Assembly (NCBI RefSeq): GCF_009848685.1
Contig: NZ_WXTX01000010.1
Span: 1-64,000 of the forward strand
Length of the DNA stretch: 64,000 nucleotides
Source of the DNA: Andreprevotia sp. IGB-42
GTDB taxonomy: Bacteria > Pseudomonadota > Gammaproteobacteria > Burkholderiales > Chitinibacteraceae
Reading direction: 5' to 3'
Part shown: piece by piece, positions 1 to 64,000 of the stretch
How positions within the stretch are numbered: the stretch's first letter is position 1
How the letters are laid out: each line of letters starts with the position of its first letter
Notes under the pieces: model-generated
What the model saw: only the letters and a program-made list of their open reading frames with translations
Databases searched by the model: none
What the model was told of the DNA's origin: nothing
Translations under genes and position numbers: made by a program

Positions 1-2433
1 ATGCGCCGGCAACTCGGCAACGGACTGCACCACGTTGATCTTGGGCGCGTTCTGCCATTGCGATATGCGCGCCTGCAATGCGACCCTGATCACCGGCGCG
101 CGCGTGCCTTTGGTCGGCGCATCGCTCCGGCGCCCGGCCTGCGTGGAATAGCTGGCGGCAGTCTGTGCCGGTGGAGCAACTGGCACAGCAAGCCGGGCTT
201 GTGCTGCCATGCTGCCGCTAGTGCCCCCTGCGCGCGGCCATCGCACATAGCCGCCGCCTTCCGCCGGCATCACCTCGTGCGTGCCCGCCAGCTTGTAGGC
301 CTTGGCATACGCTTGTGCCAGTGGCGCACGGCTGATTGGTTGCCCCTGGCCACTCGATACCGGCTGCTGTGAGTCAGGGGCAATCTGCGTTGCTGGCGCT
401 TGCCTCTCCGCAACGGCCGGCACGGCCGTGACTGCGCCTGGCGTGGTTCGAGCCAATTCGGCTTGCGACTGCGAACGGGGCAGGGGCCCTACCACCGGTG
501 CAGCCAGTACAATGGGCGACTGCTGTGGCATCGTCCTGGCGGCTTGTACCGGCGTGGACTGAACCCGATGGTTCATACGCCGTTGCTGGACCAGTTGCGG
601 CACCTGCTGCGGCGAATTGGCAACAGGAGGTGTCTGGCTCCCACGCTGCTCGTGGAGATCTGCAATCTGATTGGCGGTTCCGGTATCGGATTGCCGGTCA
701 ATTTTCAGCGGGGGTGCTGCAGCTTGTTTCCGTGCATCCAGCAGGCGCAGTTGTGCCTCAGCATCGAGCCACATCGCCCTGGCGCGCTGATACGCCGGCT
801 TGGCCTGCTGGGTGGCAAGCGCTTGTTCGTTGGCTGCCCTGGCTTCCAGCTGTTGCATCACATACAGCCCGCCATCGCGCCGGCGTTGCTGCGCATCGCG
901 GTAGAGGGCTTCATGCCGGCCCGCTTCCAGATCGGTTTGCTGCCCAGGCGCAATCCCGCGCGGGTCGATAGATATCCCGCCAGATTTGCTTGGCGATGCC
1001 ATCACCGGCGTTTCATTGCCAGTGGAGACCATGCCGGCGTTGCTCATGGTTCCGGTTGGCTGCTTATCCACCGGCTGCGCCGGGCGTACCGGATCAGGAT
1101 CTGCAGCAGAGAGGGTGTCCGGATTGGCGCGCGGCTGCAGAGCCGGTTGAAACAGGGCAGGCAAGCTTTGCGTTGAACCACGCCCGGCCACTGGTGCCGC
1201 CTGCCCGCCATCTGGCGCCATATCGCTGTGGACGATCTTCGTCAGTGCGCTGACGCCGTTCTGTGTGGGTGATGCTTGCGTCACTGCCTGCGGCGACAGC
1301 GGCTGTTCTACGCCGATCTGTGGGTCCACATCGGGCCCGAGCGCTTTGTTGCGGACATGGGTGGCCACTGCCAGCCCGCTCATGCCGCTGCCCATCAATC
1401 CGCCGAGCGTGCCACCCTGAGTGGCAGCCAAAGCGACTCCCTAGCTCAGGTCGCGGCTCGGATCGTAGGTGAGCTTTGCGCCGGCGTTCTGCGCGAACTG
1501 CCCGCCGCCTTCGTCCAGCGCTTCTTCGCCCACTTCCTTCAAAATGCTCAGCGGCACTTGTTTGGCGAGCTGGCCGGCAGTGAGTTTTGCGGCTTCCCCA
1601 CCCACGATTTTGTTGATGAGGCGGGCCTCTGTACCCGCACCCAGCAGTGATGCTGCGGCAGAGATCGGCGCGGCGATCAAGGCGGCACGTTTGCCGGCAG
1701 CCTTTGCTTGTTCCGGTGTCGCACCCGCATCCAGCGCAGCCTGTTCCGCGGATGAGCCTGCATCAGCGGCACCCAGCACCGTATTGGCGCCGACGTTCGC
1801 CATGGTCATGTTGCGGATGGCCGCCGCACCTTGCAGGCCTTTGCCAGCAGTCTGCATAAGCTTGCCCATCACGCCGAACTGCGGCAGCTGGTTGCCCACC
1901 AGATTTGCAATCGCCGATGGGTTTTCTTTCATGGCTATGAGCCATTCGCCGGGTGTTTTTGCCTCACTGGCAGGTTGTTCCGCAGCCTGCTGACGTGGTG
2001 ATTTGAATTCCCGGATCTGCTCATGCTGATCGTCCAGGACACGGCCTACCGACTGTAGCATGCCCTTGGTGAAGTTGTAGAGATCTGGCGCCACAGCCTG
2101 CTTGAGACGGCCCAAGCTGTAGCCTCCCACCGCTGTGTTGTCCACGGTATCGGCCAGCAAACCGCCAATTGAGTTGATCATCTTGCCCATGCGGTTCGTG
2201 CCTTCGCCGAAGCTGGCTGCGGCATCGCCAATCGTTCCCATGATTGTTCGCGCCGGCAGCTTGGCGCGCTGCATTTCCACCAGTTCCTTGCGGGCGAACT
2301 GGTCATACGGCACGCTGCCCCGATCCGGGCTGGCCAGCCACTTGTCGTAGATGCCCTGCATGATCGGGGAGCGGGCCGGTGCTTCCGGCTCAGGGGCGAT
2401 TTGCCGCATCGCCGGCCGCCGGTCTGTTGTCAT
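1..2433 (-). pseudogene. Phage-type large polyvalent protein, interrupted by an in-frame TAG; runs off the left edge
   Basis: On the minus strand one frame is open from an ATG at 2433 (AAGGGG five bases upstream acts as the ribosome site) to the left edge, except for one TAG at 1443-1441. The first part is 330 codons and a further 480 open codons follow the TAG, so the true protein would exceed 800 residues. The first part has Gly/Ala-rich helical stretches. The second is Gln/Pro/Ala-rich and looks disordered. The last residues in the window, NVVQSVAELPA, resemble the stretch that precedes a metallopeptidase domain in phage and mobile-element polyvalent proteins. Residues around the stop (RDLS-stop-GVALAA) suggest that a GAG or CAG codon mutated to TAG. 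The family assignment is from memory of the pattern and is moderate; the open frame and the stop are direct observations. Confidence 0.6.
1441..1443 (-). other. In-frame amber codon in the polyvalent protein gene
   Basis: The triplet CTA on the plus strand is TAG on the minus strand, in the frame of the gene starting at 2433. No other stop occurs in this frame between 2433 and base 1. A one-base substitution, a sequencing error or programmed readthrough would each explain it; a decayed gene is the simplest reading. Confidence 0.85.
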
Positions 2434-2635
2434 GCGCACCCCTTGATGGCGATGCGCACACCCGATGGATCTGTACCTGAAAACGGTTTGTGCTGTGTTG
2501 ACATGAGGATCCCGGAAATGAAATGGCGACTGATGCCGCGATTGTTCCGGGATGTGTTGCGCGCTGATGCCGGTGTAACGGGTACTTGCCAGATGTGGTC
2601 CCAGCTTGTCCTTTCGGTGCGAGGAACAGTATTGG

Positions 2636-2760
2636 GTCAGGTCTTGCAATCCAACATTTGATTGCTTCTGGCTTTTCCATTCAGCCGCCGATCCAAAGTC
2701 ATACGCCACGGGCAGCCGGGCAATCAAGGCGATGCAAAATGTATGATTGCAAGACCTGAC
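2636..2760. repeat. Inverted repeat pair, REP/RAYT-like
   Basis: GTCAGGTCTTGCAAT at 2636-2650 is repeated as its exact reverse complement, ATTGCAAGACCTGAC, at 2746-2760. With mismatches the similarity extends several bases on both sides. The arms are 95 bases apart with no open frame between them. I recall a similar motif flanking REP-associated tyrosine transposase (IS200-like) genes in other proteobacteria, but no transposase is present here. It could be a non-autonomous element or the scar of one. Confidence 0.5.
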
Positions 2761-2848
2761 TCTATATTGTCCTGGGTGGGAAGCGACAGCCCGGCTTATC
2801 AGTTGTTTCTGGGGGCTTGATCGGGCCTCAGGCGCTTTGACAACAGAG

Positions 2849-2872
2849 AAGGGCACCTTGCGGTGCCCTTTT
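2849..2872. terminator. Hairpin terminator, probably for the secreted peptidase gene
   Basis: Stem AAGGGCACC/GGTGCCCTT with loop TTGC, flanked on the plus strand by TTTT. On the minus strand it lies about 75 bases past the stop of the gene at 2947-4467, so it can end that transcript, although the U run on that strand is poor. Confidence 0.6.
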
Positions 2873-2946
2873 CACATCAGGTGCCGATCGCGGCATATGC
2901 GTCATTTTCTGCCGGGAGAATGGCGCAGGTGATTAATGGTTGATGC

Positions 2947-4467
2947 TCAGATACTGGCCTGATACTCAGCCCAAAGCACATCCAGCCCCTGACCCAAAAT
3001 CTGGCGCAGTGCAGCGTCCCAGCTCCAGTTCTGCATGTCGCGCGCGCTGGCGTTCAGCTTGCGGGCAAAGTTGGGGTCTTTGGTGTCGGTCAGCCATTTG
3101 ATGAAAAAGCCGGTTTCCGAATAGCCGGCATTGTAAAGCGCGCCGGGGCGGCGTACTGCGGCCGGGTGCAGGCCCAGTTCGATACGCACATAATCGGCCA
3201 GCCCTTCTACAAAAGCACCGCCTTCGTTGTTGGCGCCGGCATTGCGGGGGGTGTATTGATAGCCGTGCGTACCCTCATGCGCAATCATGCCGATCACTTC
3301 ATTGATCAACGCCGCATTGCTCTGGCCGCTGCCGTTGTAGAAATTGACCAGATGAGCCGCGCTCATCCCCATATTGATGACCGGGGGTTCGCCCGATTTC
3401 CACGCCGGGTAACCATCCGGGTCGATCTCGAAGCCGACGTCGGTAAACAGATTGATCTGGTCGTTTTCGCTGAAATAAATCAGCCGGCTGATGCCCAGCA
3501 TCTGGTCGGCAATCAGCTTGGGCAGATCGGGCATCACGGTGTTGACGAGCGTTGAGCCTGCGCTGCCCACTGCCTTGTCGGTCACCACGATATTGGGTGC
3601 GCGGAAGTGATCCCAGCCACCGGTGTTGCTGGCTGTCCAGGTGGTCAGCGTGACCGGTGCGGTAGGCAGTGTTTTGCCGCTGGCGTTGATGGCATACACG
3701 CGATAGGTATACGCAGTACCCGGTGTCAGGTTGTTCAGGATGGCATAGCTCTGGTTGGTGCGGATGTTTTGCACCTCCTGATAGCTGCCATTGACCAATT
3801 GCTCGAGTACGTAAATCTCGTCGCCCGGGTTCTTGTTCCAGCTCAGGTTGATGCGCGTCGGCGCGCCTACAGTGCCATGGAACCCTGCCGGTGCAGCGCC
3901 GGTGCCCACGTCTGTTTTCTTGATGATGCGGATGCTGCTGACCCGATCGTTGAAGTCGTCGGCAAAGAAATTGGGCTGGTTTGTGGTGGCAAACGTCATC
4001 TTGCCGGTGCCAGAGGGGCTTTCAGCGTCGTAGAGTACCGCCACATAGCCAGTATCGATCTTGAGCGAGCTCAGATCGTTGTCCTTGATACCGCGTGCAA
4101 TCAGATCGGCCTTGGTATAGCTGCCGGCCGGCAGCCCGATACCATAGCCCGTATAGTCGATGCCCTCGTAGAACGTGGCCACCGGCTGCGGCAGTGCGCT
4201 CAGCAACTTCCAGACGCTCCCTTCGGCACCGGTCGGCTGTTCGGCCTGCGTCCACCATCTGGCTTCGAACGCCTGGCCGTTGAAGCTGACGCGGCTGCCC
4301 CCCACATAAGCGGTGCTGGCACTCCACGCCGGATATTGTTCGGCAGTGGCAGCCTGTTGCTGTTGGCCGTCTTGCACGCCAACGGCTTGGGCGTTGCTGC
4401 CGAATGCCAGTCCGGCAAATAGTGATGCAATCAAGAAGCGGATTTTTGTATTTTGTTTCACAGTCAT
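2947..4467 (-). CDS. Secreted putative metallopeptidase (basic secretory protein type) with chitin-binding, crystallin-like and FN3 modules
   Basis: This 506-residue protein has a signal peptide ending near residue 28 (SNAQA). It continues with a CBM5/12-type carbohydrate-binding module at about 44-88 (YPAWSASTAYVGG, WWTQ), a beta/gamma-crystallin-like segment at about 98-185, and a fibronectin type III domain at about 196-283. The C-terminal region resembles the basic secretory protein family, with HEGTH at 397-401 and GLADYVR about 20 residues later as likely metal and active-site positions. The expected role is an extracellular protease held on chitin or another insoluble polysaccharide. 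It stands alone with its own AT-rich upstream region and hairpins on both sides. The ATG at 4467 follows GGGGA directly. Domain names are by pattern recognition; proteolytic activity is inferred. Confidence 0.75.
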   Translation of the reverse strand: MTVKQNTKIRFLIASLFAGLAFGSNAQAVGVQDGQQQQAATAEQYPAWSASTAYVGGSRVSFNGQAFEARWWTQAEQPTGAEGSVWKLLSALPQPVATFYEGIDYTGYGIGLPAGSYTKADLIARGIKDNDLSSLKIDTGYVAVLYDAESPSGTGKMTFATTNQPNFFADDFNDRVSSIRIIKKTDVGTGAAPAGFHGTVGAPTRINLSWNKNPGDEIYVLEQLVNGSYQEVQNIRTNQSYAILNNLTPGTAYTYRVYAINASGKTLPTAPVTLTTWTASNTGGWDHFRAPNIVVTDKAVGSAGSTLVNTVMPDLPKLIADQMLGISRLIYFSENDQINLFTDVGFEIDPDGYPAWKSGEPPVINMGMSAAHLVNFYNGSGQSNAALINEVIGMIAHEGTHGYQYTPRNAGANNEGGAFVEGLADYVRIELGLHPAAVRRPGALYNAGYSETGFFIKWLTDTKDPNFARKLNASARDMQNWSWDAALRQILGQGLDVLWAEYQASI

Positions 4468-4833
4468 TCCCCGTCATTTCAATAAACGGTGCGCTATTGC
4501 CGGTGCGGCTCAAGCCCCCGATCCATTCCTCCCCGAAATGGACGCGCCGATTCTAGAACGGTTACTGTGACAAACCATATGGCTAAATGACAATATATGT
4601 AATTAAATTGTTAGATATAAATCACAATAAATTACACTTACTTACTTTTTAATCGGTCACCTTCATGCTTTCCGGCCAAGCGGCCTGTTTGCATTATTTG
4701 TCCAGGCAATCTGGCCAGAATGCAGCAGCATATATGCCATATGCATCAACATATTGAAACCAGGCCGTTGCGGACTGCCTGCCAGCGGGCACCACTGCAT
4801 ATGAAATATGCATGCAATATTCGCCGGAAATGG
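4468..4833. other. AT-rich intergenic region, promoter side of the secreted peptidase
   Basis: About 365 bases without a gene. Bases about 4570-4655 are markedly AT-rich against a GC-rich background, as expected for a promoter with upstream A/T elements. I could not fix a single -35/-10 pair with confidence. The rest, up to the terminator at 4834, shows no recognisable feature. Confidence 0.4.
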
Positions 4834-4859
4834 AAAAGGGCATCTTGCGATGCCCTTTT
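4834..4859. terminator. Bidirectional terminator downstream of rpoH
   Basis: AAAA-GGGCATC-TTGC-GATGCCC-TTTT forms a 7-bp GC-rich stem with a tetraloop and A/T runs on both sides, so it can work on either strand. On the minus strand it sits about 27 bases after the rpoH stop codon. Confidence 0.85.
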
Positions 4860-4885
4860 CTTTATCTGCACAGTCTGGGTGATGA

Positions 4886-5737
<852 letters not shown>

Positions 5738-5809
5738 GGATCAACTCCTTATGCAAGACCTGTAATTTTGCAGGCCGGCGGCGTCACGATCAGTAACGCA
5801 GCCCTGATA

Positions 5810-5836
5810 TTAGCACTCGCGGAGTTGGAGTGCTAA
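5810..5836. promoter_or_regulatory. CIRCE operator (HrcA binding site) upstream of rpoH
   Basis: TTAGCACTC, a nine-base spacer, then GAGTGCTAA: an exact match to the CIRCE consensus with the canonical 9-9-9 layout. It lies 73 bases upstream of the rpoH start codon, inside the rpoH leader or promoter. HrcA, the heat-labile repressor of groE and dnaK operons, is the expected ligand; hrcA itself is not in this window. Confidence 0.95.
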
Positions 5837-5962
5837 ATGTTGTATCAGTTCCCAGATTCAACCATGACAAGGGTATTGTCTGCATGGCAATTGTTGCTAT
5901 GCACACGATAGAAAAGTGCAATCGACCAGCGGACGCCAGCCGCCCGGCGGATGGGCGCCAGA

Positions 5963-6868
5963 TCAGTGATACTTGTGCAGGTGCTTGCGCACCGCCAGCC
6001 ACGCGCCCAGCACGCACAGCAGCAGCGTCACCGCGCAGACCGCGCCCACTTCCAGCGGGCCGGGCAGGCGCAGGCTGAACTGCTGGCCATAAGCCTGGGC
6101 CAGATCGGCCACCGCCGGGTTGAGCCATACGATGCCGCCCACCACGATACCGCAGGCAATCAGCCCGCCCAGCAGACCCTGGCTGAGCGCAAAGTAGAAG
6201 AACGGCCGGCGGATGAAGGAATCGGTGGCGCCGATCAGCTTGGCCACTTCGATCTCGTCATGCCGGGTAAGGATCTGCATGCGGATTGCGTTGCCGGTCA
6301 GCAGCACCAGTGCCGCCGCCAGCAACACCACCGTGGCCTGCAGCACATTGCGCCCCAGGTTCAGCAGGTGCTGCAGGCGCTGCGCCCAAGCCGAATCGAG
6401 TTGTGCACTATCCACCGCCGGGTTGCCTGCCAGTTGCCGCTGCAGTGCTTCCAGCTGCAGCGCCGGTGCATCCAGCCTGGCTTTCAGCACGATGGCATCG
6501 GGCAGCGGGTTGCTGTCCAGCCCGCCCAGCAAGTCTTCCACGCCGACGGCTGCCTGCATGTCCTTGAGCGCCTGATCACGCGGCACGAAGCGCACTTCCT
6601 GCAGATCAGGGTTGCCCTGCAACTGCTTGAGCAGCGCCTGCCCGGCCTCTGCCGGTGCGTCGGTCTTGAGGAACACCGAGATCTGCGGTTCTACCGGCAG
6701 CTTCTGTGCAATACCGCCCACGCTGCTGATCACCATGTACAGCCCCAGCGGAAACGCCGCGGCGATGCCGATCACCAGCAGGTTCATGCCGTTGGAAACG
6801 GGGTGGCGCAGCAGCGCCTTCAGCGTGCGGGCAATGGCCAGGCCATGCAGACGGAACCAGTGTTTCAT
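5963..6868 (-). CDS. ftsX: Cell division protein FtsX
   Basis: The 301-residue inner-membrane protein has the FtsX topology: a cytoplasmic N-terminus, a first transmembrane segment at about 28-50, a periplasmic domain at about 55-170, then three more transmembrane segments at about 175-200, 225-250 and 268-290. With FtsE it forms the division-site ABC-like complex that activates peptidoglycan amidases through EnvC-type partners. It lies 16 bases downstream of ftsE in an ftsY-ftsE-ftsX operon, the classical order. The start ATG at 6868 gives the usual length. Confidence 0.95.
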   Translation of the reverse strand: MKHWFRLHGLAIARTLKALLRHPVSNGMNLLVIGIAAAFPLGLYMVISSVGGIAQKLPVEPQISVFLKTDAPAEAGQALLKQLQGNPDLQEVRFVPRDQALKDMQAAVGVEDLLGGLDSNPLPDAIVLKARLDAPALQLEALQRQLAGNPAVDSAQLDSAWAQRLQHLLNLGRNVLQATVVLLAAALVLLTGNAIRMQILTRHDEIEVAKLIGATDSFIRRPFFYFALSQGLLGGLIACGIVVGGIVWLNPAVADLAQAYGQQFSLRLPGPLEVGAVCAVTLLLCVLGAWLAVRKHLHKYH

Positions 6869-6884
6869 GCGATATCGCCCGTGT

Positions 6885-7538
6885 TCACGCGGTGAACTGA
6901 CCGTTTTTCAGGCGCAGGATGCGGCGGCCGTAATCGGCCATCAGCGTTTCATCGTGCGCAGAGATCACCAGGGTTACGCCCACCTGGTGGAAGGATTTGA
7001 ACAGCTCGAGAATATCGTGCGCGTTGTCACGGTCCAGATTGGCGGTGGGCTCATCGGCCAGCAGGATGGCCGGGCGATGCACCACGGCGCGCGCAATGCA
7101 CAGCCGCTGCTGCTCGCCACCGGACAGCGAGATCGGGTTGAGCTTTTCCTTGCCGGACAATCCCACCTTGTCGAGCGCGGCCAGAACGCGACGCTTGGCC
7201 TCCATGCCGTTGAAGCCGGTGATGTCGAGCGGCAGCTTCACGTTCTCGTACACGCTGCGGTCGAACAGGATCTTGTGGTCCTGGAAAATCAGCCCGAAGT
7301 GCCTGCGCACATAGGGCAGGCTGGCACGCGACAGCCGCGCCACGTTCTGGTTGTTCACCAGCACCGCGCCTGCAGTGGGTTTTTCGATACCGGCAATCAG
7401 CTTGAGCAGGGTCGACTTGCCGGCACCGGAATGGCCGGCCAGGAACAGCAGCTCGCCGGACTGGATTTCGAAGCTGAGGTTCTTCACCGCCTCGAAACCG
7501 CCGGCATAGCGCTTGGTCACCTGCTGGAACTGGATCAT
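6885..7538 (-). CDS. ftsE: Cell division ATP-binding protein FtsE
   Basis: This ABC ATPase has Walker A GHSGAGKST, signature LSGGEQQR, Walker B ILLADEP and the switch His in ISAHDE. It powers FtsX at the divisome. An in-frame ATG at 7544 lies only three bases after the ftsY stop, too close to a ribosome site. The ATG at 7538 has AAGGG six bases upstream and gives the familiar N-terminus MIQFQQVTKRY, so 7538 is preferred (217 residues). Confidence 0.95.
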   Translation of the reverse strand: MIQFQQVTKRYAGGFEAVKNLSFEIQSGELLFLAGHSGAGKSTLLKLIAGIEKPTAGAVLVNNQNVARLSRASLPYVRRHFGLIFQDHKILFDRSVYENVKLPLDITGFNGMEAKRRVLAALDKVGLSGKEKLNPISLSGGEQQRLCIARAVVHRPAILLADEPTANLDRDNAHDILELFKSFHQVGVTLVISAHDETLMADYGRRILRLKNGQFTA

Positions 7539-7547
7539 CGCCATCCC

Positions 7548-8657
7548 TTATTCAAACAAGGCATCGACATAATCGGCGGCATCGAACGGCCGCAGGTCAT
7601 CAATGCTTTCACCCACGCCGATGAAGCGCAACGGCACCGGGCGCTGCTTGGCAATCGCGGCGATCACGCCGCCCTTGGCGGTGCCATCGAGCTTGGTCAG
7701 CACCAGGCCGGTCAGGCCCAGCGCATCGTCGAATGCCTTGACCTGGCTCAGCGCGTTCTGGCCGGTATTGGCGTCCAGCACCAGCAATATTTCGTGCGGG
7801 CCGGTTTCATCGGCTTTCTGTACCACGCGCTTCACCTTGCGGATTTCATCCATCAGGTGCAACTGCGTGGGCAGGCGGCCGGCGGTATCCACAATGATCA
7901 CGTCGATGCCGCGCGCCTTGGCGGCGTTGACGGCATCGAACGCCACCGCAGCGGCATCGCCCGAATCCTGCGCGATCACCTGCACGCCGTTGCGCTCGCC
8001 CCACACCACCAGTTGCTCGCGCGCGGCGGCGCGGAAAGTATCGCCAGCGGCCAGCAACACGCTCTTGCCCTGCGACTGGAAATACTTGGCCAGCTTGCCG
8101 ATGCTGGTGGTCTTGCCCGCGCCGTTCACGCCGGCCAGCATCAGGATGAACGGCTTGTGGCCGGATACATCCAGCGGCACTTGCAACGGGCCGATCAGCG
8201 CATTCAGCGATTCCTTCAACGCACCCTTGAGCTCCGCGCCATCCTTCAGGCCGCGCAGCGATACCCGCTCGCGCACATCCTTCAGCAGGTGTTGTGTCGC
8301 ATCCACACCCATATCGGCGGTCAGCAGCACGGTTTCCAGCTCTTCGTACAGGTCTTCATCGATCTTGCCGCCACCAAACAAACCAGCCAGGCTTTTGCCC
8401 AGCTTGTCGCGCGTTTTGGCAAGGCCTGCCTTCAGCCGGTCTGCCCACGACAGCGTCGGCCGCTCCTGCGGCTGAGCAACGGCGGGCGGTGCCGCTGCAA
8501 CCTCGGGCATCGGGGGCACGGCCGCAGCCACTTCGGCGACAACCTCGGCCACCACGGCATCCACTGGCACATCTGCTTCGATTTGCGGTTCGATAACGGC
8601 ATCGCTGGCAGGCGGCGTGGCGGCGGGTGCATCTTTCTTGCGGAAGAAACTGAACAT
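7548..8657 (-). CDS. ftsY: Signal recognition particle receptor FtsY
   Basis: The 369-residue protein has a low-complexity Ala/Pro/Val-rich acidic N-terminal region (about 1-75) followed by the NG GTPase domain: G1 GVNGAGKTTSIGKLA, G3 DTAGR, G4 TKLDGTAKGG. It docks ribosome-SRP complexes at the membrane for co-translational insertion. The start at 8657 (MFSFFRKK) is the conserved one for this family; the frame stays open further upstream but that part is not conserved-looking. First gene of the ftsYEX operon and divergent from the M16 peptidase pair. Confidence 0.96.
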   Translation of the reverse strand: MFSFFRKKDAPAATPPASDAVIEPQIEADVPVDAVVAEVVAEVAAAVPPMPEVAAAPPAVAQPQERPTLSWADRLKAGLAKTRDKLGKSLAGLFGGGKIDEDLYEELETVLLTADMGVDATQHLLKDVRERVSLRGLKDGAELKGALKESLNALIGPLQVPLDVSGHKPFILMLAGVNGAGKTTSIGKLAKYFQSQGKSVLLAAGDTFRAAAREQLVVWGERNGVQVIAQDSGDAAAVAFDAVNAAKARGIDVIIVDTAGRLPTQLHLMDEIRKVKRVVQKADETGPHEILLVLDANTGQNALSQVKAFDDALGLTGLVLTKLDGTAKGGVIAAIAKQRPVPLRFIGVGESIDDLRPFDAADYVDALFE

Positions 8658-8768
8658 GGATATGCGCGGGCCCCAGAATGACGGAAAATCAATGCCCGGC
8701 AAAATTCTAACATTTGGCGGGGCTTTGCCCACGCAATCCATAGCAATCTAAATACCCAAGACGACCCG

Positions 8769-10175
8769 ATGCTTCCATTTCCGTTCCAATCATCAGCCGC
8801 GCCCGGGTGGGCGCGGTTTTCATTGCATGCCCTGCGCACCATCACGCTGGCTGGCTTGTGCCTGCTCGGCGCTACCGCCATGGCGGCTTCCGAACCCCTG
8901 CAGGACAGCATGCTGGCCAATGGCATGCGCGTGCTCATCCAGCCCGATCACCGCGCGCCAGTGGCCGTGGTGCAGGTGTGGTACCGCGTCGGCGGGATTG
9001 ACGAACCCGCTGGCAAAACCGGTATTTCGCACCTGGTCGAGCACATGATGTTCAAGGGCACGCCCGCGCTGCCGGCCGGCGGCTATTCCAAGCTGCTGAG
9101 CTCGCTCGGCGGCAGCGACAACGCCTATACCACCCCGGACCACACCTATTACTACAGCAAGGTGCCGGCGCAGCAGTTGTCGCGCATCCTGGGCGTGGAA
9201 GCAGATCGCATGCAGAACCTGCTGTTCGATGCCACCGCGTTCAAGCTGGAAAAATCCGTGGTCGAGGAAGAACGCCGCTGGCGCGTCGACGACAACAGCT
9301 ACGGCGAGTTCTACGAGAAACTCGCCGCCAGCGCATTCGGCAAGCACCCCTATGCCAACCCGGTGCTGGGCTGGCCGGAAGACTTTTCCAGCATAACGCT
9401 GGAGGACGCACGCGCCTGGTACCAGCGCTGGTATACGCCGGCCAACGCCACGGTGATCGTGCTGGGCGACGTCGAACCCCAGGCGGCGCTGGCCGAAGTG
9501 CAGCGCGCTTTTGGCGGCATCAAGAGCCGGCCATTGCCGGAACGCGCCATGCCACCCACACCACCCCAGGATGCGATGCAGAAGCACACCATCCCGGTAC
9601 CGGCAGACCGGCCGCTGGTGGTATTGCAATGGCGTGTACCCACGCTGCAGACCGACGAGGCCGACAAGCGCACCTATGCACTGGCCATGCTGGCCGAACT
9701 GCTCGACAACGATCCGTACACGCTGGAATACGAAGTGGCCGAACGCGTCAACGGGCTCAGTGTCAGCTACACCGGCATGAGCCGTGGCTTTGGCGAATTT
9801 ACCATTTCCGCCACGCCGGGCAAGGGGCGCTCCACCGAAGAAGTGGCCAAGGCGCTGCAGCGCCAGATGGCCCTGCTGCGCTCCAGCACGCTGCATACCG
9901 AATCGGTCGATCACGGCAAGCTCAACTGGGCATCCAAGAATGCATTTGCCTCGGATTCCATGCTCGACCGTGCCACCACGCTGGGCCGCACGGTGATGTA
10001 CGGCTTCCCGCCGGACTATCTGTCCCGCATGCAGACGCAGATCGACAAAGTCACCGCTGCCGACCTCGTCAGCACCGCCAAGGAACTGCTGACCGAAGAC
10101 CGCATGACCATCGGCATCCTCGAGCCCACCGAACGGGTCGCCAGAAAACATCAGGGAGCCATCCATGCGCGCTGA
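8769..10175 (+). CDS. M16 family zinc peptidase, catalytically active member
   Basis: The 468-residue protein has an N-terminal signal or membrane segment at about 20-40, then an M16 (pitrilysin/processing peptidase-like) fold. The inverted zinc motif HLVEH is at 88-92, and the downstream EKSVVEEERR helix carries the third zinc ligand. It probably works in the periplasm on peptides or misfolded proteins. It pairs with the inactive M16 protein encoded directly downstream (11-base overlap), as in two-subunit M16B enzymes. The start is uncertain: the ATG at 8769 has no clear ribosome site and a terminator-like hairpin lies just after it. A TTG at 8823 would also give a good signal peptide. Confidence 0.85.
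   Translation: MLPFPFQSSAAPGWARFSLHALRTITLAGLCLLGATAMAASEPLQDSMLANGMRVLIQPDHRAPVAVVQVWYRVGGIDEPAGKTGISHLVEHMMFKGTPALPAGGYSKLLSSLGGSDNAYTTPDHTYYYSKVPAQQLSRILGVEADRMQNLLFDATAFKLEKSVVEEERRWRVDDNSYGEFYEKLAASAFGKHPYANPVLGWPEDFSSITLEDARAWYQRWYTPANATVIVLGDVEPQAALAEVQRAFGGIKSRPLPERAMPPTPPQDAMQKHTIPVPADRPLVVLQWRVPTLQTDEADKRTYALAMLAELLDNDPYTLEYEVAERVNGLSVSYTGMSRGFGEFTISATPGKGRSTEEVAKALQRQMALLRSSTLHTESVDHGKLNWASKNAFASDSMLDRATTLGRTVMYGFPPDYLSRMQTQIDKVTAADLVSTAKELLTEDRMTIGILEPTERVARKHQGAIHAR
8797..8820 (+). terminator. Terminator-like hairpin at the very start of the M16 peptidase gene
   Basis: CCGCGCCC-GGGT-GGGCGCGG followed directly by TTTT: an 8-bp GC stem with a tetraloop and a U run on the plus strand only. 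It overlaps codons 10-17 of the M16 gene if the ATG at 8769 is the start. It may be a leader attenuator, in which case the real start lies further downstream, or it may be a chance palindrome in coding DNA. Confidence 0.4.
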
Positions 10176-11547
10176 ATTATTTGTCAGCTTGGCGCTGGGC
10201 ATTGCAACCACCAGTTGGGCCGCCCCCGATATCCAGCATTGGACCACGCCACAAGGCACCAATGTGTACCTGGTGCAGAGCGCTGCACAGCCGATGCTGG
10301 ACGTAAAAATCGATTTCGACGCCGGCGAAGACCGTGCCACGCCGCAAACCGCCGGCGTGGCCACGCTGGCTGCGGCCGAGCTGCTGGATTTCGAATTCGA
10401 GCTGATGGGCAACGAGATGCGCACGCCGTTCGAAAAGCTGCGTGCCACCGGTGCGCGCTACTACACCGACGTGAGCACCGATCGTGCCAGCCTGTACCTG
10501 CGCGTGCTGACCAGCCAGAAGGAACGTGCGCTGGGCGTGATCGGCACCCAGCTCAGCGATGCCAAATTCCCGAACGGCTCGCACGCGTGGCGGCGCAAGG
10601 CGTGGGTAACGGAACTGGAATCATCCTTCGGTGATCGCAACAAGGGTAGCGACGCCACCATGGCGCGGCTGCTGTACGGCACGCACCCGTATGCCAACCA
10701 GGACGTGATCGGCGCCGATACCGTGGACGACCTCAGCAACCGCGATGTGCGCCGTTTCCATGGCCGCTACTTCCTGGCCAAGGGTGCGGTGGTGTCCATT
10801 GTTGGCGATATCGACCGCAACACTGCAGAAGGGCTGGTTACGCGCCTGATGCAGCACCTGCCCAAGGAAGATCCGCCGGCCGATCTGCCAGCGCTGCCGA
10901 TGCCGGCCGCCAAGCCGGGCAGCACCATTACCGTACCCAAGGTGGATGCCGCGCAAAGCACCGTGCGCTTCGGCCTGCTGCTGCCCCCGCGTAACCACCC
11001 GGATTACCCGGCATTGGCCATCGGCAACTACATCCTGGGTGGTGGCGACCTGGATTCGCGGTTGATGCGTGAAATCCGCGTCAACAACGGTATGGCCTAT
11101 TCGGCATCCAGCAGTCTCAGCCCCATGCGGCTGGGCAGCGAATGGCAGGCCAGCGTGAACACCAAGCGCGATCAGACCGATGCAGTGCTGGCGCTGATGA
11201 AGAAAACCGTAGCCGATTTCGTCGAACAGGGGCCGGATGCCAGCGAACTGGAAACCGCCAAGAACTACTATCGCCAGCGCGTGCCGTTCTGGACCGAAAG
11301 CAATGCAGCAACGCTGGAATGGTTGTCTACCATGGGTTATTACCAGTTGCCGCTGACGTATCTGAGCGACTTTCCCAAGGCCATCGAGCAATTGAGCGCA
11401 GCCGATGTCAAAGCAGCCTGGCAGCGCTGGGTGAAGCCCGAAAAAATGGCCATCGTCATCGTGGGTGGCCAGCCCAAGGCAGCCCCGGCAGCCAAGGCCG
11501 ATGCAGCCGGCAGCACGGAAACCAAACCCGAGGGAGCGAAGCCTTGA
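10165..11547 (+). CDS. M16 family peptidase-like protein, non-catalytic partner
   Basis: The 460-residue protein has a signal peptide (cleavage near residue 19, SWAAP) and the M16 fold, but it lacks the HxxEH zinc motif at the equivalent position. It keeps the substrate-anchoring Arg/Tyr pair near residues 305-315 (LMREIRVNNGMAYSA). This is typical of the regulatory subunit of M16B heterodimers. The C-terminal tail is Ala/Lys-rich and disordered. It overlaps the active subunit gene by 11 bases, implying translational coupling, and its own stop overlaps the rsmD start. Confidence 0.85.
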   Translation: MRAELFVSLALGIATTSWAAPDIQHWTTPQGTNVYLVQSAAQPMLDVKIDFDAGEDRATPQTAGVATLAAAELLDFEFELMGNEMRTPFEKLRATGARYYTDVSTDRASLYLRVLTSQKERALGVIGTQLSDAKFPNGSHAWRRKAWVTELESSFGDRNKGSDATMARLLYGTHPYANQDVIGADTVDDLSNRDVRRFHGRYFLAKGAVVSIVGDIDRNTAEGLVTRLMQHLPKEDPPADLPALPMPAAKPGSTITVPKVDAAQSTVRFGLLLPPRNHPDYPALAIGNYILGGGDLDSRLMREIRVNNGMAYSASSSLSPMRLGSEWQASVNTKRDQTDAVLALMKKTVADFVEQGPDASELETAKNYYRQRVPFWTESNAATLEWLSTMGYYQLPLTYLSDFPKAIEQLSAADVKAAWQRWVKPEKMAIVIVGGQPKAAPAAKADAAGSTETKPEGAKP

Positions 11548-12101
11548 AACCCCGCGCCGCCCGCAATCTGGTACGCATCATCGGTGGCGACTACAAGCGC
11601 CGGCAGATCAGCTTTCCGGACGGCGAGGGCCTGCGCCCCACACCGGACCGCGTACGTGAAACACTGTTCAACTGGCTGGGACAGGAGCTGACCGGCCAGA
11701 GCGTGCTGGATCTGTTTGCCGGCAGCGGTGCACTGGGTTTCGAAGCCGCCAGCCGCAACGCCAGCCGCGTGGTGCTGGTGGAAAAAGCCAAGCCGGTGCA
11801 GGCGGCATTGAACGCCAGCAAGGCATTGCTGGGTGCCGACAAGGTGGAAATCATCCATGCCGATGCGGTGGCCTGGCTGGCGCGCAGCGCCGAACAGTTC
11901 GACGTGATTTTCCTCGACCCGCCTTTTGCCACCGATCTGCTGGCACAGGTGTTGCCTGCGGTCGCATCCCGGCTGAAAGAGGGCGGCGTGGTCTATGCCG
12001 AATGCGCCAGCTGGCCCGACCTTGCCGGCTGGGAGATCATGCGTGAGGGCAAGGCCGGCGCGGTACGCCATGCGCTGCTGCGCCGGGCGGTGCCGGCATG
12101 A
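11544..12101 (+). CDS. rsmD: 16S rRNA (guanine966-N2)-methyltransferase RsmD
   Basis: The 185-residue enzyme methylates G966 of 16S rRNA using S-adenosylmethionine. Visible motifs are IIGGDYKRRQISFP and LRPTPDRVRETLFNWL at the N-terminus, the SAM-binding DLFAGSGALGFEAASR, and the catalytic DPPF near residue 125. The start is a TTG at 11544 preceded by GAGGGAG; it overlaps the stop of the upstream gene (TTGA), which explains the non-ATG start. The next gene begins inside the rsmD stop (ATGA). Confidence 0.92.
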   Translation: MKPRAARNLVRIIGGDYKRRQISFPDGEGLRPTPDRVRETLFNWLGQELTGQSVLDLFAGSGALGFEAASRNASRVVLVEKAKPVQAALNASKALLGADKVEIIHADAVAWLARSAEQFDVIFLDPPFATDLLAQVLPAVASRLKEGGVVYAECASWPDLAGWEIMREGKAGAVRHALLRRAVPA

Positions 12102-12511
12102 TCGCGCTCATCGCTATCGCACTGACGGTGCTGGCCATCAACCTGGCCCTGCTGAGCGCATCCATGGTCGGGTTCGGGCACTGGCTGGCACTGCACGAAC
12201 AGCCGCACCAGCGCAGCATGCTGGCACGGCTGCGGTTGATCTACGGCGTGCTGGTGCTGCTGTTGCTGGCCACACTGGCGCAGGTAGGCATCTGGGCAGC
12301 CGTGTTCTGCCTGCTGGGCGAGTTTGCCGATTACGCAACGGCGTTCTACTTTTCCGCCGTCAATTTTGCCACGCTGGGTTATGGGGATATGACCATGGGC
12401 GCACAATGGCGGATGCTGGGCCCGCTGGAAGCGATCAATGGCAGCCTGATGCTGGGCCTGTTTGCATCGGTGCTGTTTGCCGCGCTGCAGCGGGTGTTGC
12501 AGCGCCGGTAG
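12098..12511 (+). CDS. Small membrane protein with potassium-channel pore signature
   Basis: The 137-residue protein has hydrophobic segments at about 2-26, 46-72 and 108-133. Before the last one is a re-entrant pore region with filter TLGYGD near residue 93, the hallmark of the two-pore-helix ion channel family (Ion_trans_2). No cytoplasmic RCK or ligand domain is attached. A tetramer passing K+ or another cation is the likely form; this is inference from the filter. It is translationally coupled to rsmD (ATGA overlap). In related genomes coaD is often found between rsmD and the ferredoxin gene. Confidence 0.7.
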   Translation: MIALIAIALTVLAINLALLSASMVGFGHWLALHEQPHQRSMLARLRLIYGVLVLLLLATLAQVGIWAAVFCLLGEFADYATAFYFSAVNFATLGYGDMTMGAQWRMLGPLEAINGSLMLGLFASVLFAALQRVLQRR

Positions 12512-12523
12512 TCCGGTGTGCGA

Positions 12524-12552
12524 TTGTTCATGCAACACGAACGTGGGACAAT
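12524..12552 (+). promoter_or_regulatory. Candidate sigma-70 promoter for the ferredoxin gene
   Basis: TTGTTC at 12524-12529 and GACAAT at 12547-12552 are separated by 17 bases and sit about 58 bases upstream of the ferredoxin ATG. The match is moderate (three and four of six positions). Confidence 0.35.
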
Positions 12553-12606
12553 AGCGGCAAAGTGCTAATCAACTGTTTTTATTACGTGTTTTCAGGAAGG
12601 AAGTGA

Positions 12607-12858
<252 letters not shown>

Positions 12859-12903
12859 CCCCGGCAAGGCCATTGGCGCTGCCGCCGATGCCAGGATGAA
12901 ACA

Positions 12904-12933
12904 AGCCGCGCCCCCGAGCGCGGCTTTTTCTTT
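12904..12933 (+). terminator. Rho-independent terminator of the ferredoxin gene
   Basis: Stem AGCCGCGC/GCGCGGCT with loop CCCCGA, followed by TTTTTCTTT. It lies 46 bases after the ferredoxin stop codon. Confidence 0.9.
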
Positions 12934-12992
12934 GCCAGTCCCGGCATCCGCCGCAACAGCATGCAACGGGCCTGAAGAAGCAGCCTGCGCGA

Positions 12993-14216
12993 TCAAGCCG
13001 GCTTGCGTTCCGGGCGGGCTGCCTCGATGGCGGCAATGCGCGCCGCGCGCACGCGTTCCGGGATAAGCGCCTTGTTCTCGCAGCCCTGCGCAATCGCCCC
13101 CGCATCCACACTGGCAGCTGCTGCCAGCATGGTTTGCAGGAAGGCCGCCTGCGGGTATTCGGCGGTCTCGAACCCGGTGCGGCCTCGCGCATCGGCCACG
13201 CAGGCATCAAGCATCTGGCCGAAGCGCTCGGGCTTGCGCAGTGCATCGCAGCGCTGGAATAGCTCCATCAGCGTGGCAGAGCGCAATTCCGGTGCGCGGT
13301 GCACATGCGTGTGGTCACGGCAAACCATCACTGCCAGGTCCTTGCAGTCGCCGGGTACCCGCAAGCGTGCGCACAGTTGCTCCACCAGCGGCACACCGCG
13401 CCCTTCGTGGCCATGGTGGCCGGGCAGGATGTCATCCGGCGTGGTGGCCTTGCCCAGGTCATGACATAGCGCGGCAAAACGCACCGGCAACGGCGCGCCT
13501 TGCGCGGCCGCATAATCGAGCACCAGCATCACGTGTACGCCGGTATCCACCTCCGGATGGTAATCGGCACGCTGCGGCACGCCCCACAGCGCATCGACCT
13601 CGGGAGCGATGCGCTGCAATGCGCCGCATTCGCGCAAGGCCTCGAACATCCGCGATGGTTGCTGCTCCATCAGCCCGCGTGCCAGCTCTTGCCACACGCG
13701 TTCGGGCACCAGATGATCGACTTCGCCATCGGCCACCATCTGCCGCATCAATGCCATGGTCTCCGGCGCGGTGCCAAAGCCGAAGCGCGCGGCGAAGCGT
13801 GCCAGCCGCAGGATGCGCACCGGGTCTTCGATGAACGCATCCGCTACATGGCGGAACAGCCGCTGCTGCAGATCGGCCTGGCCGTTGAACGGATCGATCA
13901 CCTCGCCCGCTTCATCCTCGGCCATCGCGTTGATGGTGAGATCGCGCCGCGCCAAGTCTTCTTCCAGCGTGACCTCGGGTGCCGCGAACACGGTAAAGCC
14001 CTTGTAGCCATGGCCGCTCTTGCGCTCGGTGCGCGCCAGCGCGTATTCCTGCTGCGTGCGTGGATGCAGGAAGACCGGGAAATCCTTGCCCACCGGCCGG
14101 TAGCCAGCCGCTTCCATTTCGCTGGCGGTAGCGCCCACCACCACCCAGTCGATGTCCTGCACCGGCAGCCCCAGCAAGCGATCGCGCACCGCGCCGCCAA
14201 CCTTGTAAATTTTCAT
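12993..14216 (-). CDS. cca: Multifunctional CCA protein (tRNA nucleotidyltransferase with HD domain)
   Basis: This 407-residue class II enzyme adds or repairs the CCA end of tRNA. The N-terminus [12 protein letters not shown] with GG and the DIDWVVVG metal-binding pair marks the nucleotidyltransferase head. A central helical neck follows, and then an HD phosphohydrolase domain with CHDLGK near residue 255, as in the gammaproteobacterial-type multifunctional enzyme. The ATG at 14216 gives the conserved N-terminus; an earlier in-frame start would add eleven unlikely residues. Convergent with the ferredoxin gene and divergent from cysK. Confidence 0.95.
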
Positions 14217-14311
14217 CGCGCATACACCCCGTGGCTCATTGCCATTCATTCTAACGGCTGTGCGTGCAGCGATTAAAATTGGCGTTCTCCGCCACCCTGC
14301 AAGAAACGCAT

Positions 14312-15244
14312 ATGAACATCGCCAAAGACGTCACCGCGCTGATCGGCAACACCCCGCTGGTGCAACTGAACCGGGTCAGCGCCGGTTGCGGCGCCACCAT
14401 CGTGGCCAAGCTCGAATACATGAACCCCAGCCATTCGGTGAAAGACCGCATCGCGCTCAGCATGATCGACGCGGCCGAAGCGGCCGGCATCATCAATGCC
14501 GATACCGTGATCGTCGAGCCCACCTCGGGCAATACCGGCATCGGCCTTGCGATGGTATGTGCGGCACGCGGCTACAAGCTCACCCTGACCATGCCGGAAA
14601 CCATGTCGAAGGAGCGCCGCGCATTGCTGCGCGGCTATGGTGCCGAGCTGATGCTGACACCGGGCCCGGAAGGCATGGGTGGTGCCATTGCCCGCGCAAA
14701 GGCGCTGTGCGAAGCCAACGCCAACCATTTCATGCCGCAGCAGTTCGAGAACCCGGCCAACCCGGAAATCCATCGCAAGACCACCGCTGAAGAACTGTGG
14801 CGCGATACCGATGGCCAGATCGATATCCTGATCGCCGGCGTAGGCACCGGCGGCACGATCACCGGCGTGTCGGAAGTGATCAAGGCGCGCAAGCCATCAT
14901 TCCAGGCCATTGCCATCGAGCCTGATGCCAGCCCGGTACTGAGCGGCGGTGCCAAGGGCCCGCACCCCATCCAGGGTATCGGTGCCGGTTTCGTGCCAGC
15001 CGTGCTCAATACCGCCGCGTATGACGAAGTGATCCGTGTGGGCAATGACGAGGCGTTTGCCACCGCCCGCGCCATGGCCACGCAGGAAGGCATCCTGTGC
15101 GGCATTTCGGCCGGCGCGGCGGTGTGGGCTGCCGTGGAAGTGGCCAGGCGGCCGGAAAACGCCGGCAAGCTGATCGCGGTAATCATCCCGTCATTTGGCG
15201 AGCGCTACCTGTCGACCAAACTGTTTGAAGGTCTGCTCGACTGA
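14312..15244 (+). CDS. cysK: Cysteine synthase A (O-acetylserine sulfhydrylase)
   Basis: The 310-residue PLP enzyme makes cysteine from O-acetylserine and sulfide. The PLP lysine lies in [11 protein letters not shown] near residue 43, the substrate loop is EPTSGNTG, and the phosphate-binding loop is [24 protein letters not shown] is typical of the CysK rather than the CysM branch. The ATG at 14312 gives the familiar N-terminus ([17 protein letters not shown]). Confidence 0.93.
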
Positions 15245-15278
15245 GCTGCCGCAGCAGCGACCGGGCTGCACTGCGCGG

Positions 15279-17495
15279 CTAGCGGTCGTTGCCGCCGGCC
15301 TCCTGGCTGACCCGCGCCCACCAGTCGCTGACATCGCGGAACACCAGCACCGCGCCCACTACGTCGCCGCCGGCATCGCGCAGTGGCATGGTGGATTCCT
15401 GGATGACGAGGCTAAGGCCGAACTTATTCAGCAGCACGCTGCGCCGTTGCAGCGTGCCGTCAAGGTGGCCGCCGTTGAGGATGTCCTGCAGCAGCGATGA
15501 CGACGGCAAGCCGGTGGCTTCTTCCACGGTCTGGAAAATGCGGTTGATCGGCCGGCCCAGCGCTTCTTCCGGCTGCCAGCCGATCAATGCCGACGCCACC
15601 GGGTTCAGGTACTCGATCTTGCCGTTGAGGTCGGTGGTGATCACCCCGTCGCCAATCGAATCGAGGATGGCCTCGATACGCTGTTTTTCACTGCGCACCA
15701 TCAGCTCCGCGGCGCGGATAGCCGTCACATCATGCCCCACCCCACGATAACCCATGAAAGTGCCATGCTCGTCGAACATCGGCTTACCCGATACGCTCAC
15801 CAGGATGGGCGTGCGGCCCAGTTCCAGCAGGTAGCAGAAATCCTGGAATGGCTGGTGCTGTGCCACGCGCTGGCGGAACTCGAACCAGTCCTGATCCGAA
15901 ATGCCGCCCTGCCCGAGATCCCAGCGCGTTTTGCCCAGCAGCTTGCTGGCATCGATACCCAGCCGGCGCAGGAACGCACCTGAAATGAAGGTAAACCGGT
16001 ACTGGGCATCCTGTTCCCAGAACCAGCCATTGGCAAGTTCGATCAGATCGGTGAAGCGCGCGTCGTTGGTACGGGCGCGCATTTCCAGCCGGTGGTGCGT
16101 GCTCACGTCATGCGCAAACAAGGCGCTGCCGTCCGGTTTTTCGCTGCCGTCGCGCAGCGGCACGATGCGCAGGTCGAAATGCTGCTGTTCGCCATCCGGC
16201 TCGTGCAATTGCCCTTCCAGCACCAGCGGCTTGCCGGTATCGGCCAGCTCTGCGGACGTGAACAGCGGTTCGCTGTGTCCGAGCAAGGGCTTGTTCAACC
16301 GGGCAAACGCCTCCCGCGCAGCACGGTTGGCGTAAACGATGCGTCCGTCCACGTCGCGGCTGACGATCAGATCCTGAGCGGCCTCGGCCACCTGCACCAG
16401 CCGGCGCTGCAGGTTTTGCTGCGCGCGCAGGTCTTCGGTGATTTCATCGGCAATCTGTAGCGCCAGATCACGTGCGTGGCGCTGCCGTTGCAGCAACCAG
16501 CCCACCCACAGCGACAACGCAATGCCGATCAACCATAGCAGGCGCCATACGCCCAGGTAGCGGTCCGCATAGATGCCCTCGCTGCTGGTCAGCACCAGCC
16601 GCCATTGCCGGCCGGGCAAGTCGATCAGCTGCACCGACCTGAAATTGGCCTGTTCCAGCGAGGCAGTGCCGACCGGATGCAGGCGCAGCATGCCGCCCTT
16701 GTCTTCGCCCCCCAGGAATTTCCCCTGATCCCATAGCTCCAGCCGGGTGTGCTCGCCCAGATGGCTGGCACCGATCCAGGACACCACATCCGCTACGCGG
16801 AAGGTCACGCCGATGGTGCCGACGAATGCCTTGCGGCGGCTGTCCACCGAAGTGAGCGGCTGGTCAGGCAGATATACCGGGTAGCGCATCACATAACCCG
16901 GCGTCTGGTCTTTCAGGCCATACAGCCCGAATGGCCTGCTCATCACGCCCTGGTTGAAATCACGCGCGTAGTTGATGGCTTCGCGATTGGCCGCCACCGT
17001 GGCCACGTTGAAGCCGAAGTAGCGGGTGGTGGCATCATTGAGCGGATAGACGAAATCGGTCACGTATAGCGGATCGGTATGCGTCTCCGGCATCAACCGG
17101 AACGGTGGATAGCGCGTACCGGCTACCGATGCCTGCGTGGCTGCGGTAAACGCCTCCAGTCCGGCAGCGGGCACCTGGCGCACGAAAGCCACCGCCACGA
17201 AGCCGGGATAACGCTGCTCGGCATCGAGCAAGACCAGCAGATGCTCGAAGCCGGCACGATCCAGCCTGGGATTGGCGGCAAATGCCCCCTGCAGGCCACG
17301 CAGCAACTCGGCCTGTGATTTGAGCCGCCACTCCACCTGCTGGCCCAGCAAACGGGCATTGCTGTCCAGCTCACGCTGTACGTCATCGCGGATTTCACCG
17401 GCCAACCATACGTGCAGCACGCCGGTCAGCGCCAGACCAGCCAGCAGCGACAGCCACATGGCCTGGTAGTAACCCCAGTGCCCGCGCACCTTCAT
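15279..17495 (-). CDS. Membrane sensor with CHASE and three PAS domains, lacking an output domain
   Basis: The 738-residue protein has a transmembrane segment at about 10-32, a periplasmic CHASE domain at about 60-290 (ligand unknown) and a second transmembrane segment at about 315-335. A short coiled coil and three PAS modules at about 360-470, 480-605 and 610-735 follow. Proteins of this layout normally continue into GGDEF-EAL or kinase domains. This one stops right after the last PAS (VFRDVSDWWARVSQ), so it has no visible output domain. The ATG at 17495 overlaps the stop of the M14 peptidase gene (TGATG). It is the last gene of the metX-metW operon. It may signal through a partner protein or be a truncated derivative. 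Confidence 0.85.
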   Translation of the reverse strand: MKVRGHWGYYQAMWLSLLAGLALTGVLHVWLAGEIRDDVQRELDSNARLLGQQVEWRLKSQAELLRGLQGAFAANPRLDRAGFEHLLVLLDAEQRYPGFVAVAFVRQVPAAGLEAFTAATQASVAGTRYPPFRLMPETHTDPLYVTDFVYPLNDATTRYFGFNVATVAANREAINYARDFNQGVMSRPFGLYGLKDQTPGYVMRYPVYLPDQPLTSVDSRRKAFVGTIGVTFRVADVVSWIGASHLGEHTRLELWDQGKFLGGEDKGGMLRLHPVGTASLEQANFRSVQLIDLPGRQWRLVLTSSEGIYADRYLGVWRLLWLIGIALSLWVGWLLQRQRHARDLALQIADEITEDLRAQQNLQRRLVQVAEAAQDLIVSRDVDGRIVYANRAAREAFARLNKPLLGHSEPLFTSAELADTGKPLVLEGQLHEPDGEQQHFDLRIVPLRDGSEKPDGSALFAHDVSTHHRLEMRARTNDARFTDLIELANGWFWEQDAQYRFTFISGAFLRRLGIDASKLLGKTRWDLGQGGISDQDWFEFRQRVAQHQPFQDFCYLLELGRTPILVSVSGKPMFDEHGTFMGYRGVGHDVTAIRAAELMVRSEKQRIEAILDSIGDGVITTDLNGKIEYLNPVASALIGWQPEEALGRPINRIFQTVEEATGLPSSSLLQDILNGGHLDGTLQRRSVLLNKFGLSLVIQESTMPLRDAGGDVVGAVLVFRDVSDWWARVSQEAGGNDR

Positions 17496-18625
17496 CACAT
17501 TGCATCCACCACGGCGTGGAGCGCCGTGAGCACCGACGCACCGAACTGCCGGGAACGCTCGCCATTCCAGCCTACTGCGGGCAGCGGCGTATTGGCGGTG
17601 TCCTTGAACGGCATCTCGATGGTGTATGCCAGGCAGTCGAAGGTATCGCCCACCCAGTTGGTGGCCAGCGTGAGTGTTTCCGGGCCGAACTGGCCAGCCC
17701 CATAACCATGCTCGGTCTGGAAATCGGGGCTGGCGGCCAGCCATGCCGCCTTGAACGCATCCTGCAATTGCCGCTGCCGCGCCGAGAACGACGGGTTGCC
17801 CTCGCAGCCGGCAACGAAGTTGTGCGGGATCGATTCATCGCCATGCACGTCCAGGAACGCATGCACACCGGTCTGCTGCATCTGCTGCCGCACCAGCAGC
17901 ACTTCCGGGCTGCGTGCCGCGCTGGGGTTGCGCCATTCACGGTTGAGGTTGGCACCGGCTGCGTTGGTGCGCAGGTTGCCGCGCACGCTGCCATCCGGGT
18001 TCATGTTGGGCACGATGTAGAACACCGCCTTGGCAAGCAACGCGCGGCTGATCGGGTTCTGCTCGTCGATCAATGCCTCGATCAGGCCTTCGACGAACCA
18101 TTCCGCCATGGTTTCGCCGGGGTGCTGGCGGGCAATGATCCAGATCACCTTGCGCCCGGCGCCATCGATGCCGATGCGCAGCGCATCCAGATCGCGGCCA
18201 TCCAGCGTCTGGCCCAAGGGCAGCAGCTCGCACCATGGCGATACTTCCAGCGCACCACCGATCAATTGCTGGTGGCGCTCCCATGAGTAGGGTTCGAAAT
18301 ACGCGTACCACACGGCATCGTTGAGCGGGGTGTGGCGGATGGTGAAGGTCTGACCATCGAACTCGCCCGGCACGCGGAACCAGTTTTCGCAATCGTAAGA
18401 AGCCACCGCATTGTAGTCGTGCCAGCCGCCCGGATACGCACTCTGGCCGGCGTTGCCGAAATGCAGCACCGCATCCTTGCCCTTGGCGCCGGTCAGGCGG
18501 AAGTGGAACCACTGCGCAAACGGGCTGGCGTTGTCGCTGCGGATGTTGAGGCGGATATTGCCCACATCGCTGGCGTCGATCACCTCGATGGCCCCGGAAT
18601 CGAAAATGCTGGATATCGTCGGCAT
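17495..18625 (-). CDS. M14-type zinc carboxypeptidase, cytosolic (CCP-like)
   Basis: The 376-residue protein has no signal peptide. An N-terminal beta-rich domain of about 110 residues precedes an M14 catalytic domain. The zinc ligands are in HPGE (near residue 168) and DVHGDE (near 264), the substrate Arg/Asn are in ANLNREW, and the catalytic Glu is in TIEMPF. This layout is that of bacterial relatives of cytosolic carboxypeptidases. The substrate is unknown. It lies seven bases after the upstream oxidoreductase gene and overlaps the CHASE/PAS gene by one base, so all appear co-transcribed. Confidence 0.88.
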   Translation of the reverse strand: MPTISSIFDSGAIEVIDASDVGNIRLNIRSDNASPFAQWFHFRLTGAKGKDAVLHFGNAGQSAYPGGWHDYNAVASYDCENWFRVPGEFDGQTFTIRHTPLNDAVWYAYFEPYSWERHQQLIGGALEVSPWCELLPLGQTLDGRDLDALRIGIDGAGRKVIWIIARQHPGETMAEWFVEGLIEALIDEQNPISRALLAKAVFYIVPNMNPDGSVRGNLRTNAAGANLNREWRNPSAARSPEVLLVRQQMQQTGVHAFLDVHGDESIPHNFVAGCEGNPSFSARQRQLQDAFKAAWLAASPDFQTEHGYGAGQFGPETLTLATNWVGDTFDCLAYTIEMPFKDTANTPLPAVGWNGERSRQFGASVLTALHAVVDAM

Positions 18626-18632
18626 GCCTGGC

Positions 18633-19604
18633 TTATTCCTCGAAGGGATAACGCAGCCCCAAACCCGCGCGGGCCGCGTCCATCATCTGAATCATGGCAC
18701 GTGAATGCGCGTGCGTGAGGATATCGCTTTCATTGCTGCCGGCGCGGATCAGCCCGCAGAAATGCGCGGTTTCATAATTGAGGCCGCTACCCTCGAAAGG
18801 CGCATCGATTTCCACCCTGCGGCCATCGCGGTAATTCACCACCGCGTGCAGCGGGTTCCACCACTTTTCGCGGATCACCACGTGACCGCTGCTGCCGCCG
18901 ATCATCGCATCACCGCTGCCGCTGGTATCCAGCCCGCAGTACAACTGCGCGATCCCGGTGGCGTGCTGCGACTGGATACTGGCAAAGGTATCCACGCCGC
19001 TGCTGCCGATACGCCCCAGTGTCTGCACATCCAGCGCCGGGCCCAGCCAGTCCACCGCGAGGAAAGCCGCGTAGATGCCGATATCGAGCAGGCCGCCGCC
19101 CGCCTGCGCCGGATCGAGCACCGCGTGCCCGGCCGGTACGCCGGAACTGGCAAAACCGGCACGCACGAAACGCACCTTGCCGATCGGATCGGCAGCAAGA
19201 TGCGTGCGCAGTGCGTCGAACAGCGGATAGAACGGCGGCTTCATCGCCTCCATGAACAGCTTGCCGCTGCTGCCCGCTACCGCCAGCACCTCATCCAGCT
19301 CCTTGAGCGATACGGCGGCGGGTTTTTCACACAGCACGTGCTTGCCGGCCTGCAGCGCCTTGATGCTGAACGGCGCATGGCCGGTATGCGGCGTGGCGAT
19401 GTAGAGCGCATCGATCCCGCTGGCCAGCAGCGCATCGATGTCATCGAACACCTCGCCGCCGTTTTCCACCGCGAATGCATGCGCCTTCACGCGGTTGCGG
19501 TTCCATACCGCAGCCAGCGTGGCATCCGGCACGTGGGCCAGCCCTTGCGCAAAACGCCGGGCAATGTTGCCGGTACCGATGATGCCGAAACGGATGGGGG
19601 CCAT
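18633..19604 (-). CDS. Gfo/Idh/MocA family NAD(P)-dependent oxidoreductase
   Basis: The 323-residue protein has an N-terminal Rossmann fold with GIIGTGNIARRFAQGL and the family motif CEKPAA near residue 95. The C-terminal alpha/beta substrate domain of the GFO/IDH/MocA group follows. The substrate, probably a sugar or inositol derivative, cannot be told from sequence. The gene lies two bases after the metW stop and seven bases before the M14 peptidase gene, within a continuous minus-strand operon. Confidence 0.9.
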   Translation of the reverse strand: MAPIRFGIIGTGNIARRFAQGLAHVPDATLAAVWNRNRVKAHAFAVENGGEVFDDIDALLASGIDALYIATPHTGHAPFSIKALQAGKHVLCEKPAAVSLKELDEVLAVAGSSGKLFMEAMKPPFYPLFDALRTHLAADPIGKVRFVRAGFASSGVPAGHAVLDPAQAGGGLLDIGIYAAFLAVDWLGPALDVQTLGRIGSSGVDTFASIQSQHATGIAQLYCGLDTSGSGDAMIGGSSGHVVIREKWWNPLHAVVNYRDGRRVEIDAPFEGSGLNYETAHFCGLIRAGSNESDILTHAHSRAMIQMMDAARAGLGLRYPFEE

Positions 19605-19606
19605 GG

Positions 19607-20200
19607 TTATACCTTTTCGAAGCGCACGACCGCCAGGCTGCCACGCCAGTTGGGCAGCACGGTGATCTCCTGGCCTTCGTTCAGCACCACGCGGCCGATA
19701 TTGCGCATCTGCAGCGTGGCCAGCAGTGCATCGAAATCATGCAGCGTGCAGAAGTGGATATTGGGCGTGTTGTACCACTGGTAAGGGATGGTTTCCGATA
19801 CCGGCATGCGGCCCAGCAGGATCTGCCAGCGATTTTCCCAGTAACCGAAATTGGGGAAGGTGACGATGCCGGTGCGGCCCACGCGCAGCATTTCCCGCAG
19901 GATGCCCTCGACGTTGTGCATGGCCTGGATGGTGAGCGAGAGCACCACGAAATCGAACGCGCCGTCTTCGAATTGCGTGAGGCCCGCTTCCATGTTGCCG
20001 TGGATGACGTTGATACCCTTCTCCACGCACGCGGTGACCGAATCGACGTCGATTTCCACGCCGTAATTGCGGGTGGCCTTGTTGCGTGCCAGCCAGGCCA
20101 GCAGCGTGCCATCGCCGCAGCCCAGGTCCAGTACCGACGCTTGCGGCGGGATCCAGTCGGCAATGCGCTGCAGGTCGGGGCGGAGTGCGGGGGCGCTCAT
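19607..20200 (-). CDS. metW: Methionine biosynthesis protein MetW
   Basis: The 197-residue SAM-methyltransferase-fold protein carries [15 protein letters not shown] near residue 20 and the conserved MetW segments [14 protein letters not shown] and [15 protein letters not shown]. MetW proteins are found beside metX and are needed for, or stimulate, homoserine acylation. The start at 20200 overlaps the metX stop (ATGA), so the two are translationally coupled. Confidence 0.95.
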
Positions 20201-21330
20201 GCGTTCACCTCCGCGTCGATACGGTTCATATAGGCCCGCATGATGTTGTGGTAGGGCGCATCTTCCATCAGAAAGGCATCGTGACCGTGCACGGATTCGA
20301 TTTCCGCATAGCTGACATCGCGCCCGGCATCGAGCAGCGCCTTGACGATCTCGCGCGAGCGCGCCGGCGAGAAACGCCAGTCGGTGGTGAAAGACACCAC
20401 CAGGAACCTCGCCTGCGCTTCGCGCAATGCGGGCACCAGATCGCCATCGTAATGGCGGCCTGGGTCGAAATAATCCAGTGCCTTGGTCATCAGCAGATAG
20501 GTATTGGCATCGAAGTAATCGGAGAACTTGTCGCCCTGGTAGCGCAGGTAGGATTCGATCTCGAATTCCACCTCGTAGCCGTATTTGTATTCGCCCGAGC
20601 GCAGCAGCCGGCCGAATTTTTCGCCCATGCCGTCGTCGCTCAGGTAGGTGATATGGCCGAGCATGCGCGCCAGCCGCAGGCCGCGCCGCGGCACCACGCC
20701 ATGCCGGTAGTAATCGCCACCATGGAAATCCGGATCGGTGAGGATGGCCTGGCGCGCCACGTCGTTGAACGCGATGTTCTGGGCGGTGAGCTTGGGGGCC
20801 GATGCGATCACCAGTGCATGCCGCACCCGCTCCGGGTGGGTGATGGTCCAGCGCAGCGCCTGCATGCCGCCCAGGCTGCCGCCAACCACCGCAGCCAGTT
20901 GGCGGATGCCGAAGTGATCGGCCAGCCGTGCCTGGGTTTCCACCCAGTCGCGCACCAGCACCAGCGGGAAGGTCGAGCCGAAAGGCTCGCCGGTTGCCGG
21001 GTCGATGGTCGATGGTCCGGTGCTGCCATGGCAGCCACCCAGGTTGTTGACGCCGATCACGAAGAAGCGGTCGGTATCGATGGGCTTGCCCGGGCCGATC
21101 ATCGTGTCCCACCAGCCCGGTGCCTTGTCATCCTGGCTGTGCCGGCCCGCCACATGGTGATGGCCGGACAGCGCGTGACAGATCAGGATAGCGTTGGACC
21201 TGGCTGCGTTGAGCTCGCCATAGGTTTCGACCATCAGGTCATAGCGGGGCAAGGTCACGCCGGACGAAAGCGCGATGGGCGTCTCGAAAGCGATTTTCTG
21301 CGGGGTGACGATGCCGACTGATTGCGTCAT
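20197..21330 (-). CDS. metX: Homoserine O-acyltransferase MetX
   Basis: The 377-residue alpha/beta hydrolase-fold enzyme carries out the first committed step of methionine synthesis, acylating homoserine. The oxyanion and nucleophile motif is [13 protein letters not shown] near residue 145, the catalytic Asp is in the C-terminal third, and the catalytic His is in HGHDAFL. The ATG at 21330 gives the typical N-terminus [11 protein letters not shown]. Whether it uses acetyl- or succinyl-CoA cannot be settled by eye. First gene of a five-gene packed operon. Confidence 0.95.
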
Positions 21331-21383
21331 TGCTGGAAGTATTCCGGTTGGTGTCTGTTTCAAGTCAGGGTCTGTTCAAACCA

Positions 21384-22379
21384 TTAAAGCAGCCCAAGCG
21401 CGATATCGGCGGCTTGGGCGGCATCAAATTGTTCACGTGCCGGACCGGTGGCAACCAGACCGGCGTGGCGCGTGCGGTACGGTGCCCATGTGTGCAGGTT
21501 GCGCGCTTCCGCATACAGCGCCAGCACCGGCAACTGCAAGGCGGAGGCAATGTGCAGCCATGCGGTATCGGTACTGATCAGCAGATCGGCCTTGCAAACA
21601 TGGCTGGCCGCTTCCGCGATGGAGCCAAAGGCCGGCAGCGGCGCGGCGCCCGCAATGGCGGCCAGTTGCAAGGTCTGCTCGCGCTGGCCGGGTGCATCCA
21701 GCAAAAACACCTGGCAGGCAGGTACGCGGCTGCGCAGCGCGGCGATCAATGCCACCGCGGCATCCTGGGCCAGCGTCTTGTCCGCGCTGCTGCCATAGCA
21801 GTTGAGCACGATGCGCGGGCCGCTGCCGGCATCGAGCGGGCTGGCATCGACGGCAGCAGGCTGGAAATCGTAATCCATGCCGTCGGCCGGCAGGCCCAGC
21901 CGCGTGAGGATGCTGCGGTACTTGTCGGTGATATGGCCGTGGTAGGCGCCATGCTGCAGCGACAGGTCGAACATCGGCCAGTGCGACTTGAAGAAGCCGA
22001 GGTTGTGCCGTGCGCCGATCAGCTTGACCAGCGTCAGCGTGGTGCTCGAATCGTGTTCTTCCAGCGTGATGACCAGATCGTAGCGGCGCGCGCGCAGCCG
22101 GCGCACCAGCGCCAGCGTGGTGGTGGCTTTTTTGGTGTAATCGAACACCTGCGATACCGCGGTGTTGCCGCGCAGGATGGCCGCGCAGGCCGGGCGCGTC
22201 AGCACGTCGACCTCGGCCCCCGGGCAACCCTGGCGGAGATTGCGCAGCAGGCTGGTGGCTACCACCAGATCGCCGATCTTGTTGTCCACCTGCAGCAGCA
22301 GGATACGCTGCAGGGCGGCACGATCGAACACCGCCGCCTGGCGCGGCCGGCTCAGGATATGGCGCAGCAGGCGGTTCAT
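21384..22379 (-). CDS. Glycosyltransferase family 9 (heptosyltransferase-like)
   Basis: The 331-residue protein has the GT-B layout of ADP-heptose:LPS heptosyltransferases. The N-terminal segment ILLLQVDNKIGDLVVATSLL and the C-terminal donor-binding segments (IVLNCYGSSADKTLA, ADLLISTDTAWLHIASAL) match the family. It probably adds heptose or a related sugar to the lipopolysaccharide inner core in the cytoplasm. The start at 22379 overlaps the stop of the preceding glycosyltransferase gene (ATGA). Last gene of the four-gene LPS operon. Confidence 0.88.
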   Translation of the reverse strand: MNRLLRHILSRPRQAAVFDRAALQRILLLQVDNKIGDLVVATSLLRNLRQGCPGAEVDVLTRPACAAILRGNTAVSQVFDYTKKATTTLALVRRLRARRYDLVITLEEHDSSTTLTLVKLIGARHNLGFFKSHWPMFDLSLQHGAYHGHITDKYRSILTRLGLPADGMDYDFQPAAVDASPLDAGSGPRIVLNCYGSSADKTLAQDAAVALIAALRSRVPACQVFLLDAPGQREQTLQLAAIAGAAPLPAFGSIAEAASHVCKADLLISTDTAWLHIASALQLPVLALYAEARNLHTWAPYRTRHAGLVATGPAREQFDAAQAADIALGLL

Positions 22380-23191
22380 CGGTTCAGCGCATCCAGCTGT
22401 GCACGCGCAGCCGCCGGCCATTTGTCTTCGAGCGCGATCAGCTTGTCGCGGTCGGCAAATGGCGGATAGCCCGCCTTGAAGGTGAGGCGGATGTAATGGT
22501 GGATGAACACATCCAGGCAAATGGACAGCGGCTTGATATCGCCAACCTCCAGCGCACGTTGCTTGATACGCAGGTAGAGGTCGAAATCACCGGCCTGCAC
22601 CTGTTCATCCCACAGGCCCACCCTGGCGATGGCATCGCGGTGCAGCAGCACGGTATTGCCGACGAAGCCTTCCTTGATCTGGCCGGCAAAACGCTGCTGG
22701 CGGTCGCGGCAGAATGCTTCCCAGTTGCCGTACATCAGCTTGTGCATCAGGCGCAGCGAGGTCTTGCCGGTGCTGAAGGTACTGAGCACGTTCTTGATCT
22801 TCTGCCAGCGGCGTTTCAGCCGCTTGGTGGCAGCGGCGTTCTCGATCTGCTCGATGCCGCACACGGTGGCAGCCAACAGGCCGTTCTGCTGCATGCTGAC
22901 AATCAGCCGTTCATCCCAATCCGGTGAAACGATCACGTCGTTGTTCAGGAATGCCAGCCAGTCGTGCTGCGCGGCGGCAATGCCGATGTTCTGGCTTTTC
23001 GGGTACGAGTAATTGACGCCGTTGCGGATCACCGTGGCCCCCACCGATTCGAAAAACTCGGCGCTGCCATCCGTGGAACCGTTGTCGACGATCACCAGCT
23101 GGAACGGATTGCGCGTGTAGCGCTGCAGGCTTTCCCAGAACAGCTCGTTGACCGCGCGCTGGTTGTACACCGCGGTGATGATGCTGATCAT
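22376..23191 (-). CDS. Glycosyltransferase family 2
   Basis: The 271-residue GT-A fold enzyme begins with SIITAVYNQ, has VDNGSTDGS near residue 37, and carries the metal-binding acidic motif FLNNDVIV near residue 84. A second acidic motif, DEQVQAGDFDLYLR, lies near residue 190. The sugar donor is unknown. It sits between O-antigen ligase and a heptosyltransferase-like gene with 4-base overlaps on both sides, which points to LPS outer core or O-chain assembly. Confidence 0.9.
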   Translation of the reverse strand: MISIITAVYNQRAVNELFWESLQRYTRNPFQLVIVDNGSTDGSAEFFESVGATVIRNGVNYSYPKSQNIGIAAAQHDWLAFLNNDVIVSPDWDERLIVSMQQNGLLAATVCGIEQIENAAATKRLKRRWQKIKNVLSTFSTGKTSLRLMHKLMYGNWEAFCRDRQQRFAGQIKEGFVGNTVLLHRDAIARVGLWDEQVQAGDFDLYLRIKQRALEVGDIKPLSICLDVFIHHYIRLTFKAGYPPFADRDKLIALEDKWPAAARAQLDALNR

Positions 23192-24408
23192 GCAGCCACA
23201 CCCCTGGCCTCATCCTTGCCGAACCAGCGCCCGGCAGTCACCGCGCACGCCAGCAGCACGAAGCCGCTGCCGGTGATGTTGTCGGTAAAGAAGGAGTTGG
23301 CCACCGTGGATGCCGCGTAGCACAGCAGCAGCGTCAGCCCCACCCAGCGCTCCGGCGGCTGCATGCGTACCGCCTGTACACCCAGCATGATCATCATGAA
23401 CAGCAGCGTGACCACGCCGCCGATACCCACTTCCGCCCATGCCCACAGGTAATCGCTATGCGGGTTGGCGCGGGCGAATTCACCCTTGTAGGCACCGGTG
23501 AGCGCGCGATATTCCTTCTCGTAGCTGCCGGTACCATGACCCAGCACCGGCTTCTGGCTGATCAGTGTGATGGCGTTCTTCCAGAAGTAAAAGCGCAGGC
23601 CCACCGAGGTCTCGGCATTGCCTTCCTGGTACTTGCTCACGTCGACCTGGATACGCTCGATGCCGCCCCGGATCACGCTGGAACCGAAATAGAGCGCCGG
23701 CAATACAATCGCCAGCCCCGCCAGCGCAATCAGCACGCCACGGCGGCCCTGCCACATCACCACCAGCGCTGCCAGCAGCACCAGCAGCATGCCCTGCGCG
23801 GTACGGCCGCTGACAAAGAACAGGATATCGGCAATGCACACCACCACCGCCAGCAGCGCCCACTTGCGGTAGGCGGCCGGAATCTTGCCAGCCAGCCAGA
23901 ATGCGACGATGCCGCAGGCCACCAGCGCCAGAAAAGTGTTGTGGTAGGTATGGGTCTGGAACACCGTGTAATCGCCGGGCATGCCCTTCATCACCGGGTG
24001 CTTGGCCAATCCTGATGCAATCGACACCACCGCGCTCAGCATGGCGGCAATCGTGAAGCCGCCCAATAGCGCCTGCCGCGCCGGTTGCAGGCTGCAGGCG
24101 GCAAAAATCAGCGGCGCCAGCAGGTAAGGGCGCATCTTGGTCAGCATGTGCATGCCAGCGGTGGCGGGCTCCGCCGTCCACAGCATGCCGATGATGAACA
24201 TCGCGTAAAAAACCAGGCAGCCGATCACGAAGGGCTGGCGCAGCGCAGCCACCACGTTGAGGCGCGCGTCGCGGGTACACAGCACCGCCAGCACCAACAG
24301 GCCGACGCCGATATTGATCATGGCAGTGGAAACGGGGATGGCGAAACCGGCGATGAACGCCGCGATCACCACAAACGCATTGTTGCGGTTGATGAAATTG
24401 CCAATCAT
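23188..24408 (-). CDS. O-antigen ligase family membrane protein
   Basis: The 406-residue polytopic protein has about eleven or twelve hydrophobic segments and a periplasmic loop with the Wzy_C/ligase signature around GHGTGSYEKEYR, followed by HSDYLWAWAEVGIGG. It would join undecaprenyl-linked O-antigen to lipid A-core at the periplasmic face of the inner membrane. Both ends overlap neighbours by four bases. WaaL and Wzy polymerase cannot be told apart by sequence alone; the core-glycosyltransferase context favours ligase. Confidence 0.85.
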   Translation of the reverse strand: MIGNFINRNNAFVVIAAFIAGFAIPVSTAMINIGVGLLVLAVLCTRDARLNVVAALRQPFVIGCLVFYAMFIIGMLWTAEPATAGMHMLTKMRPYLLAPLIFAACSLQPARQALLGGFTIAAMLSAVVSIASGLAKHPVMKGMPGDYTVFQTHTYHNTFLALVACGIVAFWLAGKIPAAYRKWALLAVVVCIADILFFVSGRTAQGMLLVLLAALVVMWQGRRGVLIALAGLAIVLPALYFGSSVIRGGIERIQVDVSKYQEGNAETSVGLRFYFWKNAITLISQKPVLGHGTGSYEKEYRALTGAYKGEFARANPHSDYLWAWAEVGIGGVVTLLFMMIMLGVQAVRMQPPERWVGLTLLLCYAASTVANSFFTDNITGSGFVLLACAVTAGRWFGKDEARGVAA

Positions 24409-25277
24409 GTGCGGGATACCAGCTTGTAATGTTTTTTGGTCAGGTCGACGCCGCCCAGCAGGCGCTCCAGCCGCATCAGCCAGCGGTGCTTGCGCTCGCG
24501 CCGGGTGATCCGATAGCTGGGATCAGCCCTGAATTCGGGCTCTGCATATTCGGCGAGCCATTCTTGCACAATGGCCGGGTGCGTGCCGGTGAATGGCTGC
24601 AGGATGCCGGCATCGATCTGGCTGTAGTCATGCGCCTTGGGTGTGTGGTTCCAGTAACGCGATACCTGGCGGATTTTTTCCTGCATCTTCTCTGCCGAGC
24701 GCACATGGCCGTAGTGATACAGCGGACAGCCCGCCAACGCAGCTTGCGGGTAGCGGCCGCGCTTGTTCTGATCCATCACCACCCAGAACAGGCCGTCGGG
24801 CGCCCACGAGCGGATGCTATTGCGGATGATGCGCGGCGCGCGGCGGTACCACGCCGGGCTTTGCGCGACGAGATCGGGGCTGCCGTAGAAATGGTGGTAA
24901 TCGAATACCAGCGCTTCGATCTCCAGATCATCCACGTGGCGTTCCAGCGCGGCGCGTATCGTGGGCGCATCGTCTTCATGGATGACCTCATCGCCTTCCA
25001 GGTAAAACGCCCAGTCACCGGTGCAGTTGAACTGCGCAATCATTTTCTGCTGTGCGTACACGTAGCCGCGATCACGCATCGCCTCGTTCCACACCGTTTC
25101 GACGATGCGGATGCGCGGGTCGCCAATGGCGCGCACCCGGGCCAGCGTATCGTCGTCGGACTGCCCGATGGCAACGATGACTTCATCACAGACCAGCAAC
25201 AGGCTCCGCAGGCTTTCGATATACGGGTAGCCAAGCAGGCTGCCGTTACGCAGAAAGGTAAAACCGCTGACTTTCAT
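24405..25277 (-). CDS. Glycosyltransferase (family 2-like), first gene of the LPS operon
   Basis: The 290-residue protein begins MKVSGFTFLRNGSLLGYPY. It has the donor-binding acidic motif FYLEGDEVIHEDD near residue 95, and FDYHHFYGSPD. This layout is common in small glycosyltransferases of surface polysaccharide clusters. The ATG at 25277 is preceded by an AAGGA element, and the conserved sequence begins there. The stop overlaps the O-antigen ligase start (ATGA). Donor and acceptor are unknown. Confidence 0.82.
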   Translation of the reverse strand: MKVSGFTFLRNGSLLGYPYIESLRSLLLVCDEVIVAIGQSDDDTLARVRAIGDPRIRIVETVWNEAMRDRGYVYAQQKMIAQFNCTGDWAFYLEGDEVIHEDDAPTIRAALERHVDDLEIEALVFDYHHFYGSPDLVAQSPAWYRRAPRIIRNSIRSWAPDGLFWVVMDQNKRGRYPQAALAGCPLYHYGHVRSAEKMQEKIRQVSRYWNHTPKAHDYSQIDAGILQPFTGTHPAIVQEWLAEYAEPEFRADPSYRITRRERKHRWLMRLERLLGGVDLTKKHYKLVSRT

Positions 25278-25444
25278 CGGAAACAGGAATCCTTGTGGGC
25301 CGGCTTGCAGCGTAGCGAGCAATCGGGCGATTATAGCAGCCCGCTTTTGCCAGCTCCCGTTAAGGAATGACCTTAACTGCCGTGCAATGGCCTGCCCATG
25401 CCCCGCATAGCGGTACGTGGCGCAGATTTCCGGAGTTTTCCAGC

Positions 25445-26218
25445 ATGCCGACACTGGGCGTTGCCCTCATTACCAAGAATGCCGCCGCCCACTTGGCCGA
25501 GTGCTTGCGGAGCGTGGCGTTTGCCGACCGCATCGTGGTACTCGATTCGGGCAGCAGCGACAGCACGCTGGAGATCGCCGCTGCACACGGCGCCAGCATT
25601 GCATCCACCAACGACTGGCCGGGCTTCGGCATGCAGAAGAACCGCGCGCTGGCGCTGCTCGATACCGACTGGATCCTTGCCATCGATGCCGATGAAGTGG
25701 TGACGGGCGAGCTGGCCGCTGCGATCCAGCGCGCCGTTGCCGGCAGCGTCAGCAGCGTATTTACCTTGCGCCGCCGCTCGTCATTCTGCGGGCAATGGAT
25801 ACGCCAGAGCGGCTGGTATCCGGACGATGTACCCCGGCTGTTCAGGCGCGGCGCAGCCCGCTACAGCGACGACCTGGTGCACGAACGGTTGCTGTTCGAT
25901 GGTGCAGCACCGGTGCTCGATGGCGAATTGCTGCATTACTCATATGACAGCTACGAGCAGGTACTGGCCAAAATCAACCAGTATTCCACCGCCGCTGCGC
26001 TGCAGCGCCATGGCCGCGGCCAGCAAGGCGGGGTGGCCAAGGCGGCATTGCGCGGTACGTGGGCGTTTTTCCGCACCTATGTGATCAAGCGCGGCTTTCT
26101 GGACGGCGGCGCAGGGTTTGCGATTGCGGTGATGAATGCGGAAACCACCTATTACCGCTTCCTGAAACTGGCTTTGCTGGCACAGCCTGCGCAGTTGCCA
26201 GCGCCCGAAGATCGATAA
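25445..26218 (+). CDS. LPS core glycosyltransferase family 2 (WaaE/KdtX-type)
   Basis: The 257-residue GT-A enzyme has VALITKNAAAHLAECLRS at the start, LDSGSSDSTLEIA near residue 38, AIDADEV near 79 and the downstream LLHYSYDSYEQ segment typical of WaaE-like beta-glucosyltransferases acting on inner-core heptose. It is transcribed divergently from the four-gene LPS operon, with a 167-base shared upstream region. A bidirectional terminator follows. Confidence 0.88.
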   Translation: MPTLGVALITKNAAAHLAECLRSVAFADRIVVLDSGSSDSTLEIAAAHGASIASTNDWPGFGMQKNRALALLDTDWILAIDADEVVTGELAAAIQRAVAGSVSSVFTLRRRSSFCGQWIRQSGWYPDDVPRLFRRGAARYSDDLVHERLLFDGAAPVLDGELLHYSYDSYEQVLAKINQYSTAAALQRHGRGQQGGVAKAALRGTWAFFRTYVIKRGFLDGGAGFAIAVMNAETTYYRFLKLALLAQPAQLPAPEDR

Positions 26219-26249
26219 AGCCAGCCAGCGCCAATGCCCGGCTTCAATG

Positions 26250-26281
26250 AAAAATGCCCCACAAGTGTGGGGCATTTTTTT
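26250..26281. terminator. Bidirectional terminator between waaE-like gene and aroG
   Basis: AAAA-ATGCCCCAC-AAGT-GTGGGGCAT-TTTTTTT: a 9-bp stem, tetraloop and strong A and T runs on both sides. It serves the plus-strand glycosyltransferase gene and the minus-strand aroG gene, which converge here. Confidence 0.93.
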
Positions 26282-26311
26282 GCAGCAGGTGCCTGCTACC
26301 GCAGGCCTGGC

Positions 26312-27367
26312 TCAGCCCTGCTTGACCAGCGCACGGCGCGTTGCGACGGCGTTGGCCAGTTGTTTCAGCGAATTCACGGTGTCATCCCAACCGATACAGC
26401 CGTCGGTGATCGACTGGCCGTAGCACACCGGCTCTTCCTGGCGGCCTTCCACCAAGTGGGATTCGATCATCACGCCGAAGATGGCCTGGTTGCCCGCTTC
26501 CAGTTGCGCGCTGACATCGGCGCACACTTCCATCTGGCGGCGGTAATCCTTGCGGCTGTTGGCGTGGCTGAAATCGATCATCAGCTTTTGCGGCAGGCCG
26601 GCAGCGGCCAGGTCAGCAGTGGCGGCGCGCACGTGGTTGGCGTCGTAATTCGGTTCCTTGCCGCCACGCAGGATGATGTGGCAATCCGGGTTGCCGGCGG
26701 TGGATACGATCGCCGAGTGGCCGCTCTTGGTCACCGACAGGAAATGGTGCGGCTGGCCGGCGGCGCGGATGGCATCGATGGCAATCTTCAGGTTGCCGTC
26801 GGTACCGTTCTTGAAACCCACCGGTGCGGACAGGCCGGACGACAGCTCGCGGTGCACCTGCGATTCGGTGGTGCGTGCGCCGATGGCGCCCCAGCTCATC
26901 AGGTCGGCCACGTATTGCGGCGTGATCATGTCGAGGAATTCGCCGGCGGTGGGCAGGCCGGTATCGTTCAGGTCCAGCAGCAGTTTGCGCGCAATGCGCA
27001 GGCCGTCGTTGATATTGAAGCTGCCGTTCAGGTACGGGTCGTTGATCAGGCCCTTCCAGCCCACGGTGGTACGCGGCTTTTCGAAGTACACGCGCATCAC
27101 CACTTCCAGCTCGCCCTTCAGTTCTTCGCGCAGTGCCTTGATCTTCTGGCCGTATTCGAGCGCGGCCTTGGTATCGTGGATCGAGCAGGGGCCGACGATG
27201 ACCAGCAGGCGGTCGTCTTCACCGGCAAGGATGTTATGAATGGCCTGACGTGTCTGGAACGTGGTGGTGGAAGCGGTTTCCGTCACCGGATACTTTTCCA
27301 GCACCGCCACCGGGGGCAGCAGTTCCTTGATTTCGCGGATGCGTACGTCGTCTGTCTGGTATTGCAT
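26312..27367 (-). CDS. aroG: 3-deoxy-7-phosphoheptulonate (DAHP) synthase, class I
   Basis: The 351-residue enzyme condenses phosphoenolpyruvate with erythrose 4-phosphate in the first step of the shikimate pathway. It is an AroFGH-type protein: LVIVGPCSIHD near residue 55, RVYFEKPRTTVGWKGL near 91, GARTTESQVHRELSSGLS near 165, and the metal-binding DFSHANSRKD near 265. The ATG at 27367 gives the expected N-terminus. The feedback specificity (Phe, Tyr or Trp) is not readable with certainty; the AroG-like form is the commonest. Monocistronic by spacing. Confidence 0.93.
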   Translation of the reverse strand: MQYQTDDVRIREIKELLPPVAVLEKYPVTETASTTTFQTRQAIHNILAGEDDRLLVIVGPCSIHDTKAALEYGQKIKALREELKGELEVVMRVYFEKPRTTVGWKGLINDPYLNGSFNINDGLRIARKLLLDLNDTGLPTAGEFLDMITPQYVADLMSWGAIGARTTESQVHRELSSGLSAPVGFKNGTDGNLKIAIDAIRAAGQPHHFLSVTKSGHSAIVSTAGNPDCHIILRGGKEPNYDANHVRAATADLAAAGLPQKLMIDFSHANSRKDYRRQMEVCADVSAQLEAGNQAIFGVMIESHLVEGRQEEPVCYGQSITDGCIGWDDTVNSLKQLANAVATRRALVKQG

Positions 27368-27569
27368 AAAAATCCCTGCGGCTGTGCGGCATAGCATGAT
27401 GCTGCGGCGCACTATCTTTGTAGCGGACAGGTAGATTAGCGTCTAAAACGCACGCTTGCAAACGGCAGGGACGATAACGACGCCGGCCCCGGCATGGCGG
27501 GGCGCGACCGGGCAGCATGCAAGGCGCGCTGGCAATACGCCCCGGCGGGGTGCCGGGGCGGTGCAGACC

Positions 27570-27986
27570 TCAGTCTGCGTACTGCTTTTTCAGCCGTTCA
27601 CGGCGCTCTTGCGCTTCGATGGACAGCGAGGCAGTCGGGCGTGCCAGCAGACGGGCAAGGCCGATCGGCTCGCCGGTGTCTTCGCAGTAGCCATAATCAC
27701 CGGCGTCCAGCTTGCGCAGTGTGGAATCGATCTTGAGCAGCAGCTTGCGTTCGCGATCGCGGGTGCGCAGTTCGAGGGCGTATTCTTCCTCGAGCGTGGC
27801 ACGGTCGGCCGGATCGGGGGTCGCTTCCTGCTCTTGCAGATGGCTGGTGGTCTGGTTGGCATTGGCCAGCAGTTCCACCTTCATTTGCTGCAAACGCTCG
27901 CGGAAGAAAGCGAGGTGATCGGGGTTCATGTAGTCGTCATCCGCACCATTCCAGGAAAGGATGTCTTGTTCAGTCAGTTTGGCCAT
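27570..27986 (-). CDS. dksA: RNA polymerase-binding transcription factor DksA
   Basis: The 138-residue protein has the long coiled coil with the DADDR-like tip (here DPADRATLEEE near residue 68) and a C-terminal globular region. The zinc-finger positions read C-T-S-A: YCEDTGEP, then LSIEAQ. Three of the four cysteines are therefore replaced. This matches the known zinc-independent class that is the usual form in Neisseria and many alpha- and betaproteobacteria. It enters the RNA polymerase secondary channel and works with ppGpp. The start at 27986 gives the canonical MAKLTEQDIL. Confidence 0.95.
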   Translation of the reverse strand: MAKLTEQDILSWNGADDDYMNPDHLAFFRERLQQMKVELLANANQTTSHLQEQEATPDPADRATLEEEYALELRTRDRERKLLLKIDSTLRKLDAGDYGYCEDTGEPIGLARLLARPTASLSIEAQERRERLKKQYAD

Positions 27987-28118
27987 GATGCTACTCCCGA
28001 TTGTGAAACGCGCGGGTGCGCTTACAAAACGCACAACACCCGCTAAATGGGCACGCAGCTTAATCAAGTCGCTCGTCCAACGCAATACGCAATCTGCCGA
28101 CTTCATGTCAGTGAAATA

Positions 28119-28433
28119 TTACTTTTGCGACAACACCCAGCGCACGATGATCCGCAGGTCTTCATCACCGATCACCTGCGGCGGCATGGCCACCGGCCCG
28201 CCCCACTTGCCCTTCACGCCCGCGCGCACTTCCTTCATCAACATCTGCTCTGCGTCTTTCTGACCTTTGTAGCGCGCCGCCACGTCCTTGTATGCAGGAC
28301 CAACGATCTTTGCGTTGACGGAATGACACGCCAGGCAATTGTACTTGGCGGCCACCTTGGCGCCGTCTTCGGCGGCGAGGGCGGGCAGCGTACAGGCGCT
28401 GAGGACGAGTGCGGCAGCGTAGCGGAAACGCAT
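28119..28433 (-). CDS. Small periplasmic cytochrome c (c-551/c-552 class)
   Basis: The 104-residue protein has a signal peptide (cleavage near residue 21, ALAAED), one heme-binding CLACH at 33-37 and the axial methionine in VAMPPQV at about 83. It is a soluble class I cytochrome c carrying electrons in the periplasm, for example to a terminal oxidase or peroxidase. It lies 132 bases upstream of dksA on the same strand but with no sign of coupling. Confidence 0.92.
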   Translation of the reverse strand: MRFRYAAALVLSACTLPALAAEDGAKVAAKYNCLACHSVNAKIVGPAYKDVAARYKGQKDAEQMLMKEVRAGVKGKWGGPVAMPPQVIGDEDLRIIVRWVLSQK

Positions 28434-28593
28434 TGCAGATATTCCTTACAAATGGGTTATCGATCATCTTAGCACCGCTGCCGGCAAAGGCGGCAACCAC
28501 GTGCCACAGCGGTGACAGGCGCACGCTTTGCGCGCTGGGCGCTGTGCTAAACTCGCCCGGTCTTTTTTCCTACCGCATGGATCGTCCTGCCGC

Positions 28594-29448
28594 ATGGACC
28601 GCGCACATCACTTTCTTATCCCGGCGATCGTGATATCCGCTCTGGTTCACGCCGTACCGATCTTTGGCATCAAGTTCGTGATGCCGGACCCGGCCAAGCT
28701 GTTTTCCAGCCAGCCGCTCGATATCGTGCTGGTCAACCAGAAAACCACCACTGCGCCGGCCAACAGCGAAGTACTGGCACAGGCGCAGCTCGATGGCGGC
28801 GGCAATACCGATGCGGCCGACAAGCGCGTGAAAAGCCCGCTACCTTCGCTGAACAAGGCACCACAGCTGGAGCTGGAGCAAGCGCAGGCCAAGCAGCAGC
28901 AACTGGAAGAAACCGCGCGTGACCTGCTCACCAAGGTAAAAGCCGAAACCGCGCTGGCCCAGGCGCAAGCCAACAAGCCGCAGCAGCAGACCGAGCAGGG
29001 GCTCGATACCGAGGCACTGCGCAAGCAGGCACGCGAGCTTGCCGCGCAAGCCGCGCAGATCAGCAAGGATTACCAGCAGTACCAGAGCCGCCCCAAGAAA
29101 ACCTTCATCGGTGCGCGCGCCAAGGAATACCGCTTTGCCCAGTACGTGGAAGACTGGCGTGGCAAGGTGGAGCGCTACGGGATGATGCTGCTGCCCAAGG
29201 ATAAAAGCGGCCAGCCACTGCACGGCAACCTGGTGATGACGGTGGAAATCGACGCGCAGGGCAATCTGGTAACCGCGTCGATCACACGCTCGTCCGGCAA
29301 CCCCGATCTGGATGCCGGCGCGCTGCGCATCGCCAAAATGGCTGCGCCCTATGGCCGTTTTGCCAATGACATGACCAAGGACACCGACATCCTCTCCATC
29401 AGCCGCACCTGGAATTTCGGGAAAGCCGGCTCGCTCGATACCGAATAG
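28594..29448 (+). CDS. TonB-like energy transducer
   Basis: The 284-residue protein has one N-terminal transmembrane helix at about 8-28. An Ala/Gln/Glu-rich helical stretch follows at about 80-165 and probably spans the periplasm. The C-terminal TonB/TolA-type domain is at about 185-280 ([34 protein letters not shown]). The ATG at 28594 is preferred over the one at 28577, which is in another frame. No exbB or exbD lies nearby, so its motor must be elsewhere. It lies 11 bases upstream of ruvC and may be co-transcribed with it. Confidence 0.8.
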
Positions 29449-29459
29449 GCCGCACGGCC

Positions 29460-29981
29460 ATGCGCATCCTCGGCATCGACCCCGGCTCGCGGCTTTGCGG
29501 CTTCGGGGTGATCGACATCAGCGGGCAAGCGCGCAACTACGTGGCATCGGGCTGCATCAAGGCCGGTGGCGGCTCGCTGCCCGAACGGGTGAAAATCCTG
29601 CTGGCCGGCATAGAGGAAGTCTGCAATGCCTACCGGCCTGACGTAGCGGCGGTGGAAATCGTCTTCGTCAACGTCAACCCTGCGTCCACGCTGATGCTGG
29701 GGCAGGCGCGCGGCGCCATCATTGCCGGCCTCGTGATGGCTGATCTGCCCATCGCCGAATACACGGCGTTGCAGGTGAAGCAAGCGGTGGTGGGCAATGG
29801 CCACGCAGACAAGGACCAGGTCAGCCACATGGTGCAGCGCATGCTGCGCCTGTCCGGCAAGCCGCAGGCCGACGCGGCCGATGCGCTGGCCGTGGCACTC
29901 ACGCATGCGCAGCACGGCACCGGCGTGGCAGGCAAATTGCAGCAGCTGGGGCTCAATATCAAGCGCGGGCGGCTAGCATGA
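29460..29981 (+). CDS. ruvC: Holliday junction endonuclease RuvC
   Basis: The 173-residue resolvase has all four catalytic acids: D7 in GIDPGSR, E66 in AAVEIVF, and D138 and D141 in [14 protein letters not shown]. It cuts Holliday junctions branch-migrated by RuvAB, which is encoded 1 kb downstream behind two other genes. The stop overlaps the start of the DUF218 gene (ATGA). Confidence 0.96.
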
Positions 29982-30595
29982 CATGCCGGCGCAAATGGGG
30001 CTGGGTGCTGCTGGTCATCACGCTGGCATGCGCCAGTTGGGCGATGGTGGATGCGCATATCCGCGCGGCCTCTACCGGGCGGATTTATGCCGACACCGCC
30101 GCCATCCCTGCACGGCCCACCGGCATCCTGCTGGGCGCACCGCGCCTTGCCCGCAACGGCAGCCAGAACAGCTACTACCGTTTCCGGGTGGATGCGGCTG
30201 AGCAGTTGTTCCGGCAAGGCAAGATCACCCATATCGTAGTCAGCGATGACGACCCGGAGCCGATCCGGCGCGATCTGCTGGCGCGCGGCATACCGGCCAA
30301 TCGGGTCAGCACCGATCAGTATGGCGCACGCACCATCCAGTCGATCACCGCCTTGCGCGATGCCGGCCCGGTTACGCTGATTTCGCAGCATTTTCACAAC
30401 CAGCGTGCGCTGTACCTTGCCAGGCACTACGGCGTGGATGCCATTGCATTCGACGCCAGGGAGGTCGAAAAATACTTCGGCGTGAAAACCCGCGCGCGGG
30501 AACAGCTGGCACGCTTGCGCATGCTGCTGGAGCTGGCATTCGACAAGCCGCCTGCCAGTACCCAACAGGGAGCGGCAGGAACTTTCCACGGCTGA
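29978..30595 (+). CDS. SanA/YdcF-like membrane-anchored DUF218 protein
   Basis: The 205-residue protein has an N-terminal transmembrane anchor at about 8-27 and a periplasmic DUF218 domain: [38 protein letters not shown], then [18 protein letters not shown]. This is the layout of SanA, a protein linked to envelope integrity. It is translationally coupled to ruvC by a 4-base overlap. Its biochemical role is unknown. Confidence 0.85.
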
Positions 30596-30634
30596 GCGGT
30601 CAGACTGACCGTTACCCAAAACGGAGTTAGCCGC

Positions 30635-30916
30635 ATGGATTGCCCGGTCTGCAAAACCACCCATCTGGTCATGAGCGAACGCGCTGGCGTTGAAATCGAC
30701 TATTGCCCGCAATGCCGCGGCGTATGGCTCGATCGCGGCGAGCTGGACAAGATCCTCGAGCGCTCGCAGCAGGAAGCCGCACCGGCCGCAGCCGCGCCGC
30801 AACCGCAATACAACCAGCAACCGGCCCAGCAGCCCGCCTACCGTGACGACCGCCATCACGGCCACGGCCAGAAGCAATACCGCAAGAAGAGTATCTGGGA
30901 AGAAATCTTCGATTGA
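30635..30916 (+). CDS. Small zinc-ribbon protein (TFIIB-type zinc finger)
   Basis: The 93-residue protein has MDCPVCKTTHLVM and, 19 residues later, IDYCPQCRGVWLDRGEL, the two-CPxC zinc ribbon of the zf-TFIIB family. A Gln/Pro/Ala-rich linker and a basic tail (HHGHGQKQYRKKSIWEEIFD) follow. The function is unknown; such proteins are widespread and short. It has its own ribosome site (GGAG at 30622) and is followed by a strong hairpin. Confidence 0.85.
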   Translation: MDCPVCKTTHLVMSERAGVEIDYCPQCRGVWLDRGELDKILERSQQEAAPAAAAPQPQYNQQPAQQPAYRDDRHHGHGQKQYRKKSIWEEIFD

Positions 30917-30926
30917 TGCGGTGACT

Positions 30927-30951
30927 GCACTGCGCCGCCCTGGCGCAGTGC
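30927..30951. terminator. Strong hairpin after the zinc-ribbon gene
   Basis: GCACTGCGCC-GCCCT-GGCGCAGTGC is a perfect 10-bp stem 11 bases past the stop codon. No U run follows, so it may stabilise the mRNA end or assist termination rather than act as a classic terminator. Confidence 0.5.
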
Positions 30952-31015
30952 CCTCATGGTCACACCCTCTGGCTAATTCAATGCAACGATCGTTCTATAT
31001 CCGGCAGTGCACGGT

Positions 31016-31021
31016 TATACT
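31016..31021 (+). promoter_or_regulatory. Candidate -10 box for ruvAB
   Basis: TATACT lies 33 bases upstream of the ruvA ATG. A weak -35 (TTCTAT) stands 17 bases further upstream. A LexA box was looked for and not seen. Confidence 0.35.
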
Positions 31022-31053
31022 GGCACCATTCTTTGCCAACCGGGTCTTGCACC

Positions 31054-31656
31054 ATGATCGGACGCCTTAGCGGCACGCTGCTGGAAAAACAACCGCCCCA
31101 TATCGTGGTCGATGCCCAGGGCGTCGGCTATGAGCTCGACGTGCCGATGAGCACGCTGTACGCGCTGCCAGCAGTGGGCGCCAAGGCGGAGCTGTTCACG
31201 CACATGGTGGTGCGCGAGGATGCCCAGCTGCTGTACGGCTTTGCCACGCGTGGCGAGCGCGATCTGTTCCGCGAGCTGATCAAGATCACCGGCATCGGCG
31301 CCAAGATCGCGCTGGCCATCCTCTCTGGCCTGTCCACCGACGAGCTTGCCGTGGCCGTCGCCACCGAAGACACCGCGCGGCTGGCCAAGGTGCCCGGCAT
31401 CGGCAAGAAAACCGCCGAACGCCTGGTGCTGGAGCTCAAGAGCAAGATCGGCAGCCTGCCCACCTCGCAGGCAGTGGCCGCCAAGGTCAATGGCCCGCTG
31501 TTCGACGTGGCCGGCAGTCACACCGACATCCTGCACGCACTGCTGGCACTGGGCTACAACGAGCGCGAAGGCACAGCCGCGCTGAAGACGCTGCCGGAAG
31601 ACGTGGCACTGAACGACGGCATCCGCCTGGCGCTGAAAGCGCTGGCCAAGGTGTAA
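31054..31656 (+). CDS. ruvA: Holliday junction branch-migration protein RuvA
   Basis: The 200-residue protein has the OB-fold N-terminus [20 protein letters not shown], tandem helix-hairpin-helix motifs ([33 protein letters not shown]) and the C-terminal RuvB-binding three-helix domain. It binds the four-way junction as a tetramer and loads RuvB. The start at 31054 gives the conserved N-terminus. ruvB follows after 42 bases. Confidence 0.97.
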
Positions 31657-31698
31657 TGTGGTTTACGATCACCCCCGTTCCTTGCTGCAGGCTGCACC

Positions 31699-32733
31699 AT
31701 GATAGAAACCGATTCGCTGTTTTCCGCCCCCGCCGAGGAACGCCTCGTTACCGGGCAGAAAATCTCGCAGCAGGAAGAACAGCTCGAGCGCGCATTGCGC
31801 CCCAAGCTGCTGGATGAATACGTCGGGCAGAAAAAGGCGCGCGAGCAGCTGGAAATCTTCATCGAGGCGGCCAAGCGCCGGGGCGAGGCGCTCGATCACG
31901 TGCTGCTGTTCGGCCCGCCGGGGCTGGGCAAGACCACGCTGGCGCACATCATTGCGCGCGAGCTGGGCGTGAACCTGCGCCAGACCAGCGGCCCGGTGCT
32001 GGAACGCGCCGGCGATCTGGCGGCGCTGCTCACCAACCTGGAACCGCACGACGTGCTGTTCATCGATGAAATCCATCGCCTGAGCCCGGTGGTGGAAGAA
32101 ATCCTCTACCCGGCGCTGGAGGATTACCAGCTCGACATCATGATCGGCGAGGGGCCGGCAGCGCGTTCGCTCAAGCTCGATCTGCCGCCGTTCACGCTGG
32201 TGGGCGCCACCACGCGCGCCGGCATGCTCACCAACCCGCTGCGCGACCGTTTCGGCATCGTGGCGCGGCTGGAGTTCTATACGCCGGAAGAACTCACCCG
32301 CATCGTCACGCGCTCTGCTTCGCTGATGGAAGTGAATATCGTCGACGATGGCGCGTTCGAAGTGGCGCGCCGTTCGCGCGGCACGCCGCGTATCGCCAAC
32401 CGGCTGCTGCGCCGCGTGCGCGACTATGCCGAGGTGAAGCACGATGGCAGGGTGACGCGCGACGTCGCCGACGCCGCGCTGCAGATGCTCGACGTCGACC
32501 ATGCCGGGCTGGACGTGATGGACCGCAAGCTGCTCAGCGCGGTGATCGAGAAATTCGGCGGCGGCCCGGTGGGGCTGGACAATATCGCCGCGGCCATTGG
32601 CGAAGCCAGCGATACCATCGAAGACGTGTTCGAGCCCTACCTGATCCAGCAAGGCCTGTTGCAGCGCACGCCACGCGGGCGTGTGGCCACCGCATCCGCA
32701 TATGCGCATTTCGGGCTGGATGCGCAGGGCTGA
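31699..32733 (+). CDS. ruvB: Holliday junction helicase motor RuvB
   Basis: The 344-residue AAA+ ATPase has the N-terminal [19 protein letters not shown], Walker [14 protein letters not shown], Walker [10 protein letters not shown], sensor 1 GATTRAGML and the winged-helix DNA-binding end ([14 protein letters not shown]). The hexamer drives branch migration with RuvA. The ATG at 31699 gives the standard length. Confidence 0.97.
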
Positions 32734-32811
32734 ACGCCTGACGCCGACGGTCAGCGCTTGCAGCGCCTGACGCAAAGAAATGCTATAGCGGGGTATGCAA
32801 AGGGGGGCTTC

Positions 32812-33621
32812 ATGCGCACAACCTGCATACGCAAGCGCTGTATCCATATCGCCACCGCGCTGCTGCTGGCCGGGATTGCTGCGGCGTCGCAAGCCGCCGG
32901 ATGCCAGCGCGTGATCGTTACCACCCACCCGGACTACAAGCCATTCCACTGGTACGACGGCAAGGCGCTGACCGGTGCCAGCGTGGAACTGGCAACGCGC
33001 ATTCTCGACGACATGCGCTACCCGTACGAGATACGTTATGTCGGCCCGTGGCCGCGCGTGCTCAAGGAGGCCGAGGCGGGCAATGTCGATATCGTGATGA
33101 GCCTGAAAAGCACGCCGGAGCGGCGTGAATACATGGAATTCACCAGCGAGCCGGCGTTTCCCAACCCGATGGCGGTGTTCGTGCGCAAGGACAAGGCATT
33201 TGCCTTCACCCGCTGGGAAGACCTGATCGGCAAGCGCGGCGGGGTAAATTCGGGCGACCGCTACGGTGAGGGTTTTGACGAGTTCCTGCACGACAAACTG
33301 AACATCGAGCCAGTGAACGAGGCCGCGCAGAACTTCAGGAAACTAGGTGCAGAGCGGATCGATTACTACATCACCGGCTTGTATCCGGGCATGGCCTATC
33401 TGGCCGACAACAAGCTGGGCCAGCAGTTCACAGCGCTGGGCAAGCCCATCAACAGCGGCGTGGTCCAGGTCGGCTTCGTGAAGAAAAGCCCCTGCCTGGT
33501 GCTGCTGCAGGGCTTCAACCTGCGGCTGCAGCAGCTGAACGAGAAGGGCGAGCCCAAAAAGCTGCTGGAAAAATACCTGGGTACGCTGCGGGATGCCGGC
33601 AAGGACAGCGGCAAGCGCTGA
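32812..33621 (+). CDS. Periplasmic solute-binding protein (family 3, amino-acid type)
   Basis: The 269-residue protein has a signal peptide (to about residue 28, ASQAAG) and the SBP_bac_3 fold: VIVTTHPDYKPFHWYDG, GASVELATRIL, GNVDIVMSLKSTPERREYMEFT. No permease or ATPase gene is adjacent, so it is an orphan that may share a transporter encoded elsewhere or serve as a sensor. The start at 32812 follows AAAGGGGGG. Convergent with znuA. Confidence 0.82.
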   Translation: MRTTCIRKRCIHIATALLLAGIAAASQAAGCQRVIVTTHPDYKPFHWYDGKALTGASVELATRILDDMRYPYEIRYVGPWPRVLKEAEAGNVDIVMSLKSTPERREYMEFTSEPAFPNPMAVFVRKDKAFAFTRWEDLIGKRGGVNSGDRYGEGFDEFLHDKLNIEPVNEAAQNFRKLGAERIDYYITGLYPGMAYLADNKLGQQFTALGKPINSGVVQVGFVKKSPCLVLLQGFNLRLQQLNEKGEPKKLLEKYLGTLRDAGKDSGKR

Positions 33622-33637
33622 ACGCCGGCAGCGCTAA

Positions 33638-34543
33638 TCAGTTCTGCTTCATCCCCGCCACCAGCGTGCTGATGTTGTAGCGGTACATGGCCAGATAGCT
33701 GGCGGCCGGGCCGCCGGCTTTGGACAGCGCATCCGAATACAGCTCGCCACCCACACTGATTTTGGCCTCGCGCGCCAGTTGCTGCAGCAGCTTGGGGTTG
33801 GTGATGTTCTCCACGAAGACCGCCTTCACCTGCTCGCGGCGGATCTGCTGCACCAGCAGCGCCACATCACGCGCGGATGCTTCTGCATCGGTATTCATGC
33901 CCTGCGGCGCCAGGAAGGTGATGCCGAAGCGCGCCGCGCAGTAGCCGAATGCATCGTGCGAAGTGATCACCTTGCGCTTGCCGGCGGCGATGGTAGCCAC
34001 CTGCTGGCGTGCCCAGCCCTCCAGTGCCACCAGTTGCTGCGTATACGCAGCGGCATGCTGCTGGTAATACGCGGCATTGGCCGGGTCGGCCTTGGCCAGT
34101 GCCACGGCGATATTGGCCACGTAGCGCTGCACGTTCACCGGGTCTTGCCAGGCGTGCGGGTCGATATTGCCGTGGTCGTGCTCGTGCACATCGCCGGCTT
34201 CTTCGGCCATCTGGCGCGGCTTGATGCCTGTAGAGGCCACCACCTGCATGCCCTTGAAGCCGGCAGCCTTGATCAGCCGCGGCATCCAGCCTTCGAAACC
34301 CAGCCCGTTCAGGAACACCACGCGCGCCTTGATGATGGCTTGCGCATCACGCGGCGCCGGCTGGAACACGTGGGCATCCTGATCCGGCCCCACCAGTGTC
34401 ACGACCTCGACCTTGTCGCCCCCCACCTCGGCCACCAGGTCACCAAGGATGGAAAAGCTCGCCACCACCGGCAGTTTGGCCGGTGCAGCCCAGCTTGCCA
34501 AAGGTACAAGCAGGGCGAGGGCGATCATCAGTTTGCGCAGCAT
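33638..34543 (-). CDS. znuA: Zinc ABC transporter substrate-binding protein ZnuA
   Basis: The 301-residue periplasmic protein is of the cluster 9 (metal) family. It has a signal peptide to about residue 19 and metal-ligand histidines in DQDAHVFQP, DPHAWQDP and TSHDAFGY, with an acidic ligand in GGELYSDAL. A short His loop, HEHDHG, lies before DPHAW, as in zinc rather than manganese binders. The ATG at 34543 lies five bases after the permease gene stop, preceded by GGAAGGA. Last gene of the zur-led operon. Confidence 0.9.
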   Translation of the reverse strand: MLRKLMIALALLVPLASWAAPAKLPVVASFSILGDLVAEVGGDKVEVVTLVGPDQDAHVFQPAPRDAQAIIKARVVFLNGLGFEGWMPRLIKAAGFKGMQVVASTGIKPRQMAEEAGDVHEHDHGNIDPHAWQDPVNVQRYVANIAVALAKADPANAAYYQQHAAAYTQQLVALEGWARQQVATIAAGKRKVITSHDAFGYCAARFGITFLAPQGMNTDAEASARDVALLVQQIRREQVKAVFVENITNPKLLQQLAREAKISVGGELYSDALSKAGGPAASYLAMYRYNISTLVAGMKQN

Positions 34544-34548
34544 GCAGG

Positions 34549-35421
34549 TCATCCTTCCAGGTGTTTGAACTTGAGTACGCGCCACAGCAGGCCGCCGTGG
34601 CTACCCAGCGCCAGCGACGCCAGGTAGCCGATGCCCGCCACCAGGATGATGCTGGGGCCGGACGGCAGGTTAGCATGATAGGAAATCAGCAGGCCCAGGT
34701 AGCCGGCCAGCATGGCAAAGCCGACTGCCACCGCCATCAGCGCCGGCAGGCTTTGCGCCCACATGCGCGCGCTGGTGGCCGGCAGCATCATCAGCCCCAC
34801 CGCCATCAGCGTGCCCAGCGCCTGGAAGCCCGCCACCAGGTTGAGTACCACCAGCACCAGGAACACGAAGTGCGCCAGCGCGCCGCCACCACTGGTTACG
34901 CGCAGGAATTCCGGATCGAAGCTTTCCACCACCAGCGGGCGGTAGAACAGCGCCAGCCCCAGCAAGGTGATGGTGGCAATGCCCGCCACCAGCAGCAGCG
35001 CCGGCGGGTCTACCGCCAGCACGGTGCCGAACAGGATGTGCATCAGGTCAACATTGCTGCCCCACTTGGACACGATCAGCACGCCGGACGCCAGCGACAG
35101 CAGGTAGAACGCGGCAAAGCTCGCATCCTCTTTCTGCTGCGTCAGCCGGGTGACGAGGCCGGATAGCAATACCACGGTCAGGCCGGCAACCAGCCCGCCG
35201 ATCGACAATGCAGTCAGCGACAGCCCATACGCGATGAAGGCAATGGCGGCGCCGGGCAGGATGGCGTGGCTCATCGCATCGCCCACCAGGCTCATCCGCC
35301 GCAGTACCAGGAACAGGCCGATCGGCGCGCAGCCCAGCGCCAGCGCAAAGCAACCCACCAGCGCCAGCCGCATGAAGGAGAACTCGACGAAGGGGCCGAG
35401 AAAAAAGTCGTACAGCATCAT
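34549..35421 (-). CDS. znuB: Zinc ABC transporter permease ZnuB
   Basis: The 290-residue ABC-3 family permease has about eight transmembrane helices and conserved segments LRRMSLVGDAMSHAILPG near residue 42 and LGTLMAVGLMMLPATSARMWA near 205. It forms the inner-membrane channel for zinc with ZnuC and ZnuA. It overlaps znuC by four bases and is followed at once by znuA. Confidence 0.92.
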   Translation of the reverse strand: MMLYDFFLGPFVEFSFMRLALVGCFALALGCAPIGLFLVLRRMSLVGDAMSHAILPGAAIAFIAYGLSLTALSIGGLVAGLTVVLLSGLVTRLTQQKEDASFAAFYLLSLASGVLIVSKWGSNVDLMHILFGTVLAVDPPALLLVAGIATITLLGLALFYRPLVVESFDPEFLRVTSGGGALAHFVFLVLVVLNLVAGFQALGTLMAVGLMMLPATSARMWAQSLPALMAVAVGFAMLAGYLGLLISYHANLPSGPSIILVAGIGYLASLALGSHGGLLWRVLKFKHLEG

Positions 35422-36179
35422 GCGGTGATCTCCTCATCGCGGTGGCAAACGGCCGCGTCCGGCACCCAGTTTTCGGCCATGCCGTTGGCGCGCAGCAGGT
35501 TGTCGCGCGTCAGCACCTCGCCGCTGCTGCCCCAGGCCACGCACTCCTTGGCCAGCAACAAGGTCTGCTCGAAGTGCTGGCGCACCTGGTCGAAGTCGTG
35601 CAGCACCGCAATTACCGTGCGGCCTTCCAGCTTCCAGTGCTCGACGATCTGCAGCAGGTCATTGGTGGTGCGCGCATCGATGGCAGTGAACGGTTCATCC
35701 AGCAGGATCAGCGGCGCATCCTGCAGCAGGATGCGGGCAAACAGCACGCGCTGGAATTGCCCGCTGGACAGCGCACTGACCGGGCGGTCTTCAAACCCCG
35801 CCAGGCCAACACGGCCAAGCGCCGATGCCGCGCGCTCGCGGTCCGCATGCGAGGTGCCACCAAACCAGCGCTGCCAGCGGCCGGCCTCGTTGGCAGCGCC
35901 CAGCAGGATGGTATCGAGCACGCTGATGGGAAACTGCCGCTCGATATTGGCCTGCTGCGGCAGGTAGGCCAGCTGGCCACGCGCAATGCCATCGAAGCTC
36001 ACCCGGCCATGATCGGGCGAGATCAGCCCGACAATGGCCTTGAGCAGCGTGCTTTTGCCGGCGCCATTGGGGCCGACGATGGCGGTGCTGCTGCCCAGCC
36101 GGAACGTACCGGATACATGGTGCACCACCGGGTGCCGCTGGTAAGACAGCGTGAGGTTTTCCAGTGCCAGCGCGGTCAT
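35418..36179 (-). CDS. znuC: Zinc ABC transporter ATPase ZnuC
   Basis: The 253-residue ABC ATPase has Walker A VGPNGAGKST, Q-loop YLPQQANIERQFP, signature LSSGQFQR, Walker B LILLDEPF and the switch His in VLHDFDQ. It drives zinc uptake with ZnuB. The ATG at 36179 overlaps the stop of the small His-rich gene (ATGA); an in-frame GTG-type start further upstream is less likely. Confidence 0.92.
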   Translation of the reverse strand: MTALALENLTLSYQRHPVVHHVSGTFRLGSSTAIVGPNGAGKSTLLKAIVGLISPDHGRVSFDGIARGQLAYLPQQANIERQFPISVLDTILLGAANEAGRWQRWFGGTSHADRERAASALGRVGLAGFEDRPVSALSSGQFQRVLFARILLQDAPLILLDEPFTAIDARTTNDLLQIVEHWKLEGRTVIAVLHDFDQVRQHFEQTLLLAKECVAWGSSGEVLTRDNLLRANGMAENWVPDAAVCHRDEEITA

Positions 36180-36385
36180 GACAGTGCCCACCAGGCAGAC
36201 AGCCAGAGCGCGGCAATCAGCGGCAGCACCAGCAGCACGCGCCGCCAGGACGGCATGGCCAGCAGCGTGGGGCGTTGCGGCCGGATATGCGCATGCGCGT
36301 GCTGATGGCTGGCTTGATGGCCGTTTTGATGGTTGTGCTGAGCAGGGCCCGGATGAGCGGGGTGATGATGGTGTGCGTGGTTCAT
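36176..36385 (-). CDS. Small His-rich single-pass membrane protein in the zinc operon
   Basis: The 69-residue protein has 13 histidines among its first 34 residues (it starts MNHAHHHHPAHPG), then a short basic linker and one hydrophobic helix at about 49-67 (VLLVLPLIAALWLSAWWALS). Its ATG overlaps the zur stop and its stop overlaps the znuC start, both as ATGA, so it is translationally coupled on both sides and very likely real. I do not recognise a named family. By composition and place it should bind zinc or nickel at the membrane and hand it to, or buffer it for, ZnuBC or Zur. This role is inference. Confidence 0.75.
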   Translation of the reverse strand: MNHAHHHHPAHPGPAQHNHQNGHQASHQHAHAHIRPQRPTLLAMPSWRRVLLVLPLIAALWLSAWWALS

Positions 36386-36831
36386 ACGGTGACTACCTGG
36401 CAGTTGCGGCACAGGCCCTTGATTTCCAGTTCGTGCTGGTTCATTGCAAAGCCGGAACCGGCGAGTTCGCGGCGCATGGTTTCCATCCACAGCGGCGAAT
36501 CGAGTTCCTCCACGCCATGGCAGCGCTCGCATACCAGCAGCACGCCCTGGTGCGGCGCGTGAAAGGTGGGGCACACCACGAAGGACTGCAGGCTGTCGAT
36601 ACGGTGCACGATGCCGGCCGCCACCAGGAAATCCAGCGTGCGGTACACGGTTGGCGGCGATGCGCCCGGCCGCTGCTTCTGCAGCGCGGCCAGCAAGTCG
36701 TAGGCCTTGATCGGACCGTGATTGGCGAGCAATAGCGACAACACCTCGCGGCGCAGTTCGGTAAGCTTCTCTCCGCGTGCGGCAAGCCAGCTTTCGGCAG
36801 TATCGAGTGGGGCATCCATGATGCGTGCCAT
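36382..36831 (-). CDS. zur: Zinc uptake regulator Zur (Fur family)
   Basis: The 149-residue Fur-family repressor has an N-terminal winged helix (LTELRREVLSLLLANHGPIKAYDLL, PPTVYRTLDFLVAAGIVHR) and a C-terminal dimerisation domain with metal ligands in FHAPHQGVLLVCERCHGVEE and a final CRNC. It is placed as Zur because it heads the znu operon. The start is either the ATG at 36831 or the one at 36819; neither has a good ribosome site. Two candidate Zur operators lie just upstream, so it is probably autoregulated. Confidence 0.9.
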   Translation of the reverse strand: MARIMDAPLDTAESWLAARGEKLTELRREVLSLLLANHGPIKAYDLLAALQKQRPGASPPTVYRTLDFLVAAGIVHRIDSLQSFVVCPTFHAPHQGVLLVCERCHGVEELDSPLWMETMRRELAGSGFAMNQHELEIKGLCRNCQVVTV

Positions 36832-36849
36832 CTGCAGGGGTAAAGATGC

Positions 36850-36889
36850 AATGTTATTACATTTTGCAGCGTAATGTAATGTTATTACA
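36850..36889. promoter_or_regulatory. Candidate tandem Zur operators
   Basis: AATGTTATTACA occurs twice as a direct repeat, at 36850-36861 and 36878-36889, starts 28 bases apart. Each lies in a palindrome-like context (AATGT-TATT-ACATT, and TGTAAT-GTT-ATTACA). This AT-rich dyad pattern resembles known Zur boxes and sits 19 bases upstream of the zur ATG, in the region shared with the divergent tolQ gene. Confidence 0.65.
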
Positions 36890-37094
36890 CCACCTTCCGG
36901 CCTGGCGATACGGCTGGGCAAGATGTCACAGCCGGTGCGGCCAAGCAGACGGTATACTTTCCGCCTGTTGACGAACCCCGAATGCGTGTTTGCCGCGTTC
37001 AATACACCGGTACGCTGTCCATCTCGGGCGGCAAGCCATTGCAATCACACCGAAACCGCGCAGCCACAGGCGCGCACCCACCACGGAGCAGGCA

Positions 37095-37772
37095 GTGACC
37101 CCTACTACTGACGACATGTCGATTATCTCGCTGGTACTGAACGCCAGCCTGGTGGTGCAGCTGGTGATGGGGCTGTTGATGGTGCTGTCGCTATTGTCCT
37201 GGTGGCATATCTTCAGCAAGTTCTTCACCGTCAAGCACGCCACCAGCCAGAGCGCCGATTTCGAAGACCGCTTCTGGGGTGGCTCGGACCTGAACGGCCT
37301 GTACGACCAGACGCGGCGCAACCACGCCATCGGCATGGAAAAAATCTTCATTGCCGGCTTTACCGAATTCCAGAAGTTGCGCCAGCGCGGTGGCATGGAA
37401 TTGTCGGACGTGATGGATGGCTCGCGCCGCGCGATGCGCGCATCGTCGCAGCGTGAACTCGATTACCTCGACAAGCACACGTCCTTCCTGGCATCAGTAG
37501 GCTCGGTATCGCCGTATATCGGCCTGTTCGGCACCGTGTGGGGCATCATGCATGCGTTCACCGGCCTCGCCAACGTCGGCCAGGCCACGCTGGCCACCGT
37601 GGCGCCAGGCATTGCCGAATCGCTGGTGGCTACCGCCATCGGCCTGTTCGCAGCCATCCCGGCTACCGTGGCGTACAACCGCTTTGCGCATGATGTCGAT
37701 GCGCTGGCCAGCCGCTTTGATACCTTCATCGAAGAATTCTCCAACATCCTGCAGCGGCAGGCCGCCAAGTAA
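37095..37772 (+). CDS. tolQ: Tol-Pal system proton channel protein TolQ
   Basis: The 225-residue protein has the MotA/TolQ/ExbB layout: a first transmembrane helix at about 12-35, a cytoplasmic loop, and two further helices at about 135-160 and 170-195 with the conserved VSPYIGLFGTVWGIM and ESLVATAIGLFAAIPA. With TolR it uses proton flow to energise TolA. A GTG at 37095 has GGAG six bases upstream. The ATG at 37116 has no ribosome site, so the GTG is preferred. The usual ybgC gene is absent; zur is divergent here. Confidence 0.93.
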   Translation: MTPTTDDMSIISLVLNASLVVQLVMGLLMVLSLLSWWHIFSKFFTVKHATSQSADFEDRFWGGSDLNGLYDQTRRNHAIGMEKIFIAGFTEFQKLRQRGGMELSDVMDGSRRAMRASSQRELDYLDKHTSFLASVGSVSPYIGLFGTVWGIMHAFTGLANVGQATLATVAPGIAESLVATAIGLFAAIPATVAYNRFAHDVDALASRFDTFIEEFSNILQRQAAK

Positions 37773-37784
37773 GGAGGCGCCACC

Positions 37785-38204
37785 ATGGCCCGTTCCAGCC
37801 GCCGCCCGCGCCGCTCGATGAACCAGATCAACGTCGTGCCGTATATCGACGTGATGCTGGTGCTGCTGGTCATCTTCATGGTGACCACGCCGATGATGCA
37901 GCCCGGCGTGATCAACCTGCCCAAGGTGGGCAAGGCCGACCGCGACATCAGCGCCGAGCCGCTGCGCGTGGCCATCGGCGCCGAAGGCGCACTGACCGTC
38001 ACCGACAAGAACCAGTCGGAAAAAGTAGCCGATGTCGACGCCATGGTGGCGCTGCTGCGCGGCAAGCTCGCCGGCAACACCGACCGCCCGGTGGTGATCG
38101 AGGGCGACAAGACCGTGCGCTACGAAACCGTGGTCAACGTGATGGATGCGCTGCGCAAAGCTGAAATCGCACGGGTCGGGCTGATGGTCCAGCCGGGGAA
38201 ATAA
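37785..38204 (+). CDS. tolR: Tol-Pal system protein TolR
   Basis: The 139-residue ExbD/TolR family protein has an Arg-rich N-terminus and one transmembrane helix at about 20-42 with the proton-relay Asp in NVVPYIDVMLVLLVIFMV. A periplasmic peptidoglycan-interacting domain follows. It works with TolQ. It lies 12 bases after tolQ and six bases before tolA. Confidence 0.95.
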   Translation: MARSSRRPRRSMNQINVVPYIDVMLVLLVIFMVTTPMMQPGVINLPKVGKADRDISAEPLRVAIGAEGALTVTDKNQSEKVADVDAMVALLRGKLAGNTDRPVVIEGDKTVRYETVVNVMDALRKAEIARVGLMVQPGK

Positions 38205-38210
38205 GCGCCG

Positions 38211-39092
38211 ATGAGCGATCCGCGCGTAGCCAACCGCGAAGACCACCAGATCCTGTCGCTGTTCATGGCGATTGCCATCCACGTATTGCTGGTGGTGTGG
38301 ATGGTGTTTGCCGTGCACTGGAAAACCCAGAAGCCCGCCGCGATCGAAGTCGAGCTGTGGGGCGGCCCGCCGCCAGCCGCCGTGCGCGAGCCTGAGCCCG
38401 TGGTCGAGCAACCGGTGGTCAGGCCGCCCAAGCCGGCACCGGTGGTGGAAAAGCCCGAGCCCGCCGTGAAGGACCCGGACATTGCCACCGGCAAGGCCAG
38501 GCCCACGCCGGTTGCCACACCCAGGCCGACGGTGACGCCGCGCCCCAGCATCACACCGAAACCGACACTGGCGCCCAAACCCACGCTGAAGCCCACCGTG
38601 GCCCCAACGCCGCAAGCCACGCTCACGGTCAAACCGACCGCCAAGTCGGCCAAACCGGTGGCGCCCAAGGAAGACGCGTTCAGCGCCGCATTGAGTGAAG
38701 GCGCCAAGGCGCCGGCCAATGCCAAGCCGGAAGGCAAGCCCGGCGGCAACGGCAACAACGCGGCCGCCAGGGTCAACGCGCCGGGTACCGGCGTGGGTGG
38801 TGGCGGCGCGGGCAGCGACAAGCTGCGTGGCTACGGCAACAGCGTGGCGCAGCTGATCAAGAGCCGCATCGTTTATCCGGGCAGCGACAACCCCAAGGTG
38901 GAATTCAAGATCACCCTGTTCCCGGATGGCACGGTACGCGAATTGAAACTGGTGGGCGGCGATGGCAATGCGCAGTGGCAGGAAGCGGTAACCCGCGCCA
39001 TCCAGAGCGTGGGCGGCTTTCCGCCACCGCCGGCCGGCATCACCTACGATCAGGTCAAGACATTGAACTTCTCTTTCCGTCCCAAAGACTGA
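38211..39092 (+). CDS. tolA: Tol-Pal system protein TolA, with a Pro/Thr/Lys-rich domain II
   Basis: The 293-residue protein has a transmembrane helix at about 18-38 (FMAIAIHVLLVVWMVF) and a long periplasmic linker. The C-terminal TolA/TonB-type domain is at about 200-293 (YGNSVAQLIKSRIVYPG, VEFKITLFPDGTVREL). The linker is built of repeated short Pro-Thr-Lys units (PTLAPKPTLKPT and similar, about residues 60-150) instead of the Ala/Lys helical domain II of E. coli. It links the TolQR motor to Pal and TolB during constriction. It lies between tolR (6 bases) and tolB (60 bases). Confidence 0.93.
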   Translation: MSDPRVANREDHQILSLFMAIAIHVLLVVWMVFAVHWKTQKPAAIEVELWGGPPPAAVREPEPVVEQPVVRPPKPAPVVEKPEPAVKDPDIATGKARPTPVATPRPTVTPRPSITPKPTLAPKPTLKPTVAPTPQATLTVKPTAKSAKPVAPKEDAFSAALSEGAKAPANAKPEGKPGGNGNNAAARVNAPGTGVGGGGAGSDKLRGYGNSVAQLIKSRIVYPGSDNPKVEFKITLFPDGTVRELKLVGGDGNAQWQEAVTRAIQSVGGFPPPPAGITYDQVKTLNFSFRPKD

Positions 39093-39152
39093 TGAAAGAC
39101 TGATGGAAAGCCCGGCACGAAGGCCGATTGAACGCATGAACAGGAGCACAGG

Positions 39153-40454
39153 ATGAACCGATTGCTGCACAGCCTGAAATACACCCGCCAGCTGCTGGCC
39201 GCCACCGCCGTGCTGCTGGGCGTGATGAGCGCAGCCCATGCGGACATGACCATCGAAGTGGTGGGCACCGGCGCCAGCCAGTTCCCCATCGCCATTGCGC
39301 CGTTCCAGAACGAGCAGGGGCAGAAGCAGCCGGTCACGCCGGTGGTGGGCGATGACCTCACCCGCTCGGGCCTGTTCAAGGTGATCGGTGCCGGTGACCT
39401 GTCCCCCGTGCCGTATACGGTGGAGCAGATCAACAACGGCCCGCTGAAATCACGCGGTGCGCAAACGGTGCTGGTGGGCACCGTAGTGCCCGATGGCGAT
39501 AGCTTCCTCGTCACTGCCACACTGGTCGACGTGGCGACGAAGAACGTCGTGGTGACCTTCCAGCGCAAGGCCACCGCCGGGCAGATGCGCCGTACCGCGC
39601 ACCAGATTGCCGACGTGATCTACCAGAAACTGACCGGCGAGCCGGGTGCATTCAACTCGCGCATTGCCTACGTACTCAAGCAAGGCAAGCGCTTCGAGCT
39701 GCAGGTGGCCGATGCCGATGGCTACGGCGCGCAAGCGGTACTGGCATCCAACCAGCCCATCATGTCGCCCAAGTGGTCGCCAGACGGCGGGCGCCTGGCG
39801 TATGTCTCGTTCGAGGACCAGAAACCCATCGTCTACGGCCAGGACCTGAGCAGCGGCAAGCGCTGGAAGATCGCCGCGTTCAAGGGCAGCAACTCGGCGC
39901 CGGCCTGGGCGCCCAATGGCAAGCAACTGGCTGTCACGCTGACGCGTGACGGTGGCTCGCAGGTGTTCATCGTCAACGCCGACGGCAGCGGCAGCCCGCG
40001 CCGGCTGACCACGGTAGGCGAAATCAATACCGAAGCGAGCTTCAGCCCGGATGGCGGCAGCGTGCTGTTCACGTCCGACCGTGGCGGCAGCCCGCAGATC
40101 TACCGCCAGGCAGTGAACGGCGGCGGCGCGGAACGGCTGACATTCCAGAATGGCTATAACGCATCGGGCAAGCTCAGCCCGGATGGCAAGACCATGACCT
40201 TGATCACCCGCACCGAGCGCGGCTTCCAGGTGGCGGTGATGGACATGGCCAGCCGCCAGATCCAGGCGCTGACCGATACCGGCCTCGATGATGCGCCGAG
40301 CTTTGCCTCCAACGGCCGCATGATCCTGTACGAAACAGACGTGGGCGGCCGTGGTGCGCTGGCCGCGGTATCCAGCGACGGCCGCGTGAAGCAGCGCCTG
40401 CGTTCCACATCCGGCGATGTACGCCAGCCGGCATGGGGCCCGTTGTTGAAATAA
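39153..40454 (+). CDS. tolB: Tol-Pal system beta-propeller protein TolB
   Basis: The 433-residue periplasmic protein has a signal peptide (cleavage near residue 29, SAAHAD), an N-terminal alpha/beta domain and a six-bladed propeller of WD40-like PD40 repeats (SPKWSPDGGRLAYVS, APAWAPNGKQLAV, EASFSPDGGSVLF). It binds Pal and TolA. The start follows AGGAG directly upstream of the ATG. Order and spacing match the standard tol operon. Confidence 0.97.
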   Translation: MNRLLHSLKYTRQLLAATAVLLGVMSAAHADMTIEVVGTGASQFPIAIAPFQNEQGQKQPVTPVVGDDLTRSGLFKVIGAGDLSPVPYTVEQINNGPLKSRGAQTVLVGTVVPDGDSFLVTATLVDVATKNVVVTFQRKATAGQMRRTAHQIADVIYQKLTGEPGAFNSRIAYVLKQGKRFELQVADADGYGAQAVLASNQPIMSPKWSPDGGRLAYVSFEDQKPIVYGQDLSSGKRWKIAAFKGSNSAPAWAPNGKQLAVTLTRDGGSQVFIVNADGSGSPRRLTTVGEINTEASFSPDGGSVLFTSDRGGSPQIYRQAVNGGGAERLTFQNGYNASGKLSPDGKTMTLITRTERGFQVAVMDMASRQIQALTDTGLDDAPSFASNGRMILYETDVGGRGALAAVSSDGRVKQRLRSTSGDVRQPAWGPLLK

Positions 40455-40554
40455 ACTGCAGAAAGATCGAATCACGATGTGGGCCGTGCGGGGAATTTTT
40501 CCCGTTCGTCATGGCCCAAAGCAATTGGATTTTGAACCGCCCTTGGAGAACAGC

Positions 40555-41106
40555 ATGAAGAAACTTGCCGCCAGTCTGTTGATGACAGCGCTGCTTGCCG
40601 CCTGCGCCAGCCAGCAAACCACCCAGCCGCCCGTGGCGCCGATCACCGACAAGACCGGCACCGATACCAGCGCCACCACCAACCCGGCCACCGTTGACCT
40701 CACCAAGGGCAGCACCACCGATGCCAAGGGTTACAACGTGCTGACCGACCCGAACAACATCCTGTCCAGCCGCCGCATCTACTTCGATTACGATTCGTAC
40801 AGCGTGAAGCCGGAATTCAACGACGTGGTCGAAGCGCATTCCAAGTACCTGAACGAGCACAAGGAAGCCAAGCTGATCGTGCAGGGCAATACCGACAACC
40901 GCGGTACCGCCGAATACAACCTGGCACTGGGCCAGAAGCGTGCGGACGCGGTGAAAAAGCAGATGAATGCGCTGGGCGTGAACGACAGCCAGCTGGAAAC
41001 CGTGAGCTTCGGCAAGGAAAAGCCGCTTGAAGGCGCCGATACCGAAGAGGCATGGGCACGCAACCGCCGTGCCGAACTGGTGTACGACGGCGAAGCGGCC
41101 AAGTAA
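40555..41106 (+). CDS. pal: Peptidoglycan-associated lipoprotein Pal
   Basis: The 183-residue lipoprotein has lipobox LLAAC with Cys17 as the lipidation site. A disordered Thr/Pro linker and an OmpA-like domain at about 70-180 with the peptidoglycan-binding NTDNRGTAEYNLALGQKRA follow. It anchors the outer membrane to the cell wall. The ATG at 40555 is preceded by TTGGAGAA. It is separated from tolB by 100 bases, which may hold an extra promoter. Confidence 0.97.
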   Translation: MKKLAASLLMTALLAACASQQTTQPPVAPITDKTGTDTSATTNPATVDLTKGSTTDAKGYNVLTDPNNILSSRRIYFDYDSYSVKPEFNDVVEAHSKYLNEHKEAKLIVQGNTDNRGTAEYNLALGQKRADAVKKQMNALGVNDSQLETVSFGKEKPLEGADTEEAWARNRRAELVYDGEAAK

Positions 41107-41120
41107 AATCCGCTCGCGAC

Positions 41121-41177
41121 CACCTGCCGGCACAATCCGGCAGGTGATCTGATTCTGCCACCGGCATTGCCGGTGGC
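41121..41177 (+). promoter_or_regulatory. Two tandem hairpins between pal and cpoB
   Basis: CACCTGCCGG-CACAAT-CCGGCAGGTG (41121-41146, 10-bp stem) is followed by GCCACCGGC-ATT-GCCGGTGGC (41157-41177, 9-bp stem). Neither has a U run. They may act as mRNA stabilisers or a partial transcriptional barrier that lowers cpoB relative to pal. Confidence 0.5.
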
Positions 41178-41215
41178 CCCACCCGCTGTTCCGAACCGCT
41201 ACCGCCAAGGGCGCC

Positions 41216-41959
41216 ATGAAAAAACTCGCCGCATCGATGTTGCTTGCCTTTGCCGTGAACGCCCACGCCGGCCTGTTCGACGATACCGAGGCGCGCAAGC
41301 AGATCGAAGACCTGCGCACGCTGACCACGCAGCAGACACAGCAGATCCAGCAACTGCAGACCGGCAGCCGCAAGGTGCTGGACCTCGTGAACCAGATCGA
41401 ACAGCTGAAGCAGGATAATGCCAACCTACGCGGCGTGATCGAAGTGCTGCAGTTCAACCTGGACGAAGCCACCAAGCGCCAGAAAGACCTGTATGTCGAT
41501 CTGGATAACCGCGTACGCAAGATCGAAGAAGCCAAGATCGAACAGCAGGAGCAGCAGGCCAAGGAACAAGAGTCGGCTGCACAGCAAAGCGATGCACAGC
41601 AGTTCGATGCAGCGGTGGCGCTGTCGCGCGCCGGCAAGCATAAGGAGGCCGTGGTGGCGCTGCGCCAGTTCATTACCAACTTCCCGAATAGCGCCAACAC
41701 CCCCGCTGCGCAATACTGGCTGGGTTCATCGCTGACTGCGCTCAAGGATTACAAGGGTGCCAACGCCGCGTATGGCGCGGTGGTGAGCAAGTATCCGGAT
41801 GATGCCGTGGCGCCGGATGCGCTGTTCGGCCTCGCCGTGGTGGCCAATGTGCAGAAGGACAAGAAAACGTCCAAACAATATCTGCTGCAACTGATCGAGA
41901 AATACCCGCAGTCCGAGAAAGCGGCCACCGCCAAGAAAGCGCTGATCGCCACGGATTGA
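41216..41959 (+). CDS. cpoB: Cell division coordinator CpoB (YbgF)
   Basis: The 247-residue periplasmic protein has a signal peptide (cleavage near residue 18, NAHAG), an N-terminal coiled-coil trimerisation region at about 22-110 and three TPR units at about 125-245 (QFDAAVALSRAGKHKEAV, AQYWLGSSLTALKDYKGA). It binds TolA and coordinates outer-membrane constriction with septal peptidoglycan synthesis. Last gene of the tol operon, followed by a clear terminator. Confidence 0.94.
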   Translation: MKKLAASMLLAFAVNAHAGLFDDTEARKQIEDLRTLTTQQTQQIQQLQTGSRKVLDLVNQIEQLKQDNANLRGVIEVLQFNLDEATKRQKDLYVDLDNRVRKIEEAKIEQQEQQAKEQESAAQQSDAQQFDAAVALSRAGKHKEAVVALRQFITNFPNSANTPAAQYWLGSSLTALKDYKGANAAYGAVVSKYPDDAVAPDALFGLAVVANVQKDKKTSKQYLLQLIEKYPQSEKAATAKKALIATD

Positions 41960-42027
41960 AGCATGCTGTGAAGCCGGGCTCACCATGCAGTGCATGGGGG
42001 GTTTAATGCTGTAATACCCGTTAGTCT

Positions 42028-42061
42028 GGCGCAGGTTTGATGACCTGCGCCGTTTTCGTTT
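42028..42061 (+). terminator. Rho-independent terminator of the tol-pal operon
   Basis: GGCGCAGGT-TTGATG-ACCTGCGCC, a perfect 9-bp stem, followed by GTTTTCGTTT. It lies about 70 bases after the cpoB stop codon. Confidence 0.9.
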
Positions 42062-42186
42062 CCGCCGGACTATCTATCTGGAATGGAAGCCTGTTTTGCC
42101 CGGGCTACGCCGTTGCTGCACGCATGCAGCGCATGGCCTGCGCGGGCCGTTACCGCCGGAGTGTGCATCCGGCCGGAGTTTTTGAA

Positions 42187-42831
42187 GTGAACGACACCCT
42201 CAGAATCACGGAGATTTTCTTCTCCCTGCAGGGCGAGACCAGCCGTATGGGTCGCCCGACCGTCTTTGTCCGCCTCACCGGCTGTCCGCTGCGTTGTGGC
42301 TATTGCGACAGCGCGTATGCGTTCCATGGCGGCAAGACCATGCCGTTTGACGACATCATCGCCGAAATCCGCAAGCACCCCACGCGCACCGTCTGCGTAA
42401 CCGGCGGCGAGCCGCTGGCGCAGAAGTACAGCCTGGCATTCCTGAAACGGCTGGCCGACGAAGGCTTCGACGTCAGCCTGGAAACCAGCGGCGCACTGGC
42501 CATCGATGACGTCGATGCGCGCATCTCGCGCATTGTCGATATCAAGACGCCCGGCTCGGGCGAACTGGCAAAGATGCGCTGGGAAAACCTCGATGCCATC
42601 CGCGCGGGTGATGAAATCAAGTTCGTGCTGTGCGATCGCAACGACTACGAATGGGCACGCGCACTGCTGCAGGAAAAAGCGCTGACCGAGCGCGCGCCGG
42701 TGCTGTTCTCGCCGGTGTGGGAAACCCTGCCGCCGGCCGAGCTGGCCACCTGGGTGCTGGAAGACGGCCTGCCGGTGCGCATGCAGGTGCAGCTGCACAA
42801 GATCCTCTGGGGCGAGAAGCCCGGCGTGTAA
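42187..42831 (+). CDS. queE: 7-carboxy-7-deazaguanine synthase QueE
   Basis: This 214-residue radical-SAM enzyme acts in queuosine/7-deazaguanine synthesis. It has the cluster motif CPLRCGYC, the GGEPL motif (VCVTGGEPLAQ) and the QueE N-terminus RITEIFFSLQGETSRMGRP, which binds substrate. The frame is open further upstream, but a GTG at 42187 with GGAG eight bases upstream starts the conserved part. It shares the pathway with queC, 1.4 kb downstream. Confidence 0.93.
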   Translation: MNDTLRITEIFFSLQGETSRMGRPTVFVRLTGCPLRCGYCDSAYAFHGGKTMPFDDIIAEIRKHPTRTVCVTGGEPLAQKYSLAFLKRLADEGFDVSLETSGALAIDDVDARISRIVDIKTPGSGELAKMRWENLDAIRAGDEIKFVLCDRNDYEWARALLQEKALTERAPVLFSPVWETLPPAELATWVLEDGLPVRMQVQLHKILWGEKPGV

Positions 42832-42920
42832 TGGCATCCGGCCCGGCCGGTGGCGGCATCATGCGGTGCCATCGCCATGCTGGGCTAAGATGACTCACGC
42901 CTTCCCTTTGCCCGGTTCCC

Positions 42921-44231
42921 ATGCGCGACTACCTGCTTGCCCGACTCCGCGAATTGCCCATCCGCAGCCGTTCCACGCTGGCGCTGTGGCTGGGTGCGGC
43001 TGCCGTCGGCCTGGTGGCCGTGCTGCTGGCCAAGGCAGCGGAGTGGGCGTTTGCCGGCTTCAGCCTGCTGCAGGCCCGCTGGTGGTGGTGGCCGTTCCTG
43101 AGCCTGCCGCTGGGCGGCATGGCGATACGCTGGCTGATGCAGCGCGGCGGGCAGGGTGCGGAAGGCAGCGGCATTCCGCAGGCACTGGCCGCGCTGGCAG
43201 TTGCCGACGATGCGGAGAAAACCGGCAAGCTGCTGGGCCTGCGCATCGCGGCCGCCAAGTTCGTCGGCATCGTGCTGGGGCTGGGCAGCGGCTTCGTGCT
43301 GGGCAGCGAAGGCCCCACCGTACAGATCGGCGCCAGCCTGCTGCTGGGCTGCCGTCGCCTGGTGCCGCTGCATGATGCAGGCTTGCGCCGCCAGCTGATC
43401 CTGGCCGGCGGTGCGGCAGGTATTGCCGCGGCGTTCAATACGCCGCTGGCCGGCATCGTGTTTGCGTTCGAGGAACTGGCCCGCTCGGTGGAAGAGCGCA
43501 CCAGCGGCAAGCTGATCGGCGCGGTGATCCTGGCCGGCGTGGTCTCGCTGGCCTTCCTTGGCAACTACACCTATTTCGGCCACCTGCGGGTACCCGGCTT
43601 TGCCTACAGCATCCTGCTGCCGCTGATCCCCATTGCCGTGCTGGCCGGGCTTGCCGGTGGCGCATTCAGCTGGCTGTGCGTGCACCAGCAGCGCTGGTTG
43701 CCGGTGCCGGTGCAAACGTGGCGGCGTAACCGGCCGTATCTCTTCATTGCCGGTTGCGGCTTGCTGGTGGCGGTATGCGGGCTGTTCGCGCCCATATTCG
43801 GCAGCGGCGCGGAAGCCACCAGCCACGCAGTGGCCAGCGGCCAGCCGCTGGCCTGGTATTACCTGCCGCTCAAGTTCGTCAGCCTGCTCGGTACCTTCCT
43901 CACCGGCTTGCCGGGCGGCATTTTCGCGCCATCGCTCGCCATGGGGGCGGGCCTGGGCAGCTGGTTTGCGCCGTGGTTCGAGCCGGCGTTGCATACCAAG
44001 CTGCTGGCGATCGGCATGGCCGCCATGCTGGCCGCCGTCACCCGTGCACCGCTGACCGCAGCCGTGATCATGATGGAAATGACCGATGGCCACGAAATGG
44101 TGATTTCCACGCTGGCCGCCGCCATGATCGCCGCTTCGGTGGCGCGGCTGTTCCGTACCCATCTTTACCATGACCTTGCCGAACGCGCGCTGCTGGCGCT
44201 GCAAGCCCCGGCCCCGGAGAAAAAACCATGA
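42921..44231 (+). CDS. ClC family chloride transporter
   Basis: The 436-residue polytopic protein has the three ClC selectivity motifs: GSGIP at 82-86, GSEGP at 128-132 with the gating glutamate E130, and [14 protein letters not shown] near 325. A glutamate pair in FAFEE (about 184-185) matches the internal proton glutamate of exchanger-type ClCs, so a 2Cl-/H+ antiporter is more likely than a channel. It lacks CBS domains. The stop overlaps the queC start (ATGA). Confidence 0.92.
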
Positions 44232-44923
44232 GCCAGAACAAACCCGCCGTGATCCTGCTTTCGGGCGGCCTCGATTCCGCCACCTGCCTTGCCATTGCCA
44301 GAAGCAAGGGCTTCGATGCCTATTGCCTGAGCTTCGATTACGGCCAGCGCCACAATGCCGAACTCAAGGCCGCCGCGCGCGTGGCCGCTGCGCTGGGGGC
44401 CACCGAGCACCGCGTAGCCCGCATCGACCTGGCCGCATTCGGCGGCTCTGCACTCACCGATGCCAGTATCGACGTGCCGGAAGACGGCGTAGTGCACGAG
44501 AACGAAATCCCTGTCACCTACGTACCGGCACGCAATACCATCATGCTGTCGTTCGCGCTGGCCTGGGCCGAGGTGCTGAAATCGGACGACATCTATATCG
44601 GCGTCAACGCGGTCGATTACTCCGGCTACCCCGATTGCCGCCCTGAATACATCTCTGCCTTCCAGGCAATGGGCCGGTTGGCCACCAAGGTGGGCGTGGA
44701 AGGCGCTTCGCTCACCATCCATACGCCACTGATCCGCCTGACCAAGGCCGAGATCGTCGAGACCGGCACCGCGCTGGGCGTCGATTACAGCCTCACCACC
44801 ACCTGCTACCAGGCAGACGACGAAGGCCGCGCCTGCGGCGTGTGCGATGCCTGCCGGCTGCGCCGTGCGGGGTTTGAAGCGGCCGGGGTGGCTGATCCGA
44901 CGCGCTATCGCCCAGCCCGCTGA
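44228..44923 (+). CDS. queC: 7-cyano-7-deazaguanine synthase QueC
   Basis: The 231-residue ATP-dependent ligase converts 7-carboxy-7-deazaguanine to preQ0. It has the PP-loop [15 protein letters not shown] near residue 12 and the C-terminal zinc cluster with four cysteines in [19 protein letters not shown]. The gene is translationally coupled to the ClC transporter gene. queE lies upstream; queD and queF are not in the window. Confidence 0.96.
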
Positions 44924-45035
44924 ATGTGTCGCCGCATGCTGGTGGTTCACCATGCGGTGCACCGATTGCCATACTCACGGCCCAAGCAACTTCCCGGGCC
45001 TGTGCCCATCACCTGTTCAGAGGTACTGCTCGACG

Positions 45036-45491
45036 ATGCAGATTCAGAAACTTGGCTTGGCAATCGGTATTGCCTGCTTGCTATCCCTGAGTCATGCCGC
45101 TGATCCGGCACTGGCACCCAACGCGCCCAAAGACCGGGTGGTACCACTGGTGCCAGCGGAAATTGCCCCTTATGTACAGCAGGCCAGGAACACATACGCC
45201 GCAGCAAAGCGCCGATTCCAGGCTGGTCTGCCTGCCGGGCAATCTTTCTTTTTGGCAACCACACTGACGGACCTGTCCGGCAATCGCGAAAACGTGTTTA
45301 TCGCCGTGAATCGCATCAACAATGGTGTGGTTTACGGCAAAATCTGGAATGATCTGCAAACCGTGAGGGGCTATCGTTATGGCGATGCCTATTCCTTCGC
45401 GGAAAACCGCATGCTGGATTGGTTGATTACCAAGGCGTACGGCAGCGAAGAGGGTAATTTCGTTGGAAAATATCTGGATAGCCGCAGCTAG
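45036..45491 (+). CDS. Small secreted DUF2314-like protein
   Basis: The 151-residue protein has a signal peptide (cleavage near residue 21, SHAAD) and a domain resembling DUF2314 (FFLATTLTDLSGNRENVFIAV, NNGVVYGKIWNDLQTVRGY, then a terminal DWLI). The role is unknown. The ATG at 45036 is preceded by AGAGGT. It is convergent with the DUF2845 gene. Confidence 0.65.
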   Translation: MQIQKLGLAIGIACLLSLSHAADPALAPNAPKDRVVPLVPAEIAPYVQQARNTYAAAKRRFQAGLPAGQSFFLATTLTDLSGNRENVFIAVNRINNGVVYGKIWNDLQTVRGYRYGDAYSFAENRMLDWLITKAYGSEEGNFVGKYLDSRS

Positions 45492-45525
45492 AAAACGGTG
45501 ATTTGGCCTGCACAGGCGCAGCAAG

Positions 45526-45855
45526 CTACTTGCCGCCGTACCCCAGCGTATCGATCTGGCTGACCTCGCCGTTGATGAAAATCACCCGCGCGTTCAGCCG
45601 GTTGCTGCCGCGGTCATACAGCCATACTTCCTTCACGCCGATATCGCCCTGGCGCACCGGCTGGCGGCGACGGTCGTACCAGTAATAGACGCCATAATCA
45701 GGCGCGGTGTATTTCTCCACGCTGTCCGGCGCACCGCATTTGCTGCGTACCGTGTACGCCAGATCCCCGGTATCGATCACCGCATTGCCGCAGCGCAGGC
45801 TCTCTGCCTGAGCCGAGGACAGCAGCAGCAACAGTATCCACGGCAAGCAACGCAT
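45526..45855 (-). CDS. Small periplasmic DUF2845 protein
   Basis: The 109-residue protein has a signal peptide (to about residue 17, SSAQAES) and the DUF2845 pattern: SLRCGNAVIDTGDLAYTV, KCGAPDSVEKY, and a terminal VSQIDTLGYG. Two cysteines near residues 22 and 40 may form a disulfide. The role is unknown; such genes are common in Neisseriales and relatives. Confidence 0.75.
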   Translation of the reverse strand: MRCLPWILLLLLSSAQAESLRCGNAVIDTGDLAYTVRSKCGAPDSVEKYTAPDYGVYYWYDRRRQPVRQGDIGVKEVWLYDRGSNRLNARVIFINGEVSQIDTLGYGGK

Positions 45856-45968
45856 ACCGCCCCCAAACGCGTATTTCCCGTTTCACTTTTACACCGGCGC
45901 GCAGCAGCCAGCCAGCTGATTGCGCCAGCCGGCGATGAAGGGTGGGCGCCATGCAGCCACGCGCCCGG

Positions 45969-47225
45969 CTAGAAATACTGCGTCATCAGCACTTGCCAGA
46001 ACTGCCGCTGCGCGAGCGCACCGTATTCGCTGCCTGCGTCGCCGCGGTTCATCTGCCATTGCAGCGCCAGATCGGTTTTATCCCAGTGGTAACGCGCCTC
46101 CAGCCAGGTCAGCGTGCTGTGGTCATCACCATTGATCCGCAGCATGCCGGTCAGGTCGAGATGGCTGATGATGGCATCCTGCCATGCGGCACGGGCAAAC
46201 CATGCGTGGCGGGTAGGCAGCTCCTGCAAATCGCGCACCAGCGCGCGGTAGCGCCAGTACGCCAGCGGCGAGCCCGCCTGCAATGCTTGCCAGCCAGCAT
46301 CGTCCAGCCCCGCGCCGTTGTAATCGTATTCCAGCGTCAGGCTCAGCTTGCTGGTGGTGGTATAGGTGGCGCCCAGCGCCAGCCGGTTGCGGAACGAACT
46401 GTCGTCGTAGCCGGCCGCCAGTGCGGCCAGCGAGCTGGCCCGCCCGCCCGACCATTCCACGTATGCGACAGTGGCGGCATTGGCCAGCACGGTGAGGTTG
46501 GCACCCAGCTGTGGCTCGCCCCCGGCGGCGCGATACAGCAGCCATTCCGGGCTGAGGCTGTCGTTGATGCGCGTGGTCACCGCCAGCAGGCCGCGATCAC
46601 GGTAATTGGTGGCGCCCAAGTCCAGGTTGAAGCTGCCATCACGCCGGATGTCGGACAGCTCGGGCGAATACAGCGCGGTGGCCGCGCCACCATCCCACAA
46701 CTGCTGGCCCCGCAGCATCACACTGCCCTGGCGGTTTTCGCGCAGGCTGCCCGGGTCTTCCGATACACGGGAACGGATGGCATTGGCGCGGAACCAGTCA
46801 GTCGGGTTGTAGCCCATCGCCACGCCGTAACGGGTATTGATGCGGCCTGCGTCCAGCGCGGTATTGTCGCCAGCCTGCCAGCTCAGATAGGCATCGCGCA
46901 GCGTGTTCACCGCATCGCCATCGTCGAAGCTGCCCGTCCAGCGCTGGTCCAGCCGGTCCGACAGCACCAGCCGCCAATCCGGCGCCAGCCGGGTATCGAG
47001 CGAAAAACTGCCCGATAGCCGCTGGCTTTGATCGTGCCCGCCAGCGCCGTCGACACCGAAGCCGGCAGCACCTTCGATGAAGAGCTGCCAGTCCCTAGCC
47101 GGTGCAACCGGTGCGGCCTCGGTATCGGCGAGCGACAACGCAGCCAGATCAGCATCATCCGCGGCACGGGCCAGGGTGGCGGTACACAGCAACGCGGCAA
47201 GCAGCGGAGTGAGCAAGGTATTCAT
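45969..47225 (-). CDS. Predicted outer-membrane beta-barrel protein of the Lol-like locus
   Basis: The 418-residue protein has a signal peptide (cleavage near residue 22, ARAAD) and alternating amphipathic strands ending in VLMTQYF, a terminal aromatic residue typical of BAM-inserted barrels. Segments such as LSWQAGDNTALDAGRINTRYG resemble porin/alginate-export-like barrels. It lies seven bases after the LolA-like gene, as last gene of a five-gene operon. Its cargo is unknown; acceptance or display of the exported molecule is an inference from context. Confidence 0.65.
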   Translation of the reverse strand: MNTLLTPLLAALLCTATLARAADDADLAALSLADTEAAPVAPARDWQLFIEGAAGFGVDGAGGHDQSQRLSGSFSLDTRLAPDWRLVLSDRLDQRWTGSFDDGDAVNTLRDAYLSWQAGDNTALDAGRINTRYGVAMGYNPTDWFRANAIRSRVSEDPGSLRENRQGSVMLRGQQLWDGGAATALYSPELSDIRRDGSFNLDLGATNYRDRGLLAVTTRINDSLSPEWLLYRAAGGEPQLGANLTVLANAATVAYVEWSGGRASSLAALAAGYDDSSFRNRLALGATYTTTSKLSLTLEYDYNGAGLDDAGWQALQAGSPLAYWRYRALVRDLQELPTRHAWFARAAWQDAIISHLDLTGMLRINGDDHSTLTWLEARYHWDKTDLALQWQMNRGDAGSEYGALAQRQFWQVLMTQYF

Positions 47226-47232
47226 CGCACGC

Positions 47233-48000
47233 TCACTCGGGCTTGAAGCGGGGCAGATAGTCTTTCTGCAGCCAGCCTTCCGGGATATCGCGCCAGCCAT
47301 AGCCGCCAAAGCGCATCACCGTCACCCAGTTCGGGTCCAGCCCGTCGATGATCACGGTTTCGGTCGGGCGCAGCACGCCCAGCTGGTTCTCGAAGCGCCG
47401 GTAATAGGCGGTTTTGAGCAAGCGGCCACTATCGGCAAAGAACTTGGCCTTGATCGGCCGCGAATTTTGCTGGTCCACCCACATTTCGATCTTGTTGTAC
47501 GTGACATCCGGGCTGACGGCAGCCAGCGCCAGCTTGTACGCGTGGCGCGCTTGCCGCTCGCCATCCTGCACATCCTCTTCCCCCACCAGCGTGGCCTTGT
47601 AGTCCTTGGCCAGGTTCACCGTCACCACATCGCCATTGGCGGCCTGCCCCAGCAGGCGCTGCTGTGGCGAGATGCGGATGCTGGCGCGGGTGGCCGGGTC
47701 GTAAAACCACAGGTCATTGCCGCTCTTGAGCATCAGCTTGCCGGCATCGCGCACCGGCGCCTCGAAGCGGATCAGGCTGCGGAACTCGCCACCGGCCTTG
47801 TCCGCCTTGGAATATACCGCCAGCGTGCTGGTATCGGTTTGCTTGCCATTGCGGTACTCGGTCAGCGTAGTGGTGAGCGAAAACGGTTTTTCCGGGTTGC
47901 GGATGGCATCGGTGGCCGCCAGCAGGCTTTGCGCATCGGGCGCGGCGTGGGCAACGGTGGCGCAGAGCAGCAGCGCGGCATACAACGAAGATTTCAACAT
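47233..48000 (-). CDS. LolA-like outer-membrane lipoprotein-sorting protein
   Basis: The 255-residue protein has a signal peptide (cleavage near residue 19, AHAAPD) and a LolA/LppX-type half-barrel pattern: SLTTTLTEYRNGKQTDT, LMLKSGNDLWFYDPATRASIRISPQQRLLGQA, KIEMWVDQQNSRPIKAKFF. This group is larger than LolA and is usually encoded with an ABC transporter and an outer-membrane protein. It should carry a lipid or lipoprotein across the periplasm. The start at 48000 gives a proper signal peptide. Confidence 0.8.
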   Translation of the reverse strand: MLKSSLYAALLLCATVAHAAPDAQSLLAATDAIRNPEKPFSLTTTLTEYRNGKQTDTSTLAVYSKADKAGGEFRSLIRFEAPVRDAGKLMLKSGNDLWFYDPATRASIRISPQQRLLGQAANGDVVTVNLAKDYKATLVGEEDVQDGERQARHAYKLALAAVSPDVTYNKIEMWVDQQNSRPIKAKFFADSGRLLKTAYYRRFENQLGVLRPTETVIIDGLDPNWVTVMRFGGYGWRDIPEGWLQKDYLPRFKPE

Positions 48001-48016
48001 GGTCTTTTCCTTCACA

Positions 48017-48397
48017 TCAGGCGTTGCCGGCACCGGCCAGCAACAGGTCATGGAGCAGGCGCCCCGGCGTCAGCAGCGCGGCAATGCCGGCGCCCAGCAA
48101 ACCCAGGTAGGCGCCCAGCGCAAAAGCACGGTGCCGGTCGATCTCGCCTCGCCGGGCGTGGCGCACCACGGCAACGACGCAGAACAACACCCACAGCGAC
48201 AGCAGGTGCACCCAGCTGAAGCGTGCTGTGCTGCCATGCAGGGCAAACGACGTGAGCGCGGTCATGGCCATCGCCGCTAACCACACGCACCCCAGCAGCT
48301 TGTGGCGGCCACCACCCCTGGGCAGCGCCAGCTGCACGCCGCCCAGCAACAGCGCCAGCAATGCGGCCGCCAGGTGGATGATGGCCAAGGCACTCAT
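48017..48397 (-). CDS. Four-helix membrane protein, DUF2306-like
   Basis: The 126-residue protein has four hydrophobic helices at about 3-24, 33-52, 61-78 and 89-110. Conserved histidines (AIIHLAAALLALLLG, GRRHKLLGCVW-like GGRHKLLG, HRAFALGAYLGLLGA) are typical of DUF2306 or related heme/quinone-like membrane proteins. The function is unknown. It sits between the ABC permease and the LolA-like gene with gaps of 24 and 16 bases, so it belongs to that operon. Confidence 0.65.
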   Translation of the reverse strand: MSALAIIHLAAALLALLLGGVQLALPRGGGRHKLLGCVWLAAMAMTALTSFALHGSTARFSWVHLLSLWVLFCVVAVVRHARRGEIDRHRAFALGAYLGLLGAGIAALLTPGRLLHDLLLAGAGNA

Positions 48398-48421
48398 TGC
48401 AGCGCCTGCCCGGTAGCGGGG

Positions 48422-49810
48422 TCACACATGGCGCAACGCATCGACGATCTGCAGCTTCGCCGCGCGGCGGGCCGGCCACCAGGCAGAGGTCACCGCCACC
48501 AGCACTAGGCCGAGCATGGTGCCGATGATCATGCGGCTTTCACCCCATACCCGCACCATCAGCGGTACCGGTTCGACATTGCCCGGCGGCGTCCACGTCA
48601 GGCCACCATGGTTGATCAGCCACGCCAGCGCCAGCGCCATCAGCACCCCCAGTACGCTGCCGATGATGCCCAGCAGCAGCCCTTCCGCCATGAACAGGCG
48701 GCGTATGCCGCCACGGCGCAGGCCGATGGCCCGCAAGGTGCCGATCTCCACCGTGCGCTCCACCACCGCCATGCTCATGGTATTGCCGACGGTAAACAGC
48801 ACGATGGCGCCGATCAGGATGGCAATGAAGCCGAAGATGGCGGCAAACATGCCGGTGATCTGCCCATAGCTGGGGTTGAGCGTGGCGAAATCGTGGATTT
48901 CCAGCGCATCATCACGCAGCGTGGTTTTCATCAGTGTTTCCAGCCGTGCCTGCGCTGCCGGTATCTGGCTGGTGTGCTGCAGCTGCAGTACGATGGCCGT
49001 CGCCTGCGGCGCATCGCCGCCATAAACCAGCCGCTGTGCCTGTGCCAGGTGCAGCATCACGAACAGGTCATCCAGCTCCTTCACGCCTTGCGGCACCGCC
49101 TGTACCACGTTCAGCCCGGCCACGTTGGGCGCGCCATGCGCGTTGGCCGCCAGCAATTCGATGCGCGTGGCAGGCTGTGCCGGTTTGTCGCTGTTTTCCT
49201 GTGCCGACAACGCGGCAATGTCATCCGGTGCTGCAGCGCCCGTTTCGCTGGCCTTGGCCGGCGCCTGCGGGCAGTGCGCCACCTTGAGCGGGCCGCACAG
49301 CTGCAATACCCGCGCCACGCCGGTACCGATCACCGCCGAATCCACCGGGGTATTGCTCAGCGCCAGCGGCTTGTAGCGATCCGGAAAACCGTAGTCGTTC
49401 CAGCGCCGCATGCGGTTCTGCTCGTCCACCACCACGCCGCTGCCCAGCACCGTGCGCGATACGCCCTGCGCAAAGTTGCCGGCAATGCCGCCCAGGCTCA
49501 GCGTGGGCGTCACCACGGTCAGCATGGGCTTGAGCACCGGATCGTTCTTCACCACGTCGATGATGTGCTGGTAATTGGCAATACCGTAGGCGGCCGGGTT
49601 GCCGCTGCCGTACAGGAAGTAATCCTTGTGCTGGATCTGGATATGCCCGCTGCGCTTCACGAAATCGGTTTGCAGCCCGTAATTGATGTTGCCGCTATAG
49701 CCGCCGAACAGCAGGATCGATACCGCCCCCACCATCATCGCCAGCAAGGTGGTGAGCGAGCGGCGGTGATTGCGCAGCAGGTTGCGTAGCGCCAGTCTGA
49801 AGGTGTTCAT
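48422..49810 (-). CDS. FtsX/LolE-type ABC transporter permease
   Basis: The 462-residue protein has the MacB/LolE topology: one helix at about 18-38, a large periplasmic domain at about 45-330 and three C-terminal helices at about 340-365, 385-410 and 430-450. FtsX-family motifs VERTVEIGTLRAIGLRRGGIRRLFMAEG lie before the third helix (given in part: EIGTLRAIGL). Only one permease gene is present, so a homodimer is expected. It overlaps the ATPase gene by four bases. Likely mechanotransmission-type extraction of a lipid-linked cargo. Confidence 0.85.
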   Translation of the reverse strand: MNTFRLALRNLLRNHRRSLTTLLAMMVGAVSILLFGGYSGNINYGLQTDFVKRSGHIQIQHKDYFLYGSGNPAAYGIANYQHIIDVVKNDPVLKPMLTVVTPTLSLGGIAGNFAQGVSRTVLGSGVVVDEQNRMRRWNDYGFPDRYKPLALSNTPVDSAVIGTGVARVLQLCGPLKVAHCPQAPAKASETGAAAPDDIAALSAQENSDKPAQPATRIELLAANAHGAPNVAGLNVVQAVPQGVKELDDLFVMLHLAQAQRLVYGGDAPQATAIVLQLQHTSQIPAAQARLETLMKTTLRDDALEIHDFATLNPSYGQITGMFAAIFGFIAILIGAIVLFTVGNTMSMAVVERTVEIGTLRAIGLRRGGIRRLFMAEGLLLGIIGSVLGVLMALALAWLINHGGLTWTPPGNVEPVPLMVRVWGESRMIIGTMLGLVLVAVTSAWWPARRAAKLQIVDALRHV

Positions 49811-50508
49811 GCTGCCACCTCCATGCGGCGGATTCCGGTGATGCGGCCGTCGCGGATGCTGACCACGTCATCCGCCTCGGCCAGTACCTGCGGGTCATGC
49901 GAGGAGAACACGAACGATACTTTCAGCTCGCGCTGCATCTTGCGCATCAGCGCGATGATGGCGGCACCGGTGTGGCTGTCGAGGTTGGCGGTGGGCTCGT
50001 CGGCCAGCACCAGCATCGGCTCGGTGGCCAGTGCACGCGCAATCGCCACGCGCTGGCGTTGCCCGCCGGAGAGCTGCCCCGGGCGGTTGCGGGCCTTGTC
50101 AGCCAGGCCCACCGCATCGAGCAGGCCCAGCACGCGCTCGCGCCGCTGCTTGGCGCTGTAGCCACTGCCGGCCAGCAGCAACGGGTATTCGACGTTCTCG
50201 TAGGCGTTCAGTACCGGCAGCAAGTTGAAGTTCTGGAACACGAAGCCGATGCGCCGCGCGCGGAAATCGGACAGCGCATCATCCCTGAGCGTGAGCACCG
50301 CCTGGCCATCGACGGTGATGTCGCCCTGATCGGGCCGGTCTATGCAGCCGATCAGGTTGAGCAGCGTGGTCTTGCCGCTACCGGATGGGCCGGACAGCAC
50401 GGTAAAACGCTCGGGATGGATTTCAAGATCGATATCGGCCAGCGCCGGTACATCGACGGCATCGAGCCGGTAGTGTTTGGCGACATTGCGCAGCACAACG
50501 GGGTTCAT
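49807..50508 (-). CDS. LolD/MacB-type ABC transporter ATPase
   Basis: The 233-residue ATPase has Walker A LSGPSGSGKTTLLN, signature LSGGQRQRVAIARAL, Walker B VLADEPTANLDS and the switch His in FSSHDPQ. The LolD/MacB subfamily partners FtsX-type permeases without a transport path. First gene of the five-gene minus-strand operon. It is distinct from lolCDE proper, which would lack the DUF2306 and barrel genes. Confidence 0.88.
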   Translation of the reverse strand: MNPVVLRNVAKHYRLDAVDVPALADIDLEIHPERFTVLSGPSGSGKTTLLNLIGCIDRPDQGDITVDGQAVLTLRDDALSDFRARRIGFVFQNFNLLPVLNAYENVEYPLLLAGSGYSAKQRRERVLGLLDAVGLADKARNRPGQLSGGQRQRVAIARALATEPMLVLADEPTANLDSHTGAAIIALMRKMQRELKVSFVFSSHDPQVLAEADDVVSIRDGRITGIRRMEVAA

Positions 50509-50616
50509 GGTGGTCTCGTCTGGAAGGGGACGAGCTCACTTTAATCACCTGGCATGCAAGGCCGGCAGGCTTGCGATGAAGCGCTGCCGATGCGGATGAG
50601 CTGCAGCAAACGACGA

Positions 50617-50650
50617 CAGGCTGCAGCGGGAAAACGCCCGCCGCAGCCTG
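50617..50650 (-). terminator. Terminator-like hairpin after msrQ
   Basis: CAGGCTGC and GCAGCCTG form the outer stem with an inner GCGGG/CCCGC stem, just past the msrQ stop on the minus strand. The U run after it is poor, so termination strength is uncertain. Confidence 0.5.
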
Positions 50651-50656
50651 CCCGCA

Positions 50657-51268
50657 TCACTCAGCCGGCTTTTGCCGGCCGGGCAAGCGTGCCTGTTGCC
50701 AGCGCGGCTTGTACCAGCGCCACACGCGCCACAACAGCAACAGCGCCAGCAGCACTGCATAGATGGCCGGCACGGTCACGTCGCGCTTCACCAGCCACCA
50801 GAAATGCAGCACACCGAGGATGGCGATCGGGTAGATCAGCTGGTGCAAACGGCCCCAGTTGCGCTTCAACCGCCGCATCATCCTGTCGGTGGAGGTCACC
50901 GCCAGCGGGATCAGCAGCAGCAGGGCGGTAAAGCCCACGGTGATATAGGGGCGCTTGATGATGTCATGCGCGATGGTGGAGAAATCCAGCTGCCGATCCA
51001 GCCCCAGGTAGATGCAGAAGTGCAGCACCGCATAGAAGAATGCATACAGCCCCAGCATGCGGCGCAGCTTCAGCAGTTCTCCACGCCCGGTAAGCTGGCG
51101 CAGCGGTGACACACACAGCGTGATCAGCAGGCCGGTGAGCGCCCAGCGCCCGCTGGAATGCAGCAAAAAAGCCACCGGGTCGACCTCGGTGGGGATATGC
51201 CAGCCCATACGCGCCAATGGATACAGGCACAGCACGAACACGATGATTTTCAGCGTCTTGATCTGCAT
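50657..51268 (-). CDS. msrQ: Heme-containing membrane subunit MsrQ (YedZ)
   Basis: The 203-residue protein has six hydrophobic helices of the ferric-reductase-like transmembrane domain and conserved heme-ligand histidines in FYAVLHFCIYLGLD, GRLHQLIYPIAILGVLHFWW. MsrQ passes quinol electrons to the periplasmic molybdoenzyme MsrP, which repairs methionine sulfoxide. msrP normally lies just upstream. Here no msrP is adjacent; the upstream neighbour is the divergent proB. Confidence 0.9.
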   Translation of the reverse strand: MQIKTLKIIVFVLCLYPLARMGWHIPTEVDPVAFLLHSSGRWALTGLLITLCVSPLRQLTGRGELLKLRRMLGLYAFFYAVLHFCIYLGLDRQLDFSTIAHDIIKRPYITVGFTALLLLIPLAVTSTDRMMRRLKRNWGRLHQLIYPIAILGVLHFWWLVKRDVTVPAIYAVLLALLLLWRVWRWYKPRWQQARLPGRQKPAE

Positions 51269-51436
51269 TGCAACGTTTCACCCCGGTTGTTCCAGCAATA
51301 TACGCATGCACGCGCTGGCTGGATGTAGTCGGAACGGCATGCCAAATCTGACAGCCTCGTTCCAGATACAGTGCCCCGTCAGCAGCTCATGCATGCATTG
51401 CCCAACGTGCCGGCTGCGCAGCACGCCGACAGCGAT

Positions 51437-51442
51437 ATAATG
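51437..51442 (+). promoter_or_regulatory. Candidate -10 box for proB
   Basis: A perfect TATAAT lies 25 bases upstream of the proB ATG. No convincing -35 is seen at the right distance, so activation or an extended contact may be needed. Confidence 0.35.
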
Positions 51443-51467
51443 GCCGCGCTTCCCAAGGATCGTTCCA

Positions 51468-52589
51468 ATGCCCGTCAGCCTTATCCAGTCCGCCCACCGC
51501 CTGGTGGTCAAAGTCGGCTCCAGCCTCGTCACCAACGAAGGCCGTGGCCTCGATCATGCCGCGCTGGCGCGCTGGGCTGCCGAAATCGCCGAACTGCGCC
51601 GCCTGGGCAAGGATGTGGTGCTGGTCTCGTCCGGCGCGGTGGCCGAGGGCGTGGCACGGCTGGGCTGGACGGAAAAACCCGCCTCCATCCACGAGAAACA
51701 GGCAGCAGCGGCCGTCGGCCAGATGGGCTTGTGCCAAGCGTATGAAAGCGCCTTCCGCCAGCACGGGCTGAAAACCGCGCAGGTGCTGCTCACGCATGAG
51801 GACATGGCCGACCGCACGCGCTACCTGAACGCGCGCTCCACCTTGCTGACGCTGCTGTCGCTGGGCGTGGTCCCCATCATCAACGAGAACGATACGGTGG
51901 TCACCGCCGAGATCAAGTTCGGCGACAACGATACGCTGGGTGCGCTGGTCACCAACCTGATCGAGGGCGATGCGTTGATCATCCTCACCGATCAGCAAGG
52001 CCTGTTCACCGCCGACCCGCGCAGCGACCCCACAGCCACGCTGATCAAGGAAGCCGTTGCTGGCACGCAGGAGCTGGAAGCCATGGCAGGCGGCGCAGGC
52101 TCATCGGTGGGCACTGGTGGCATGTTCACCAAGGTGATCGCCGCCAAGCGCGCAGCGCGCAGCGGCGCTGCCACGGTGATTGCCAGCGGGCGCGAGGCCA
52201 ATGTGCTGACACGGCTGGCCAGCGGCGAAGCCATCGGCACGCAGCTGATCGCGCAAACCACGCCACTGGCGGCCAAGAAACAATGGATAGCCGATCACCT
52301 GCAGATCCGCGGTCGGCTGGTGCTCGATGCCGGCGCGGTGCACGCGCTGCGGGAAAAAGGCTCCAGCCTGTTGCCGATCGGCGTGGTGACGGCCGAGGGG
52401 GAATTCCAGCGCGGCGACGTGGTGCGCTGCATCGGGCCAGACCACATCGAGATTGCCCGCGGCATCGTCAATTACTCCAGCCAGGATGCCCGCAAGATCG
52501 CCCGCCTGCCCACCGGGCAGATCGAAGCCGCGCTGGGCTATATCGACGAACCCGAGCTGATCCACCGCGATAACCTGGTGGTGGTCTGA
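51468..52589 (+). CDS. proB: Glutamate 5-kinase ProB
   Basis: The 373-residue enzyme phosphorylates glutamate in the first step of proline synthesis and is feedback-inhibited by proline. The kinase domain (about 1-260) has [38 protein letters not shown] and [16 protein letters not shown]. The C-terminal PUA domain is at about 280-365. The start follows AAGGA by eight bases. In Neisseriales it often neighbours a CNP1-type gene, as here (convergent). Confidence 0.96.
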
Positions 52590-52591
52590 GG

Positions 52592-52626
52592 CATCAGCCG
52601 GCCGGCGCAATGCGGCCCGGCTGATG
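52592..52626 (+). terminator. Hairpin between proB and the CNP1-type gene
   Basis: CATCAGCCGG/CCGGCTGATG, a 10-bp stem with a 15-base GC-rich loop, begins two bases past the proB stop. No U run follows, so it is only a possible terminator. Confidence 0.4.
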
Positions 52627-52667
52627 GCCCGGCATGGCAGGGGCGAGCACGGCCCGCCGCCGGCCGC

Positions 52668-53279
52668 CTACTTGGCAGAGTTGCCGGTGCCGCTAGAGGT
52701 GGAACCCGTCGAACCGGTATTGATGCGATCCGGGCGATCAGTGCCCAGGTTGGCGATGATTTCCTTCACCGTATACGGGCCGCTCATCTGGCATAAATCA
52801 TCGGTCAACGCACCCTCGTATACGTTGCGGGTGTTCTTGACGATGACCTTCCACGGCTGCGTGGACTTCTGCCAGGTGTTGTCCGGCGTGCCGTACGCAT
52901 AGATGCGGGCCTGGTTGGTGGCGCAGTCGATGCCTTCGTAGCGGATATTGCGCACCGTGCTGTCCTTGGGCGTTACGGCAACCGCAAAACGGACGATCTG
53001 ATCCTCGCTGCCGATACTGATCGAATCGGTGGCAATCTCGAACGTGGTCGCGCGCGAATCGTAATTGGCCTTGAACCGCACCCATTGCTGCAGCGATGGC
53101 AATGCCGGCGTCTCGAACGCCTGTTCGACCGGCACCGGGGGCGGCTTGTCCGACAACCACTTGCCCACCATGCTTTCATCACCCGGATCACGCGCTTGGG
53201 TTTGCTGGCCGCTCTCGAACGCCAGCGCACATACCGGCAGCGCGAGCAACACGGCAGCCAGCAGCTTTTTCGTTTTCAT
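52668..53279 (-). CDS. CNP1-like family secreted protein
   Basis: The 203-residue protein has a signal peptide (cleavage near residue 20, CALAFE) and the CNP1 (Neisseria cryptic protein) domain at about 55-175, with two cysteines (IDCATNQARIYAYG, DDLCQMSGPYTVKEI). The tail is low-complexity Ser/Thr/Gly. The role is unknown; it is a marker of Neisseriales and other betaproteobacteria and often lies beside proB. Confidence 0.85.
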   Translation of the reverse strand: MKTKKLLAAVLLALPVCALAFESGQQTQARDPGDESMVGKWLSDKPPPVPVEQAFETPALPSLQQWVRFKANYDSRATTFEIATDSISIGSEDQIVRFAVAVTPKDSTVRNIRYEGIDCATNQARIYAYGTPDNTWQKSTQPWKVIVKNTRNVYEGALTDDLCQMSGPYTVKEIIANLGTDRPDRINTGSTGSTSSGTGNSAK

Positions 53280-53315
53280 TCATGTACTCCGTTGGAACAG
53301 GCAGATGCTATCACG

Positions 53316-54353
53316 TCAATGTGGATGCAATGGCGCGGCGGGCTCAATGGGAATCACGCGCCCGCCCGCCGGCGCATAACGCCAGTCGGGCTGCAGCGTC
53401 ACGTGGTCGATACCGAAGCGCGCTTTCAACAGCGTGGCCAGCCGCAGCCGCAACGCGGGCCATTCCTCGCCATGCGCCACCACCAGGTGCGCGGACAACG
53501 CCACGCGCGCGCGGCCCAGGTTCCACACATGCAGGTCGTGTACTTCGTTGACGCCGGCCTCGGCAGCCAGTGCCTGGCCGATATCGTTCAGGCTCAGGTG
53601 GCTGGGCACGCCATCCATCAGCTCGTGCGTGGATTGGCGCAGGATCTGCCACGTGGAGCGCAGGATCAGCAGCGATACCGCCACCGACAGGATGGGGTCG
53701 ATCGGCAGCCAGCCGGTAAACCAGATCACCGCCCCCGCTGCAATCGCAGCCACCGAACCCAGCAGATCGCCCAGCACGTGGATCAACGCGGCGCGGCTAT
53801 TCAGGTTGTCATGATCGTGCGACAGCGCCCATGCCGAAATCACGTTGACGCACAGGCCGATCACCGCAATCACCATCACGCCCAAGCCATTGACCGGCGC
53901 CGGGTTGCGCAGCCGCAGCACCGCCTCCACGCAGATCCACACCACCAGCGCGATCATCGCCAGGCTATTGACCAGCGCGCCGATCAGTTCGGCGCGCGCA
54001 TAGCCATACGATTGCCGCGTATCGGCCGGGCGCTGGCCAATGTAATTGGCAAGCAGCGCCAGTGCCAGCGCAGCGGTATCGGTGAGCATGTGGCCGGCAT
54101 CGGAAATCAGCGCCAGCGAGCCCGTCCACCAGCCCCCAAACAATTCAACCAGCGCAAAGCCACCGGTTACCGCCAGTGCCAGCAGCAGGCGCCGCTGGCT
54201 GGTCTGCGCAGCGTGATCGTGATGATGGTGGCTGCGGTCGAACGTATGGTCGTGATCGGCGTTATGCCCGCCGGGCTGGTCATGCGGATGGGTATGGGCG
54301 CGGTGCCCATCGGACTGTTCATGAGGATGGTCGTGCGGGTGTGCGTGACCCAT
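53316..54353 (-). CDS. Cation diffusion facilitator (zinc exporter type) with His-rich N-terminus
   Basis: The 345-residue protein starts with 17 histidines in its first 48 residues (MGHAHPHDHPHE and later HHHHDH). Six transmembrane helices carry the two metal-site motifs SDAGHMLTD (H-x3-D) and HVLGDLLGS (H-x3-D). The C-terminal cytoplasmic domain ends in HDLHVWNLG and beyond. These mark a ZitB/CzcD-type Zn2+/H+ antiporter. The ATG at 54353 is preferred to a GTG three codons earlier. Confidence 0.92.
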   Translation of the reverse strand: MGHAHPHDHPHEQSDGHRAHTHPHDQPGGHNADHDHTFDRSHHHHDHAAQTSQRRLLLALAVTGGFALVELFGGWWTGSLALISDAGHMLTDTAALALALLANYIGQRPADTRQSYGYARAELIGALVNSLAMIALVVWICVEAVLRLRNPAPVNGLGVMVIAVIGLCVNVISAWALSHDHDNLNSRAALIHVLGDLLGSVAAIAAGAVIWFTGWLPIDPILSVAVSLLILRSTWQILRQSTHELMDGVPSHLSLNDIGQALAAEAGVNEVHDLHVWNLGRARVALSAHLVVAHGEEWPALRLRLATLLKARFGIDHVTLQPDWRYAPAGGRVIPIEPAAPLHPH

Positions 54354-54572
54354 GGCGTTCACTCGGTTGGGGCAGGGCTAGCGCGGCGCGATGCCGCGGC
54401 CGCCATGCCTGTCCATTATCCAGCATATGGCCGGCGCAATCACCCGCGCACCGCGCTGCGATGGCGATGCACGGGTGTAAATATCACCGCCTGCGCACCG
54501 CACTATCCGGCGGCTGGCTGCCGGTTGGTGGCAGAGCAAGTACAATCGTCTTTTTTACCCGCCGACCATGCC

Positions 54573-54800
54573 ATGTCTGCCGACCTTGCCATCGACCTCT
54601 CCGGCCTGAACTGCCCGCTGCCCATTCTGCGCACCAAGAAAGCCTTGGCGCCGCTGGCCAGCGGCACGCTGCTGGCAGTGACCTGCACCGATCCGGCCAC
54701 GCCGACCGATTTCGCTGCCTTCTGCCGCCAGACCGGCAACGAGCTGGTTGAATCGACCGCGGCGGACAACACTTTCCACTTCCTGATACGCAAGCGCTGA
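54573..54800 (+). CDS. TusA-family sulfur-carrier-like protein
   Basis: The 75-residue protein has the TusA/YeeD fold signature [18 protein letters not shown] with the persulfide-bearing CPxP cysteine near residue 14. It would pass sulfur to tRNA or cofactor synthesis, or act in a related thiol relay. The ATG at 54573 is in frame; one five bases earlier is not. It lies one base before pyrC, so they are probably co-transcribed. Confidence 0.88.
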
Positions 54801-54801
54801 T

Positions 54802-55836
54802 ATGACCACCCAACTGACGATTACCCGCCCGGACGACTGGCACCTGCACCTGCGCGATGGCGAGCTGATGGCATCGGTCGTTGCGCATACCGCGCGCGAA
54901 TTTGCCCGCGCCATCGTGATGCCCAACCTGAAGCCGCCGGTTTCCAACGTCGAGATGGCCGCCGCCTACCGCGAGCGCATCCTGGCGGCGCTGCCAGCCG
55001 GTAGCGATTTCCAGCCATTGATGACGCTGTACCTGACTGGCGGCCTCACGCCGAACGAAGTGGTCAAGGCGAAAAACAGCGGCTTCGTGCACGCAGTAAA
55101 GCTGTACCCGGCCGGCGCCACCACCAATTCGGAAGCGGGCGTAGCCGGCCTTGACGGCGTGATGCCCACGCTGGAAAAAATGGCCGAAATCGGCCTGCCA
55201 TTCCTCGTGCACGGTGAGGTGACCGATCCGGCGGTGGACGTGTTCGACCGTGAAGCAGCGTTCATCGACCAGGTGATGGCACCCCTGCTGCTGCGCCTGC
55301 CTACTTTGCGGGTGGTGTTCGAGCACATCACCACGCGCCAGGCGGCCGAGTTCGTTGCCAGCGCTGGCGACAACGTGGCCGCCACCATCACGCCGCAACA
55401 CTTGCTGATGAACCGCAATGCGCTGTTCCAGGGCGGCATCCGCCCGCATCATTACTGCCTGCCGGTACTCAAGCGCGAGGAACACCGCCGTGCGCTGGTG
55501 GCCGCCGTTGCTTCGGGCAGCAACAAGTTCTTCCTCGGCACCGACAGTGCACCGCATGCGCTGCACACCAAGGAAGCCGCCTGTGGCTGCGCCGGCATCT
55601 ACTCCGCGCATGCTGCACTGGCGTTCTACGCCGAAGCGTTCGAGGCCGCTGGCGCGCTCGACAAGCTGGAAGCCTTCGCCAGCTTCAACGGCCCGGATTT
55701 CTACCGGCTGCCACGCAATACCGGCACGGTCACGCTGGTGAAGGAAAGCTGGACGGTGCCGGCGTCCTACCCGTTTGGCGAACACAGCGTGGTGCCGCTG
55801 CGCGCCGGTGAGCAACTGGGCTGGAAGCTGCTTTGA
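54802..55836 (+). CDS. pyrC: Dihydroorotase PyrC
   Basis: This 344-residue class II dihydroorotase acts in pyrimidine synthesis. Metal ligands are in HLHLRDG (near residue 14), the carboxylated lysine is in [14 protein letters not shown] (near 98), further histidines are in FLVHGEVTD and FEHITT, and the final aspartate is in LGTDSAPHA (near 250). It acts in the cytoplasm as a dimer. The stop overlaps a TTG start of the next gene. Confidence 0.97.
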
Positions 55837-56342
55837 GCGGCGATCGGCACGGCCAGGCACCCGTTACCGAAATCGTCCATTCCGGTGCATTCCGCCCGCT
55901 GTGGTGGCTATGCCTCGGCATCATCGTGGTAGCGGCGCTATGGGGCTGGCCGCTGCTCGATGGCGATTCGTTCCAGCACCGCTTTTTCGGCGTGTTCTGG
56001 TACAGCATGATCGGCCTCGCCACCGCGGTGTGGGCGGTACCGGCCGAGCAAGGCTGCGATGGCACCACGCTGGAGCGCCGCTGGACCTTGCTGGGCCTGC
56101 TCACGCTCAAGCGCGATACATTGCCGGTGAGCACGTTCAACGAGATCCGGCTGGAGCAGGAGCCCAACCGCATCGGCGCGGACAGCATCTGGGTGGTTTT
56201 CGAGAGCGGTGGCGACCCGCGTTTCGTGTTTGCGCACTTCCGCGCCAGCGTCGAGGGCGTGGCCCGCGCACAGGCGCTGGCACGGCAATTATCGACCGTT
56301 AGCCAGTTACCGTTTGCAGAGCAGGCCCCCGAGGCCGGATAA
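55833..56342 (+). CDS. Small membrane protein of unknown function, coupled to pyrC
   Basis: The 169-residue protein has two hydrophobic helices at about 23-42 and 50-70, followed by a soluble domain of about 95 residues ([36 protein letters not shown]). It resembles PH-like or DUF-type membrane-associated proteins but I cannot name a family. The start is TTG at 55833, overlapping the pyrC stop (TTGA), with GGAAG upstream. Coding signal is good and the overlap supports it. Confidence 0.65.
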
Positions 56343-56349
56343 TCCGCCC

Positions 56350-56828
56350 GCGAAGTAGGCCGGATCGTCGCTGCCCCGTGCAAACGGGGGGGAGGAAAGT
56401 CCGGGCTCCACAGGGCAGGATGCCGGCTAACGGCCGGGCGGCGTGAGCCGACGGAAAGTGGAACAGAGAGCTGAACCGCCGATGGCGATGACAGCGTGCT
56501 GCGCAAGCGGCGCAACGTCATCCCCACCCATTGGGTGGAGACGGGTTGAAGGCACGATTGAAGCGTGCGGGACCGTGCACAGGCAAGGGTGAAAAGGTGT
56601 TCCCGTCAGGGAGTCCCCGCAAGGGGATGGTAAGAGCGCACCGCAGGACTGGCAACAGGACTGGCAGGCTAAACCCCATCCGGAGCAAGACCAAGCAGCA
56701 GGCGTTGAAACGGCTCGTCGAGCCTGCGGGTAGGTTGCACGAGCGTGCTGGCAACGGTACGCCTAGAGGAATGACGGTCGCGGGCGGTTCGCCAACCGCA
56801 CAGAACCCGGCTTACAGGCCTGCTTCGC
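56350..56828 (+). ncRNA. rnpB: RNase P RNA, type A, with an enlarged P12 region
   Basis: The conserved 5' block AGGAAAGTCCGGGCTCC (56393-56409), ACAGAGAGC, the GGTAAGAGCGCACCG block and the 3' block ACAGAACCCGGCTTAC are all present. The ends pair as P1: GCGAAGTAGGCC at 56350 with GGCCTGCTTCGC at 56817. At about 479 bases it is longer than the usual 350-400. The extra 90-100 bases lie after GCCGATGGC (about 56487-56580) and fold as several hairpins, for example CCACCC-ATT-GGGTGG. The RNA is the catalytic subunit that matures tRNA 5' ends. A strong terminator follows. Confidence 0.96.
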
Positions 56829-56843
56829 ACTGCATGAAAAAGG

Positions 56844-56884
56844 AACGGACGCACTTTGCTGGCAAAGGCGTCCGTTTTCTTTTG
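56844..56884 (+). terminator. Rho-independent terminator of rnpB
   Basis: AACGGACGC/GCGTCCGTT outer stem with an inner CTTTGC/GCAAAG stem, followed by TTTTCTTTT. It lies 15 bases past the P1 end. Confidence 0.93.
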
Positions 56885-56932
56885 CGTATTCCGGCACGGC
56901 AGCGACACGATTCCCGTTGAAGCGCTCATGCA

Positions 56933-57351
56933 GGAAGACAGGCTCCCGTTGCAGGGGCAGATCATGTTGACGCTATCTCACCCGGGGAAGCTGACGAGCG
57001 ACGGCAAGGGCGAGGGAGCGGAATCAAACAGTGAGCCGCTACTCCACCCGCAACAGGCGGTGAGAACCCGTTGCGCCAGGTTGGCGATGCGGCCCGACTC
57101 CGGATAGCGGCGCATTCGGGAAGACAGGCCCCCATTGCCGGTGACGCGTCATGTTGACCCTATCTCACCCGGGGAGGCTGACGAGCAAAAGCGAGGCGCC
57201 CTCGCGGCGGCGAGGGCGGGGGGGAGCGGAATTAAGCAGGCAGAGCCGCTTTCCGCCCAAAACGGCCGGTGAGAACCCGGCTTTGCCGGGGTTGGCGATG
57301 CGGCGGACTCGGAATGGCTGCCCATGCGGGAGGCAGGCTCTCAGCGCCGGT
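56933..57351. repeat. Two and a fraction tandem repeats of about 186-210 bp downstream of rnpB
   Basis: Unit 1 (56933-57118) and unit 2 (57119-57328) both start GGAAGACAGGC. They share, in order, a TATCTCACCCGGGGA block, CTGACGAGC, GGAGCGGAAT, GAGCCGCT, CGGTGAGAACCCG, and GTTGGCGATGCGGC. A truncated third unit starts at 57329 (GGAGGCAGGCTC) and runs into the end of the next gene. Internal palindromes are AGCGG/CCGCT and, in unit 2, GCCCTCGC/GCGAGGGC. Short open frames beginning MLTLSHPG in both units are by-products of the repeat. The stretch holds no gene that I can support. Confidence 0.8.
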
Positions 57352-57802
57352 GGCTGGTATAGCCGTCGTCATCGGCGTCCTTGTTGAGATCGTCGGCAAT
57401 GTCCTTGAGCAGGATATTGAGCGCCGCATCCGAGATCAGCACTTCCGCCAGGCACAGCAGCAAGGAAATCACCATCAGGATCAGGCTGCCGCCGAACACC
57501 ACATAGCCATTGGCCGGCTGGTTGCTGAACACCAGGATCATCGACACGATACAGCACAGCAGGCTGAGCACGCCGGCGGCCTGCATGCCGCGGATCAGCG
57601 CCACGCGGTGCTTGAGGTTGCCCAGCTGGCGCAGCAGGTTCTCATGCGGATCGCTGCGGTGCATGTCGTACAGCTGGCGGATGATGGTGGACAGCGCCAG
57701 GAAGCGGTTGGTGTACGCCAGCATCAGCAGGGAAATGGCCGGGAAAAGCAGGGAAGGCGTACTGAGCCCGAATTGCGCATCTGCAAGCATCACGCTATCC
57801 AC
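57341..57802 (-). CDS. DUF2721 family membrane protein
   Basis: The 153-residue protein has hydrophobic helices at about 15-38, 72-95 and 100-125 separated by a basic/heptad-like stretch (LSTIIRQLYDMHR, ENLLRQLGNLKHRVALIRG), the layout of DUF2721. The C-terminus is acidic and short. The function is unknown. Its last codons overlap the truncated third copy of the rnpB-downstream repeat, so the repeat may have shaped this end. Confidence 0.78.
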   Translation of the reverse strand: MDSVMLADAQFGLSTPSLLFPAISLLMLAYTNRFLALSTIIRQLYDMHRSDPHENLLRQLGNLKHRVALIRGMQAAGVLSLLCCIVSMILVFSNQPANGYVVFGGSLILMVISLLLCLAEVLISDAALNILLKDIADDLNKDADDDGYTSHRR

Positions 57803-57874
57803 TTGAAGGTAAAAACGGGCGCCATGCTAACAGCGCCCGGGGCAGGACGACACCGACATATTCCCCTGCCGGTG

Positions 57875-58630
57875 TCACACGTGTTTCTTGAAATCCTTGA
57901 TCACATGCTGCTGGCGGCGGCTGACCGCCAGTTTTTCCGGGATATCCTTGATCACCGCTGCCCAGTGCGTTTCGCCCCCGGCCACCGGCATCTTCTCGAA
58001 ACCCAGCAGCGAATCGGTGCACACCAGGCAATTGCGGTGGATACGCAGGAAGCGGCTGCCGAACTCTTCTTCCAGCCGCGTCAGCGAATCCTCCAGCAGG
58101 TACTCGCGCTCGCGCGTGCGCAGCGTGATGTATTTCTGCTCTGCCTTCAGGTAGCGCGCCTCCGATACCGGGATCAGGTGCACGCGGCCACGCTCGGTCA
58201 CGCTGAAGTGGCTGCGCGCGTTATGCAGCGGTGCCGCCTCGCGCTTGGCGCTGCGTGCATCACGCACCCGCGCCAGTGCTTCCAGCAGCCGCTCCTTGCG
58301 GATGGGCTTGAGCAGGTAATCGACCGCGCGCACTTCGAACGCGGCCACGCCATACTCTTCGAATGCGGTGGCAAAGATCACCGCGGGTGGCTGCGATAGA
58401 TGCTGCAGCTCGCGGGCCAGCTCGATGCCGCTCATTTGCGGCATCTGGATGTCGATGATGGCAGCGTCGGCATCGGCTTCAGCCAGCTGGCTCAGGGCCG
58501 AAATGCCATTGGTTGCCGTGCCGACGATGTCGTGCGGACACAGGTCCGCGCAATCGGCCAGCACATCTTGCAGGCGTTTTAACGCTGGCAGCTCGTCATC
58601 AACGAGAAAAAGGCGCAGCGGTGTCGTCAT
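57875..58630 (-). CDS. LytTR-type response regulator (AlgR/LytR-like)
   Basis: The 251-residue protein has a receiver domain at about 1-125 with the phospho-acceptor D60 in AAIIDIQMPQMSG and the switch Lys in YLLKPIRKERL. A LytTR DNA-binding domain follows at about 145-245 (LIPVSEARYLKAEQKYITLRT, FLRIHRNCLV). It is the cognate regulator of the sensor kinase encoded just upstream, whose gene it overlaps by 32 bases. Confidence 0.93.
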   Translation of the reverse strand: MTTPLRLFLVDDELPALKRLQDVLADCADLCPHDIVGTATNGISALSQLAEADADAAIIDIQMPQMSGIELARELQHLSQPPAVIFATAFEEYGVAAFEVRAVDYLLKPIRKERLLEALARVRDARSAKREAAPLHNARSHFSVTERGRVHLIPVSEARYLKAEQKYITLRTREREYLLEDSLTRLEEEFGSRFLRIHRNCLVCTDSLLGFEKMPVAGGETHWAAVIKDIPEKLAVSRRQQHVIKDFKKHV

Positions 58631-59633
58631 GCGGAATCTCCCGGTAGGGAACCACGATATGTACTTGATAATAGTCGCTCGTTGCCTGCGTGGTTAGGCT
58701 GGCTTCGGCGTCAAAATGCAACAGCAGGCGCTCGCGGATATTGTCGAGCGCCATGCCATTCCCCTTGTGCGTGCGCACGTAACCGGGCGGCGGCGGCGGG
58801 TTCTTCACATCGATATGCACATCATTGCGCGTACGGAAGATATTCACCTGTATCGGCCCCGGTTCGAGTGCGGGCTCGATTCCATAGTAGACGGCGTTTT
58901 CAATCAGTGGCTGCAACATCAATGGAGGCACCGCAGCATTCGCCGGCATCTGCTCGGTATGCCACTCCACTTTCAACCGGTCGCCCAAGCGCAGCATCTC
59001 GATATTGATGTAGTGCTCGGCCAGCTCCACCTCGCGCGCCAGCCTGGATAGCCGCCGGTTATCCTGCATCACTACGCGGAACAGATCGGCAATATCCTGT
59101 AGCGCCTGCTCGGCCTTGGCCGGCTCACTGCGTATCATCGCCAGCACCGCGTTCAGACTGTTGAAAAAGAAATGCGGCCGGATACGCGCCTGCAATGCGG
59201 ACAGGCGCGCTTCGGACAAACGCGGCGACAGCGCGCGCTGGCGCAGCCGCAGGATGCCCAGGAAACCCAGCGTGGCCAGCAGGCACAGCAGCTCGCCGGC
59301 AAAGCGTGCGTGATGTTCGGGCTCGAATGGCTTGAGCAACTGGTTGCCCAGCGCATTGCACAGCAGGATCACGCCGCACACCAGCGGCAAGCCCACGCGG
59401 AACGGCACGCGCATCAGCCACGGGCTGAGCAACGCCAGCAGGGCCAGCGAGGGCAGCAGGGTCATTTCCAGCCACAGCGAGGCCTCGGTCACCCGGCCGG
59501 CCCAATCGCCCCAGCGTCCCAACCCCGGCAGCGTATACATCACCAGCAACAGATGGGCGTACACCAGCGCATGCAGCAGCACGCCCATATTGCGGAAATC
59601 GGGGAGTTCGTCGTCGACGGTGGGGCGGTTCAC
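58599..59633 (-). CDS. Sensor histidine kinase of the LytS/AlgZ type
   Basis: The 344-residue protein has four or five hydrophobic helices in the first 130 residues and then the His_kinase domain with phospho-acceptor H154 in IRPHFFFNSLNAV. The ATP-binding end has NAVYYGIEPA and GNGMALDNIRERLLL. It lacks a periplasmic sensing domain, so it probably senses a membrane state or partner. AlgZ-AlgR-like pairs control surface structures in relatives; the targets here are unknown. Confidence 0.92.
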   Translation of the reverse strand: MNRPTVDDELPDFRNMGVLLHALVYAHLLLVMYTLPGLGRWGDWAGRVTEASLWLEMTLLPSLALLALLSPWLMRVPFRVGLPLVCGVILLCNALGNQLLKPFEPEHHARFAGELLCLLATLGFLGILRLRQRALSPRLSEARLSALQARIRPHFFFNSLNAVLAMIRSEPAKAEQALQDIADLFRVVMQDNRRLSRLAREVELAEHYINIEMLRLGDRLKVEWHTEQMPANAAVPPLMLQPLIENAVYYGIEPALEPGPIQVNIFRTRNDVHIDVKNPPPPPGYVRTHKGNGMALDNIRERLLLHFDAEASLTTQATSDYYQVHIVVPYREIPHDDTAAPFSR

Positions 59634-59836
59634 GATGGCGGATTATGACAAATGGGCGGATGAACGGTAGCTTCACTATAAACAACTCGCCAGCGCTTTG
59701 AAGGATTCCGTACCCTTACGTCGTCGCGCCGTACCCACCCGGCAACAACCCCCCTCCGCTCAGGCGGATGTGCACACATCTGCACCGCCAGGCAGCCCGA
59801 TGCGCGCACCAACGGGCCACCGGCACCTGCCGCTAC

Positions 59837-60658
59837 CTAGCCGCGCAGGAAGGTCAGCAGGTCGTCGGTCAGCCGCGCTTTCTCGGTAGCGAACAGCCCG
59901 TGCGGGGCACCGTCGTATTCCAGCAGCGTGGCACCGGCAATGCCGCGGCTGGCTGCGCGCGCAGACGCATCGATGGGCACGGTTTTATCGTCGGTACCGT
60001 GGATGATCAGCGTGGGCACATTGAACGCCGCCAGATCGGGGCGCAAATCCGTGGTGGAGAACGACTTCGCACATTCCAGCGTGGCCCGCAGGCTGGCCTG
60101 CAGTGCCATACGCTGCGCCCAGTCGAGCAATTCATCACTGACCGGGTGCGAAATCAGGCTGACGCCGAAAAAGTCCTTGAAGAAGCTGGCAAAGAACTTG
60201 GGCCGGTCTGCATTGATACCCGCCGCCATCTCATCGAATACCGCTTGCTCGGTGCCGTCCGGGTTGTCTGCAGTCTTGAGCATATAGGGCACGATCGACG
60301 AGATCAGCGCCGCCTGCACCACCCCCTTGCCGCCATAGCGCGACATGTAGCGCGCCACCTCGCCCCCGCCCATCGAGAACCCCACCAGCGTGACATCCTG
60401 CGCGCCGGCATAGCCCACCACCGCAGCCAGATCGTCCGCCAGCGTATCGTAGTCGTAGCCATGCCATGGCTGCGACGAGCGCCCGAAGCCACGCCGGTCA
60501 TACGCGATCACGCGGTAGCCGGCATTGGCAATCGCCACCGCCTGGTCATCCCAGCTATCCGCCGAGAACGGCCAGCCGCTGAGCAGGATCACCGGCTTGC
60601 CCTGGCCCCAGTCTTTCACATACAGCTCGGTCTGATCGGTTGTGGTCACAATAGGCAT
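59837..60658 (-). CDS. Alpha/beta hydrolase, arylesterase / non-heme chloroperoxidase type
   Basis: The 273-residue enzyme has the oxyanion segment LLSGWPFSADSWDDQ, the nucleophile elbow VGFSMGGGE near residue 95, a catalytic Asp in IIHGTDDKTVP and a His in APHGLFATEK. This pattern is that of cofactor-free haloperoxidase/arylesterase proteins. The natural substrate is unknown. The ATG at 60658 begins the conserved sequence; the frame is open further upstream without conserved features. Confidence 0.88.
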   Translation of the reverse strand: MPIVTTTDQTELYVKDWGQGKPVILLSGWPFSADSWDDQAVAIANAGYRVIAYDRRGFGRSSQPWHGYDYDTLADDLAAVVGYAGAQDVTLVGFSMGGGEVARYMSRYGGKGVVQAALISSIVPYMLKTADNPDGTEQAVFDEMAAGINADRPKFFASFFKDFFGVSLISHPVSDELLDWAQRMALQASLRATLECAKSFSTTDLRPDLAAFNVPTLIIHGTDDKTVPIDASARAASRGIAGATLLEYDGAPHGLFATEKARLTDDLLTFLRG

Positions 60659-60957
60659 GGGGCGCTCCGGAACGTGGAAAGGGAGCCTCAACCATAAGCC
60701 GCGTGCTGCCGGCTGCCACCGGCAATTTTCAATGGACGCAATGGGCAATAGTTCCACCTCGTGCAGCGCAGTGGTGGTGCGGCCCCCGGGCATTGCATCC
60801 AGATCAGCCGCGGCCCGCGCAAGCGCAGCAGAAATATGCTTTGCACGGCAATTTTCCTGCTGCGTTTGCTTGCCCGCAGGCACGCACGCACGGATAGTTG
60901 CAGAAGAAGCGGATGCTATCCGGTGCCGGAATGGTTTTGCAGGGGAGGCGAGGTTAA
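60659..60957. other. Intergenic region between divergent hydrolase and SUKH genes
   Basis: About 300 bases between two divergent genes, expected to hold both promoters. I see no clear -35/-10 pair, operator or hairpin. A GAGGCGAGG element just upstream of 60958 serves as the ribosome site of the SUKH gene. Confidence 0.4.
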
Positions 60958-61410
60958 ATGGACGTGCTTGAACAACTGATCACGGCAACGGATGCAGACG
61001 CCTTCGACATCTGGCGCGCCATACCCGCCAGCAGTGCCGTCATCAGCGCGCGTGAAGCCCGCTTGGGCGTCACACTGCCGCCAGGCTACATCGCCTTTCT
61101 GGAGCAGTTCGGCGCACTGGCCATCGGCGACACCACCATTTCCGGCATCCTGGACGATGCGCTCGACGACCTGGGTGGCGGCTCGGTGCTTGGCGATACG
61201 CTGCGCTACCGCGAGGAATGGCAATTGCCCGCTACGCTGGTGGTGATACAGGCCGACGACGACGCGCCTTACTGCCTGGATACGGGCGTTAACCATATTG
61301 AATGTGCAGCCATCTGCTACGAACTGTGCACGCGGCGCGCTTCCCGCATTGCCACGGATTTTGCAGCATGGTTCGCCGCACTGATCCACAGCCGATTGGC
61401 GCCGGCCTGA
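60958..61410 (+). CDS. SMI1/KNR4 (SUKH) family protein
   Basis: The 150-residue protein has the SUKH-1 pattern: ISAREARLGVTLPPGYIAFLEQFGALAIGDTTI near the N-terminus (shown in parts: LGVTLPPGYIAFL), then VIQADDDAPYCLDTG and a C-terminal SFAAWFAALI-like helix. Bacterial SUKH proteins are often immunity proteins for polymorphic nuclease toxins. No toxin gene lies beside it here, so it may be an orphan immunity gene or have another role. The start follows GAGG. Confidence 0.8.
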   Translation: MDVLEQLITATDADAFDIWRAIPASSAVISAREARLGVTLPPGYIAFLEQFGALAIGDTTISGILDDALDDLGGGSVLGDTLRYREEWQLPATLVVIQADDDAPYCLDTGVNHIECAAICYELCTRRASRIATDFAAWFAALIHSRLAPA

Positions 61411-61543
61411 GGCCAGTACCGGTATTGCAGGCTACAGTGCAGATGCCGTCACGCCGCGTGCCTGCCTGCAACACCCGCCCGGCAAACATCGCGGTCGGGC
61501 GGCCACTACGCTATAAACAAGCGTTGCCGCCCTGAATGATTCC

Positions 61544-63034
61544 ATGTCCCTCGCCATCGTCCACAGCCGCGCCCTGGTTGGCCTGGCTGCGCTGCCTGTC
61601 GCTGTTGAAGTCCACCTTGCCAACGGCTTGCCCTCATGCAATCTGGTCGGCTTGCCCGAGATCGAAGTCAAGGAAAGCCGTGACCGCGTACGCGCAGCGC
61701 TGACGGTAGCCGGGTTCGATTTCCCCGCCCGCAAGATCACCGTCAACCTGGCCCCGGCGGATTTGCCCAAGTCATCCGGCCAGTTCGATCTGGCCATTGC
61801 CATCGGCATTCTTGCCGCCAGCGGACAGATCCCGGCGGACAAGCTCAAGGATTACGAGTTCGCTGGCGAACTGGGCCTGGCCGGCGATCTGCGCCCGGTG
61901 CGCGGCGGCCTGGCACTGGCACGCGCGGCGTTTGGCGCGCAGCGGAAATTGGTGCTGCCGATGGAAAGCGCACAGGAAGCTGCGCTCTACCCGGGCGCAG
62001 AAGTGCTCGCCGCCAGCCATTTGCTGGAAGTATGCCGGCACCTCGCCAGCAACGAAGCGCTGACCATACCGGAACCCGCTGCCATCAGTGCGGAACCGCT
62101 CTACCCGGATCTGCGCGAAGTGCGTGGCCAGGTGCACGCCAAGCGCGCACTGGAAATCGCCGCTGCAGGCCGCCATTCGCTCCTGTTGATCGGCCCGCCG
62201 GGCACCGGCAAATCCATGCTGGCGCAACGGCTGCCCGGCCTGCTGCCACCGCTGGAAACCGACGAAGCGCTGGACGTTGCCAACGTGCAATCGCTGTCGC
62301 ACAGCGGCTTCGACATCAAGCGCTTCGGCCAGCGTCCTTACAGATCACCTCATCACACGGCATCGGCCGTGGCCTTGGTAGGAGGGGGTGCGATTCCGCA
62401 ACCCGGCGAAATATCGCTCGCCCACCATGGCGTGCTGTTCATGGATGAACTGGTCGAGTTCGACAGAAAAGTACTGGAAGTACTGCGCGAGCCGCTGGAA
62501 ACCGGCAGCATCCATATCAGCCGCGCCGCACGCGCGGTGGAATTCCCGGCCCGCTTCCAGCTGGTGGCCGCGATGAACCCGTGCCCGTGCGGCTACCTCG
62601 GCCACAGCAGCAAACCGTGCCGCTGCAGCCCGGAGCAGATTGCCCGCTATCGCGGCAAACTATCCGGCCCTTTTCTCGACCGGATCGATCTGCTGGTGGA
62701 AGTACCCGCATTGCCCGAAACCGCCTTGCTCAACGCCGCCGATGGCGAATCCAGCCACGCGGTACGCCAGCGTGCGCATGCCGCCCACGGCCGTGCGCGC
62801 ACGCGCCAGGGCAAGGCCAACGCTGCGCTCAGCGCAGCAGAAATCGATACCCACTGCGCGCCGGACGCCGCCGGCCGGGCATTGCTGCAAACCGCACTGA
62901 GCAAACTGGGTCTGTCCGCCCGCGCTTATCACCGGGTCTTGAAGGTGGCACGCACCATTGCCGATCTGGCTGGCAGCGAAGCGATCCGCAGCGCGCATAT
63001 TGCCGAAGCGATCCAGTACCGGCGCGCGCTGTAG
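61544..63034 (+). CDS. comM: ComM/YifB family AAA+ ATPase (Mg-chelatase-like)
   Basis: The 496-residue protein has the N-terminal Lon-like domain (VHLANGLPSCNLVGLPEIEVKESRDRVRAAL, given here in part: NLVGLPEIEVKESRDRV), Walker A GPPGTGKSMLAQRLPG near residue 220, Walker B VLFMDELVEF, and a zinc-type loop MNPCPCGYLGH. In naturally competent bacteria ComM is a branch-migration helicase that helps integrate transforming DNA. The ATG at 61544 gives the conserved MSLAIVHSRALVGL. Confidence 0.95.
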   Translation: MSLAIVHSRALVGLAALPVAVEVHLANGLPSCNLVGLPEIEVKESRDRVRAALTVAGFDFPARKITVNLAPADLPKSSGQFDLAIAIGILAASGQIPADKLKDYEFAGELGLAGDLRPVRGGLALARAAFGAQRKLVLPMESAQEAALYPGAEVLAASHLLEVCRHLASNEALTIPEPAAISAEPLYPDLREVRGQVHAKRALEIAAAGRHSLLLIGPPGTGKSMLAQRLPGLLPPLETDEALDVANVQSLSHSGFDIKRFGQRPYRSPHHTASAVALVGGGAIPQPGEISLAHHGVLFMDELVEFDRKVLEVLREPLETGSIHISRAARAVEFPARFQLVAAMNPCPCGYLGHSSKPCRCSPEQIARYRGKLSGPFLDRIDLLVEVPALPETALLNAADGESSHAVRQRAHAAHGRARTRQGKANAALSAAEIDTHCAPDAAGRALLQTALSKLGLSARAYHRVLKVARTIADLAGSEAIRSAHIAEAIQYRRAL

Positions 63035-63068
63035 ATTTTCATGGGAAGCCCACATAAGGCATGTACTT

Positions 63069-63326
63069 ATGGCTACTGACAAAGAGATCGCAATACGCAG
63101 TCTGGATTTGCGGGCACGCGGCCAGGATTATCCGCTGCTGAAAATCCCGGGCTACCGGGAATGGTCCGAACGCAAGCTGGCAGAAGGCGAATCAGCGGAT
63201 CTGATCGCCAATCTGGATGCGACAGCCATGTTTCTGCGACCGGAGGACATTGCAACCGTTACGCAAGATGAATTCGAGGAAATGCTGGCCGATCTGAAAG
63301 ATCAGATCGACGATGACGATGGTTGA
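63069..63326 (+). CDS. Small unidentified acidic protein
   Basis: The 85-residue protein is charged, with no signal peptide or membrane helix, and ends in a run of acidic residues (DQIDDDDG). Segments YPLLKIPGYREWSERKLAEG and FLRPEDIATVTQDEFEEMLADL suggest an alpha-helical fold. I recognise no family. It lies 34 bases after comM on the same strand, at the start of a slightly less GC-rich stretch. Confidence 0.6.
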   Translation: MATDKEIAIRSLDLRARGQDYPLLKIPGYREWSERKLAEGESADLIANLDATAMFLRPEDIATVTQDEFEEMLADLKDQIDDDDG

Positions 63327-63410
63327 TGATCCCAACTTGCGCCAAAGAAATCTGCAGTTCAGCAGCAAATTGCATATATCAAGCAACCTTCAAGCAAGCA
63401 GGAAACAGTA

Positions 63411-63734
63411 ATGACTCCGGAAGAATTCATTCAAGAGTTCGTGCAGCTCAAAAAGCAGCTGGAAGAGGGCTACTTCGGCCAAGATCCGAGAACCTCGAGA
63501 GTGAAAATGCTCGCGGAAGCAGGCATGGATGAATCGCAAAGGGCGCTGGTAAAAACGATCGTCTCGTCGGTGCTGACCGATGCGTTGTACACGGTGCTGC
63601 TCGGCCTGGACGGCTGCGCAGCGATAGGTGACCGGCAGACGCCCTTCCAGTTGCATGATGACGAGAATAATCTCCTGACGGGCGATCTGGAAAGCCACGC
63701 GTGGGAGTACTTCCACGGCGATCAGGCGTGTTGA
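63411..63734 (+). CDS. Unidentified protein, possibly immunity-type
   Basis: The 107-residue protein has LVKTIVSSVLTDALYTVLLGLDG and DLESHAWEYFHGDQ (parts of the chain). The pattern of a leucine-rich helix followed by an acidic region and a terminal EYFHG recalls small proteins seen near polymorphic toxin loci, but I cannot name a family. Its stop overlaps the next gene's start (TGATG), so they form a pair. Confidence 0.6.
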   Translation: MTPEEFIQEFVQLKKQLEEGYFGQDPRTSRVKMLAEAGMDESQRALVKTIVSSVLTDALYTVLLGLDGCAAIGDRQTPFQLHDDENNLLTGDLESHAWEYFHGDQAC

Positions 63735-64000
63735 TGATTGGTGCCGGTGAGTTCGTTACCCGGATCAATAACGGGAGTTTTCTGCGCGAGCTATTCTCCA
63801 GCGAGCAAAACTGGGATGCCATGCTGGATGCAAGGGATTCGCCCTGCTTCGATGCAGCATGGTGCGCAGCCTTTGCAGCGGTTCAGCCAGATGGCGCAGA
63901 AAGCAGCCTCGCAAAGGAAGTCAGGGAAACGGTCTTCAAGGAGGTATTGCAGCTGACTGGTCATGCCGAGCTGGCCGGGTACGCGTCCGATGATTTTAGC
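63734..64000 (+). CDS. Unidentified protein, cut by the right edge
   Basis: At least 89 codons are open from the ATG at 63734 to the window end, overlapping the previous stop by one base. Tryptophan-, cysteine- and acidic-rich segments (SSEQNWDAMLDARDSPCF, AAWCAAFAAVQPD) suggest a soluble protein. No family is recognised. The overlap and matched strand support a real gene coupled to the 107-residue protein upstream. Confidence 0.6.
   Translation, partial: MIGAGEFVTRINNGSFLRELFSSEQNWDAMLDARDSPCFDAAWCAAFAAVQPDGAESSLAKEVRETVFKEVLQLTGHAELAGYASDDFS

Follow-up and report, generated by a model that had tools for sequence, protein, structure and literature searches.

Upstream of the genes for a zinc ABC importer in Andreprevotia sp. 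IGB-42 lies the gene for a 69-residue, one-helix membrane peptide that, judged from comparative sequence analysis, is probably a fourth, membrane-embedded subunit of a Zur-regulated importer of the AztABC/Zni/Tro type. The gene occupies positions 36176..36385 on the minus strand of the window, by which we mean the whole 64,000-nucleotide stretch of DNA that was analyzed. The entire operon runs on this strand, and the peptide frame sits between the gene for a Fur-family, Zur-like regulator (36382..36831, from a putative start; PF01475) and the ATPase gene (35418..36179; 253 residues, AztA/ZniC/TroC-type). It is joined to both by ATGA overlaps, its ATG overlapping the regulator stop and its TGA the ATPase ATG; a reading made earlier from the window alone, hereafter the sequence-only reading, had described both overlaps, and they were confirmed. 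The genes for the permease (34549..35421; 290 residues, AztB/ZniB/TroB-type) and the zinc-binding protein (33638..34585; AztC/ZniA/TroA-type; PF01297) follow. On the 5′ side of the regulator gene, two Zur-like palindromes were found by motif matching on the minus strand, one matched exactly (TGTWATNNNATWACA, 36875..36889) and one with 1 mismatch (36847..36861). A run of genes that we take to be TolQ-TolR-TolA-TolB-Pal-like (36990-41106, plus strand) adjoins the zur-zinc operon in divergent orientation.

The names zur and znuC given to the flanking genes in the sequence-only reading hold in part. The regulator is Zur-like, at 117 bits with PRK11639 (cut-off 167), and the transporter proved nearer to AztABC than to canonical ZnuCBA as judged by model scores. 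The top NCBIfam models for its ATPase, permease, and binding protein were AztA (NF040873), AztB (NF040871), and AztC (NF040870), at 201, 261, and 302 bits, which all miss the cut-offs of 220, 280, and 350; against the ZnuC, ZnuB, and ZnuA models, the same three proteins reached 93.5, 70.4, and 57.8 bits, the first of these falling below the PRK09544 ZnuC cut-off of 306 bits. The succession of ATPase, permease, and binding protein downstream of a putative Zur-like box is that which defines the Zni/Tro type. With one Paracoccus AztD as the query, no AztD match was found in the genome of the window at E ≤ 1e-10.

The peptide itself has the layout described in the sequence-only reading, with 13 histidines in the first 34 of its 69 residues and one C-terminal helix, as confirmed by the sequence and by an AlphaFold2 model. 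In this model, a single helix spans residues 46-68 (36182..36250, minus strand; pLDDT 94 over residues 51-69) and contains the family-conserved R49, W61, W66, and A67, while the His-rich N-terminal tail (residues 1-34; 36284..36385, minus strand) is predicted to be disordered, with pLDDT values of 58-63 and no secondary structure over residues 1-30. The histidines are encoded by 8 CAT and 5 CAC codons, and among the stop-free stretches of all six frames, the 13 per 34 residues are the histidine maximum of the window. The runner-up, with 12 per 34, is the N terminus of a minus-strand frame at 53316-54362, which presumably encodes a CDF metal exporter.

To place this frame in a broader context, we examined 258 ATPase loci of Pseudomonadota, the phylum to which the peptide search was confined, and found the peptide in 187 of them, including the window's own locus and one duplicate. 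All of the best 80 loci of a larger number, taken from a scan with the window ATPase at one genome per species, carry a one-helix frame ending at the ATPase start. Among ATPase-family loci of relatives, 29/30 have the peptide (own locus and one duplicate from the first set included), the single peptide-less locus (L111) having a distant ATPase. At additional ATPase-family places, drawn from 398 genomes of the phylum, the count was 72/140, plus two weak cases, and a plasmid collection gave 6/8, the 8 being those examined out of 27 matches. The peptide was found in 0/26 loci collected with the E. coli-type ZnuC model, a set of 27 from which one was omitted as too short and of which 10 lie above the model cut-off. 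One candidate (L238) was dismissed as a false positive, being the end of a long upstream frame that scored 11.4 bits.

Over the conserved core, dN/dS was 0.205 in frame versus 1.1 and 2.2 in the other frames, and differences at the three codon positions numbered 1071, 563, and 2123 (the same 227 pairs at 70-97% DNA identity in both cases). By these substitution patterns, the peptide frame is real and coding, with a core under purifying selection; protein-level conservation of this core among relatives sets the frame apart from chance. The core consensus is SLLAxSAxxRxxxxxxxxAxLWLAIxWAVALP, in which R49 is retained in 182/183, W61 in 177/183, and W66 in 165/165 of the peptides that have a residue there. 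Two members (L087 and L197) lie outside the profile alignment and are absent from the counts of dN/dS, residue conservation, and charge bias (see below).

The stop of the frame lies at most 20 nt from the ATPase start in 182/187 loci and overlaps it as ATGA in 135/187. In the 400 bp upstream of the ATPase gene, 126/186 peptide loci have a Zur-like palindrome, compared with 4.0 in shuffles; its median distance from the ATPase start is 157 bp, and it is never found within 100 bp. At peptide-less loci, the count is 13/69 versus 1.6 in shuffles.

A profile was built from 56 peptides, 53 of them from records titled with alpha- or gammaproteobacterial taxa. When genomes were searched with it, 31 relatives had an ATPase match at E ≤ 1e-54, and in 28 of these the ATPase-adjacent frame was the top match. 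Of 22 matches at E ≤ 0.01, 21 lay within 300 bp of that gene. A match with E 0.004 (L137, G053:C16:5483-5569) belongs to a small genome in which no ATPase match reached E ≤ 1e-40. The window peptide, itself one of the 56 rows, scored 39.4 bits and has R49, W61, and W66. On its sequence and predicted fold, it fits the family definition of a single helix, an R...LW....W core, and an end at the ATPase start. As judged by these comparisons, it is the membrane helix and not the histidines that is the conserved, family-defining part.

The absence of a described family, noted in the sequence-only reading, was borne out in Pfam, NCBIfam, and the PDB. Neither the window peptide (E up to 1) nor six relatives (E up to 10) matched a Pfam or NCBIfam family, with only weak unrelated matches returned; the PDB search with the peptide profile gave one chance match, to fumarate reductase subunit D at E 0.75. 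The small-protein families KdpF, CydX, CbtB, and AcrZ have models in Pfam/NCBIfam, and these seven peptides matched none of them. The tail matched the NCBIfam nickel/cobalt exporter and DmeF models weakly (E 0.098 and 0.51, residues 3-33 and 3-42), and no homology to the His-rich segments of such exporters or of DmeF was found there beyond histidine composition. A tblastn search of the plasmid records with one 42-residue peptide gave no match, and the peptides in those records were located by position. Three plasmid records label the peptide "hypothetical protein," and two others list no gene at its place, in a collection described as having incomplete gene tables.

In a tree built from 257 distinct ATPases, presence of the peptide required 3 changes, compared with at least 54 in 200 label shuffles, the labels counting 188 loci as present, two weak members (L196 and L221) among them. 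The tree shows that the peptide follows one type of ATPase and permease in its inheritance. It is missing from a clade of 56 leaves with more distant ATPases; there, the upstream frame often resembles, by eye, the end of a binding protein. It is also absent from L235 and L254, and from an 11-leaf AztABCD-type clade nested among peptide-bearing loci; close relatives can thus dispense with the peptide. We considered AztD as its replacement, for which the support is weak at best. An AztD gene was found no more than about 2.5 kb from the ATPase gene in 3 of 9 tested genomes of this clade, and AztD-like matches also occur elsewhere in three peptide-bearing genomes (G275, G258, and weakly G390), which argues against simple replacement. 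Substitution by an extra permease helix found no support, the median permease length being 290 in both groups, of which the peptide-less one also includes permeases of about 400 residues. In the AztABCD-type loci (L146-L154, L179, and L182), the permease residues R18, L69, D138, Y160, M206, and A207 (window numbering) are all changed, and by sequence comparison these changes are perhaps linked to the loss of the peptide.

The topology of the helix was predicted from its flanking charges. The 15 residues up to R49 average +1.6 and the C-terminal end 0.0; among 178 distinct peptides, the N-terminal side is the more positive in 157, equal in 21, and the less positive in 0. This bias predicts a cytoplasmic N terminus. 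The sequence-only reading had proposed a small metal-collecting subunit or accessory; a collector that serves the binding protein in the periplasm is contradicted by the predicted cytoplasmic tail. A definition of the peptide by its histidines did not survive comparison: a tail with at least 5 His in 20 residues occurs at 28/186 loci, and L090, one of three genomes of the window's genus, lacks it. As the sequence-only reading had suggested, His-rich frames were looked for in relatives, and tails do recur in other lineages, contrary to the refuting outcome named there. The His-tail label changes 9 times on the ATPase tree, which means that tails were repeatedly gained or lost. With the tail absent in one congener and recurrent elsewhere, we regard it as an option on a conserved helix. 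In six other loci (L252, L255, L257, L260, L268, and L273), the peptides begin alike, with a conserved HTHRHNKEGPCHFSLMSL-like segment that contains His and Cys; its sequence suggests a defined metal site more than a loose run of histidines.

We analyzed covariation in 183 peptide-permease pairs, with an effective number of 77. Corrected mutual information was highest for peptide 64 with permease 146, at 0.498, compared with 0.181 for the next pair, a largest value of 0.369 in 60 shuffles of partners within similar permeases (maxima averaging 0.287), and a top peptide-ATPase value of 0.231. The prevailing states are Ile-Gly (78), Val-Ala (54), and Thr-Ser (11), the rest including Ala-Val and Thr-Thr; Val-Gly (6) and Thr-Ala (5) fit constant volume poorly. 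On all 10 branches where both positions changed, volume changed in opposite directions, and the net change of 0.06 was lower than for any other pair with at least 6 co-changes (1571 permease and 1870 ATPase pairs), the best ATPase pair having 0.25. All-opposite change is not specific alone, being shown by 13 pairs with the permease and 13 with the ATPase, and the pair is distinguished only by its small residual. The second smallest residual belongs to peptide 64 with permease 181, which lies on a different helix. By count of co-changes, the pair ranks 2 of 9216, with ATPase control pairs reaching similar p-values, and on the ATPase tree, peptide 64 changed alone on 24 branches and permease 146 alone on 11.

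A second permease position distinguishes loci by the presence of the peptide. Permease 150 is Ser or Thr in 178/185 permeases with the peptide, compared with 4/68 without it and 0/13 of the nearest relatives that lack it. No other of the 290 permease positions shows as large a Ser/Thr contrast. W61 is lost in 6 peptides and Ser/Thr150 in 7 permeases, with both lost in 5 (Fisher 8e-8), although the W61 losses represent few events, partly on neighboring leaves. The two weak peptides (L196 and L221) lack W61 and are paired with Ile and Val at permease 150, and two loci (L107 and L180) keep W61 with Gly at this position. Couplings 61-150, 57-150, and 68-140/146 are individually weak and, taken from the alignments, consistent with one helix face in antiparallel orientation. 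In the permease model (pLDDT 86), residues 139-158 form a helix (34948..35007, minus strand), the putative docking site of the peptide. Among solved structures, PsaC (7kyp) has the fold closest to that of the permease model, with a TM score of about 0.65 and an rmsd of about 10 Å. From this covariation, we infer that the peptide binds the permease.

Position, conservation, and covariation thus support the sequence-only proposal of a small subunit or accessory protein of the importer. In the mechanism that we propose, the peptide would be made together with the permease once Zur releases the operon. Its N terminus would lie in the cytoplasm, as suggested by the charge bias, and its helix would pack antiparallel on permease helix 139-158, with residue 64 against 146 and W61 near Ser/Thr150, as suggested by the covariation. 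There, the helix may stabilize the permease or its coupling to the ATPase, by analogy with small single-helix proteins such as KdpF and CydX and, in ABC systems, CcmD and LucB. Where a His tail is present, it would be placed near the cytoplasmic exit and could hold imported zinc, either buffering it or serving as a feedback sensor within the importer itself. By analogy, this may be the role of the window tail, and the peptide may be a zinc buffer near the importer, a buffer having been the other idea of the sequence-only reading. We favor a feedback sensor or local buffer because exit histidines of a ZIP transporter are reported to be regulatory in the part of PMC10256678 that we could consult.

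Other readings account for some of these observations. The ATGA overlap with the ATPase start at 135/187 loci and the Zur-like box upstream of the peptide frame at 126/186 would also suit a leader or coupling peptide whose translation merely opens the ATPase start and whose product is irrelevant. Such a peptide would hardly be expected to show amino-acid constraint (dN/dS 0.2), near-invariant R49, W61, and W66, or covariation with permease residues, and we consider this reading unlikely. Alternatively, the window peptide could be a zinc buffer or metallochaperone in its own right, handing zinc to Zur or to cytosolic proteins and using its helix simply as a membrane anchor. This reading appears similarly improbable: it fits the 13 His per 34 residues, the predicted cytoplasmic tail, and the place of the gene between the Zur-like and ATPase genes in the window, but a His tail is found in only 28/186 loci, and the helix shows both conservation and covariation with the permease.

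The small single helix, apparently packing on a transporter, also brings to mind MgtR and MgtU, which in the portion of PMC10710835 available to us provide precedents for peptides acting on MgtB. The window peptide might likewise regulate permease turnover by recruiting or blocking a protease; its gene is, however, part of the transporter operon and not separately controlled, and we hold this to be very unlikely. The reading that we prefer remains a fourth subunit embedded in the membrane with the permease.

In open-access full-text literature, as far as its text was accessible and including work on the Zni, Azt, and Neisseria importers, we found no description of the peptide gene, the first AztABCD and TroCBA reports lying outside this scope. 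The gene is absent from some annotations and nameless in others. Importers of the AztABC/Zni/Tro type supply zinc under starvation, and the published accounts, in the parts consulted, lack a peptide component. Should the importer require a fourth subunit, reconstitutions that omit the peptide may fall short of full activity, and deletions or promoter constructs made at the ATPase start could sever the peptide gene. The covariation points to a precise predicted docking site on the permease, and the His tails could serve as a model for an ABC importer that senses the zinc it has itself delivered. A bolder generalization from these sequences, which we find possible though on balance doubtful, is that a large class of proteobacterial zinc ABC importers, among them those of N. 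gonorrhoeae, rhizobia, agrobacteria, and many pseudomonads, share an overlooked permease-completing subunit, and that in several lineages a cytoplasmic His tail added to it closes the importer when internal zinc is sufficient, which would place a feedback sensor on a separate and exchangeable subunit.

Small helix subunits are a known kind of protein, KdpF being a small single-helix subunit of a larger membrane complex. We know of no such subunit for any zinc or manganese ABC importer, and as far as the sequences tell, one with an optional His tail appears new to us. CydX, CcmD, LucB, and AcrZ, like KdpF, consist of one short helix within a larger membrane complex, and CcmD and LucB are reported to be members of ABC systems; none shares a sequence-family match with the peptide in Pfam, NCBIfam, or the PDB. 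In Bordetella bronchiseptica ZIP, cytoplasmic histidines at the zinc exit are reported, in the part of PMC10256678 consulted, to regulate zinc release and uptake; those histidines are on the transporter's own loop, whereas in the window the tail is on a separate peptide.

Among named zinc importers, AztABCD of Paracoccus denitrificans provides the closest models for the window ATPase, permease, and binding protein, yet the AztABCD-type clade, through which the comparison was made in place of the P. denitrificans locus itself, lacks the peptide, unlike the window. ZniCBA of Rhizobium leguminosarum and Klebsiella pneumoniae and TroCBA of Agrobacterium share the ATPase-permease-binding protein order of the window, and the peptide is present in R. 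leguminosarum Tri-43 (L059) and A. tumefaciens MEJ076 (L085). The Zni/Tro accounts, in the parts consulted, name three components for these importers. In R. leguminosarum UPM791, a Zur motif lies 153 bp upstream of the ATPase gene (PMC12183173, seen in part), a spacing that leaves space enough for a peptide gene; in Tri-43, a 42-residue peptide gene occupies the place between the Zur box and the ATPase gene. The Neisseria gonorrhoeae importer ZnuCBA/MntABC, for which the consulted part of a review names three genes (PMC9280163), has a peptide of 34 residues (L180, 2897-3001) in a stretch across which the plasmid-collection table lists no genes. As in the window, this peptide precedes the ATPase gene with an ATGA overlap; unlike the window peptide, it has no His tail.
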